DNA from: Janibacter corallicola NBRC 107790
GTDB lineage: Bacteria; Actinomycetota; Actinomycetes; Actinomycetales; Dermatophilaceae
NCBI RefSeq assembly: GCF_001570965.1
Contig: NZ_BCSR01000026.1
Coordinates: 1-42,382 of the forward strand
Direction of reading: 5' to 3'
DNA length: 42,382 nucleotides
Shown: positions 1 through 42,382 of the stretch, piece by piece
How positions within the stretch are numbered: the first letter of the stretch is position 1
Layout: every line of letters starts with the position of its first letter
Notes under the pieces: model-generated
Seen by the model: only the letters and a program-made list of their open reading frames with translations
Databases searched by the model: none
Told to the model about the DNA's origin: nothing
Made by a program: the position numbers and the translations under genes

Positions 1-28
1 GAGCCGCGCCACCGGGGTGACGCGGCTC
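1..28 (-). terminator. Hairpin terminator downstream of tRNA-Ser(GGA)
   Basis: The arms GAGCCGCG (1-8) and CGCGGCTC (21-28) pair perfectly, and CACC/GGTG extend the stem inward past one mismatch. It lies just 3' of the minus-strand tRNA. The same arm sequence recurs in the terminator of tRNA-Ser(CGA) at 4131-4174. Confidence 0.7.
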
Positions 29-40
29 GAGGCTCGCTGG

Positions 41-127
41 CGGAGGATGCGGGATTTGAACCCGCGAGGGGTTTCATCCCCAACACGATTTCCAATCGTG
101 CGCACTAGGCCGCTATGCGAATCCTCC
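41..127 (-). tRNA. tRNA-Ser (anticodon GGA)
   Basis: An 87-nt serine tRNA with a long variable arm. The acceptor stem GGAGGAT/ATCCTCC closes at 121-127 and 42-48, with G as discriminator base. The anticodon loop reads TTGGAAA, giving GGA, which decodes UCC/UCU. The T loop GGTTCAAATCC is intact. A CCA end is encoded at 38-40 on the minus strand. Confidence 0.95.
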
Positions 128-211
128 ACCGGGGAGAGTACCGGAGCCTTCGGCACAGTGAAAATCGGCGCAATTTCCGGCTTCGGCACCCCGTCGGCGA
201 CCATGGGAGGC

Positions 212-676
212 ATGACCCTCCCCTCCCCCCGTCGCCTGTTCTTCGCCGTGGCCACCGCCGAGGCGATCACCTGGACGCTGCTGCTCATCGGGATGTTCCT
301 CAAGTACGTCACCGAGACCACCGAGCTCGGCGTGCGCATCGGCGGGATGCTGCACGGCATCGTCTTCATCGCCTACGTCCTCGTCAGCATCATCGTGTGG
401 ACCGACCGTCGCTGGGACACCCGTACCGGGCTGATCACCCTGGCCACGGCCATCCCCCCGCTCGCGACGCTGTGGACCGAGCGCTGGCTCGACCGCTCCG
501 GGCACCTGACCAATCAGTGGCGCCTCACCGGGGAGCAGGAGGCCCCCAGCCTCCCCGAGCGGGTCGTCGGCACTGCCCTGCGCCGACCGGGTCTGGCAGC
601 CGTGGGCCTCGTGTGCGCGGTCGCCGTGCTGACCGGTGTCGCCCTGCTCGTCGGCCCGCCGGTGCCGACCAGCTGA
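212..676 (+). CDS. DUF3817-type integral membrane protein
   Basis: The product is about 154 aa. It begins with a basic segment and a hydrophobic helix (LFFAVATAEAITWTLLLIGM), followed by the glycine/histidine stretch RIGGMLHGIVFIAYV that is typical of the DUF3817 family, a third helix around residues 75-90 and a C-terminal helix. It is an inner-membrane protein of unknown function. Start choice is uncertain: ATG 203 and ATG 212 are both in frame and neither has a well-spaced Shine-Dalgarno. Its stop codon directly abuts the stop of the convergent lhgO, leaving no intergenic base. The family call rests on the sequence pattern only. Confidence 0.7.
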   Translation: MTLPSPRRLFFAVATAEAITWTLLLIGMFLKYVTETTELGVRIGGMLHGIVFIAYVLVSIIVWTDRRWDTRTGLITLATAIPPLATLWTERWLDRSGHLTNQWRLTGEQEAPSLPERVVGTALRRPGLAAVGLVCAVAVLTGVALLVGPPVPTS

Positions 677-1870
677 TCAGGGCAGCCGCGCGACGATCTC
701 CTCGGCGATCGCCAGGGCGGACGTGGCCGCAGGCGAGGGCGCGTTGCGCACCGCCGTCACGGGACCGATGTCCTCGATGACGAAGTCGTCGACCAGGGAG
801 CCGTCCCGGGCCAGGGCCTGGGCCCGCACCCCGGCACCACCGCGACGCAAGTCCCCTTCGCCCAGCTCCGGCAGGTACCGCTGGGCCGCCCGCAGGAACC
901 GCCGCGAGGAGAGCGACCCCAGCACCTCCGCCACCCCGGTGCGCCAGTGCTCGCCCGCGAGCGCCCGGGTGCCGGGCCACGCGAGGGTCTGCCACAGGTC
1001 CCTCGCGTCCACGTCGCGCAGCCGGTATCCCTCGCGCGCGGTGGCGAGCACCGCATTGGGCCCGACGTCGACGGTGCCGTCGACCCGGCGCGTCAGGTGC
1101 ACCCCGAGGAAGGGGTAGCGCGGATCCGGCACCGGGTAGACCAGGCCCTTCACGAGGTGGGTCCGCTCCGGCGCCAGCAGGTGGTACTCGCCGCGGAAGG
1201 GCACGATCCGCGGCCCCTCTCCCCCACCGACCATCGCCGCCAGGCGGTCGGCATGCAGCCCACCGCAGACCACCACCCGGTCGGCGGCCAGGCGGACGGT
1301 TCCCCCTTCGTGCTCCACGAGGATCTCCACCCCCGAGCGAAGGGGGCGCATCGCCACCACCTCGTGGCCGAGCCGGACACCGCCACCGGCCGCCGCCACG
1401 TCGTCGGCGAGCGCCCGGGTCACGGCCGGGAAGTCGGTGACCGCAGTCGTCGGCGAGCGCAGCGCCGCCCGCCCCCGCACGTGCGGCTCGACGTCGCGCA
1501 GGCCGTCCGGGCCGAGCATCTCCACCCGGGGCACGCCACCGGCCACCGCGCGCCGGTGCACCTCGGCCAGCCGTTCCTCGTCGGTGGCGTCCACGGCGAC
1601 GACGACCTTGCCGACCTCGTCGTAGGTGATGCCCTTCTCCTGCGTGTACTCCCGAAGCAGGCCGACACCGCGCCGGCAGAGCCGGGCCTTCAGCGACCCC
1701 GGCTGGTAGTAGACGCCGGAGTGGACCACCCCCGAGTTGTGACCGGTCTGGTGAGCGGCGACCTCGGTCTCCTTCTCCAGCACCGTGACCCGCTCGCCGG
1801 GCCGGACCTGCGTCAGCCGGCGGGCGACGGCCAGGCCCACGATCCCGGCCCCGATGACGATGGTCTCCAT
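677..1870 (-). CDS. lhgO: L-2-hydroxyglutarate oxidase (FAD-dependent)
   Basis: The product is 397 aa. The N-terminal Rossmann motif GAGIVGLAVARRL binds FAD, and the following acidic residue (VLEKE) closes the dinucleotide fold. The segment HQTGHNSGVVHSGVYY is the LhgO/DAO-family signature, and the C-terminal part (GAGVRAQALARDGSLVDDF) matches the substrate-domain end of LhgO. The enzyme oxidises L-2-hydroxyglutarate to 2-oxoglutarate, passing electrons to oxygen or the respiratory chain. I chose ATG 1870 because it precedes the FAD motif by the usual few residues; upstream in-frame codons encode unrelated basic sequence. The gene ends back-to-back with the DUF3817 gene. Confidence 0.9.
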   Translation of the reverse strand: METIVIGAGIVGLAVARRLTQVRPGERVTVLEKETEVAAHQTGHNSGVVHSGVYYQPGSLKARLCRRGVGLLREYTQEKGITYDEVGKVVVAVDATDEERLAEVHRRAVAGGVPRVEMLGPDGLRDVEPHVRGRAALRSPTTAVTDFPAVTRALADDVAAAGGGVRLGHEVVAMRPLRSGVEILVEHEGGTVRLAADRVVVCGGLHADRLAAMVGGGEGPRIVPFRGEYHLLAPERTHLVKGLVYPVPDPRYPFLGVHLTRRVDGTVDVGPNAVLATAREGYRLRDVDARDLWQTLAWPGTRALAGEHWRTGVAEVLGSLSSRRFLRAAQRYLPELGEGDLRRGGAGVRAQALARDGSLVDDFVIEDIGPVTAVRNAPSPAATSALAIAEEIVARLP

Positions 1871-1947
1871 CTCCCCAGCGTGGCACCGGGCAGTCAAGAC
1901 TCGGTCACAAGGGTGAGGGTGGTGCCCCCTTCGGGGGGCGTGACTCA

Positions 1948-1953
1948 TATCGT
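1948..1953 (+). promoter_or_regulatory. -10 element TATCGT, leaderless promoter
   Basis: TATCGT fits TANNNT and lies 6 nt before the GTG at 1960, which would place transcription start at or next to the start codon. No Shine-Dalgarno is present. Confidence 0.55.
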
Positions 1954-1959
1954 GTCGGC

Positions 1960-2253
1960 GTGATCTTCCAGTCCATCGGTGACAGCCGCCCCTACCCCGA
2001 TCACGGCCTCTCCAGCCGGTCGTGGAGCGACGTCCCGCCGCGGCTCGTGCGGCTGGAGAGCCTCACGACGACCAAGAGCACGCTCAACCTGCACGACCTG
2101 CTCGCCGAGGACTCGACCTTCTACGGCGATCTCTTCCCCCACGTCATCTCGTGGCGGGGCCGCCTCTACCTCGAGGACGGACTGCACCGGGCGCTGCGCG
2201 CGGCACTGCAGCACCGCCCGGCCCTGCACGCCCGAGTCCTCGAGCTGGACTGA
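1960..2253 (+). CDS. Conserved 97-aa actinobacterial protein (ParB-like motif)
   Basis: A 97-aa soluble protein beginning with GTG. The body is conserved in character with the short protein that often precedes LytR_C genes in actinobacteria. From memory such proteins are sometimes annotated as a VapB-type antitoxin, but there is no VapC here. The segment LYLEDGLHRALRAALQ resembles the DGxHR motif of ParB/sulfiredoxin-like folds, where it binds or hydrolyses nucleotides; this is an inference. The first ~35 residues contain SIGDSRPYPDHG, also typical of the group. It is followed 2 nt later by the LytR_C gene, so the two are probably co-transcribed from the leaderless promoter at 1948. Confidence 0.75.
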   Translation: MIFQSIGDSRPYPDHGLSSRSWSDVPPRLVRLESLTTTKSTLNLHDLLAEDSTFYGDLFPHVISWRGRLYLEDGLHRALRAALQHRPALHARVLELD

Positions 2254-2255
2254 CC

Positions 2256-2759
2256 GTGTCCGACGAGTACGGGATGACCAGCGAGGAGCGCGCTGGCCGC
2301 CGACGCATGGTCCTGACCGTGCTGCTCGTCGCGCTCATCGCCTTCTTCGTCCTCTGGTACGCGATGTCCTACGTGCGCGCCGACGGCGGAGCGACGACTG
2401 ACGCCATGACCTCCAGCAGCAGCTCACCCGAGACGCCCGCGTGCTCCATCCCGCCGAAGAAGGTCACCGTCAACGTCTACAACGCGACCGATCGCACCGG
2501 GCTCGCGGGCCGGGTCGCGAAGGAGCTGCGAGGGCGTGGCTTCGACGTCGAGCTCGTCGCCAACGACCCGAAGCAGGCCGAGGTCCGGGGCGTCGGACAG
2601 CTGCGGCACGGCAAGGTCACCGACCCCGAGGCGAGGCTCCTGATGAAGCACGCCGGGAAGCTCCGGGACCTGCAGGACGAGCGCACCCGGGAGACGGTCG
2701 ACGTCGTGCTCGGTGAGGAGTTCCGGCGACTCGTCCCTGCGGGGGAGGTCGGCTGCTGA
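2256..2759 (+). CDS. LytR C-terminal domain membrane protein
   Basis: A 167-aa protein starting at GTG 2256 (ATG 2274 is an alternative). A short cytoplasmic N-terminus rich in charge is followed by one membrane helix (residues about 20-41, MVLTVLLVALIAFFVLWYAM). A Ser-rich linker and one LytR_C domain follow (VTVNVYNATDRTGLAGRVAKELRGRGF and the region to VDVVLGEEF). The domain should face outward. In LytR-CpsA-Psr proteins it accompanies cell-wall glycopolymer ligases, but here it is alone, so its partner is unknown. The gene sits 2 nt after the preceding gene and 1 nt before the next. Confidence 0.85.
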   Translation: MSDEYGMTSEERAGRRRMVLTVLLVALIAFFVLWYAMSYVRADGGATTDAMTSSSSSPETPACSIPPKKVTVNVYNATDRTGLAGRVAKELRGRGFDVELVANDPKQAEVRGVGQLRHGKVTDPEARLLMKHAGKLRDLQDERTRETVDVVLGEEFRRLVPAGEVGC

Positions 2760-2760
2760 G

Positions 2761-3327
2761 GTGGGCATCGACTGGGCCGAGGTCGGCGAGCGGCTGTGGA
2801 TCACCCCGAGCCATGCGATGGCGGTGGTCATCTCCGCGGTCGGGATCTACCTCGCCTTCCTCGTGCTCGTGCGGCTCTTCGGCGCCCGGGTGCTCTCAGG
2901 GATGGGGACCTTCGACGTCGTCGTGGCCATCACCATCGGGGCCGTGGTCGGACGCCTGATCCTCGGCGACCCACCGTCGCTGGCCGCGGGCGTGATCGGG
3001 CTGACCTGCCTCTTCCTGCTGGAGGCCCTGCTCGGCGAGGCCCGCCGGACCACCCGGGGCAACCACGTCGTCAACGCCGGTGCCGTCGTCGTCATGGCCG
3101 GCGACCAGATCCTCACCGAGAACCTGCGTGCCGCCCACGTGACCAACGCCGAGCTGCGCGCCGCACTTCGGCAGGCGGGCGTGCGCGGCCGGGACGAGGT
3201 CGCCTGCGCGGTCTTCGAGTCCACCGGGAGGATCAGCGTGCTGCGCCGGGGGCGGCCGATCAACCCGCGCCTGCTCGTGGGTGTCCGCGACGCGGACCGG
3301 GTCCCGGAGGAGCTGCTGGGCCGATGA
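2761..3327 (+). CDS. DUF421 / YetF-type membrane protein
   Basis: The 188-aa product has two to three N-terminal membrane helices (residues about 15-85), then the soluble DUF421 domain with the characteristic NHVVNAGAVVVMAGDQILTENL and GRDEVACAVFESTGRISVL segments. Function is not established; the Bacillus YetF group is membrane-bound with a conserved cytosolic domain. GTG 2761 lies one base after the LytR_C stop. An upstream ATG at 2713 would overlap that gene by 47 nt and adds no conserved sequence. The stop overlaps the next start by 4 nt (ATGA). Confidence 0.85.
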   Translation: MGIDWAEVGERLWITPSHAMAVVISAVGIYLAFLVLVRLFGARVLSGMGTFDVVVAITIGAVVGRLILGDPPSLAAGVIGLTCLFLLEALLGEARRTTRGNHVVNAGAVVVMAGDQILTENLRAAHVTNAELRAALRQAGVRGRDEVACAVFESTGRISVLRRGRPINPRLLVGVRDADRVPEELLGR

Positions 3328-4046
3328 CCACACTCGCGGACGTCGTGGTGGCCACCCTCGACCCGTACAGCGGCGAGGAGATCCTGCCGGTGCGCAGGCA
3401 CGGCTTCAAGCTCCTCGGCGCGGCCGCGCTCCACGACCTGCTGGAGCGTGGCCGACTGGGACGCACCGGCGAGGGGAACAGGTCCCGGGTCGTCCTGCTC
3501 GACCCCTCGCCCGTCGCCGAGCCCTCCCTGGAGCGCTGCCTCGACGCCGTACGAGGGCACCGGGAGCAGACGCCGCGCAACGCCATCCTGCGCCTGGGCG
3601 GAGGGGTCAAGCTGCGCGAGCGCATCCACGACGGCCTTGCCGCCGAGGGCGTGATCGGCCCACGGGAGAAGGCGGGCCTCCTCGGTAGTCGGTACCGCGT
3701 CCAGCACCCCGACCACCAGTATGCGCTCGTCGGCAGGCTGCACGCCATGCTCCTCGGCGGCCGGACCCCCGACGAGCCGACCCGCCGCCTGGCGGCACTG
3801 CTGACGGTCGGCGAGACCCTGGAGGTCGGCCACTTGCTCGACATCGTCCTGGACTGGCCGGGAGCGGGCACTCCCCTGACGGGCTCGGATCGCGGCGCCG
3901 CGCGGGAGCGGGCCGTCGAGGTCGGCCGAGCGGCCATCGCCCAGGACTGGGTCGCGCTGACCGCGGTGCGCGCCATCACGCTGCCCCGGCAGCTGACCCG
4001 GGTCGGCGCCCTGCTGGGCGTCGCCGAGGCCGCCATCCCCGAGTAG
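3324..4046 (+). CDS. GPP34-family (GOLPH3-like) protein
   Basis: A 240-aa soluble protein of the GPP34 family, the bacterial relatives of Golgi phosphoprotein 3, which binds phosphatidylinositol 4-phosphate at membranes. Family features are the opening ADVVVATLDPYSGEEI region, several amphipathic helices, a central LLGSRYRV beta segment and the C-terminal DWVALTAVRAI helix. Bacterial members are common in actinobacteria; their ligand is unknown. The gene begins with ATGA overlapping the DUF421 stop, so translation is coupled. A GC-rich hairpin follows at 4053-4073. Confidence 0.85.
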   Translation: MTTLADVVVATLDPYSGEEILPVRRHGFKLLGAAALHDLLERGRLGRTGEGNRSRVVLLDPSPVAEPSLERCLDAVRGHREQTPRNAILRLGGGVKLRERIHDGLAAEGVIGPREKAGLLGSRYRVQHPDHQYALVGRLHAMLLGGRTPDEPTRRLAALLTVGETLEVGHLLDIVLDWPGAGTPLTGSDRGAARERAVEVGRAAIAQDWVALTAVRAITLPRQLTRVGALLGVAEAAIPE

Positions 4047-4052
4047 GCCGGG

Positions 4053-4073
4053 CGCCCCGGCCGCCGCGGGGCG
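4053..4073 (+). terminator. GC hairpin after GPP34 gene
   Basis: CGCCCCG (4053-4059) pairs with CGGGGCG (4067-4073) around a 7-nt loop. It lies 7 nt after the GPP34 stop. No U-tract follows, as is usual in high-GC genomes. Confidence 0.45.
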
Positions 4074-4130
4074 ATGTGGACTCACCGAGGACTCGTCGGC
4101 GAGTCGACCGACCTCCACCCGATCACGAAA

Positions 4131-4174
4131 GTCCTGAGCCGCGCCACCGTGCAGACGGTGGCGCGGCTCAGGAC
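4131..4174 (-). terminator. Perfect 20-bp stem terminator of tRNA-Ser(CGA)
   Basis: Positions 4131-4150 are the exact reverse complement of 4155-4174 around the 4-nt loop GCAG. It starts a few bases 3' of the minus-strand tRNA's CCA end. Its inner arm GAGCCGCGCCACC is shared with the hairpin at 1-28. Confidence 0.85.
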
Positions 4175-4180
4175 AACTGG

Positions 4181-4267
4181 CGGTGGCGGTGGGATTTGAA
4201 CCCACGGTGGGCGTCAACCCACAAACGCTTTCGAGGCGTTCTCCTTAGGCCGCTCGGACACGCCACC
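4181..4267 (-). tRNA. tRNA-Ser (anticodon CGA)
   Basis: An 87-nt class II tRNA. Acceptor GGTGGCG/CGCCACC is perfect and the discriminator is G. The anticodon loop CTCGAAA gives CGA for codon UCG. The T loop GGTTCAAATCC is present. CCA is encoded at 4178-4180 on the minus strand. Confidence 0.95.
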
Positions 4268-4308
4268 GCGCAGAACTGTACAAGGTCGAGCCCCTCGCGC
4301 CCGAATCG

Positions 4309-4791
4309 TCACGGGCGGCGCCCGGCGAAGAAGTCCTGCAGCAGCCGGGTCGACTCCTCCCCGCGCACGCCGCCGACGACCTCGGCCCGGTGGACCGAGC
4401 GGCGGTCGCGGGGGATGTCCCACACCGAGCCGCAGGCGCCCATCTTCGGGTCCCACGCACCGAGCACCACGCGGGGGACGCGCGTGAGCACGACCGCGCC
4501 GGCGCACATCGGGCAGGGCTCCAGGGTGACCACGAGGGTGCAGCCGGGCAGGCGCCACTCCCCCTTCGCCGCCGCCGCGGCACGCAGGGCGAGCATCTCC
4601 GCGTGGCCGGTGGGGTCCCCGTCCCGCTCGCGGGTGTTCCTCCCTTCGCCCACCACCTCCCCGTTGGCGTCCACGACGACGGCGCCGACGGGGATGTCCC
4701 CGTCGGCGGCAGCCTCCCCGGCGAGGGCCAGGGCACGGTCCATCCACGCCTCCTCGGCGGGCCGCGCGGGACGGGTGAGGTCAGGAGTCAC
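4309..4791 (-). CDS. tadA: tRNA adenosine(34) deaminase TadA
   Basis: The 160-aa product converts A34 to inosine in tRNA-Arg(ACG), a tRNA encoded in this window at 35341-35413. The zinc site is visible as HAE (His63, catalytic Glu65) and PCPMC (Cys93, Cys96). I chose GTG 4791 rather than ATG 4743: the residues [16 protein letters not shown] align with the first helix of TadA, which lies inside the protein in E. coli, so starting at the internal Met would remove conserved sequence. A weak GAGACT lies 6 nt upstream of GTG. It is divergent from upp with only 33 bp between starts. Confidence 0.9.
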
Positions 4792-4811
4792 CCGGACAGT
4801 CTCACGCACGG

Positions 4812-4817
4812 TAGTTT
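4812..4817 (+). promoter_or_regulatory. -10 element TAGTTT of upp (leaderless)
   Basis: TAGTTT lies 7 nt before ATG 4825 inside the 33-bp divergent gap with tadA. There is no Shine-Dalgarno before upp, so a leaderless mRNA is likely. Confidence 0.6.
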
Positions 4818-4824
4818 CGGGCGC

Positions 4825-5463
4825 ATGCGCGTCACCGTTCCGGACCACCCGCTCATCGCCCACAAGCTGACGTACCTGCGCAAGAAGGACACCGACAGCC
4901 CGACCTTCCGGCGACTGGCGGACGAGCTGGTCACCCTCCTGGCCTACGAGGCCACGCGTGAGGTGCGGTGCGAGCTCTTCGACATCGAGACCCCGGTCGC
5001 CGGGACCACGGGGATGAAGCTGTCCACCCCGAAGCCGCTCGTCGTCCCGATCCTGCGTGCCGGCCTCGGGATGCTCGAGGGGATGGTCCGGCTGCTGCCG
5101 ACGGCCGAGGTGGGCTTCCTCGGGATGCTGCGCAACGAGGAGACCCTCGAGGCCGTCACCTACGCCAACCGGCTGCCCGACGACCTCTCCGGCCGGCAGT
5201 GCTACGTCATCGACCCGATGCTCGCCACGGGCGGCACGCTCGCCATGGCGATCCACTACCTCGTCGAGCGCGGCGCCGACGACATCACCGCGGTGACGCT
5301 GATCTCGGCGCCGGAGGGCATCGAGACCCTGGAGCGGGAGCTCGGCGGCCTCGACGTGCCGATCCGGCTGGTCACCGGCGCGGTCGACGAGCGACTGGAC
5401 GAGAACGGCTACATCGTCCCCGGTCTCGGTGACGCCGGTGACCGGATGTACGGCATCGTCTGA
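4825..5463 (+). CDS. upp: Uracil phosphoribosyltransferase
   Basis: The 212-aa product makes UMP from uracil and PRPP in pyrimidine salvage. It has the usual UPRT length, the PRPP loop in [16 protein letters not shown], the segment [10 protein letters not shown] near residue 75 and the uracil-binding C-terminus ([15 protein letters not shown]). The start at [15 protein letters not shown] matches the family N-terminus. It is expressed from its own short divergent promoter next to tadA and stands alone; the next gene starts 119 nt downstream. Confidence 0.96.
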
Positions 5464-5582
5464 GCGCCACGCCCGACGCCGGCGAAGGCAGCGTCCCACC
5501 CGTCACATCTGCAACACTGATTGCCGTCCCGCGTCCACCCGGACGCACCAGGACCGACCGAGGACGACGGAGAAAGACACGC

Positions 5583-5756
5583 ATGAGCACGCCACCGATC
5601 AAGAAGATCGTCCTCTGGCTGGTCGCGATCTTCCTGCTGTACGCCATCCTCACGTCCCCGACCGACGCGGCCGCGATGGTCGGCTCCGCGTGGGACGTCA
5701 TCATGAACGGCGTGGGCAACATCGGTCGGTTCTTCGACACCCTCCTCGCCAGGTAA
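5583..5756 (+). CDS. Small single-pass membrane protein, 57 aa
   Basis: A short gene of 57 codons, MSTPPIKKIVLWLVAIF at the start and FFDTLLAR at the end, with stop TAA at 5754. Two lysines precede one hydrophobic helix (about residues 9-24), and a mixed second half could lie on the membrane. Upstream GGAG at about 10 nt is a weak ribosome site. It ends 4 nt before the PH-domain gene, which suggests co-transcription and perhaps a joint membrane complex. No known family is recognised. Third-position GC is high, supporting a real gene. Confidence 0.65.
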   Translation: MSTPPIKKIVLWLVAIFLLYAILTSPTDAAAMVGSAWDVIMNGVGNIGRFFDTLLAR

Positions 5757-5760
5757 CGCG

Positions 5761-6471
5761 ATGAACCAGCCCGTCGAGCACAAGGGCCTGCGGCGGTACC
5801 TGCTCGGCGGCGAGAACCCCGTGGCCGAGATCCGGTACCACGGGATCGTGCTCCTCAAGCCGGCACTGCTGCTCCTGCTCGCCACCCTGCTGGTCCTCTG
5901 GATCGACCTGTCCGTCAGCGACGCCGCCGTGCCGGCCCTGAAGTGGGTCTGGCTGGTCTGGCTCGGCGTCCTCGGCTGGGCCGCGTGGCAGTGGATCGAG
6001 TGGCGGCACACCCGGGTCGTGGCGACCGACCGGCGGATCGTGCTCTTCGAGGGCTGGATCAACCACAAGGTCTCGATGATGCCCCTGAAGAAGGTCACCG
6101 ACATGGGCTACGAGCGCTCGCTGCTCGGGCGCCTCCTCGGCTACGGGACCTTCGTCCTCGAGAGCGCCGGGCAGGACCAGGCCCTCTCCAAGATCAGCTA
6201 CGTCCCCGCACCCGACGAGAACTACCGCGCGATCTGCGCCGTGGTCTTCGGCGTCTCCGACGAGCCCGAGGAGGACGTCGACCGAGACGACGAGGATCCG
6301 GCCTGGGAGACCTCGGAGGACGACGCGGCCCGCCTCGGGGGCGTCGAGGGCGTCCACGTCGGCCTCGACCAGCGACCCCGGGGCGACTCGATCTACCGCA
6401 GCGCCGACCGGAACCGCGGCCGCGAGGGCGACACCGGCGAGCTCCCGCCCTACGACCCGTTCTCGTACTGA
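5761..6471 (+). CDS. PH-domain membrane protein (bPH_2 type)
   Basis: The 236-aa product begins with a cytoplasmic segment (YLLGGENPVAEIRYHG), then two membrane helices (about residues 28-48 and 58-78). A bacterial PH-like domain follows, whose strands read TRVVATDRRIVLFEG and KVSMMPLKKVTDMGYER, ending in a strand around GTFVLESAGQ. The last ~75 residues are acidic and disordered, with tyrosines and prolines (PPYDPF) at the end. Such proteins are widespread in actinobacteria; their ligand is unknown. It follows the 57-aa membrane protein by 4 nt and is convergent with pntB across a terminator. Confidence 0.85.
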   Translation: MNQPVEHKGLRRYLLGGENPVAEIRYHGIVLLKPALLLLLATLLVLWIDLSVSDAAVPALKWVWLVWLGVLGWAAWQWIEWRHTRVVATDRRIVLFEGWINHKVSMMPLKKVTDMGYERSLLGRLLGYGTFVLESAGQDQALSKISYVPAPDENYRAICAVVFGVSDEPEEDVDRDDEDPAWETSEDDAARLGGVEGVHVGLDQRPRGDSIYRSADRNRGREGDTGELPPYDPFSY

Positions 6472-6537
6472 CCGAGGAACCGCTCGGCGCGCGTCGCACG
6501 GCGCACCCGGGTCCATGACGCGGCCACGGCACGACGT

Positions 6538-6571
6538 GGGGAGGCGGCCACCTGTCGGTGACCGCCTCCCC
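6538..6571. terminator. Bidirectional terminator between PH-domain gene and pntB
   Basis: GGGGAGGCGGCCACC (6538-6552) pairs with GGTGACCGCCTCCCC (6557-6571) with one mismatch and a 4-nt loop. It lies between two convergent genes and can serve both. Confidence 0.75.
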
Positions 6572-6623
6572 TCGTGTCGCTTCGCGCTGCGAGGCGTGAG
6601 CCCGCGAGCGGGGATCCGCCCGG

Positions 6624-8075
6624 TCAGATCTCCTTGAGGATCTCCCCGACCCTGTCCTTGGCGTCGCCGAAGAGCATCTGGGTGTTCTCCCGGAAGAAGA
6701 GCGGGTTCTGCACCCCGGCGTAGCCGGTGGCCATGGAGCGCTTGAAGACCACGACCTCGCTCGCGTTCCAGACCTCGAGGACGGGCATGCCCGCGATGGG
6801 GCTGGACGGGTCCTCGGACGCGGCCGGGTTGACGGTGTCGTTGGCGCCGATGACCAGCACGACGTCGGTCTCGGGGAAGTCCTCGTTGATCTCGTCCATC
6901 TCCAGGACGATGTCGTAGGGGACCTTCGCCTCGGCCAGCAGGACGTTCATGTGGCCCGGCAGCCGGCCGGCGACGGGGTGGATGGCGAACCGCACGTCGA
7001 CCCCCTTCGCCCGCAGGCGCTCGGTCAGGTCCGCGACCGGGTACTGCGCCTGGGCCACGGCCATCCCGTAGCCGGGCGCGATGACGACCGAGCCGGCGTT
7101 CGCGAGCATGTCCGCGACCGCCGCGACGTTGGTCTCCCGGTGCTCGCCCTGCTCCTCGTCCCCGCCGGAGGTCGGCGCGTCGGAACCGAAGCCACCGGCG
7201 ATGACCGAGATGAAGGACCGGTTCATCGCCTGGCACATGATGTAGGACAGGAAGGCACCCGAGGAGCCGACGAGGGCACCGGTGACGATCAGCAGGTCGT
7301 TGGCCAGCATGAAACCGGCCGCGGCCGCGGCCCATCCCGAGTAGCTGTTGAGCATCGAGATCACGACCGGCATGTCACCGCCGCCGATCGAGGCGACCAG
7401 GTGCCACCCGAAGGCCAGCGCGATCACCGTCATGATCCCCAGCGGCAGCAGCGACGGGGAGGCGACGAACCACACGCCGAGCCCGACCGAGACCAGGATC
7501 GCGGCCAGGTTCATCCAGTGCCGGGCCGGCAGCACCAACGGCGCCGACTTCATCTTCGCCGACAGCTTCAGGTAGGCCACGATCGACCCGGTGAAGGTCA
7601 GCGCACCGATGAAGACACCGATGAAGACCTCGCCCTGGTGGATGCCCACCATGTCCATCTGCTCCAGCCGGGCGTGCTCGGCCACGGCATCGGCACTGTC
7701 CCCGTGGGCGGAGAGGAAGGAGTTGTACCCGACCAGGACCGCGGCCAGACCCACGAAGGAGTGCATCATCGCGATCAGCTCGGGCATCCCGGTCATCTCG
7801 ACCCGGTTGGCGATCCGGACACCGATGGCCCCACCGATCGCCATGACGACCACGAGCAGACCGAGGCCCCACTTGCCCGCGTCGGCGGCATCACCGGGAC
7901 CGGAGTAGACCCCGTCGATGACCAACGCGATCGTGGCCACCAGCGCGATGACCATCCCGGCCATCCCGAACCAGTTGCCGTGCTTGGCCGACTCGTGCTT
8001 GCTCAGCCCCGCGAGGCTGAGGATGAACAACAGTGCCGCGACGATGTATGCGGCGGTGACGACTGTGGAGAGCAC
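6624..8075 (-). CDS. pntB: NAD(P) transhydrogenase subunit beta
   Basis: The 483-aa membrane subunit has about nine hydrophobic helices over residues 1-270. A soluble NADP-binding domain III begins near residue 310 ([22 protein letters not shown]) and ends with [11 protein letters not shown] and the nucleotide-lid region. With PntA it couples proton entry to hydride transfer from NADH to NADP+. The start is GTG at 8075, 3 nt after the pntA stop, with a GGAAGGG ribosome site inside the end of pntA. Confidence 0.95.
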
Positions 8076-8078
8076 GAC

Positions 8079-9602
8079 TCAGCCCTTCCTGAACATGTTG
8101 AGCATCCGGTTCGTCACGGTGAAACCACCGAAGACGTTGATGCTGGCGAAGAGGACCGCGGCCGCGGCGACGACCTGGATGGCCAGGTGCGAGGAGGTCA
8201 CCTGCAGCAGGGCACCGACCACGATGATCCCCGAGATGGCATTCGTCACCGACATCAACGGCGTGTGCAACGAGTGCGCCACGTTCCCGATCACGTAGAA
8301 CCCGATCACCACCGCCAACGCGAACACGATGAAGTGGGACAGGAACGCCGTCGGCAGGAACGCCGCGGCGACGAGGAACAGCGCCGCAGCGCCACCGATC
8401 AACCAGAACTTCCGATTCGGGTCCACCGGCTTCTTCGGCTCCGGCTCCGGCGCGGGCTCCTTCGCCGGCGCCGGGGTCGCCGCCGACACCTGCACCGGGG
8501 GCGGCGGCCACAGCAGCTCCTCCCCCTTCGTCACCGTCATCCCCCGCTGGACCTGGTCCTCCAGGTCGAGGACGAGCTCGCCGTCCTTGCCCGGGGTCAG
8601 GAGCTTCATCAGGTTCACGATGTTCGTCCCGTACAGCTGGCTGGCCTGCATCGGCAGCCGCCCCGCGAGATCGGTGTACCCGATGATCTTCACGCCGTTC
8701 TCGGTCACGACCAGCTCATCGGCCACCGACCCGGCGACATTGCCGCCCGAACCGGCGGCCATGTCCACCACGACCGACCCCGGCTTCATCGAGGCCACCA
8801 TCTCCTCGGTGATCAACCGGGGAGCCGGCTTCCCCGGGATCAGAGCGGTCGTGATGATGATGTCCACGTCCTCGGCCTGCGCCGCATACAGCTCGGCCGC
8901 CTTGGCGTTGAAGTCATCACTGGCCTCCTTGGCATACCCGTCCGAGGAGACCTCCTGCTCGACGTCGACCTGCAGGAAGTCCGCCCCCATCGACTCCACC
9001 TGCTCGGCCACCTCCGGACGGATGTCGAAGGCCCGCACCACGGCGCCCAGGCTCCCCGCGGCACCGATCGCCGCCAGACCGGCCACACCGGCGCCACACA
9101 CCAACACCTTCGCCGGTGGCACCTTGCCCGCAGCCGTCACCTGGCCGGTGAACAACCCACCGAACTCGTGCGCCGCCTCGACCACCGCCCGGTACCCCGC
9201 GATGTTCGCCATCGAGGACAGCACGTCCAGGGACTGCGCCCGCGAGATCCGCGGCACCGCGTCCATCGCCAGCGCCGTCACCCCCCGGGCACGCAGCGCC
9301 TCGACCTTCTCCTCGTTCAGCGCCGGCGCCAACAACGACGCCAGGACCGTCCCCGGCGCCAGGCCGGCGACCTCCTCGTCACTGGGCTCGTTCACCTTCG
9401 CGACGACGTCACACCCCCAGACGTCCGCCGACACCGTGGCACCGGCCTCGACGTACCCCGCGTCCGGGTACGCCGATGCCTCACCCGCGCCCGGCTCGAC
9501 GACCACGTCGTAGCCCAGCTTGATCAGTTGCGCCACGGTCTTGGGAGTCGCAGCTACCCGCGTCTCTCCCTCTCTTGACTCCTTGGGCACCCCAAGTCGC
9601 AT
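8079..9602 (-). CDS. pntA: NAD(P) transhydrogenase subunit alpha
   Basis: The 507-aa product has the single-chain, E. coli-like arrangement. The N-terminal NAD domain I is homologous to alanine dehydrogenase: [17 protein letters not shown] at the start, and the Rossmann loop [22 protein letters not shown] around residues 166-187. A Pro/Ala/Glu linker ([16 protein letters not shown]) follows at about 380-395, then four membrane helices. AGGAG lies 7 nt before ATG 9602. A -10-like TAGGTT sits about 40 nt upstream. It is transcribed divergently from the glycosyltransferase operon. Confidence 0.95.
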
Positions 9603-9641
9603 GAAAAACTCCTGAATCAGGGGTCGGTGTGGTTGGACCGC

Positions 9642-9647
9642 AACCTA
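9642..9647 (-). promoter_or_regulatory. -10 element TAGGTT for pntAB
   Basis: On the minus strand TAGGTT lies about 40 nt before the pntA ATG. Initiation a few bases downstream gives a roughly 30-nt leader carrying the AGGAG site. No clear -35 is seen. Confidence 0.4.
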
Positions 9648-9783
9648 CGTCAGACCCCACCCCGGCGCCGACACATTGTGACGTGTCCAATGCCACTGGG
9701 CCACAACGTGAGACCGCTTGGACAGGAGGGGCCGGCCATGTGTTCCCGACGTGGCCAGATGAAGGAGGCCTCATCTCGGCCTC

Positions 9784-11043
9784 ATGGTCACCTCACGTTG
9801 GCCCCCGATCGTGGAGGACGTGACCACGACAGACCGGCGACGCATCGCCTTCTACTCCCACGACACCCAGGGCCTGGGCCACGTCCGCCGCAACATCGCC
9901 CTCGCCGGGGCGATCGTGGCTGCGGACCCCGACACCGATGTGCTCCTGCTCACCGGGGCCCCGCAGGCCACGGCGTTGCCGTTGCCGCCGAACACCGAGG
10001 TCGTCACCATCCCGGGCGTCGCCAAGGACGAGGGCGGCGGCTACTCGGCGGCCACCTTCGCGATGGACCTGCCCGCGCTGCTCTCGCTGCGCGCAAGCCT
10101 GCTGACGACGGCATTGACCGCCTTCCGCCCGGACGTCGTGGTCGTGGACAAGGTCGCCCGCGGCCTGGATGGTGAGCTCGAGCCGGCGCTGCGGGCCCTG
10201 GCCGGGGTGCGGGGCCACACGAGCGGGCAGCGGCCCCGGCTCGTGCTCGGTCTGCGCGACGTCCTCGACGACCCGGCCACCGCTCGGCGCGAGTGGCGGG
10301 TCGACCGCACGAGCGAGGCCATCGAGGAGCACTACGATGCGGTCTGGGTCTACGGCGACCCCACCGTGCACGACCTGGTCGCCGCGAGCGGTCTGCCCGC
10401 AAGCGTGACCCGGAAGGTTCGCCACACGGGGTACCTGGCCACCGGTCGTGACGACGGACTGGTCCCGCCGCGCGATGAGCCCCGGCGCCGCCCGCTGCGA
10501 CGTCCCTACGTGCTGTGCATGGTCGGTGGCGGCCAGGACGGCTGGGAGACGGCCCTGGCCTTCGCCCGTGCCCACTACCCGGAGGGGCACACCGGCGTCA
10601 TCGTCACCGGCCCCTACATGCAGCCCTCGCTGCGTCGTCGACTGACCGACATCGCCCGCGAGCGCGACGACCTCGTCGTGCGCGACTTCGTCACCGACAG
10701 CACCACCCTGATCGGCCGGGCGGCGGCCGTCGTCACGATGGGCGGTTACAACACGGTCTGCGAGGTGCTCGCCACCGACGTTCCCGGCCTCGTGGTGCCG
10801 CGGGTGCGCCCGCGGCAGGAACAGCTCGTGCGGGCCCGTCGCCTGGCCGCGCTCGGTGCGCTCGACATGTGCCACCCCACGGAGGCGAGCGCCCCGGCCC
10901 TCGGGCACTGGCTCGCCGCGGCGGTGAACCGGCCGCACACGCCCTTCGCCCGGCAGCGCCTCGCGCTCGACGGCCTGGCCCGCATCCCGAACGCCATCGC
11001 CGACCTCGTGCCGGCACCACACCTGACGGAGGTTGCCAGTTGA
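9784..11043 (+). CDS. MurG-like (GT-B, family 28-type) glycosyltransferase
   Basis: The 419-aa product is a GT-B fold enzyme. Near the N-terminus FYSHDTQGLGHVRRNIALA is the glycine-rich acceptor loop also found in MurG and MGDG-synthase-like enzymes. In the second domain VLCMVGGGQDGWETA is the donor-binding start, and AAVVTMGGYNTVCEVLATDVPGLVVPR is the nucleotide-sugar signature with the Glu that binds ribose. It lacks membrane helices and should act at the inner face of the membrane. The first gene of a six-gene operon. Start is uncertain: ATG 9784 is the first codon after an in-frame stop at 9760, and GTG 9811 or 9820 are alternatives nearer the fold. The acceptor is unknown. Confidence 0.85.
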   Translation: MVTSRWPPIVEDVTTTDRRRIAFYSHDTQGLGHVRRNIALAGAIVAADPDTDVLLLTGAPQATALPLPPNTEVVTIPGVAKDEGGGYSAATFAMDLPALLSLRASLLTTALTAFRPDVVVVDKVARGLDGELEPALRALAGVRGHTSGQRPRLVLGLRDVLDDPATARREWRVDRTSEAIEEHYDAVWVYGDPTVHDLVAASGLPASVTRKVRHTGYLATGRDDGLVPPRDEPRRRPLRRPYVLCMVGGGQDGWETALAFARAHYPEGHTGVIVTGPYMQPSLRRRLTDIARERDDLVVRDFVTDSTTLIGRAAAVVTMGGYNTVCEVLATDVPGLVVPRVRPRQEQLVRARRLAALGALDMCHPTEASAPALGHWLAAAVNRPHTPFARQRLALDGLARIPNAIADLVPAPHLTEVAS

Positions 11044-12290
11044 TACCCGCACCAGGCCACGAGCCCCGCGTGGGCTACGTGCTCAAGATGTACCCCCGCT
11101 TCTCGGAGACCTTCATCGTCCACGAGATCCTCCAGCAGGAGGCCGCCGGCACCCAGGTGGAGATCTTCTCCCTGCGCCTGCCGATCGACGGCCGGTTCCA
11201 CCAGGCGCTGGCCGACGTGCAGGCGCCGGTCACCTACCTGTCCCGCCAGCACCGGGTCGGGCTGTTCTGGTCCGCCCTCGGCGAGGCGGCCCGGGACGTG
11301 CCCACGATCGGCGAGCACCTGCCCGAGCTGCTCGCCGCGCCGGCGGACGAGGCGCTCGCCGCCGTCGAGGTCGCGGCCATGGTGCGGCGCCGGAGTCTGG
11401 AACACCTGCATGCGCACTTCGGGTCGATCGCCGCGAACGTCGCCCGGTTGGCGGCCCGCCTGAGCGGGGTCACCTACTCCTTCACGGCGCACGCGAAGGA
11501 CATCTTCCACGAGGACGTCGACCCCGCCGCCCTCGCCGCCCGACTGCGCGAGGCGCACACCGTCGTGACCGTCAGCGACTTCAACCGGGAGTACCTGCGC
11601 AGCACCTACGGCAGCGACGCCGAGCGCGTGGTTCGGCTGTACAACAGCATCGACCTGGCCGCCTTCCCCTTCGCGCCGAAGGGGGCGACCGCCGGCCCCG
11701 CACGGGTGGCTGCCGTGGGGCGCCTCGTGGAGAAGAAGGGCTTCGCGGACCTGTTGACCGCCACCGCCGAGCTCGTGGCCCGGGGGCATGAGCTGCACGT
11801 GGACCTCGTGGGCACCGGCCCCCTCGAGGGGGAGCTGCGCGACCACGTCGCCCGGCTCGGCCTGGAGTCGGTCGTGTCCATGCACGGCGCCCTCCCGCAG
11901 TCCGCCGTCCGCGAGATCGTCACCGCCGCGGACGTCTTCGTCGCCCCCTGTGTCGTCGGCGCCGACGGCAACCGCGACGGGCTCCCCACCGTGCTGCTCG
12001 AAGCACTCGCCCTGGGGACCCCGGCCGTGGCCACCCCGGTCACCGGGATCCCGGAGATCGTCCGGCACGGGGAGACCGGTCTGCTCGTGCCGGAGGCCCA
12101 CCCCTCGGCCCTCGCTGCCGCGATCCACCGCACCCTGGCGGATCCGGACGCCGCGGCCGGCCGCGCCCGCGCCGCACGAGAGCTGCTCGAGGCCGACTTC
12201 GACCTGCGCGAGCACGCGCGGGAGCTGCAGACGATCTTCCGGGCTGCCGTCGCCGAGGGCACCGCCGCGAGGACGGGGGCCGCGGCATGA
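11040..12290 (+). CDS. Glycosyltransferase family 4 enzyme (second GT of operon)
   Basis: The 416-aa product is a GT-B enzyme of the GT4 type. It has VGYVLKMYPRFSETFIVHEI at the N-terminus, the segment FTAHAKDIFHED in the middle, and the donor-binding C-terminal domain with VAAVGRLVEKKGF and DGLPTVLLEALALGTPAVATPVTGIPEIV (the EX7E-like motif). I chose TTG 11040: GGAGG lies exactly 7 nt before it, and it overlaps the previous stop as TTGA. The next candidate, GTG 11070, has no ribosome site and would trim the N-terminus. Substrate is unknown. Confidence 0.85.
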   Translation: MIPAPGHEPRVGYVLKMYPRFSETFIVHEILQQEAAGTQVEIFSLRLPIDGRFHQALADVQAPVTYLSRQHRVGLFWSALGEAARDVPTIGEHLPELLAAPADEALAAVEVAAMVRRRSLEHLHAHFGSIAANVARLAARLSGVTYSFTAHAKDIFHEDVDPAALAARLREAHTVVTVSDFNREYLRSTYGSDAERVVRLYNSIDLAAFPFAPKGATAGPARVAAVGRLVEKKGFADLLTATAELVARGHELHVDLVGTGPLEGELRDHVARLGLESVVSMHGALPQSAVREIVTAADVFVAPCVVGADGNRDGLPTVLLEALALGTPAVATPVTGIPEIVRHGETGLLVPEAHPSALAAAIHRTLADPDAAAGRARAARELLEADFDLREHARELQTIFRAAVAEGTAARTGAAA

Positions 12291-13489
12291 GTCGCGTCGT
12301 CTACGTCAGCACCGACCCCGGTGTGCCGGTCTTCGGCCGCAAGGGCGCATCCGTGCACGTCCAGTCGCTCGTGCGTGAGCTGGTGCGAAGGGGGCACGAG
12401 GTGCACCTGGTCACCGCCCGGGTGGGCGGGCGGACCCCGCGCGGGCTGGAGGACGTCGTCGTCCACGAGCTCGCCCCCGTCACCGGGGCCGACGGGGCCG
12501 AGCGGGAGGCCTCCGCGCGCATCAGCGCCGAGTCGGTCCTCGAGGTCCTGGACGGGCTCCGGGAGGTCGGCGGGCCGGACCTGGTGATGGAGCGCTACGC
12601 CCTCTGGTCCGACGCGACGATGCGCTGGTGTGCCGAGCAGGGCGTACCGAGCGTGCTCGAGGTCAATGCGCCACTCATCGACGAGCAGGCGGAGCACCGG
12701 GTGCTCGCCGACCGCGACCGGGCCGAGTCGATCGCCGAGCGGGCCTTCGGCGCGGCGACGTCGATCGTCTGCGTCACGCCGGCGGTTGCCGACTGGGTGG
12801 CCGCCCGGGTGTCGGACGACCGGCACGTGCACGTCGTGGCCAACGGCGTGGACACCCGGCGCGTCCGACCGCTCGAGGTCCCTGCGGCGCCACCCGCCGG
12901 GGAGTTCACGGTCGGCTTCGTCGGCACCCTCAAGCCCTGGCACGGGGTGGAGGTGCTCGTGCGGGCCTTCGCCCGGCTCGCCGACACCGTCACCGGCGCA
13001 CGCCTGCGCGTCGTCGGGGACGGCCCGCAGCGCGAAGTGATCCGGACACTCGTCGCCGACCTCGGAATCGGGGACCGGGTCGACCTCGTCGGGCCCGTCG
13101 ACCCCGAGGAGATGCCCCGTCAGCTCGCCGCCATGGACGTCGCGGTCGCGCCCTACCCGGAGCTGGCCGACTTCTACTTCTCGCCACTGAAGATCTACGA
13201 GTACCTGGCCGCCGGCCTACCGGTCGTGGCCAGCGCCATCGGGGAGGTGCCGGAGCTGCTGGACGACGGCGACCTCGGGATCCTCGTCACCCCCGGCTCG
13301 GTGGCGGAGCTCGCGGCCGTCCTGGCCGGCCTGGCGAGCGAGCCGGCCATCCGGGAGGACCTGGGGCGCAGCGCCCGCCGCGCGGCGGTGGAGCGTCACG
13401 ACTGGAGCTGCGTGCTCGACCGGATCCTCGCCACCGTGCCGGAGCCCACCACCACGCTCGCCGACGAGCTGCTCGGACGGATCGCATGA
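12287..13489 (+). CDS. Glycosyltransferase family 4 enzyme (third GT of operon)
   Basis: The 400-aa product is another GT4 enzyme. The N-terminal loop PVFGRKGASVHVQSLVREL is the usual acceptor glycine loop, and the C-terminal domain carries TVGFVGTLKPWHGVEVLVRAF. Its EX7E-type motif reads SPLKIYEYLAAGLPVVASAIGEVPEL. ATGA overlaps the previous stop by 4 nt and its own stop overlaps the exporter start the same way. With two other glycosyltransferases and an exporter the operon should assemble an oligosaccharide or glycosylated product. Confidence 0.88.
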   Translation: MSRVVYVSTDPGVPVFGRKGASVHVQSLVRELVRRGHEVHLVTARVGGRTPRGLEDVVVHELAPVTGADGAEREASARISAESVLEVLDGLREVGGPDLVMERYALWSDATMRWCAEQGVPSVLEVNAPLIDEQAEHRVLADRDRAESIAERAFGAATSIVCVTPAVADWVAARVSDDRHVHVVANGVDTRRVRPLEVPAAPPAGEFTVGFVGTLKPWHGVEVLVRAFARLADTVTGARLRVVGDGPQREVIRTLVADLGIGDRVDLVGPVDPEEMPRQLAAMDVAVAPYPELADFYFSPLKIYEYLAAGLPVVASAIGEVPELLDDGDLGILVTPGSVAELAAVLAGLASEPAIREDLGRSARRAAVERHDWSCVLDRILATVPEPTTTLADELLGRIA

Positions 13490-15318
13490 GCGCCCTCCCC
13501 CGCCCGCGCCCCAAGCCCACCTCGATCCGCGAGGCGATGCCCGGGCTGCGACGGCTGGTGCCCCACCTGCGCGGGCACATGCGCTCCCAGCGGGTGCTGG
13601 TCGGTGGCGGCCTGACCGCGATGTTCCTCGAGGTGGCGATGCGCCTGCTCGAGCCCTGGCCGTTGAAGTTCGTCATCGACGGCGTCATCGGCAGCCTCGG
13701 GGCCGACATCGCCACCGGCGCCCCGCAGGACCTCCAGCAGGTGCTCGCCCTCGCCTGCCTCGGCCTGCTCGCCGTCGTCGGGCTGCGCGCGGTGGCCAGC
13801 TACGCGATGACGATCTGCTTCGCGCTGGCCGGCAACCGGCTGCTGACCTCCGTGCGCGCCGACGCCTTCGCCCACCTGCAGCGGCTCTCGCTGGACTTCC
13901 ACGACCGCGCCCGCACGGGCGACCTCGTCCAACGGCTGACGTCCGACGTGGGCCGGCTCAAGGAGGTCGCGGTCACCGCGGCGCTGCCGCTCTTCGGCAA
14001 CGTCGTCACGCTCGCGGTCATGCTCGTCGTGGTCTTCTTCCTCGACTGGCAGCTCGCGCTGTGCATGATCGTCGTCTTCCCCGTCTTCCTGCTCACCGGA
14101 CGGAGCGTCACGAGCCGGATCCACACGGTCTCGCGCAAGCAGCGCAAGGCCGAGGGACACCTGGCCACGCTGGCCACGGAGACCCTCGGGTCGATGCCGG
14201 TCGTGCAGGCCTACACCCTCGAGGAGGAGATGCAGCAGCGCTTCGCCTCGAACAACCTCAAGACCCTCAAGGACGGGGTCAAGGCCAAGAAGCTCTCCGC
14301 CGGCCTGGAACGCAGCACCGACGTGCTCGTCGGCCTGGCCACCGCGCTGGTCCTGTGGGTCGGTGCCCAGCGGGTGCTCGCCGGGGCGCTGACCCCCGGT
14401 GAGCTGGTCGTCTTCATCACCTACCTCAAGGCGGCCTTCAAGCCCATGCGCGACCTGGCCAAGTACACCGGCCGCATCGCCCAGGCCGCCGCGTCAGCCG
14501 AGCGCGTGGTCGACCTGCTCGAGCAGGAGCCGAAGGTCCGCGACGCGTCCTGGGCCCGCCCGGGTCGCCGGCTGCGCGGGCACGTGGAGTTCGATGGCGT
14601 GTGGATGGGCTACGAGCCGGACCGCCCCGTCCTGCACGGCATCGATCTGCGGATCCACCCCGGCGAGCGGGTGGCCGTCATGGGCCCGTCCGGCGCGGGC
14701 AAGTCCAGCCTCGTCGGGCTGCTCACCCGCGCCCGGGACCCGCACAGCGGCTCGGTGCGGCTGGACGGCTTCGACCTGCGCGACCTGACGGTCCACGACG
14801 TGCGCACCCAGGTGGCGATGATCCTGCAGGAGAGCCTGCTCTTCGCGACGAGCATCCGGGACAACATCGCCATGGGCGCCCCCGGGGGCACCGACTCGGT
14901 CACGGACGAGCAGGTCGTGGCGGCGGCCCGGGTCGCGGACGCGCACGAGTTCATCACCCGGCTGCCGGAGGGCTACGACACCGTCGTCGCCGAGCGCGGC
15001 ACCACCCTCTCCGGCGGGCAGCGCCAGCGCATCGCGATCGCCCGGGCCGTCATCCGGGACGCGCCCGTCGTCGTCCTCGACGAGGCCACCACCGGTCTGG
15101 ACGCCGAGACGGAGGACGAGGTCGTCGCCGCCCTGGCCAGGCTGACCCGCGATCGCACGACGCTGATCATCACCCACGACCCGGAGGCCGCCCGAGGCGC
15201 CGACCGGCTGGTCTGGCTGGAGGACGGTCGGGTCGTGGACTCCGGGCGGCCCGGGGACGTGCTGGCCCGCCACGCCGAGGAGATCGACGAGGGAGGTGCC
15301 CTGCATGCGGTCGGTTGA
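13486..15318 (+). CDS. ABC exporter, fused membrane and ATPase domains
   Basis: The 610-aa product is a type I (ABCB-like) half-transporter that should act as a homodimer. Six membrane helices span about residues 25-340, and the ATPase domain follows. Walker [10 protein letters not shown] is at about residue 400, the Q-loop at [10 protein letters not shown], the signature LSGGQRQR at about 508, and Walker [13 protein letters not shown] near 528, followed by the switch His in IITHDPE. It is likely to export or flip the product of the three glycosyltransferases encoded just upstream. It overlaps the upstream stop by 4 nt and the downstream start by 14 nt. Confidence 0.92.
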
Positions 15319-16537
15319 CGAGGCACACGCCCACCTCGTCGCCCGGGACCCCGACCTGCCCGCACTGGAGCAGCTCGTGGAGCCCGACCACCTGGCGACG
15401 CGCCTCGGCGTCCCGGTCACCCGCGGCTACCTGCGGTACAAACCCGGCACGAGTGCGATCGCCCTGCTGGACGTCGGTGGGCGCGCCGCCATCGGCCACG
15501 TCTGGGGCGCTGCCCGGGAGGAGAAGCGGGCCAAGGCACTGCGCGACCTCACCGATGAGCAGGTGCTGCTCGACTCCCCCTCGGAGCACCTGCTCGTGAT
15601 CGACGCGATGGCCGACCGCGCCATCCCCGCCCTTCGCACCCACGTGCTCGGCGGCAGGCTGCAGGAGACGATGGTCCGGGCTATCGGCGAGCCCACCGCA
15701 CTCGGGACGGCACGGACGCTGGCGCACAAGCCCGCCCGTCGGTGGGTCGGGCAGGTCAGAACCGCCTCCGGACGCGACGTCACCCTCCGCGTGTACCCGA
15801 GGCAGGAGCTGCACGGACACCTCGACGCCCACGAGCTGATCCTCCGGCACGCGGCAGGTTCCCCCCTGCGGCTGCCCCGGCTGCTGGCCCACCACCGCCG
15901 GGGAGTGCTCGCCCTGGAGCACCTGCCCGGACGCACTCTCACGACCGACGTCGCGGACTCCCTCGTGTACCGGTTCGGGGAGTCACTGGGCACCCTCCAC
16001 GCCGCGGGCACCACCGGCGGGACCGCCGGCTGCCCCGGGGTCGCGGGCACCGCGAGCCCGGCGATCGCGCGCGCCCTGCCCGAGGTCTTCCACGGCGCCG
16101 CCGCGGTGGCGAAGGGGGCGGCCGGCGCCCTTCGCCCGTCCCCGGCCACGATCGTGCACGGCGACCTGTCGTTGGACCAGGTGGTCGAGTCCGACGGGCG
16201 GCTGGGCCTGATCGACCTCGACCGTGCTCGGATCGGCGTCCCTGCGGACGACCTGGCCGGGCTGCTCGCGCACGCGGCGCTGGACGTGCTGCTCGACGGT
16301 GCCGACCGGGAGCAGGCTCTCCGCGTGGCCGGGAGGATCGCCACCCCGCTGCTGGCCGGGCACGCGAGCACGTGGCGCGGCCGGGAGGACGGGGACCTCG
16401 CCCCACGGGTGGCGCTGTCGCTGCTGGCCCGTGCCGGCGAGCCCTTCGGCGCGGCCCACCCCGACTGGGTGCGGGTGACCCGGGACCTGCACGAGATCGC
16501 GCGGCGGCTCGTGGCACGTGAGGCGGTGACGGCGTGA
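15305..16537 (+). CDS. APH-fold phosphotransferase (kinase 1 of operon)
   Basis: The 410-aa product has an extra N-terminal region of about 140 aa, then an aminoglycoside-phosphotransferase-like kinase. The catalytic loop is IVHGDLSLDQVV (HGD near residue 285) and the metal-binding segment is GLIDLDRARIG, equivalent to DFG. ATG 15305 is chosen because GGAGG lies 8 nt upstream; GTG 15296 overlaps that site. The substrate could be a sugar, aminosugar or alcohol, but nothing in the sequence fixes it. It overlaps the ABC gene and the second kinase, so all three are co-translated. An antibiotic-resistance role is not implied. Confidence 0.85.
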   Translation: MRSVDEAHAHLVARDPDLPALEQLVEPDHLATRLGVPVTRGYLRYKPGTSAIALLDVGGRAAIGHVWGAAREEKRAKALRDLTDEQVLLDSPSEHLLVIDAMADRAIPALRTHVLGGRLQETMVRAIGEPTALGTARTLAHKPARRWVGQVRTASGRDVTLRVYPRQELHGHLDAHELILRHAAGSPLRLPRLLAHHRRGVLALEHLPGRTLTTDVADSLVYRFGESLGTLHAAGTTGGTAGCPGVAGTASPAIARALPEVFHGAAAVAKGAAGALRPSPATIVHGDLSLDQVVESDGRLGLIDLDRARIGVPADDLAGLLAHAALDVLLDGADREQALRVAGRIATPLLAGHASTWRGREDGDLAPRVALSLLARAGEPFGAAHPDWVRVTRDLHEIARRLVAREAVTA

Positions 16538-17631
16538 ACGGCGTGCTGACCGAGGTCCTGGCGACCGCCGGTGCCAGCGGACACACCCTGCTGCGGGCCC
16601 ACCCCCGCGCCGACCGGCTGCACCTGGAGATGGCCGACCACCGTGGCCGACGGGTCATCGGGCAGTGGCTGCCGGACGCCACGCTCGCCCGTGAGGTCAC
16701 CCGCGGCACCGAGGAGGCGGCCCCGGGGCTGGCCCGGTTGCACGACCGCCACCTGCTGGTCCAGCGCGCCGGTGCCGACCGGCGCCTGACGGTGCTGCCC
16801 GAGCTCGTGGCACGCGGTGGCGACCTGGTCGTCCACCGCCCCGAGCGCCGCGCCGTGGTGCGCACCACGGACGACGGGCGACCGAGGTACACGAAGGTGG
16901 TGCGTCCGAGGCGGACTGCGGACCTGGTGCGGCGGATGGGCACCGCCACCCGCGTGCCCGGCCTGCGGGTGCCCCACGTCGTCGCGGCGGACGAGGCGGA
17001 CGGGACCGTCGGGCTGAGCACGCTGCCCGGACGGCCGCTGCACGACCTGCTCGCCGAGCCCGGCGGGCCGGGGACGGAGGCCGCCCGCATCGTCGGGGAG
17101 ACGGTGCTGCGGCTGCACTCCGGTCTCGAGACCGCCGGGCCCGCCGTCGCCGGCCACGACCTGGACGACGAGGTACGCGCGACCCGCGCGCTCATCGACC
17201 TCGCCCGAGCCCACCGGGTGGTCCCGGCGACGGCGGCCGCCGACCTGGACCGCGCACTCGTGCGCGCCGCCGGGCAGGTCGCGGCCGCCGGCCCGATGCC
17301 CCGGGCGCTGCTGCACCGTGACCTGCACGACAAGCAGCTGCTCGTCGACGTGGACGAGGTCGGGGTGCTCGACGTGGACATGCTCGCGGCGGGTGACCCC
17401 GCCCTGGACCTCGGCAACCTGCTGGCCCATCTGGACCTGCGGGTCGCCCAGGGGTGGACGAGCCGGACCGTCGCGGCGGAGGTCGAGGAGGCGGTCCTCG
17501 CCGGGTACGGTCCCGGGCCGCGCCTCGCCACGGCGACCGACGGCTACCGGGCACTCACGACCGTCCGGCTGCGGGCCCTCTACGCCTTCCGTCCGGCCGA
17601 CCTCCCACACGGCCCGCTGCCCCGCTCCTGA
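16534..17631 (+). CDS. APH-fold phosphotransferase (kinase 2 of operon)
   Basis: The 365-aa product is a second, divergent APH-fold kinase. Its catalytic loop is LLHRDLHDKQLL (His-Arg-Asp near residue 261) and its metal-binding segment GVLDVDMLAAGDPALDLGNL. The N-terminal lobe reads poorly and may be a partial second kinase-like lobe. It begins with GTGA overlapping kinase 1. The C-terminus ends abruptly: its stop TGA falls inside a 45-bp segment copied from or shared with the aminotransferase gene at 21476, so the native end may have been replaced. Whether it acts with kinase 1 as a heterodimer or sequentially is unknown. Confidence 0.82.
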   Translation: MNGVLTEVLATAGASGHTLLRAHPRADRLHLEMADHRGRRVIGQWLPDATLAREVTRGTEEAAPGLARLHDRHLLVQRAGADRRLTVLPELVARGGDLVVHRPERRAVVRTTDDGRPRYTKVVRPRRTADLVRRMGTATRVPGLRVPHVVAADEADGTVGLSTLPGRPLHDLLAEPGGPGTEAARIVGETVLRLHSGLETAGPAVAGHDLDDEVRATRALIDLARAHRVVPATAAADLDRALVRAAGQVAAAGPMPRALLHRDLHDKQLLVDVDEVGVLDVDMLAAGDPALDLGNLLAHLDLRVAQGWTSRTVAAEVEEAVLAGYGPGPRLATATDGYRALTTVRLRALYAFRPADLPHGPLPRS

Positions 17632-17672
17632 ACGAGATCCCCGGGGTCGGCTGCGCCGAGCCGACGGGGGCA
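17628..17672 (+). repeat. 45-bp segment matching the aminotransferase gene
   Basis: The first 21 bases (17628-17648) are identical to 21476-21496 inside the aminotransferase CDS, and the match continues with a few mismatches to about 17672. Translated in the frame of the aminotransferase it reads LNEIPGVGCAEPTGA, against LNEIPGVSCVEPRGA. It looks like a relic or a converted patch. Confidence 0.7.
17646..17665. terminator. Hairpin between convergent operons
   Basis: GTCGGCT (17646-17652) pairs with AGCCGAC (17659-17665) around a 6-nt loop, between the kinase 2 stop and the decarboxylase stop on the other strand. It lies inside the aminotransferase-like relic. Confidence 0.5.
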
Positions 17673-17674
17673 CC

Positions 17675-19108
17675 TCAGCGGGTGAGCCGATCGAGCACCG
17701 CGGTCAGCAGGGACTCCCGCAGCGGCGGGGGAACGACGTCGAGCAGGGCGTTGATCTCGGCCATGCGCTCCGGGACCGTCACCCGACCCGAGTCGCCCGC
17801 CAGCCCGGCGACGGCCAGCAGCCCGTCGAGGGCGGCGTCGTCGAGCGTCGCCGCGTCCAGTTGCCCCGCAGCGGCGGCCAGCTGCGGGTCGACGTGGACC
17901 GGCCCCCTTCGCACCGCCTCCGCGGTCGCCTCGGTGAGCGCGGAGGCGAGCTCACCCACGCGGCTCGCGGTGGCGGCGCACAGCGACAGGTGCACGGTCG
18001 CGGGGTGCCCGGCGAAGGACATCTGCGGCTGGACCAGCCAGCCGCGGGCGCCCATCTCGTCGGCGACCGTGAAGACGTCGCAGCGCTCGTCCGTCGTGAG
18101 CGCGAGCAGCGTGGAGTCGGGTGGGACGACGACGCGCAGCCCGTCGATCTCCTCCACCGCGGCGGCCACCTCGAGCGTCGCGGTGCGCGCCCGGGCGGCC
18201 AGGCCCCGGTATCCGTCGAGGCCGATGGCGCGGGCGACCGCCCACGCGGCGGCGAGGGGGCCGCCGGACTTCGTCGACTGCAGGGTCGTGTTGAGCACCG
18301 TGTACCCGGGCCAGTCCGCGCAGGCATAGAAGTGACCGCGACGCAGACCCGGGTCCCGGTGGAGCAGGAGCGAGATGCCCTTGGGCGTGTACGCGTACTT
18401 GTGCAGGTCCACCGAGACGCTCGTGACGCCGTCGAGGGCGAAGTTCCACGGCGTCACCTCCTCGAGGAAGGGCAGCACCCACCCACCGATGCAGGCATCG
18501 ACGTGGCAACGGATCCCCCGCGCGGCGGCGAGCGCCGCGACCTCCTGCACCGGGTCGATGACCCCGTGCGCGTACGACGGGGCGGAGACCACGAGCAGCA
18601 CCGTCGCGTCGGTGATGACGGCGGCCATCGCCTCGGGGTCGGCCCGGAAGGTCCGCGGGTCCACGGGGACGGTGACGACCTCGACGCCGAGGAGGTGGCC
18701 GGCCTTGTGCACGGCCGCGTGGACGGTCTCGGGGACGACGACCTGCGGGCGGGTGACGTGCGGGGCGCCCTCGCGCGCGGCGAGCACGGCGAGGACCAGC
18801 GACTCGGTGCCACCGGAGGTCGCGACTCCCACCGCACTCGCCGGAGCGTCGAGGAGGTCGCGTGCCAGCCCCACGAGGTCGGACTCCATCGCGGCGAGTG
18901 ACGGGAACGCCGTCGGGTCGAGGCCGTTCGTGGCAGCGAAGGAGGTCAGCGCCTCGCGACCGATCTCGTCGGCGGCGGCGATCCCCGAGTCGTAGACGTA
19001 GCTGAGCGTGCGGCCACCATGGGTGGGAAGGTCCCCCGCCCGCAGGTCCGCCAACGCGGTCCGGACCTCCTCGGCCCCGGCGGGGCGGCTCCATTCGATC
19101 GGGGTCAT
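17675..19108 (-). CDS. PLP-dependent lyase/decarboxylase, sphingosine-1-phosphate-lyase-like
   Basis: The 477-aa product is a fold-type I PLP enzyme of the group II decarboxylase superfamily. SGGTESL (about 98-104) binds PLP phosphate, HVDACIGG (202-209) carries the Asp that pairs with the pyridine nitrogen, and SVDLHKYAYTPKG (231-243) carries the Schiff-base Lys237. The HKYxYxPKG form is characteristic of sphingosine-1-phosphate lyases rather than of glutamate decarboxylases. The last ~80 residues are an extra helical region. ATG overlaps the upstream transporter stop (ATGA), so the two are coupled. The true substrate is unknown. Confidence 0.8.
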   Translation of the reverse strand: MTPIEWSRPAGAEEVRTALADLRAGDLPTHGGRTLSYVYDSGIAAADEIGREALTSFAATNGLDPTAFPSLAAMESDLVGLARDLLDAPASAVGVATSGGTESLVLAVLAAREGAPHVTRPQVVVPETVHAAVHKAGHLLGVEVVTVPVDPRTFRADPEAMAAVITDATVLLVVSAPSYAHGVIDPVQEVAALAAARGIRCHVDACIGGWVLPFLEEVTPWNFALDGVTSVSVDLHKYAYTPKGISLLLHRDPGLRRGHFYACADWPGYTVLNTTLQSTKSGGPLAAAWAVARAIGLDGYRGLAARARTATLEVAAAVEEIDGLRVVVPPDSTLLALTTDERCDVFTVADEMGARGWLVQPQMSFAGHPATVHLSLCAATASRVGELASALTEATAEAVRRGPVHVDPQLAAAAGQLDAATLDDAALDGLLAVAGLAGDSGRVTVPERMAEINALLDVVPPPLRESLLTAVLDRLTR

Positions 19109-20445
19109 GACAGGTCCTTCCCGGCCGCGGCGACGGCGGCCTCGTCGATCCGGTAGTGGCGCAGGAGCAGCAGCGAGGCGAGGAAGAGCAGGGCCGGCAG
19201 CACGCTGAACCCGAGGACGATCGCGGTCAACGCCGAGCCGGGCTGCTCCACCGCACCACTGGTCGAGGAGACGTAACCGCCGATCATGAGCACGAGCGCG
19301 TACACCCCCGGGCCGAAGGCGAGCCCGAGCGTCTCGACCGCCGTCCACACCCCGGTGTACACGCCGACGCGGTTCTCCCCCGTGCGGTCGGCGTCGACGG
19401 CGGCGGCATCGGGCAGCATCGCCAGCGGGAACATCTGCGTGCCCGCGTAGCCGACACCGACGAGCGTGATCGCGCCGGCGACTGCGATGAGCCCGTGGTC
19501 GCGCGCGAACCACACCAGCAGGGCGCCTGCGGCGAAGCACACGGTGGCCGCGGTGAATCCGGGCCGCTTGCCCGTGCGCGTGCCCACCCGCTCCCACAGC
19601 GGGGTGACCACGAGCGCCGGGGCGACGAAGGCGACGAAGAGGGCGGTCGAGGCACCCGGGCTCTCGATGACCCAGCGGGCGGTGTAGTCGACGCCCGCGA
19701 GCATGACACCGGTCGCCAGCGCCTGGATGGAGTAGGTCAGCATCAGCGCGCGGAAGTCGCGGGCGCGGGCGACGATGCGCAGCTGGTCACGCAGTGACCC
19801 GCTGGCGCTGACGTGCTCGACGGGGGCGACCCCCTTCGTCGCCCACCACGCCCCGACCGAGCCGAGCAGGATGAGCACGCCGACGAAGACCCCCACGGCG
19901 CGGTACCCCCAGGGGTGACCGAGCGCGTCCCGCAGCGCCGGGGACAGCCCACCCGAGGCGAGGATCGCGAGCGCGAGGACGACGACACGCCAGGTCATCA
20001 GGCGGGTGCGCTCCGTGTAGTCCCGCGTCAGCTCCGACGGCATCGCCACGTACGGCACCTGGAAGAAGGCATACGCGCTGGCGCAGGCGAGGAACAGCAC
20101 GACCACCCAGGTGGCGGCGAGCCCCTGCGGCGCGGTCGGCCCGGCGAAGAGCAGCGCGAAGCAGATCGCCAGCACGATCCCGCCGCGCAGCAGGAACGGT
20201 CGCCGGCGCCCGTCCGGGTGGGTGCTGCGATCGGAGATGCGACCGGCGACCGGGTTGAGCAGCACGTCCCAGGCCTTGGGCAGCAGGACGACCAGTCCGG
20301 CGATCCCGGCGGCGATGCCCACGCGATCCGTGAGGTACGGCAGCAGAAGCAGCCCGGGCACGGTGGGGAAGGCGCCGGTGACCACCGACCCCAAGCCGTA
20401 GCCGCGCCGCACCCGCGCCGGCAACGCCGCCGGTGAGACCTCCAT
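19105..20445 (-). CDS. MFS transporter, GPH (MelB-like) family
   Basis: The 446-aa product has 12 hydrophobic helices and the GPH family signature after helix 2 (KAWDVLLNPVAGRISDRS), with the cytosolic loop DGRRRPFLL. The GPH family imports glycosides, pentosides or hexuronides with Na+ or H+, but it also contains lysolipid transporters of the MFSD2 group. ATG 20445 has no Shine-Dalgarno. TAGCAT lies 6 nt upstream, indicating a leaderless mRNA. It forms an operon with the downstream PLP lyase. Confidence 0.88.
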   Translation of the reverse strand: MEVSPAALPARVRRGYGLGSVVTGAFPTVPGLLLLPYLTDRVGIAAGIAGLVVLLPKAWDVLLNPVAGRISDRSTHPDGRRRPFLLRGGIVLAICFALLFAGPTAPQGLAATWVVVLFLACASAYAFFQVPYVAMPSELTRDYTERTRLMTWRVVVLALAILASGGLSPALRDALGHPWGYRAVGVFVGVLILLGSVGAWWATKGVAPVEHVSASGSLRDQLRIVARARDFRALMLTYSIQALATGVMLAGVDYTARWVIESPGASTALFVAFVAPALVVTPLWERVGTRTGKRPGFTAATVCFAAGALLVWFARDHGLIAVAGAITLVGVGYAGTQMFPLAMLPDAAAVDADRTGENRVGVYTGVWTAVETLGLAFGPGVYALVLMIGGYVSSTSGAVEQPGSALTAIVLGFSVLPALLFLASLLLLRHYRIDEAAVAAAGKDLS

Positions 20446-20451
20446 GGCGTG

Positions 20452-20457
20452 ATGCTA
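20452..20457 (-). promoter_or_regulatory. -10 element TAGCAT of transporter/lyase operon
   Basis: On the minus strand TAGCAT lies 6 nt before the transporter ATG, in the divergent region with the aminotransferase gene. Confidence 0.6.
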
Positions 20458-20511
20458 CTCACGAGTCATCCACATGTCGTCGACCTGCGATGAGGGTCCG
20501 GGCCGGGGTGA

Positions 20512-20517
20512 GATGAT
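20512..20517 (+). promoter_or_regulatory. Weak -10 GATGAT before aminotransferase
   Basis: GATGAT keeps the key A and T of TANNNT and lies 7 nt before ATG 20525. This supports that start over ATG 20513, which it contains. Confidence 0.35.
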
Positions 20518-20524
20518 CACGCAC

Positions 20525-21742
20525 ATGCGCCAGATCCGCCAGAGCCTGAAGCTCAAGGACGTCCGCTACGACGTCCGGGGACCGATCCTCGAGGAGGCCA
20601 AGCGCCTCGAGGCCGAGGGCCACCAGATCCTCAAGCTGAACATCGGCAACACCGCCCCCTTCGGCTTCCAGGCACCCGAGGCGGTCGTCGCCGACGTGAC
20701 GAGGCACCTCTCGGACGCCCAGGGGTACTGCGACAGCAAGGGCATCTACTCCGCCCGGACCGCGGTGGCGCAGTACTACCAGTCACGCGGCCTGCCCGCG
20801 ACCACCGTCGAGGACGTGTGGATCGGCAACGGGGTCTCCGAGCTCATCACGATGGTGCTGCAGACCTTCGTCGACGACGGCAACGAGATCCTCGTGCCGG
20901 CCCCCGACTACCCGCTGTGGACGGGCGCGGTCTCGCTAGCCGGCGGCACCCCGGTGCACTACCGCTGCGACGAGGCCAACGCGTGGAACCCCGACCTGGC
21001 CGACATCGAGTCCCGGATCACCGAGAACACCCACGCCATCGTCATCATCAACCCGAACAACCCCACCGGCGCGGTGTACTCCTCGGAGACCGTCCGGGGG
21101 CTCATCGACATCGCCCGGCGCCACGACCTCGTCGTCATGGCCGACGAGATCTACGAGAAGATCATCTACGGCGACGCCGTGCACCACCACGCGGCCGCCT
21201 ACGCCGGCGACGACGTGCTGTGCCTGACCTTCTCCGGGCTGTCCAAGGCCTACCGGGTCTGCGGGTACCGGGCCGGCTGGGTGATGGTCTCCGGGCCGAA
21301 GCACCTGGCCGAGGACTTCCTCGAGGGCCTGACCCTGCTGGCCAACATGCGGATGTGCTCCAACGTCCCTGCCCAGCACGCGATCCAGACCGCCCTGGGC
21401 GGCTACCAGTCGATCGACGAGCTCATCGTCCCCGGCGGGCGCTACCACGACCAGGCCAAGCTGGCCTCCCGGCTGCTGAACGAGATCCCCGGGGTCAGCT
21501 GCGTCGAGCCGAGGGGCGCGCTGTACTGCTTCCCCCGGCTGGATCCGCAGGTCTACCCCATCGAGGACGACGAGGCCTTCGTCATCGAGCTGTTGCGCGC
21601 GAAGAAGATCCTCGTCACCCACGGCACCGGCTTCAACTGGCCGGAGCCGGACCACTTCCGCCTCGTGGCGCTGCCCGACGAGGAAGTGCTCACCGAGGCG
21701 ATCGGCCGGATCGCGGAGTTCCTGGAGGCCAAGCGCGCATGA
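20525..21742 (+). CDS. PLP-dependent aminotransferase (AlaA/AspC-like)
   Basis: The 405-aa product is a class I aminotransferase. MRQIRQSLKLKDVRYDVRGP at the N-terminus, LNIGNTAPFGFQAPE, IINPNNPTGAVYS and the Schiff-base Lys241 in TFSGLSKAYRVCGYRAGW match the group typified by E. coli AlaA and mycobacterial AspC (Rv0337c), probably glutamate-pyruvate transamination. The distal Arg that binds the substrate carboxylate is in the segment DHFRLVALP. ATG 20525 is preferred because homologues begin MRQIRQ. The stop overlaps the following fluC start as ATGA. A 45-bp piece of this gene is found again at 17628. Confidence 0.9.
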   Translation: MRQIRQSLKLKDVRYDVRGPILEEAKRLEAEGHQILKLNIGNTAPFGFQAPEAVVADVTRHLSDAQGYCDSKGIYSARTAVAQYYQSRGLPATTVEDVWIGNGVSELITMVLQTFVDDGNEILVPAPDYPLWTGAVSLAGGTPVHYRCDEANAWNPDLADIESRITENTHAIVIINPNNPTGAVYSSETVRGLIDIARRHDLVVMADEIYEKIIYGDAVHHHAAAYAGDDVLCLTFSGLSKAYRVCGYRAGWVMVSGPKHLAEDFLEGLTLLANMRMCSNVPAQHAIQTALGGYQSIDELIVPGGRYHDQAKLASRLLNEIPGVSCVEPRGALYCFPRLDPQVYPIEDDEAFVIELLRAKKILVTHGTGFNWPEPDHFRLVALPDEEVLTEAIGRIAEFLEAKRA

Positions 21743-22194
21743 GCGCCGAGGCCGCTCCGGAGCCCCCGGGCGAAGGGGGGACCCGCGCCGCGGTCATGGC
21801 CGGCGGAGCCCTCGGCACGGCCGGACGGTGGTTGCTCGGACTGGCCCTTCCCGCCGCCGGCCCCGGCTGGGGCTGGGCGACGCTCGCGGTCAACCTCAGC
21901 GGCGCCCTGGCCATGGGCATCCTCGTCGCGTGGCTCGCGACCCGGACGAGTTCTCCCCTGCTGCGGCCTTTCGCCGCGGTCGGGCTGCTCGGCGGCTGGA
22001 CGACGTACTCGACCTTCGCGCTGGACGTCCACGCGATCGCCGGCGGAGGCAGTGCGCTCGCCGCGGTCGGCTACGTCCTCGCGACCCTGCTGCTCGGCGT
22101 CGGTGCCGCCCTGGCCGGGCTGCTCCTCGGTGAGCGGTGGTTCATCGTGAGCCCGTCGCTCGCGGACCAGTACGCGGACGAGGAGGAGCTGTGA
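21739..22194 (+). CDS. crcB: Fluoride channel subunit FluC/CrcB (first)
   Basis: The 151-aa product has four membrane helices and the FluC signatures GGALGTAGRWLLG in helix 1, NLSGALAMG in helix 2 and GGWTTYSTF in helix 3, the last holding the polarity-track and central-sodium residues. An N-terminal extension of about 15 residues is low complexity. Actinobacteria often have two dissimilar FluC genes that form a dual-topology heterodimer exporting F-; the second follows with a GTGA overlap. Coupling to an aminotransferase gene (ATGA overlap) is unusual. Confidence 0.9.
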   Translation: MSAEAAPEPPGEGGTRAAVMAGGALGTAGRWLLGLALPAAGPGWGWATLAVNLSGALAMGILVAWLATRTSSPLLRPFAAVGLLGGWTTYSTFALDVHAIAGGGSALAAVGYVLATLLLGVGAALAGLLLGERWFIVSPSLADQYADEEEL

Positions 22195-22547
22195 CCCTGC
22201 TGCTCGTCCTCGTCGGTGGCGCGCTCGGCGCGCTGGCCCGCCACGAGGCCACGACCCGCACGCGGGAGCGTGGCGCCACCGCGGCCGGGGCCACCATGGC
22301 GGTCAACCTGCTCGGCTCGCTCGTGCTCGGGCTCGTGGCCGGGGCAGTGCAGTCCGGCGCGCCGGACTGGCTCCTCCCCCTGCTGGGAGTCGGCTTCTGC
22401 GGCGCCTTCACGACCTTCTCCAGCCACGCCGTCGAGGTGGCGGCGGCGATCCAGGAGCAGCGGGCGCGTCATGCCCTCGCCGACCTCGGCCTCAGCCTGG
22501 TGCTCGGCGTGGCACTGGCCGCCCTCGGCTGGTGGATCGCCGCCTGA
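22191..22547 (+). CDS. crcB: Fluoride channel subunit FluC/CrcB (second)
   Basis: The 118-aa second subunit opens LLLVLVGGALGALARHEA, has NLLGSLVLG in helix 2 and GFCGAFTTFSSHAVE in helix 3. It starts with GTG 22191 overlapping the previous stop. The pair probably assembles as a heterodimer. An inverted repeat (22552-22607) follows. Confidence 0.9.
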   Translation: MTLLLVLVGGALGALARHEATTRTRERGATAAGATMAVNLLGSLVLGLVAGAVQSGAPDWLLPLLGVGFCGAFTTFSSHAVEVAAAIQEQRARHALADLGLSLVLGVALAALGWWIAA

Positions 22548-22551
22548 CGGG

Positions 22552-22607
22552 AGCGTCTTCTCCAGACCACGACGCCGCCGGGGCGAGGTCCGTGGGCCGA
22601 AGACGCT
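22552..22607 (+). terminator. Long-loop inverted repeat after fluC pair
   Basis: AGCGTCTTC (22552-22560) pairs with GAAGACGCT (22599-22607); the 38-nt loop is itself GC-rich. It may end the fluC operon, or lie at the MarR promoter. Confidence 0.35.
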
Positions 22608-22612
22608 TGCAC

Positions 22613-22624
22613 GTCCTAGGATTG
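22613..22624 (+). promoter_or_regulatory. marR -10 and candidate MarR operator
   Basis: GTCCTAGGATTG contains TAGGAT 6 nt before ATG 22629, which fits a leaderless promoter. The 12-mer differs by one base from 23312-23323 at the icmF promoter. CCTAGG within it is a perfect palindrome. Confidence 0.5.
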
Positions 22625-22628
22625 CCGC

Positions 22629-23141
22629 ATGACCGACCGCGACCCGATCGCCGCAGCGCACGAGCAGTGGGTGGACCACGGCTGGTCCGACGCGGCCGAC
22701 GGGATGGCGCTGGTGACCTCCCTGACGCGGGCCCACCAGCTCCTCGTCGAGCGCATCGAGGACTCGCTGCGACCCCACGGCCTGACCTTCGCCCGCTTCG
22801 AGGTGCTACGGCTACTCGCCTTCAGTCGCCGCCGGTCGATGCCGATGAGCCGGCTCGGCTCCCTGCTGCAGGTGCACCCCACGAGCGTGAGCAGCGCCGT
22901 CGACCGCCTGGAGAAGCAGGGGCTCGTCGAGCGCCTACGCCTCGAGCGCGACCGACGGGTCGTCCTCGCCTCCATCACGACGAAGGGGGTCGAGGCCGTC
23001 GAGGCGGCCACCGCGGACCTGAACGCCCGGGTCTTCACCTCCCCCGGCCTCGCCCCGGACCAGGTGCGGTGCACCACGGAGCTGCTCACCTCCCTTCGCC
23101 AGGCCCACGGGGACACCGTGGCAACCCGGGCTCAAGCCTGA
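22629..23141 (+). CDS. MarR-family transcriptional regulator
   Basis: The 170-aa product has a MarR winged-helix domain. LTFARFEVLRLLAFSRRRSMPMSRLGSLLQVHPTSVSSAVDRL runs from helix 2 through the recognition helix, and the wing follows (DRRVVLASITTKG). Terminal helices form the dimer interface. ATG 22629 is 6 nt after TAGGAT with no Shine-Dalgarno. A shared 12-bp word at its own promoter and at that of icmF suggests that it controls itself and the downstream mutase gene. The ligand, perhaps an acyl-CoA, is not known. Confidence 0.88.
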   Translation: MTDRDPIAAAHEQWVDHGWSDAADGMALVTSLTRAHQLLVERIEDSLRPHGLTFARFEVLRLLAFSRRRSMPMSRLGSLLQVHPTSVSSAVDRLEKQGLVERLRLERDRRVVLASITTKGVEAVEAATADLNARVFTSPGLAPDQVRCTTELLTSLRQAHGDTVATRAQA

Positions 23142-23193
23142 GGGTCACCGGCGGGGTCGGACCGGAAGCGCGCGTGGCCCGACTCAGGGAGCG

Positions 23194-23239
23194 CCCTTCG
23201 AAGCTCGCCCGCTGAGCGAACTCGCACCTCAGGAACCGG
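23194..23239. repeat. REP-like intergenic hairpin, copy A
   Basis: CCCTTCGAAGCTCGC at the left and CTCGCACCTCAGG at the right frame a short stem-loop, the same layout as copies near 28121, 28239 and 31681. It lies between marR and icmF and is not coding. Confidence 0.6.
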
Positions 23240-23311
23240 AACGAGCGACCAAGGGCCATGCGCCTTCCGGCCGAGCCCCGCCCACGGCGGCTGGCGAGTC
23301 ATTACTTGGAT

Positions 23312-23323
23312 GTCCTAGTATTG
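23312..23323 (+). promoter_or_regulatory. icmF -10 (TAGTAT) and candidate MarR operator
   Basis: GTCCTAGTATTG holds TAGTAT at 23316-23321, about 37 nt before ATG 23359, so icmF has a short leader. The word matches the marR promoter at 22613 in 11 of 12 positions. Confidence 0.5.
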
Positions 23324-23358
23324 ATCGGGTACCGATCCCCGATGACGAGGTTCCACCG

Positions 23359-26300
23359 ATGGCAGCACCCGCCAAGCCCGACCTGCACGTGCCCACCAAC
23401 CCGGTTCGTTTCGTGACCGCGTCCTCGCTCTTCGACGGGCACGACGCGAGCATCAACATCATGCGGCGGATCCTGCAGAGCCAGGGGGCCGAGGTCATCC
23501 ACCTGGGGCACAACCGCTCGGTCCAGGAGGTCGTGGACACCGCCATCGACGAGGACGTCCAGGGCGTCGCCGTCTCCTCCTACCAGGGCGGGCACGTCGA
23601 GTACTTCGAGTACCTCACCCAGTTGCTCGCCGAGCACGGGATGGGACACGTCAAGGTCTTCGGCGGCGGCGGGGGCGTCATCGTGCCCGAGGAGATCGAC
23701 CGGCTGCGCCAGGCCGGGGTCACGATCTTCTCCCCCGAGGACGGTCAGCGCCTCGGCCTGCCCGGGATGATCAACACCCTCATCGCGGGGTGCGACTACG
23801 ACCTGTGGCAGGAGGCGCCGGTGGCCCTCGAGCCGGTGCTCTCCGGCGAGCGGGGTGCGGTCGCCCGGGCCATCAGCGGCGCGGAGCTCGGCCGGCTGGA
23901 CGAGTCCTTCGTCAGCGGCATCCAGCAGGCGGCGGAGCGCTCCACGGCTCCCGTGCTCGGCCTGACCGGCACCGGCGGTTCGGGCAAGTCCTCGCTGACC
24001 GATGAGCTGATCCGCCGCTTCCGCGTGGACCAGCAGGACAAGCTGCGCATCGCCGTCATCGCCGTCGACCCGACCCGGCGCAAGGGCGGCGGGGCCCTCC
24101 TCGGGGACCGCATCCGGATGAACTCCCTCGGCCACGCCACGGCCGATGCCGGACCGATCCTCTTTCGCTCCGTCGCCACCCGAGGGGACCGCGAGATCCC
24201 GGACTCGCTGAGCACGGTCATCGACATCACCAAGGCCGCCGGCTTCGACCTGGTCATCGTCGAGACGCCCGGTATCGGGCAGGGCGACGCTGCCATCGTC
24301 CCCTTCGTCGACGTGCCGATGTACGTCATGACGCCGGAGTTCGGCGCGGCCAGCCAGCTGGAGAAGATCGACATGCTCGACTTCGCCGAGGTCGTGGCGA
24401 TCAACAAGTTCGAGCGCCGCGGGGCCGCCGACGCGCTGCGCGACGTGGGCCGGCAGATGGTGCGCAACCGTGAGGCCTTCGGGAGCAAGCCGCAGGACAT
24501 GCCGGTCTTCGGCACCTCGGCCGCGACCTTCAACGACGACGGCGTGACCGCCCTCTACCAGCACCTGCGCGGGCTGCTCACCGAGCACGGGCTGCAGGTC
24601 GGGGAGGGCCAGCTGCCCAGCGTCGACACGAGGTACTCCACCCGCTTCGACCAGGTCGTGCCCGCCACCCGTGTGCGCTACCTGTCCGAGATCACCGAGA
24701 CGGTGCGCGGTTACCACGAGCGCACCGGGGTGCTGGCCGAACAGGCGCGCCGGGTCCAGCGCCTGGCCCTGGTCGACGACGAGCTCACCGCCGCCGGCAA
24801 GGACGGTCACGGGGTCGACGAGCTGCTGGACGCGGCCCGGGCCGAGCTGCCGACGGAGGTCGGGGAGAAGATCGAGCAGTGGCCCGCCGTCGTGGACTCC
24901 TACTCCGGTGAGGAGCAGGTCATCACGATCCGAGGCAAGGAGATCCACACCAAGCTGACCAAGGAGTCGCTCTCCGGCAACACGATCCCCCGGGTGGCGC
25001 TGCCGCGCTTCACCGACCACGGCGACCTCGTCACCTTCTGGCGCTCGGAGAACCTCCCCGGCTACTTCCCGTACACGGCCGGCGTCTTCCCCTTCAAGCG
25101 GGACAACGAGGACCCGGCCCGGATGTTCGCCGGCGAGGGAGACCCCTTCCGCACCAACCGGCGATTCAAGTTGCTCTCCGAGGGTCAGCCCGCCACTCGC
25201 CTGTCCACGGCCTTCGACTCGGTGACCCTCTACGGGCGCGACCCGGGCGAGCGCCCGGACATCTACGGCAAGGTCGGCACCTCGGGCGTCTCGGTCGCGA
25301 CCCTGGACGACATGAAGGCCCTCTACGACGGGTTCGACCTGGTCTCCCCGACCACGAGCGTCTCGATGACGATCAACGGGCCGGCACCGACGATCCTCGC
25401 CTTCTTCCTCAACACCGCCATGGACCAGCAGGTCGACCTCTTCCGCGAGCGCGAAGGGAGGGAGCCCTCCGCCGAGGAGGCGCAGGAGCTGCGCGCCCAC
25501 GCGCTGGCCAACGTGCGCGGCACCGTCCAGGCGGACATCCTCAAGGAGGACCAGGGGCAGAACACCTGCCTCTTCTCCACCGAGTTCTCGCTGCGGATGA
25601 TGGCCGACATCCAGGAATGGTTCATCGAGCAGGGGGTGCGCAACTTCTACTCCGTGAGCATCTCCGGGTATCACATCGCCGAGGCCGGGGCGAACCCGAT
25701 CAGCCAGCTCGCCTTCACCCTCGCCAACGGCTTCACCTACGTCGAGGCCTATCTCGCTCGCGGGATGGACATCAACGACTTCGCGCCGAACCTCTCCTTC
25801 TTCTTCTCCTCCGGCATGGACCCCGAGTACTCGGTCCTGGGCCGGGTGGCCCGCCGGATCTGGGCGGTGACGATGCGGGAGAAGTACGGCGCCAACGAGC
25901 GCGCCCAGAAGCTGAAGTACCACATCCAGACCTCTGGTCGGTCGCTGCACGCCCAGGAGATGGACTTCAACGACATCCGCACCACACTGCAGGCCCTCAA
26001 CGCGCTCTACGACAACGCGAACAGCCTGCACACCAACGCCTACGACGAGGCGGTCACCACGCCCTCGACCGAGTCGGTGCGTCGAGCCCTGGCCATCCAG
26101 CTGATCATCAGCAAGGAGTGGGGCCTGTCGATGAACGAGAACCCGCTGCAGGGATCCTTCATCATCGACGAACTGACCGACCTCGTCGAGGAGGCCGTCC
26201 TGGCCGAGTTCGACCGGATCAACGACCGCGGCGGCGTGCTCGGCGCGATGGAGACCGGCTACCAGCGCGGGCGCATCCAGGACGAGTCCCTCGTCTACGA

Positions 26301-26619
26301 GCACGGCAAGCACGACGGTTCGCTGCCGATCGTCGGCGTCAACACCTTCCTGCGCCCCGACGGGGACAAGGGTGAGCCGGAGGAGATCGAGCTGGCCCGC
26401 GCGACCGAGTCCGAGAAGCGCTCCCAGCTGGACCGGGTGCACACCTTCCAGGAGGCCCACCGGGACGAGGCCGAGCAGGCCATCGCCCGGCTGAAGGAGG
26501 CCGCCACCGGCGACGAGAACGTCTTCGCCGTCCTCATGGACGCCGCGCGCGTCTGCTCCCTGCAGCAGGTGACCGAGGCCTTCTTCGAGGTGGGTGGCCA
26601 GTACCGACGCAACGTGTGA
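23359..26619 (+). CDS. icmF: Fused isobutyryl-CoA mutase (IcmF), B12-dependent
   Basis: The 1086-aa fusion has three parts in order. The cobalamin-binding domain (residues about 16-150) carries the lower-ligand His in FDGHDASINIMRR (His28). A MeaB-like GTPase chaperone follows, with P-loop GTGGSGKS at 204-211. The mutase domain occupies about 560-1086 (LFREREGREPSAEEAQEL, IQTSGRSLHAQEMDFNDI). It interconverts isobutyryl-CoA and butyryl-CoA (or related acyl-CoAs) in branched-chain amino acid and fatty acid metabolism, and the fused GTPase guards cofactor integrity. Its length is normal for IcmF. The GAGG at 23347-23350 lies 8 nt upstream of the ATG. MarR upstream and a BtuF-like protein downstream fit its context. 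Confidence 0.96.
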   Translation: MAAPAKPDLHVPTNPVRFVTASSLFDGHDASINIMRRILQSQGAEVIHLGHNRSVQEVVDTAIDEDVQGVAVSSYQGGHVEYFEYLTQLLAEHGMGHVKVFGGGGGVIVPEEIDRLRQAGVTIFSPEDGQRLGLPGMINTLIAGCDYDLWQEAPVALEPVLSGERGAVARAISGAELGRLDESFVSGIQQAAERSTAPVLGLTGTGGSGKSSLTDELIRRFRVDQQDKLRIAVIAVDPTRRKGGGALLGDRIRMNSLGHATADAGPILFRSVATRGDREIPDSLSTVIDITKAAGFDLVIVETPGIGQGDAAIVPFVDVPMYVMTPEFGAASQLEKIDMLDFAEVVAINKFERRGAADALRDVGRQMVRNREAFGSKPQDMPVFGTSAATFNDDGVTALYQHLRGLLTEHGLQVGEGQLPSVDTRYSTRFDQVVPATRVRYLSEITETVRGYHERTGVLAEQARRVQRLALVDDELTAAGKDGHGVDELLDAARAELPTEVGEKIEQWPAVVDSYSGEEQVITIRGKEIHTKLTKESLSGNTIPRVALPRFTDHGDLVTFWRSENLPGYFPYTAGVFPFKRDNEDPARMFAGEGDPFRTNRRFKLLSEGQPATRLSTAFDSVTLYGRDPGERPDIYGKVGTSGVSVATLDDMKALYDGFDLVSPTTSVSMTINGPAPTILAFFLNTAMDQQVDLFREREGREPSAEEAQELRAHALANVRGTVQADILKEDQGQNTCLFSTEFSLRMMADIQEWFIEQGVRNFYSVSISGYHIAEAGANPISQLAFTLANGFTYVEAYLARGMDINDFAPNLSFFFSSGMDPEYSVLGRVARRIWAVTMREKYGANERAQKLKYHIQTSGRSLHAQEMDFNDIRTTLQALNALYDNANSLHTNAYDEAVTTPSTESVRRALAIQLIISKEWGLSMNENPLQGSFIIDELTDLVEEAVLAEFDRINDRGGVLGAMETGYQRGRIQDESLVYEHGKHDGSLPIVGVNTFLRPDGDKGEPEEIELARATESEKRSQLDRVHTFQEAHRDEAEQAIARLKEAATGDENVFAVLMDAARVCSLQQVTEAFFEVGGQYRRNV

Positions 26620-26626
26620 GCGTCGC

Positions 26627-26632
26627 TAGCGT
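26627..26632 (+). promoter_or_regulatory. -10 element TAGCGT of DUF202 pair
   Basis: TAGCGT lies 7 nt before ATG 26640, directly after the icmF stop. It fits a leaderless promoter and argues for ATG 26640 over the in-frame GTG at 26616, which overlaps icmF. Confidence 0.55.
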
Positions 26633-26639
26633 GGACTCC

Positions 26640-27008
26640 ATGAGCACCAGGACACGCTGGCCCGCGCGGGTCTACGCCGAAGGGGAGGAACCGGACTACC
26701 GCTTCTCCCTGGCCAACGAACGGACCTTCCTCGCGTGGCTGCGGACCGGGCTGGCGCTCATCGCCGCAGGGGTCGCGGTCGACTTCGTCGACCTCGACGT
26801 CGGCGACTTCACCACCCGCGTGCTGTCCCTGGTGCTGCTGGGACTCGGGGCACTCAGTGCGGTCTTCGCCTGGGTGCGCTGGTCCGGCGGCGAGCGGGCG
26901 ATCCGGCTCCACCAACCGTTGCCCGCCATGGGGGTCGGAGCCGCCGTGGTCGTCGCGGCCCTGTTGGTGGTGGCCGGGGTCCTCGTGGCCGCGGCGGTGC
27001 TCCCGTGA
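26640..27008 (+). CDS. DUF202 / YidH-family membrane protein
   Basis: The 122-aa product has the family signature RFSLANERTFLAWLRTGLALI followed by three membrane helices (residues about 28-50, 56-77 and 96-119). YidH-type proteins are small inner-membrane proteins of unknown function, often encoded as tandem pairs as here. The second copy begins with GTGA overlapping the stop. Confidence 0.88.
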   Translation: MSTRTRWPARVYAEGEEPDYRFSLANERTFLAWLRTGLALIAAGVAVDFVDLDVGDFTTRVLSLVLLGLGALSAVFAWVRWSGGERAIRLHQPLPAMGVGAAVVVAALLVVAGVLVAAAVLP

Positions 27009-27355
27009 GTGACGGTGGCGCTCCCGTGGCCGGGCCGGCCCACACTCCTCCGCCGGGCTTCCAGCCCGAGCGCACCGTCCTGGCCTGGCAACGGACCGCG
27101 CTCGCCTGCGCGGCCGGCGCCGCACTGATCGCCCGGCACACCGCCACGGTGCTCGGACCGATCGTCCTCGTGATCTTCACCGCGACCCTCGCCCTGTCGG
27201 TGGTCGCCTTCGTCCTGGGTCGCCACCGCTACGAGATCGCGGCCGACGAGCCCTCGCGCCGTCGGGACGGGCGCGCCCCCGCCGCGCTCGCCTTCGCGGT
27301 CCTCGCCCTGGCCATGACCGAGCTGCTCTCCCTCACCCTCCAGGAGGTGCCGTGA
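27005..27355 (+). CDS. DUF202-family membrane protein, second copy
   Basis: The 116-aa product has FQPERTVLAWQRTALACAAGAALIARH, the DUF202 signature in the variant lacking the NERT Asn, then helices at about 45-65 and 90-112. It starts with GTG 27005 overlapping the first copy, probably forming a hetero-oligomer. The extended N-terminal region of about 20 residues is Pro/Gly-rich. AGGAGG near its end serves the next gene. Confidence 0.85.
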   Translation: MSDGGAPVAGPAHTPPPGFQPERTVLAWQRTALACAAGAALIARHTATVLGPIVLVIFTATLALSVVAFVLGRHRYEIAADEPSRRRDGRAPAALAFAVLALAMTELLSLTLQEVP

Positions 27356-28110
27356 TGCAGGACGATCTGTCCGCCCCCGTCGAGATGACCGCTCCCCCGC
27401 GCCGTGTGGTCTCGCTGGTCCCCAGCCTGACCGAGGCGATCGTCGAGACCTGCCCGGACGTGCTCGTCGGCGCCACCGACTGGTGCACCCACCCGGCCGA
27501 CCTCGACGTGGCCCGGGTGCGGGGGACGAAGAATCCGAACCTGTCTGCGATCGCCGATCTCTCCCCCGACCTCGTCGTGGCCAACAAGGAGGAGAACCGC
27601 GAGCTCGACGTGCGCCGGATGCGCGAGCGGGGCATCGACGTCTGGGTGACCGACATCGAGGACGTCCCCTCGGCGCTGACCTCGATGCGACGCCTCTTCA
27701 CCGAGGCCCTCGACGTCGCCGTACCCGACTGGCTCGAGCGGGCGCAAGAGCTCTGGGGCACACCGGCCCCCACCGACCGCGGCACCGTCGTGGTCCCGAT
27801 CTGGCGCGACCCCTGGATGGCCGTCGGGCCGCGGACCTACACCACCGACCTCCTCACCCGCCTCGGCTGGGCCAACGTGCTGGCCGGCGCCGACGCCGAC
27901 CCCGAGAAGCGCTACCCGCACGTCGACCTCGCCGACATCGACCAAGAGGGCATCGACCTGGCCCTCCTACCCGACGAACCCTACGAATTCACCCCCGAGG
28001 ACGGGCCCGAAGCCTTCACCCACGTGCCCACCCGACTGATCAGCGGACGCCTGCTCACCTGGTACGGACCCGCGATGGTGGAGGCTCACGAGGCGCTGCG
28101 AGCCCGGTGA
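27355..28110 (+). CDS. BtuF-like metal/cobalamin-binding protein without signal peptide
   Basis: The 251-aa product has the two-lobe helical-backbone metal receptor fold of ABC substrate-binding proteins such as BtuF. RRVVSLVPSLTEAIVET and DLVVANKEENRELDVRRMRERGIDVWV mark lobe 1; YTTDLLTRLGWANVL marks the connecting helix and lobe 2. There is no signal peptide or lipobox, so it should stay in the cytoplasm. It lies three genes after the B12-dependent icmF, so a cobalamin role is a reasonable guess. AGGAGG is 7 nt before ATG 27355; GTG 27352 is the alternative. Confidence 0.82.
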   Translation: MQDDLSAPVEMTAPPRRVVSLVPSLTEAIVETCPDVLVGATDWCTHPADLDVARVRGTKNPNLSAIADLSPDLVVANKEENRELDVRRMRERGIDVWVTDIEDVPSALTSMRRLFTEALDVAVPDWLERAQELWGTPAPTDRGTVVVPIWRDPWMAVGPRTYTTDLLTRLGWANVLAGADADPEKRYPHVDLADIDQEGIDLALLPDEPYEFTPEDGPEAFTHVPTRLISGRLLTWYGPAMVEAHEALRAR

Positions 28111-28120
28111 GCGGGTAGGC

Positions 28121-28168
28121 CCCTTCGAGGTTTGTCGCAGAGCTCCTCATACCTCAGGGACCACCGGT
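28121..28168. repeat. REP-like intergenic hairpin, copy B (degenerate)
   Basis: CCCTTCGAGG at the left and ACCTCAGG at the right match the arms of copies A, C and D. The middle has diverged. It lies just after the BtuF-like gene. Confidence 0.5.
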
Positions 28169-28238
28169 CGCTGGGGCGCGCAGGCCGCCCCGCGGCCGAA
28201 GCCTCCAAGCGCCGACCAGGCCATCCCGTGAGTCGCCT

Positions 28239-28332
28239 CCCTTCGAGGCTCGCTTGCTACGCAAGCTCACACCTCAGGGGGCCGGGGCACCATTCACACC
28301 TCAGGGGCCGGGGCTCACACCTCGGGGAGCGG
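28239..28332. repeat. REP-like hairpin copy C with two tandem partial arms
   Basis: CCCTTCGAGGCTC, a stem GCTTGC-tac-GCAAGC, then CACACCTCAGGG. Two further right-arm copies follow (TTCACACCTCAGGGG and CTCACACCTCGGGG), so the right end has been tandemly repeated and has decayed. Confidence 0.65.
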
Positions 28333-28338
28333 GCACGC

Positions 28339-28376
28339 CGAAGGGGCCGACCACCGGCTGATGGTCGGCCCCTTCG
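28339..28376. terminator. Bidirectional terminator with CGAAGGGG arms
   Basis: CGAAGGGGCCGACCA (28339-28353) pairs perfectly over 15 bp with 28362-28376 around an 8-nt loop. It sits between convergent genes and uses the overrepresented CGAAGGGG word as stem ends. Confidence 0.9.
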
Positions 28377-28396
28377 TCCCGTATGTCGGCTCGACG

Positions 28397-30217
28397 TCAG
28401 TGGCGACCGTGGTGCCGGTGGCTGCCCACCGCGGCGGCGGCATCGATGATGCCGTCACCGTAGAAGCCGTTGAACCGCTTGCTGCCGGTGCACTGGGCGT
28501 TGTACGAGTCCGGGACCGGGTCCGGGTAGTCGAAGAGCCGGGGCTCCGGGCAGGCGGTGTCCTCGGCCGACTTCATCAGGATCCGCTCGGTCCGGTCAGC
28601 GTCGAGGCCGAAGCCCCGCCAGCCGCGCTGGTGGCCGTACCGGGAGACGATGAGCGCCGAGACGCCCGTCGCGTGCGGTGAGGCCATCGACGTGCCCTGG
28701 TAGTACTCGTAGTACCCGCACTCCTCCTGGCCCCGCACCTTCGTGCAGTCCTTGAAGACCGAGCCCTCCGCCTCGGGAGTGATGTTGCCGTCCTCGTCGA
28801 CCGACCCCTCGGACTTGACGACGTTCTCCGGCACCGAGGAGAGGATCATGCTCGGTGGGTTCGGCTCACCGTCGGTGGCGTCGCTGTCGTAGGCATCGCC
28901 GCCGGGGGCGCTGACCTCGATCTGACCCGAGCGCAGGTCCGTCGTGTAGTTGGAGTAGTAGGCCTTGCGCTCCGAGGGGCCGACCGCGGAGACGCCGATG
29001 ACGTCCTCGTGCTGCGTCGGCAGGTCCAGGCAGTTGGCCGGGTCGATGGTCCGGTCGTGCTCATTGCCCTCGGGGTAGTTCGGGCTGGAGCTGTCCGTAC
29101 CGGGATTGGCCAGGTCGGTCGCGGCGTTGCCGAGAGCACCGACGAGGGTCACGTCCTTCTCGTGGGCGTAGTCCAGCGCCCGCGAGACCGACTCGATGAT
29201 CATGTCCTGCTCGGCCGCCTCCTCGGGGCTGTCCTCGGGAGCACCACCGTGGCAGTAGTAGGCCCACGGATCGACGTAGAAGCTCATGTTCACCACGTCG
29301 ATGCCCGCGTCCGCGGCGTAGGTCAGGGCGTTGACCGTCGGGCCGACGAAGAAGTAGCCCGCATCCTGGCCGGCGCGGATGTTGACGATCCCCACGTCCG
29401 GGGCCACACCGGAGACACCCATACCGTTCTTGGCCGCGGCGACGGTGCCGGCCACATGGGTCCCGTGGCCACCGTTGTCGACGTCAGCGGGATCGACACA
29501 ACCGTCGTACTCGCACGGCCCGTCGATCTCGGGGATGTCGGTGACGAAGTTGCGCGAGAGCTTGTGGTCGAAGTTCGGCGCGATGTCCGGGTGGCTGGCG
29601 TCGACGCCCGTGTCGATGATGCCGACCTTGACCCGCTTGTCACCCGACTCGACCTTGTGCGCCCGCTGCGCGTTGATCATGTCCATGCCCCAGAGCTTCT
29701 TGTCCAGGGGGTCCGGCTTGTTCTTGCCGTGCCCGTGACCATGACCCTTGCCATGACCGTGCCCGTGGCCCTTGCCGTGACCATGGCCATGCCCGGGGCC
29801 CTTGCCGTGACCCTTCCCGAAGCCCGGGTAGCGCTTGTTCGGACGCTGGACGGCGTCCTCCCGCTTCGGCTCGGGCGCGTGCCCGACGACTCCCTCGGAA
29901 GCGGCCCCGTAGACCCCGCTCATCGAGCGCGCCTTCTTGGCGAAGTCGGAGTCGCTCGAGGAGACCGTGACCATGCCGACCCGGTCGTTGACCGAGGTGA
30001 CGTCGGCACCGGCCGTCCTGAGGCGCTTGGCGAGGGCGGCGGCGCTGCCGTCGCGTTCGGCGAGGACGACGTAGTTCTCGGCGTCGCCGTTCCCTGTGGT
30101 GAAGGTGATCGAGCTGCTGTTGTCAGCAGGTGCCGCGGCGGCGCTCGTGGCCGTCGCCATTCCGGTCAGTCCGAGCGAGAGGGCGCCCAGGACCGAGACC
30201 ATGCGGTGGTGTCGCAT
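28397..30217 (-). CDS. Secreted S8 subtilisin-like protease with His/Gly-rich linker
   Basis: The 606-aa product has a signal peptide of about 29 residues (hydrophobic core, AAA cleavage region), then an I9-like propeptide (about 35-115). Residues 133-166 carry 10 histidines in HGHGHGK-type repeats. The S8 domain has catalytic Asp202 (GIIDTGVD), His251 (GGHGTHVAGT), oxyanion Asn364 and Ser510 (GTSMASPHATG). The C-terminus ends RHHGRH. Several Cys in the mature part can form disulfides outside the cell. ATG 30217 has GGAGG 6 nt upstream. The repeat could bind Zn, Ni or Cu, or attach to a surface. The gene is monocistronic, with a terminator on both sides. Confidence 0.93.
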   Translation of the reverse strand: MRHHRMVSVLGALSLGLTGMATATSAAAAPADNSSSITFTTGNGDAENYVVLAERDGSAAALAKRLRTAGADVTSVNDRVGMVTVSSSDSDFAKKARSMSGVYGAASEGVVGHAPEPKREDAVQRPNKRYPGFGKGHGKGPGHGHGHGKGHGHGHGKGHGHGHGKNKPDPLDKKLWGMDMINAQRAHKVESGDKRVKVGIIDTGVDASHPDIAPNFDHKLSRNFVTDIPEIDGPCEYDGCVDPADVDNGGHGTHVAGTVAAAKNGMGVSGVAPDVGIVNIRAGQDAGYFFVGPTVNALTYAADAGIDVVNMSFYVDPWAYYCHGGAPEDSPEEAAEQDMIIESVSRALDYAHEKDVTLVGALGNAATDLANPGTDSSSPNYPEGNEHDRTIDPANCLDLPTQHEDVIGVSAVGPSERKAYYSNYTTDLRSGQIEVSAPGGDAYDSDATDGEPNPPSMILSSVPENVVKSEGSVDEDGNITPEAEGSVFKDCTKVRGQEECGYYEYYQGTSMASPHATGVSALIVSRYGHQRGWRGFGLDADRTERILMKSAEDTACPEPRLFDYPDPVPDSYNAQCTGSKRFNGFYGDGIIDAAAAVGSHRHHGRH

Positions 30218-30319
30218 GCAATTCCTCCCAGTGATGGGCAGTGGCACCGTTGCCACCGCCACCAAGGGAGGCTATTGGGTCCGGAGCCCTGATGGGGGTT
30301 ACCAGCCGCAGAATCACCA

Positions 30320-30363
30320 GCGGCCCCCGCTCGGGAGGGGATCCTCTCCGGTGCGGGGGCCGC
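30320..30363 (-). terminator. Terminator after acyl-CoA dehydrogenase
   Basis: GCGGCCCCCGC (30320-30330) pairs perfectly with GCGGGGGCCGC (30353-30363); the loop contains a second small stem. It separates the dehydrogenase from the protease gene on the minus strand. Confidence 0.7.
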
Positions 30364-30388
30364 AGGTGGGTTCATCGTCCGGCGCCGA

Positions 30389-31651
30389 CTACTTCAGCTC
30401 CTTGCTGGAGAAGCCGAGCGTGCGGCGGGCGACGACGAGCAGCTGGATCTGCTGGGTGCCCTCGAAGATGTCGAGGATCTTGCTGTCCCGGGCCCACTTC
30501 TCGAGCAGCTCGGTCTCGGCGTAGCCGGTGGCGCCGGCGAGCTCGACGCAGGCGAGCGAGACATTGACGCAGGTGCGTCCCGCCTTCGCCTTGGCCATCG
30601 AGGCCTCCATCGAGTTGGGCTTGCCGTTGTCGGCCATCCAGGCGGCGCGGAGGGTGAGCAGGTAGGCGCTCTGGTAGTCCGCCTCCATCTCGATGAGCCG
30701 GGCGGCGGCCGCGGACTGCACGTTCGCCGGCCGGTCCCAGTCGACCTCGATGCCGCTCTCGGCGAGCAGCTCCGTCGTGCGGTCCAGCGAGGCCCGGGTC
30801 AGCCCCAGGGCCATCGAGGCGACGAGCGGACGGGTGTTGTCGAAGGTCTGCATGGCCCCGCCGAAGCCACCCTCGGTCTTGATCTCCGGGTCGCCGAGCA
30901 GGTCCTCCGCCGGTACGCGGCAGTCATCCAGGATGAAGGCCGCGGTGTCCGAGGCCCGGATGCCGAGCTTGTGCTCGAGGCGGACCAGCTTCAGCCCGGG
31001 ATTGTCGCGGCGGACGACGAAGGACTTGATGGCCTGCTTGCCCAGGCTCCGGTCCAGCGTCGCCCACACGACGACGAGCTCGGCCCGCTCGCCGGAGGTG
31101 ACGAAGATCTTCTCCCCGTTGAGCACGTACTCGTCGCCGTCCTTGACCGCCGTGGTCCGGATGGCGCCGGAGTCGGAGCCGGTGTCGGGCTCGGTGATCG
31201 CCATCGCGGCCCACTTGCCCGCGTAGCGCTCCTTCTGCTCGTCGCTGGCGACGGCGGCGATGGCCGCATTGCCCAGCCCCTGGCGCGGGATGGACAGGGT
31301 CAGGCCCACGTCACCGCGGCAGGTCTCCAGGATGGAGAGCACCGAGGAGAGGTTGGATCCGTTGCGGGTCCCCTTCTCCCCCTTCGCCGTCCGGCCGGAG
31401 CCGACCGCGGCGACGTCGCCCTCCTCAGCACCGTCGTCCTTGCTGCGGGTCGAGGACGAGGCGCCGGCGCCCTGGCCGGCGCCACCGTCGGCCATGCCGT
31501 CGATGACGGCCGAGACCAGGTCCAGCTCGGCGGGGTACTCGTGCTCGGCGCGGTCGTACTTGCGCGAGACCGGCCGGAAGACCTCCTCGGCCATGCCGCG
31601 TGCCTGGGAGACGAGCGGGCGGAACTTCTTCGGAACCTCGAGATCGATCAT
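30389..31651 (-). CDS. Acyl-CoA dehydrogenase (FadE23-like)
   Basis: The 420-aa flavoenzyme oxidises the alpha-beta bond of an acyl-CoA in fatty acid catabolism. AMAITEPDTGSDSGAIRTTA is the FAD-binding loop, and DIFEGTQQIQ at the C-terminus holds the catalytic-position Glu. It resembles mycobacterial FadE23, encoded next to FadE24 in Mycobacterium tuberculosis as the pair is here. Residues about 54-100 are a Gly/Ser/Lys/Asp-rich insertion with little structure. AAGGA lies 7 nt before ATG 31651. It follows the second dehydrogenase gene by 92 nt containing a REP-like repeat. Confidence 0.93.
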   Translation of the reverse strand: MIDLEVPKKFRPLVSQARGMAEEVFRPVSRKYDRAEHEYPAELDLVSAVIDGMADGGAGQGAGASSSTRSKDDGAEEGDVAAVGSGRTAKGEKGTRNGSNLSSVLSILETCRGDVGLTLSIPRQGLGNAAIAAVASDEQKERYAGKWAAMAITEPDTGSDSGAIRTTAVKDGDEYVLNGEKIFVTSGERAELVVVWATLDRSLGKQAIKSFVVRRDNPGLKLVRLEHKLGIRASDTAAFILDDCRVPAEDLLGDPEIKTEGGFGGAMQTFDNTRPLVASMALGLTRASLDRTTELLAESGIEVDWDRPANVQSAAAARLIEMEADYQSAYLLTLRAAWMADNGKPNSMEASMAKAKAGRTCVNVSLACVELAGATGYAETELLEKWARDSKILDIFEGTQQIQLLVVARRTLGFSSKELK

Positions 31652-31680
31652 CGTCGTGTCCTTCGTGTCAGGTCTGGTGG

Positions 31681-31717
31681 CTTCGAGGCTGCGGCCGTGG
31701 ACGGCCTCGCACCTCAG
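31681..31717. repeat. REP-like intergenic hairpin, copy D
   Basis: CTTCGAGGCT, an inner stem GGCCGT-gg-ACGGCC, then CTCGCACCTCAG. It lies between the two acyl-CoA dehydrogenase genes and keeps both conserved arms. Confidence 0.6.
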
Positions 31718-31743
31718 CCAGCGTTGTGGGTGGAGGTCGCGGC

Positions 31744-33069
31744 TCAGACGAGCAGCATGCCCTCGAGGACTCCGGCGCCCCGCAGGTCGCGGTACCAGCG
31801 CTCGTTGTCGAACTCCTTGACGAAGCCGTGGCCGCCGAGCAGTTGGACGCCGTTGGAGCCGATCCACGTGGCGTGGCGGGCGACGAGGCTGCGCGCCTGG
31901 GCGATCTCGGCGGTGGCGTCGTCGCCGCGGTCGAGCCGGGCGGCGGCCTTCCACACCACGAGGCGCAGGCCGGCGAGCTCGATGGCGATGTCGGAGACGG
32001 TGAAGGCGACGGCCTGCCGGTAGCCGATCGGCTCCCCGAAGGCCTTGCGCTCCTTGACGTACTCGCTGACGTGGTCGAGCACGGCCTGGCTGGTGCCGAC
32101 GGCGGCTGCGGCCCACGCGAGACGGGCGCGGCGGACGGCGTCGGCGTGGTCCTCGGTGGTGCCGAGGATCTCCGAGCGCGGGATGCGGGCGCCCTCGAGG
32201 TGCAGCCGGGCGGTGCCCGCCGCGCGCACACCCATGGCGGGGTCGTCCTCGACCTGGACGCCCTCGGTGCCCGGCTTGACGATGACCAGCCGTGGCTGGC
32301 CGTCGATCTCGGCGGAGACGATGAACAGGTCCGCGGTCTCGGCGCCCGGGACGATCGCCTTGACGCCGGTGAGGACGACCTCGTCGCCCTCGGTGACCCC
32401 CTTCGTCTGCAGCGCGAAGGGGTCGAAGAGCACCTGCGGCTCCTGCAGCGCCAGGGCGGCGGCGGGCGGGTTCTCCCCGGTGAACTCCGGAAGGTACGTC
32501 GCCTGCTGGTCGGCGTCGCCGTACGAGGCGATGGCGGTGGCCGCCGCGGCGGGGGCCATGATCGCGGCGGCGATCCCCATGTCTCCGCGGGCGAGCTCCT
32601 CGAGCACGAGGCTGGCGGTCACCGCGGAACGCTCCTCGGCGATGCCCTCGAGCTCGGCCGGGACGCCGATGAGGTGCAGGCCGATCTCGGCGGCGGCCGA
32701 GCGCACCTCCTCGGGGACGGCGCGGTCGGTGTCGGCCTGGGCAGCCGCGGGGCGGATGGCCTCCTCGGCGAGCTCGCGGGCGACCCCCGAGAGCATCTGC
32801 TGGTCCTCGGAGGGAGTGAGGTCGAAGAGCGGCTTCGGCCCGACCTTGGTGGCACGGGCCGGGCTGCCCGACCCCTTCCGGCGGGCGAAGGCGCGGCCGG
32901 CCGCGGTCTGGGCCTTGAAGCCGGTGACCGCGCCGCGGTAGAGGTACTTCTCGACCCGAGCACGCACCTCCTTGTCCTTCAGGCCGGGCAGGCCCCCGGC
33001 CTTGGCGATGAGTCGCAGGCCGAGACGCTGGCCGCGGTCGGCCAGGGACGTGGTCTGGGTGGAAGCCAT
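31744..33069 (-). CDS. Acyl-CoA dehydrogenase (FadE24-like)
   Basis: The 441-aa product has an N-terminal helical extension of about 75 aa (RLGLRLIAKAGGLPGL ... RRKGSGSPARATKVG), then the acyl-CoA dehydrogenase core: LALQEPQVLFDP region, GTSQAVLDHVSEYVKERKAFGEPIG and the terminal GAGVLEGMLLV with the Glu. The FAD-loop motif is atypical compared with standard dehydrogenases, as in FadE24. The two dehydrogenases probably form a heteromer. AAGGGG lies 8 nt before ATG 33069. The promoter region carries direct repeats of GACAGTACCGG. Confidence 0.9.
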   Translation of the reverse strand: MASTQTTSLADRGQRLGLRLIAKAGGLPGLKDKEVRARVEKYLYRGAVTGFKAQTAAGRAFARRKGSGSPARATKVGPKPLFDLTPSEDQQMLSGVARELAEEAIRPAAAQADTDRAVPEEVRSAAAEIGLHLIGVPAELEGIAEERSAVTASLVLEELARGDMGIAAAIMAPAAAATAIASYGDADQQATYLPEFTGENPPAAALALQEPQVLFDPFALQTKGVTEGDEVVLTGVKAIVPGAETADLFIVSAEIDGQPRLVIVKPGTEGVQVEDDPAMGVRAAGTARLHLEGARIPRSEILGTTEDHADAVRRARLAWAAAAVGTSQAVLDHVSEYVKERKAFGEPIGYRQAVAFTVSDIAIELAGLRLVVWKAAARLDRGDDATAEIAQARSLVARHATWIGSNGVQLLGGHGFVKEFDNERWYRDLRGAGVLEGMLLV

Positions 33070-33117
33070 GCTGACTACCCCTTCACAGCGGATGTCGGAT
33101 CAAAAGTGCTCGATACA

Positions 33118-33144
33118 GACAGTACCGGCTACGGACAGTACCGG
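33118..33144. promoter_or_regulatory. Direct-repeat operator candidate before the dehydrogenase pair
   Basis: GACAGTACCGG occurs at 33118-33128 and 33134-33144, one and a half helical turns apart. The second copy extends into the palindrome TACCGGTA. The region overlaps where the minus-strand promoter must lie. TetR-type repressors of fatty-acid genes bind sites of this kind, but no such regulator is in the window. Confidence 0.5.
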
Positions 33145-33285
33145 TAAACCCGCGAGTCACAAGAGGACTCCGTGACCTCCCCCACCCGCGGGCGCGAGAG
33201 GGGTCCGGGACGTCAGCGGGAAGACCGCGCGAAGTCGGTGACAGGACACACACCACAGGGGCGGAATACGAATGTCACGGCGCGG

Positions 33286-33291
33286 TAACCT
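33286..33291 (+). promoter_or_regulatory. -10 element TAACCT of pckG
   Basis: TAACCT lies 66 nt before ATG 33358, giving a leader of about 60 nt that includes the GAGAGGGA ribosome site. Confidence 0.45.
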
Positions 33292-33357
33292 GCCCGCATC
33301 CGGGTGTCCATGCAGGGCCCCGGAGGCACCGGGAATCACGCGAGAGGGAATCACAGC

Positions 33358-35196
33358 ATGGTCGACGTGGACGCCGCCTTCGAAGGGTCGGGCCTGACCA
33401 ACGAAGCGGTCAAGGAGTACGTGCGGCACTGGGCCGGGATCACCCAGCCGGACCGGATCGAGATCGTCAGCGCCGCCGACGACGACCGGCTCATCCAGGA
33501 GGCGCTCGAGGCCGGCGAGCTCCAGCCCGCCGGCGAGGGGCGCTACTACGCCCGCTCCTACTCCAAGGACACCGCCCGCTCCGAGGAGCGGACCATCGTG
33601 GCCACCAACGACGAGAAGGACAAGGGCGTCTACAACAACTGGCGCCCCGCCGCCGAGATGAAGGAGAAGCTGACCGAGCTGATGCGCGGTCAGTCCCAGG
33701 GGAAGACGATGTACGTCATCCCCTACCTGATGTCCCCCAAGGACAACGCCCTCGCCCAGTGGGCCGCCGGCGTGGAGCTCACCGACTCCCGCGCCGTCGT
33801 GCTGCACATGATCCGGATGTCCCGGGTCGGCGTCGAGCACGTCAACGACCTGCCCGAGCAGGACAACTTCGTGCGCGCCGTCCACGTCACCGGTGACCTG
33901 GAGAACCTCGGTCAGGGCACCCCGGACGACAAGCGGTACTTCGTCACCGTCGCCGACGAGCGGACGATCCTGCACTTCGGCTCCTCCTACGGTGGCAACG
34001 CGCTGCTCGGCAAGATCGCGCACGGCCTGCGCCAGGGCGCCTACGACGGCTGGGACACCAAGAAGTTCCTCGCCGAGCAGTACATGCTCATCGGCATCAC
34101 CGACAAGGAGACCGGCAAGCGGTACCACATCACCGGTGGCTTCCCCAGCGCCTCGGGCAAGACCAACCTCGCGATGATGCTGCCGCCGGACGCCATGGGC
34201 GACCGGTACCGGGTGGACTTCTACGGTGATGACATCGCCTGGCTGTGGGTCGACGAGAAGACCGGCAAGCTCATGGGCATGAACCCGGAGTTCGGTGTCT
34301 TCGGTGTCGCCAAGGACACCAACGAGAAGACGAACCCGACGGCCCTGCACTCCACCGACCCGGGCACCAAGGTCATCTTCACCAACGTCGCCTACAACCC
34401 GAAGACCGAGGAGGTCTGGTGGGAGGGCCGTACGCCCGAGCCGCCGGCCGACCTCGACGGGTGGCTGGACTGGAAGGGCAACCCGATCGCGGACCGGGAG
34501 CCGGGTGACGACTCCCCTTGGGCGCACCCCAACAGCCGCTTCACCACGACGCTGGGCAATGTCCCGAACGCGGCCGAGGACTTCGACGAGGCCGCCGGCG
34601 TGCCGATCGACGCGATCATCTTCGGTGGGCGCACCCGCGATCGTGAGCCGCTGATCCGCGCGATCCACGACGTGGCCGAGGGCGTCTACGACGGCCTGAC
34701 CCTGGGCGCGGAGGCGACCTTCGCCGCCGAGGGCGTCGAGGGCCAGCTGCGCTACGACCCGATGTCGAACCGGCCCTTCATGGCCTACGGCGAGGGCGAC
34801 TACGCGCGCCACTACCTCGACCTGCTGGCCCAGGTGAAGGACAAGCCGCTCTTCGCCCACGTCAACTGGTTCCAGAAGGACCCGGAGGACGGGCACTACG
34901 TGTGGCCGGGCTTCCGCGAGAACCTCCGCCCGCTGCTGTGGCTGATGCGCCTGAAGGACGGCGAGGTCACCGGCCGCAAGACGGCCGTCGGCATCCTGCC
35001 GACCGAGGAGGAGCTGGACCTGGAGGGTCTGGACCTGCCGAAGGAGGACCTCGAGCGGATCCTCTCGATCGACGTGCCGCGCTGGCAGCAGGAGATGGGC
35101 TTCCGCGAGGAGCACCTGAACCAGTTCGACCGGCTCCCGGAGGAGATCTGGGAGGCCCACCGCCGCGTCGCCAAGGACCTGCAGGACGAGGCCTGA
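33358..35196 (+). CDS. pckG: Phosphoenolpyruvate carboxykinase (GTP)
   Basis: The 612-aa enzyme converts oxaloacetate and GTP to PEP and CO2, the entry to gluconeogenesis. The P-loop GGFPSASGKTNLAMM lies near residue 260 and kinase-2 GDDIAWLWVDEKTGK near 290, and the length is that of GTP-type PEPCK rather than the ATP type. The nucleotide-binding tail (WPGFRENLRPLLWLM and the region after it) is intact. ATG 33358 is preceded by GAGAGGGA at about 8 nt. It stands alone with its own promoter and a strong terminator at 35214, and faces the fatty-acid dehydrogenase promoter. That fits carbon switching to fatty acids. Confidence 0.97.
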   Translation: MVDVDAAFEGSGLTNEAVKEYVRHWAGITQPDRIEIVSAADDDRLIQEALEAGELQPAGEGRYYARSYSKDTARSEERTIVATNDEKDKGVYNNWRPAAEMKEKLTELMRGQSQGKTMYVIPYLMSPKDNALAQWAAGVELTDSRAVVLHMIRMSRVGVEHVNDLPEQDNFVRAVHVTGDLENLGQGTPDDKRYFVTVADERTILHFGSSYGGNALLGKIAHGLRQGAYDGWDTKKFLAEQYMLIGITDKETGKRYHITGGFPSASGKTNLAMMLPPDAMGDRYRVDFYGDDIAWLWVDEKTGKLMGMNPEFGVFGVAKDTNEKTNPTALHSTDPGTKVIFTNVAYNPKTEEVWWEGRTPEPPADLDGWLDWKGNPIADREPGDDSPWAHPNSRFTTTLGNVPNAAEDFDEAAGVPIDAIIFGGRTRDREPLIRAIHDVAEGVYDGLTLGAEATFAAEGVEGQLRYDPMSNRPFMAYGEGDYARHYLDLLAQVKDKPLFAHVNWFQKDPEDGHYVWPGFRENLRPLLWLMRLKDGEVTGRKTAVGILPTEEELDLEGLDLPKEDLERILSIDVPRWQQEMGFREEHLNQFDRLPEEIWEAHRRVAKDLQDEA

Positions 35197-35213
35197 CCGA
35201 CACCGCACCTCAA

Positions 35214-35256
35214 CGAAGGGGGTGGCCCCGGGTTGATCCCGGGGTCACCCCCTTCG
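35214..35256 (+). terminator. pckG terminator with CGAAGGGGG/CCCCCTTCG arms
   Basis: A 19-bp stem (35214-35232 with 35238-35256, one G-T pair) around a 5-nt loop. The outer 9 bp on each arm are the overrepresented word and its complement. Confidence 0.9.
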
Positions 35257-35280
35257 TCGTGCTCTCCCGAGCGGACACAC

Positions 35281-35320
35281 GAGAACGGCCCGGCAGCTCA
35301 GTTGCTGCCGGGCCGTTCTC
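35281..35320 (-). terminator. Terminator of tRNA-Arg(ACG)
   Basis: GAGAACGGCCCGGCAGC (35281-35297) pairs perfectly with 35304-35320 around the 6-nt loop TCAGTT, 20 nt downstream of the minus-strand tRNA-Arg. Confidence 0.85.
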
Positions 35321-35340
35321 GGTGCTGTCTGGGCACAGAG

Positions 35341-35413
35341 CGCGCCTGTAGGGATTCGAACCCCAAACCTTCTGATCCGTAGTCAGATGCTCTATCCGTT
35401 GAGCTACAGGCGC
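35341..35413 (-). tRNA. tRNA-Arg (anticodon ACG)
   Basis: A 73-nt tRNA: acceptor GCGCCTG/CAGGCGC, anticodon loop CTACGGA giving ACG, T loop GGTTCGAATCC. A34 is the substrate of TadA (4309-4791). CCA is not encoded. Confidence 0.95.
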
Positions 35414-35550
35414 CCGCCGCCGTGACGGCGACAAGCAGAGACTGTACCCGGTCCGGCCGCCCACCACGAAATCGGACCGGCCAGGACGACTCCGCCGGCA
35501 GCGAAGGGGGCCCGCTGCGGGGTGAAGGGGCCGTCCCCCTCGGGGAATGG

Positions 35551-35586
35551 CGGGAGCCCCCGGGCCGAGCGGCTCGGGGGCTCCCG
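35551..35586 (-). terminator. Terminator of tRNA-Ser(GCT)
   Basis: CGGGAGCCCCCG on the left pairs with CGGGGGCTCCCG on the right, with one extra pair past a mismatch, directly 3' of the tRNA. Confidence 0.75.
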
Positions 35587-35591
35587 TTGCG

Positions 35592-35679
35592 CGGAGGCGG
35601 AGGGATTTGAACCCTCGACGGGGGGTGAACCCGAACCGCATTAGCAGTGCGGCGCCATAGGCCTCTAGGCGACGCCTCC
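35592..35679 (-). tRNA. tRNA-Ser (anticodon GCT)
   Basis: An 88-nt class II tRNA with acceptor GGAGGCG/CGCCTCC, anticodon loop CTGCTAA (GCT, codons AGC/AGU) and T loop GGTTCAAATCC. CCA is not encoded. Confidence 0.95.
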
Positions 35680-35749
35680 AGACAACATCGGACAGCGTAA
35701 CCGGCGACCTCCCGACCATCCAAGTCGCCTCCGCCCCGGTCGGGGACGA

Positions 35750-35784
35750 CGAAGGGCCCCCACCATTTCGGTGGGGGCCCTTCG
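35750..35784 (-). terminator. cspA terminator with CGAAGGG arms
   Basis: CGAAGGGCCCCCACC (35750-35764) pairs perfectly with 35770-35784 around the 5-nt loop ATTTC, 43 nt after the cold-shock gene stop. Confidence 0.88.
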
Positions 35785-35826
35785 CGGTTGTCGCGGCGGT
35801 TGTCACCGCGCCATGTCGACCGCTGA

Positions 35827-36030
35827 TCAGACGGGGCGAACGCCGTCGGCCTGCGGGCCCTTCGGGCCCTGGGTGACCTCGAACTCGACGCGCTGCGCCT
35901 CGTCGAGGGTCCGGTAGCCGGAGGTGTCGATCGCGGAGTAGTGAACAAACACGTCGGGGCCGCCGCCGTCCTGGGCGATGAAACCAAAGCCCTTCTCAGC
36001 GTTGAACCACTTAACGGTGCCCTGTGCCAT
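35827..36030 (-). CDS. cspA: Cold-shock protein (CspA family)
   Basis: A 67-aa single cold-shock domain. RNP1 is KGFGFIA and RNP2 is VFVHYS, both in the usual place after TVKWFN. It binds single-stranded RNA or DNA and melts structure in mRNA. ATG 36030 is preceded by AGGAAAGAAG. A long untranslated leader (36031 to about 36180), rich in local hairpins such as the GGGG/CCCC pair near 36105, lies upstream, as is usual for cold-shock genes. An internal start further up (36117) would give a basic, unrelated extension and is rejected. Confidence 0.96.
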
Positions 36031-36285
36031 GGGGTGAATCTTCTTTCCTGTTGAACACATCCGACCCCGCGGGCGCGGGATCGATCGGCTGCAATTCGCC
36101 CCTCTGCAGGGGTACACGCCCCTGGTAACACTGACGAGCCCGACCTGAGGAAGGGCCCATTCGCATCATGCGAGAAGTCCGGTACTGCAACTCGTCCCCG
36201 ACGCTATCAGCAATTGTGGGCCCGGGCACCACCGTGGACAGGGGCCGGACAGGCGCCCGGGCCGCACCGGTCCCGATCCGATCGG

Positions 36286-37662
36286 TCACTCCCGCAGCAA
36301 CCGCTCCAGCAGTTCCCTCGCCCACCCCGGGAGCGCCTGCTCCGGCAGCTGGACCGCCACCGCCGGGCGCTCACAGCCGACCCCGTAGCAGAAGGCGTCC
36401 GGGTGGGCCTCCTCCTTGGCCCACTGCTCGAGACCGGGATCGGCCAGCAGGTCGCGCACGCCCCGCGCGTCCGACTCCTCCAGCTGGGCCAGCCGCACCT
36501 CGCGGGACCTCGTCATTCCGGCCACCCCACCGGAGCGGGAGAGCCGCACGACCTCCGGCTCCTCACCCCCGGATCGCCGCCCGCCACCGGCGGAGGGTGA
36601 CGGGGCACCCCCTTCGTCCGGGGGCAGGCCGACCTGCGACCAGGCCTCGGCCACTGCGTCCGCCTCCACCGAGCCGTCACCGAAACGTGCCACTGCCGCG
36701 GCGCTCGTCAGTCGGGCGAAGGCGGAGAAGTCGCACTCGGGGTCGATCTCCCCGGTGATGACGTCGAACCAGATCTGCCCGGCGGACGTCCACGCCGGGC
36801 CCCCGATGGCAGTCGCGGCGAGGTAGAAGGCCTTGTTGGGGATGCCCGAATTCAGGTGCACCCCACCGTTGTCCTCCTCGGTCTCGACGTAGTCCTGCAT
36901 CGTCGCGGGCTGTGGGTCCTTGCCCATCCGAGGATCGTCGTAGGCGGTGCCGGGGGCCTTCATCGACCGCAACGCCTTGCCCTGCACGCCGTCGGCGAGC
37001 AGCTCGGCACCGATGAGCCAGTCCGCCTCGCCGGCGTCCTGCCCGAGGTGGCGCTGCTTCACGAGAACCCCGAAGACGTCCGAGCAGTGCTCGTTGAGCG
37101 CTCCGGACTGCCCTTGGTAGACCAGCTGCGAGGTGTACTGCGTGACCCCGTGGGCGAGCTCGTGGCCGATGACGTCCAGACTCGCGGTGAAGCGGTTGAA
37201 GATCTCCCCGTCCCCGTCGCCGAAGACCATCTGCTCGCCGTCCCAGAAGGCGTTGTCGTAGTCCTTGCCGTAGTGCACGCTCGCGACGAGCGGCAGGCCG
37301 GCGCCGTCGAGGGAGTTGCGCCCGTACGCCTGCCACCACAGCTGCCAGGTCTGCCCGAGGCCGTCGTAGGCCTCCGTGACGGCGACGTCGTCGCCAGCGG
37401 GGTCACCCTCGGCACGCACGAGGACGCCGGGCAGCTCCCGGCCGCCCTGCGCGTCGTGGATGGTCCGGTCCGGCGCCGGGTCGCCCGTGGCGGCCCGCCC
37501 CGCGGCAGGACGACGACCAGCCGGGGACGCCCGTCGCTCCCATCGCTCCCACAGACCCGCGTCCAGGTCCTTCGTCTGCCCGGCCGCAGCAACGAGATGC
37601 TCGCCACCGGAGCGGGAGAGCGCGGTGATGATGTGCGGCGGGATGATGCTGCAGCGCGTCAT
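36286..37662 (-). CDS. Protealysin-like M4 metalloprotease fused to emfourin-like inhibitor domain
   Basis: The 458-aa product starts MTRCSIIPPHIITAL, the short protealysin-type propeptide with the conserved PPxxL-like motif and no signal peptide. The catalytic domain has HELAH (His167, Glu168, His171), third zinc ligand Glu191 in GALNEHCSDVFG, and the catalytic His269 in GGVHLNSGIPNKAFYL. After a Gly/Ser/Arg linker (351-368) a separate domain, residues 369-458, opens VVRLSRSGGVAGMTRS. This resembles emfourin, the small protein inhibitor of protealysins usually encoded as an adjacent gene. Here both lie in one reading frame. ATG 37662 is chosen from the propeptide motif. The emfourin call is by eye. 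Confidence 0.82.
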   Translation of the reverse strand: MTRCSIIPPHIITALSRSGGEHLVAAAGQTKDLDAGLWERWERRASPAGRRPAAGRAATGDPAPDRTIHDAQGGRELPGVLVRAEGDPAGDDVAVTEAYDGLGQTWQLWWQAYGRNSLDGAGLPLVASVHYGKDYDNAFWDGEQMVFGDGDGEIFNRFTASLDVIGHELAHGVTQYTSQLVYQGQSGALNEHCSDVFGVLVKQRHLGQDAGEADWLIGAELLADGVQGKALRSMKAPGTAYDDPRMGKDPQPATMQDYVETEEDNGGVHLNSGIPNKAFYLAATAIGGPAWTSAGQIWFDVITGEIDPECDFSAFARLTSAAAVARFGDGSVEADAVAEAWSQVGLPPDEGGAPSPSAGGGRRSGGEEPEVVRLSRSGGVAGMTRSREVRLAQLEESDARGVRDLLADPGLEQWAKEEAHPDAFCYGVGCERPAVAVQLPEQALPGWARELLERLLRE

Positions 37663-37785
37663 CCACCCATTGAACTCCCCCGGCCTGACACCCGCCACCG
37701 GTTGCCGTGAATTCCCCGGGAAGAAGTGGTCGAGCCACCTGCGGCACGACGCGGTCCCTGACCAGCCGCAGCCACGGGACATCGG

Positions 37786-37872
37786 CGGAGGGCGTGGGAT
37801 TCGAACCCACGAGACGGTTACCCGCCTAGCGGTTTTCAAGACCGCCGCACTAGGCCACTATGCGAGCCCTCC
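37786..37872 (-). tRNA. tRNA-Ser (anticodon TGA)
   Basis: An 87-nt class II tRNA: acceptor GGAGGGC/GCCCTCC, anticodon loop CTTGAAA (TGA, codons UCA/UCG), T loop GGTTCGAATCC. CCA is not encoded. It completes the set of four serine tRNA classes in the window. Confidence 0.95.
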
Positions 37873-37874
37873 CA

Positions 37875-37893
37875 GCCGTCGCGGGGCGACGGC
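37875..37893 (-). terminator. Short-loop hairpin between cysE and tRNA-Ser(TGA)
   Basis: GCCGTCGC (37875-37882) pairs with GCGACGGC (37886-37893) around GGG. It may end the cysK-cysE transcript on the minus strand just before the tRNA. Confidence 0.55.
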
Positions 37894-37947
37894 GAGACCA
37901 CGGTAGGCCATGCGGCCCGGAGGGTCACGCGGTCGGCCCGGACGGCG

Positions 37948-38547
37948 CTAGATGAGCAACGCCGGGTCGGCGTACATGGCCTCCTCGACGGGGACGCTCC
38001 CGTTGCCGAGCTGCGGGTAACGCGCGACGGCCGGGACCCCGGTGGCGACGGCGCCCGTGGGGACGTCCTTGACAACCACCGAGTTCGCCCCCACGCGGAC
38101 GTTGTTGCCCACGTGCACGTCGCCGAGGATCTTCGCGCCTGCCCCGACCATGACGTTGTCGCCGAGGGTCGGGTGCCGCTTGATGCGCTTGCCGGAGGTC
38201 CCGCCGAGGGTGACGCCGTGGTAGAGCATCACGTCGTCGCCGATGACCGAGGTCTCGCCGATGACGACGCCCATGCCGTGGTCGATGAAGAAGCGGCGTC
38301 CGATGTGGGCCGCCGGATGGATCTCGACGCCGGTCACCGCTCGGGAGAGGTAGGCCAGCACCCGGGCGGGCCACCGGCGCAAGGGGTCCTGCCACCAACG
38401 GTGCGCGATCCGATGCAGCCAGATCGCGTGCAGCCCGGCGGACGTGAAGAGCACGACCCAGCGCGAGGTCGCCGCGGGGTCGCGATCCATCGCGGCCCGC
38501 ACGTCCTCGCGGATGGTGGCCCGGATCGGCAGGTGGCTCTCGCTCAT
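37948..38547 (-). CDS. cysE: Serine O-acetyltransferase
   Basis: The 199-aa product acetylates L-serine to O-acetylserine, the first step of cysteine synthesis. A helical N-terminal part is followed by a left-handed beta-helix of hexapeptide repeats ([52 protein letters not shown]), with the catalytic His in FFIDHG. It is translated 2 nt after the cysK stop. Its C-terminus lacks the usual terminal Ile tail of the bienzyme complex, but ends PALLI, which may still insert in CysK. Confidence 0.94.
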
Positions 38548-38549
38548 CG

Positions 38550-39476
38550 TCAGTCCGTCAGGCCCTCGAAGAGCGGGGTGGACAGGTAGCGCTCACCGAA
38601 GTCGGGCAGGATCACGACGATCGTCTTGCCGGCGTTCTCCGGGCGACGGGCGACCTGGTCCGCGGCGGCCAGGGCGGCACCGGAGGAGATGCCGACCAGC
38701 AGGCCCTCGTCGGTGGCGGCCCTGCGGGCCCACTCGAAGGACGTGGGCGCGTCGATGGTGACGACCTCGTCGTAGATCTCGGTGTCGAGCACCTCTGGGA
38801 CGAAGTTGGCGCCGAGGCCCTGGATCTTGTGTGGCCCGGCCTCGCCGCCGGAGAGGACCGGGGACTCGGCGGGCTCGACGGCGACGAGCCTGACGTCGGA
38901 CTTCTGGGAGCGAAGGTGGCGGCCGGCACCGGTGATGGTGCCACCGGTCCCGATGCCGGAGACGACGATGTCGACCTCGCCGTCGGTGTCCTGCCAGATC
39001 TCGGGGCCGGTGGTCGCCTCGTGGATGTCCGCGTTGGCGGGGTTGGCGAACTGCTTGGCCTGGACAGCGCCGCGCTCACGAGCGATCTCCTCGGCCCTGT
39101 CGACGGCGCCCTGCATCCCCTTCGGCCCCTCGGTGAGGACGAGCTCGGCACCGAAGGCGCGCAGCAGTGCCCGGCGCTCCTTGGAGGCGGTCTCCGGCAT
39201 GGCCAGGACGACGTCGTAGCCGCGTGCCGCGCCGACCATCGCGAGCGCGATGCCGGTGTTGCCCGAGGTGGCCTCGACGATGGTCCCGCCGGGCTGGAGC
39301 GCGCCGGACTTCTCCGCTGCGTCGACGATCGCGGCACCGATGCGGTCCTTGACCGAGTTGGCCGGGTTGTAGAACTCCAGCTTGGCGGCGACGGTCGCCT
39401 CGGAGTCGATGATGCGGTTGATCCGCACGAGGGGGGTGCGGCCGGCCAGCTTGGTGGCGTCTTCGTAGATGGGCAA
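38550..39476 (-). CDS. cysK: Cysteine synthase A (O-acetylserine sulfhydrylase)
   Basis: The 308-aa PLP enzyme makes cysteine from O-acetylserine and sulfide. Lys43 in [11 protein letters not shown] holds [11 protein letters not shown] (71-78) binds the substrate carboxylate, and [10 protein letters not shown] is the phosphate-binding loop. The start is TTG 39476: GAAGGA lies about 6 nt upstream and the protein then begins [16 protein letters not shown] like other CysK enzymes. Any ATG further upstream gives an unrelated extension. cysE follows 2 nt later. An AT-rich promoter with a palindrome lies at 39540-39600. Confidence 0.96.
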
Positions 39477-39552
39477 CGCAGGTCCTTCCGTCGATGGGCG
39501 GCGCCGCCCGACGGCGGCTCTCATGTCGCCAAGGACAGCGAATGAGGTGTTA

Positions 39553-39563
39553 TGGATATTCCA
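39553..39563. promoter_or_regulatory. Palindromic operator candidate before cysK
   Basis: TGGATATTCCA is an imperfect palindrome in the most AT-rich stretch of this gap, about 80-90 nt upstream of cysK and 115 nt upstream of the divergent Fe-S reductase. Rrf2-type regulators use similar GGAATA-containing sites; that link is only suggestive. Confidence 0.35.
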
Positions 39564-39665
39564 ACACCCCGTTATTTGATTGTGCAACAGTATCCCGACC
39601 GGTGAGCACGGCGTGGGTGACGAGGGACGCATCACCTCGGGACCCCTTGTGGCGCAACGGCTCAC

Positions 39666-39671
39666 TAGACT
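39666..39671 (+). promoter_or_regulatory. -10 element TAGACT of Fe-S reductase gene (leaderless)
   Basis: TAGACT lies 7 nt before ATG 39679 with no Shine-Dalgarno between. Confidence 0.6.
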
Positions 39672-39678
39672 GCCCGCC

Positions 39679-42382
39679 ATGTCTGCCCTCCAGATCGTCG
39701 CGATCATCCTCGGGGTCGGGATCACCATCGTCGGATGGGGCCTGCTCGCCCGCGCCGTCAACCATTTCCTCACCGTCTTCAAACTCGGCCGGCCCGAGTA
39801 CGGCAGGCGGACCTCCGAAGGGGGCGCCCGGACCGCCACCCTGCTGCGTGAGTTCCTCGGCCACGGCCGGATGGCGCGGCTTCCCGTGGTGGCGGTCGCG
39901 CACTGGATCACGATGATCTCCTTCGGGATCCTCTTGCTGACGCTGCTGCAGGCGACGGTCCAGCTCTTCGACCCGCGCTTCGCGCTGCCGCTCATCGGGC
40001 ACTTCTACCCCTACGAGTGGATCACCGAGCTCTTCGCGATGACGGGCATCATCTCGATCCTCGTGCTCATGGGGATCCGGCTGAAGAACCACCCGCGCTC
40101 GGCCGCCGGTGAGGACGGACGCCGCTCGCGCTTCTTCGGGTCGACGTTCTGGCAGGCCTACTACGTCGAGTACACGATCCTCGGCGTCGGACTGTGCATC
40201 GCGCTGCTGCGCGGCATGGAGTACTCGCTCATGCGGCAGACGGGCGAGGCCGAGCACGCCACGATGGCGCACTTCCCGCTGACCGGCTGGATCGGGGAGC
40301 TCTTCTCCGGCATGTCCGTGGAGGCCCTCGAGGCCGGCATCATCGTCGTCGCGCTCATCAAGCTGCTCATCTCCTACGCGTGGATGATCACGATCTCGCT
40401 CACCCCGACGATGGGTGTGGCCTGGCACCGCTTCCTCGCGTTCTTCAACATCTGGTTCAAGCGTCACGCCGACGGACGGACCTCGCTCGCCGAGCTGCAG
40501 CCGATGGAGGTCGACGGCAAGCCCTTCTCCATGGAGGTCATGGAGGAGATGGACGAGGACTCCACCCTCGGCGTGGGCAAGGTCGAGGACTTCACGTGGA
40601 AGGGCCTGCTGGACTTCTCCACCTGCACCGAGTGCGGGCGCTGCCAGAGCCAGTGCCCGGCGTGGAACACGGACAAGCCGCTCTCGCCGAAGATGCTCAT
40701 CATGGCGCTGCGCGATCACGCGCACTCCAAGGCGCCGTTCATCGCCGCCGCGGAGGGCGAGTCCGGCGTCATCTCCGCCGGAGGCGCCCGCTCGCAGACC
40801 GCGGGCGGCCCGGTCGCCCTGGCCGGCCAGCCCGGCGCGGACGGCGGTGTCGCCGTGGCCGAGCCGGACGTCATCAACTGGGGGGAGATGTCCCTCATCG
40901 GCCAAACCGGGTACTCCCAGGAGAACCCGCTGGAGGCCTACAACCCCCACGGCCCGGACGCGGTCATCGATGAGGACGTCCTGTGGTCCTGCACCACCTG
41001 CGGCGCCTGCGTCGAGCAGTGCCCGGTCGACATCGAGCACGTCGACCACATCGTTGACATGCGGCGGTACCAGACCCTCATCGAGTCCGCCTTCCCGAGT
41101 GAGCTGGGCGGCCTCTTCAAGAACATGGAGTCCAAGGGCAACCCGTGGGGCATGGGCGCCAAGGCCCGCCTCGAGTGGGCCAAGGACCTGCCCTTCCAGG
41201 TCAAGGTCCTCGGCCAGGACGTCGAGTCCGCCGACGACGTCGACTACCTCTTCTGGGTCGGCTGCGCCGGTGCCTACGAGGACCGGGCGAAGAAGACCAC
41301 CCGCGCGGTCGCGGAGCTGCTCAACCATGCCGACGTCGACTTCGCGGTCCTCGGCAACGGCGAGACCTGCACCGGTGACTCGGCCCGCCGCGCCGGCAAC
41401 GAGGTGCTCTACCAGATGCTCGCCGAGCAGAACGTGGAGACTCTCAACGAGGTCGGCGCGACGAAGATCGTCGTCACCTGCGCGCACTGCTTCAACACGA
41501 TCAAGAACGAGTACCCGCAGCTCGGCGGCAAGTACGAGGTCGTGCACCACACCCAGCTGCTGAACCGTCTCGTGCGCGAAAAGCGGATCACCCCGGTCAA
41601 CCGCCCGACCGGTACCCGCAAGTCCACGTCCAAGGACGTCGCCTCCACCGGCCCGTCGGTGACCTACCACGACCCGTGCTACCTGGGCCGGCACAACAAC
41701 GTGTACGCCCCGCCGCGCGAGCTGATCAGCGCCCTCCCCGGCGTCGAGCTGAAGGAGATGGAGCGCTCCAAGGAGAAGTCCTTCTGCTGCGGCGCCGGCG
41801 GTGCCCGGATGTGGATGGAGGAGAAGCTCGGCTCCCGCATCAACCTCAACCGCACGGAGGAGGCCATCGCGACCGGGGCGGACCGGATCGCCATCGGCTG
41901 CCCCTTCTGCCGCGTGATGATGACCGACGGGCTGACGGCCAAGCAGTCGGAGGGCGCCTCCGAGGACATCGAGGTCGTCGACGTCGCCCAGATGCTGCTG
42001 GCCTCGGTCAAGGAGGCCGCGGCGGCCAAGACCGAGAAGCCCGCCGCTGAGAAGGAAGCGCCCGCCCAGCCGGAGGCCACGTCCGCTGCGCCGGCGCCCG
42101 CCGAGAGCAAGGAGGCGAAGGGGGACGCCCCCGCCGCCCCGAGCGAGGCCGCGACCGTCGCGGACCAGAACTCCGCCCCCTCCTGGGAGACCGGCGCCGC
42201 TGTCGGCGGCGCTGCCGCCGTGGGTGCCGGCGCTGCCGCGGCAGCCGCTTCCTCGGATGACGACACCTCGGCTGCGGAGAAGAACGCCGCGCCGTCGTGG
42301 GAGTCGGACTCCCCTGCGGCCAAGGCCGACACCACCCCCGCGGAGCAGAACGCCGCCCCGTCCTGGGAGACCGGCACCCCCG
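39679..42382 (+). CDS. Membrane Fe-S heterodisulfide-reductase-like protein (partial, 3' end cut)
   Basis: The first 901 codons of a gene running off the window. About five membrane helices (residues 4-28, 70-95, 112-135, 158-180 and 215-245) precede two 4Fe-4S motifs, [12 protein letters not shown] at about 316 and [12 protein letters not shown] at about 438. Two CCG-type cysteine domains follow, including [20 protein letters not shown] and GCPFC. This is the architecture of Mycobacterium Rv0338c, an essential membrane-bound reductase of unknown partner. The C-terminus is an Ala/Pro/Glu-rich tail with three NxAPSWE repeats, and coding continues past the edge. ATG 39679 is set by its leaderless -10. 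It is divergent from cysK. Confidence 0.92.

Follow-up and report, generated by a model that had tools for sequence, protein, structure and literature searches.

An M4 metalloprotease with a C-terminal emfourin domain in Janibacter corallicola and related genomes

Does a gene of Janibacter corallicola NBRC 107790 join an intracellular protease to its own inhibitor in one polypeptide, and if so, how widespread is the join and how might such an enzyme be controlled? The gene lies on contig NZ_BCSR01000026.1, of which positions 1 to 42,382 were analyzed (42,382 nucleotides, hereafter the window). The original prediction had described its product as an M4 protease with an emfourin-like inhibitor at the C-terminus. 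In Serratia proteamaculans protealysin and emfourin are encoded by separate genes of one operon, according to PMC9505478, unlike the single polypeptide with a flexible linker predicted here. The two systems share a short propeptide with a PP motif, the M4 catalytic residues (MEROPS M4) and a homologous inhibitor domain. No report of an M4-emfourin fusion was found in the literature searched; the founding description of emfourin lay outside that search, so prior publication is possible. On the evidence at hand the covalent fusion is what is new, the protease-inhibitor pair itself being known.

Gene structure

Translation from the ATG at 37662 down to 36286 on the minus strand gave 458 residues with no internal stop. 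The tail is in one frame with the catalytic domain, as had been claimed. In the genome search the emfourin and M4_C matches shared one open frame of 523 codons, which was stop-free inside. The upstream extension of this frame enters a tRNA-Ser gene (37784-37872), and the ATG at 37662 is therefore taken as the natural start. The fused protein scored 99.1 bits for Peptidase_M4 and 172.6 bits for Peptidase_M4_C, both above the curated Pfam cut-offs. The genome of the strain (3.1 Mb, 92 contigs) contained one match each to M4_C and emfourin at E ≤ 0.001 and both were in the fused gene. The features are listed in Table 1.

Table 1. Features predicted in the fused gene, with positions in the window.
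Feature	Coordinates	Strand	Length or basis
Fused protein gene (short propeptide, M4 protease, linker, emfourin domain)	36286..37662	-	458 aa
Protealysin-type short propeptide, ~residues 1-53, PP pair at residues 8-9	37504..37662	-	end inferred
Peptidase_M4 domain, residues 92-175	37138..37389	-	Pfam
Zinc/catalytic motif HELAH, residues 167-171	37150..37164	-	sequence and alignment of fused proteins
Peptidase_M4_C domain, residues 178-345	36628..37131	-	Pfam
Flexible Gly/Pro/Ser-rich linker, residues 347-371	36550..36624	-	sequence, alignment
Emfourin domain, residues 374-455, first residues LSRSGGVAG	36298..36543	-	Pfam, profile match to 6zyg

The C-terminal domain

The tail, some 85 residues long, matched Pfam Emfourin (PF20242) with 52.0 bits (E 9.7e-14, cut-off 27) and with 56.7 bits in the genome search. 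A profile built from 18 fused and separate emfourin domains, including that of the window, found the solved structure 6zyg, 'Protealysin-associated protein', at E 2.1e-4 over positions 1-82. Judging by its entry name 6zyg is presumably the Serratia emfourin. When the window's domain was searched alone against the PDB, 6zyg was not reached and nothing was found (phmmer, E ≤ 10). The domain alone also had no match in the plasmid collection. The HMM match above cut-off and the profile link to a solved structure bear out the emfourin-like character proposed for the tail. The domain had been placed at residues 369-458; its start was set some three to five residues too early and the rest of the placement was accurate.

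An alignment was made of 37 of the 43 fused proteins extracted. Within the tail R376, G378, G379, G382, L411, D422, E441 and L451 were invariant across these 37. In the 18 mixed fused and separate domains five positions were invariant, corresponding to G378, G379, G382, D422 and L451. When majority sequences were derived for the fused domains (48) and for the others (59), the two agreed in these motifs. Values of dN/dS (Nei-Gojobori, 17 close pairs chosen by hand) ranged from 0.035 to 0.61 for the emfourin domain and from 0.10 to 0.26 for the protease. Both tail and protease are under purifying selection. The emfourin domain was clearly faster in three of the 17 fused pairs (0.49-0.61 compared to 0.14-0.26 for the protease).

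An alternative reading is that the tail has retained the emfourin fold but lost its inhibitory function, and now serves in targeting or in recruiting substrates. The tails of other proteases often serve targeting, and the quick change of the domain in some fused lineages would fit such a role. However, the positions most conserved are the same in fused and separate domains, and dN/dS of the emfourin domain was below 1 in all 17 pairs. A switch to targeting or substrate recruitment is considered unlikely.

Linker and internal start codons

The linker of the window's protein is PPDEGGAPSPSAGGGRRSGGEEPEV. Across 48 fused genes the linker, measured between limits set by hand, had a median length of 35 residues and was rich in Pro, Ala, Gly, Ser and Thr; the printed linkers of L001, L060 and L109 are too short, as the motif search ended early. 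Linkers of the fused proteins differed in both length and sequence and could not be aligned, and for that reason no conserved cleavage motif was visible. Conserved ends around an unalignable linker suggest a tether that varies freely, as would be expected for a flexible join of two folded parts that must meet.

In the window, at about 36540-36580, GAGGAG lies nine bases ahead of an in-frame GTG just before the emfourin domain. This arrangement would suit a gene that yields, in addition to the fused protein, a free inhibitor from an internal start, as a relic of the two-gene form. In-frame start codons before the domain were also in excess, being present in 36 of 48 fused genes where 27.4 were expected, and none of 200 synonymous shuffles was as high. 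The excess codons were nearly all GTG or TTG. The count is inflated by related sequences, however, and a ribosome-binding-like site followed by a start codon was not enriched before the domain (4 of 48 genes, the window's being one, against 5.7 expected from synonymous shuffles). The sequences thus give no support for a general internal start for free inhibitor. The start-codon excess is unexplained, and dual production from one gene appears improbable.

Protease, propeptide and predicted location

In a sequence search the best-matching solved structure for the window's protease was 2vqx (E 5.7e-117; table name 'METALLOPROTEINASE'), which we take to be the protealysin precursor. The M4 fold is shared with thermolysin, aureolysin and pseudolysin. 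H167, E168, H171, E191 and H269, which correspond to the HExxH motif, the downstream Glu ligand and the catalytic His, were invariant in 37 of 37 aligned fused proteins.

The profile of the fused family aligned to 2vqx from position 8, that is, into the propeptide. The end of the propeptide near residue 53 was placed from the 2vqx alignment together with the known start of mature protealysin. In the window the propeptide has CSIIPPHII around the PP pair. All 37 aligned fused rows contained PP, the starts of the other rows having been picked partly by that motif. The residue after PP in the fused family was mostly H or Y and was followed by hydrophobic residues. According to PMC6778150, the N-terminal propeptide of protealysin-like enzymes contains a PPL motif, immediately ahead of which lies a processing site. 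Residue 4 (37651-37653) is a Cys four residues before PP. Cys is the majority residue at this position in the fused family (consensus CxIVPP), and it could conceivably help to keep the propeptide or the zinc in place.

No signal-peptide-like hydrophobic segment was found near the N-terminus by a hydropathy check. The highest 19-residue mean hydropathy was 0.57 in the window's protein, and the N-terminal maxima across the 37 fused proteins were 0.26-1.28. Protealysin-like proteases are not known to carry a secretion signal peptide. The hydropathy values agree with the cytoplasmic protease of the original prediction, and the enzyme would be expected to act inside the cell. Protealysin itself is described as intracellular in PMC9505478.

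Genomic neighborhood

Four tRNA-Ser genes were present in the 42 kb window (38-127, 4178-4267, 35591-35679 and 37784-37872). Their anticodons differ (GGA, CGA, GCT and TGA). The protease gene adjoins the last of them. The neighbors of the protease gene look like housekeeping genes: the tRNA-Ser gene and genes for a cold-shock protein, a serine acetyltransferase and a cysteine synthase, the latter three named by eye.

In the genus 9 of 16 genomes had an emfourin match and all nine were fused. The gene was beside a tRNA-Ser matching the window's in five of the eight other carriers (G565, G636, G637, G639 and G640). It was about 7 and 17 kb from that tRNA-Ser in G631 and G632, and in G642 the two were on different contigs. 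All 16 genomes of the genus matched the stretch with the tRNA and acetyltransferase, and the protease gene is therefore accessory, having been lost or gained within the genus.

Protealysin and emfourin have been proposed as an effector and its immunity protein, as stated in PMC9505478, and the fused gene could accordingly be imagined as an antibacterial toxin travelling with its immunity domain attached. An attached inhibitor would, however, be expected to disarm the toxin in its target. The hydropathy of the N-terminus and the housekeeping appearance of the adjoining genes also speak against this reading, which is very improbable.

Occurrence of the fusion

The survey of the fusion rests on profile searches of genomes. 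In the family of the window 186 genomes were searched; emfourin was matched in 88 of them and M4_C in 150, and about half of the family genomes are therefore without emfourin. There were 93 emfourin matches in the family and 81 of them were fused in frame with M4. These comprised 74 that shared an open frame with M4_C, among the matches listed, and seven shown at their loci (L063, L065, L066, L074, L109, L111 and L112). The other 12 consisted of six separate downstream genes, one gene upstream of the protease and five in neither class, namely G721 with the domains in different frames, G584 with no protease near, and weak matches in G700, G696 and G675.

Beyond the family the fusion was rare. 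A sample of the order (297 genomes) gave 71 emfourin matches, 54 of them outside the family, and four of these 54 were fused (L049, L050, L082 and L085). Thirty-five of the 54 were inspected; in the remaining 19 no open frame exceeds 227 codons, which is too short for both domains. In a sample of the phylum (296 genomes, 23 matches in all) none of the 19 emfourin matches outside the order was fused. The whole protein matched 94 records of the plasmid collection, none of which covered at least 80% of it in one place, so that the plasmids showed no fusion. A scan of genome contigs with the whole protein, which used exact short peptides and may miss near relatives, returned one locus, L053, which was fused.

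Within the window's family emfourin normally occurs fused, an arrangement that is unusual for the pair at large. The architecture had been called unusual, which holds for the pair as a whole and fails within the family. The fusion is not attributed to chance because 81 of the 93 family emfourin matches are fused and because the domain is under purifying selection in the 17 chosen pairs. It is a true and evolutionarily stable joining of a known protease to a homologue of that protease's known inhibitor. Separate adjacent genes are common elsewhere and could in principle be merged by an assembly or sequencing error, but this is ruled out by the in-frame fusion of these 81 matches in different genomes with linkers of varied length and sequence.

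Loci with separate or missing inhibitor genes

Outside the window's family the usual state of emfourin is a separate, closely spaced gene. The survey and annotated pairs are in line with the claim that emfourin is normally a separate neighboring gene. Among the 48 loci with a downstream inhibitor gene, 43 had no more than 134 bases between the protease stop and the start of the emfourin domain. In four of the other five it was about 1 kb away and the fifth was the frame-broken L110. Several candidate starts of separate inhibitor genes overlap the protease stop by four bases. Annotated pairs of an 'M4 family metallopeptidase' followed by a 'protealysin inhibitor emfourin' were found on plasmids of Caballeronia grimmiae (L120, 42 bases apart) and Rubrobacter tropicus (L121, 20 bases apart). 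These have the same two components as the window's protein but encode them in two genes. The Rubrobacter tropicus protease was identical in the tree to that of G195, which is from the same phylum as the window and thereby assigns the window to Actinomycetota.

The reversed order, with the emfourin gene before the protease, was seen at eight loci (L025-L031 and L055). These formed one group in the tree and none was fused.

Eight protealysin-like genes in the family of the window (L099-L106) have the PP-motif propeptide, and their products stop 3-6 residues beyond the M4 domain. A scan of the frames around them gave no emfourin match with an E-value below 0.26. Some downstream frames were conserved; these were rejected as a hidden inhibitor gene, being read by eye as the reverse strand of another gene. 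In the M4 tree the eight fall into a separate clade, whose neighbor is a group containing a Streptomyces gene. As these proteases have no detectable emfourin, the inhibitor is not obligatory.

Single loci departed from these patterns. At L088 (G584) the 3 kb around the emfourin domain contained no M4 protease; the genus of this genome, g2, has several fused members. L110 (G721) has a protease and an emfourin domain in different frames of one locus, owing either to an error in the sequence or to decay of the gene. L119, on Streptomyces canus plasmid NZ_CP108710.1, is a protealysin-like M4 gene with a Gly-rich tail of 41 residues. No emfourin domain was found at L119, and genes for a 'hypothetical protein' and an S8 peptidase lie next to it.

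Phylogeny

A quick tree was constructed from the M4 domain alone using 107 rows. Ten of the 117 M4 loci were left out because they were duplicates, incomplete, broken in frame or of a different M4 type. Forty-three fused rows, including the window's, formed one clade (SH-aLRT 97). Fused rows outside this main clade occurred in three places: L082, a long branch of unsure position; L050, next to the separate L041; and L049 with L085. The 107-row tree required four state changes; when the set was thinned to 94 rows, three sufficed. A tree in which all fused rows were forced together was not rejected (AU p 0.076, 94 rows). This would correspond to between one and four origins of the fusion from the two-gene form.

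Proposed regulation

The product of the gene is probably a protealysin-like zinc protease of the cytoplasm, to which its own emfourin is tethered in cis at a fixed 1:1 ratio. An ancestral two-gene operon, with the inhibitor a few bases downstream of the protease, would have merged into a single frame in which a disordered linker joins the two parts. The most likely binding site of the tethered domain is the active-site region of its own protease, in keeping with free emfourin. In addition to the N-terminal propeptide, the tail would then provide a second safety lock and would guarantee one inhibitor per protease. Two elements would inhibit the intracellular protease: the propeptide, which autoprocessing can remove, and the tethered domain. 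Classical thermolysin-like zymogens are secreted and are inhibited by a covalently attached N-terminal propeptide. Unlike these, the fused protein has a further, unrelated inhibitor domain at its C-terminus.

Inhibition by emfourin is tight. The original prediction held that the protease stays off until the linker is cut. Cutting of the linker alone need not free a tight inhibitor, and a linker-cutting switch is therefore not adopted as shown. Release may occur through cutting of the linker or through destruction of the inhibitor domain, or the enzyme may be partially active while tethered. A stricter form of the tethered-inhibitor reading is a double-locked intracellular protease, held by the propeptide and a permanent tight inhibitor, activated only by a dedicated event such as a linker cut followed by destruction of the inhibitor domain, and arisen once or up to four times. 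This form is offered tentatively and as a whole is rather doubtful.

A strain without the inhibitor gene shows an earlier drop in optical density, and loss of that gene is costly to the producer, as reported in PMC9505478. Protealysin and free emfourin have been studied as a pair acting in trans, and a family that welds the two together would fix their balance at one to one. This raises the question of how an enzyme tethered to a tight inhibitor ever works, and what releases it. Relatives in which the inhibitor gene comes first, comes second, is fused or is absent constitute a ready-made natural experiment.
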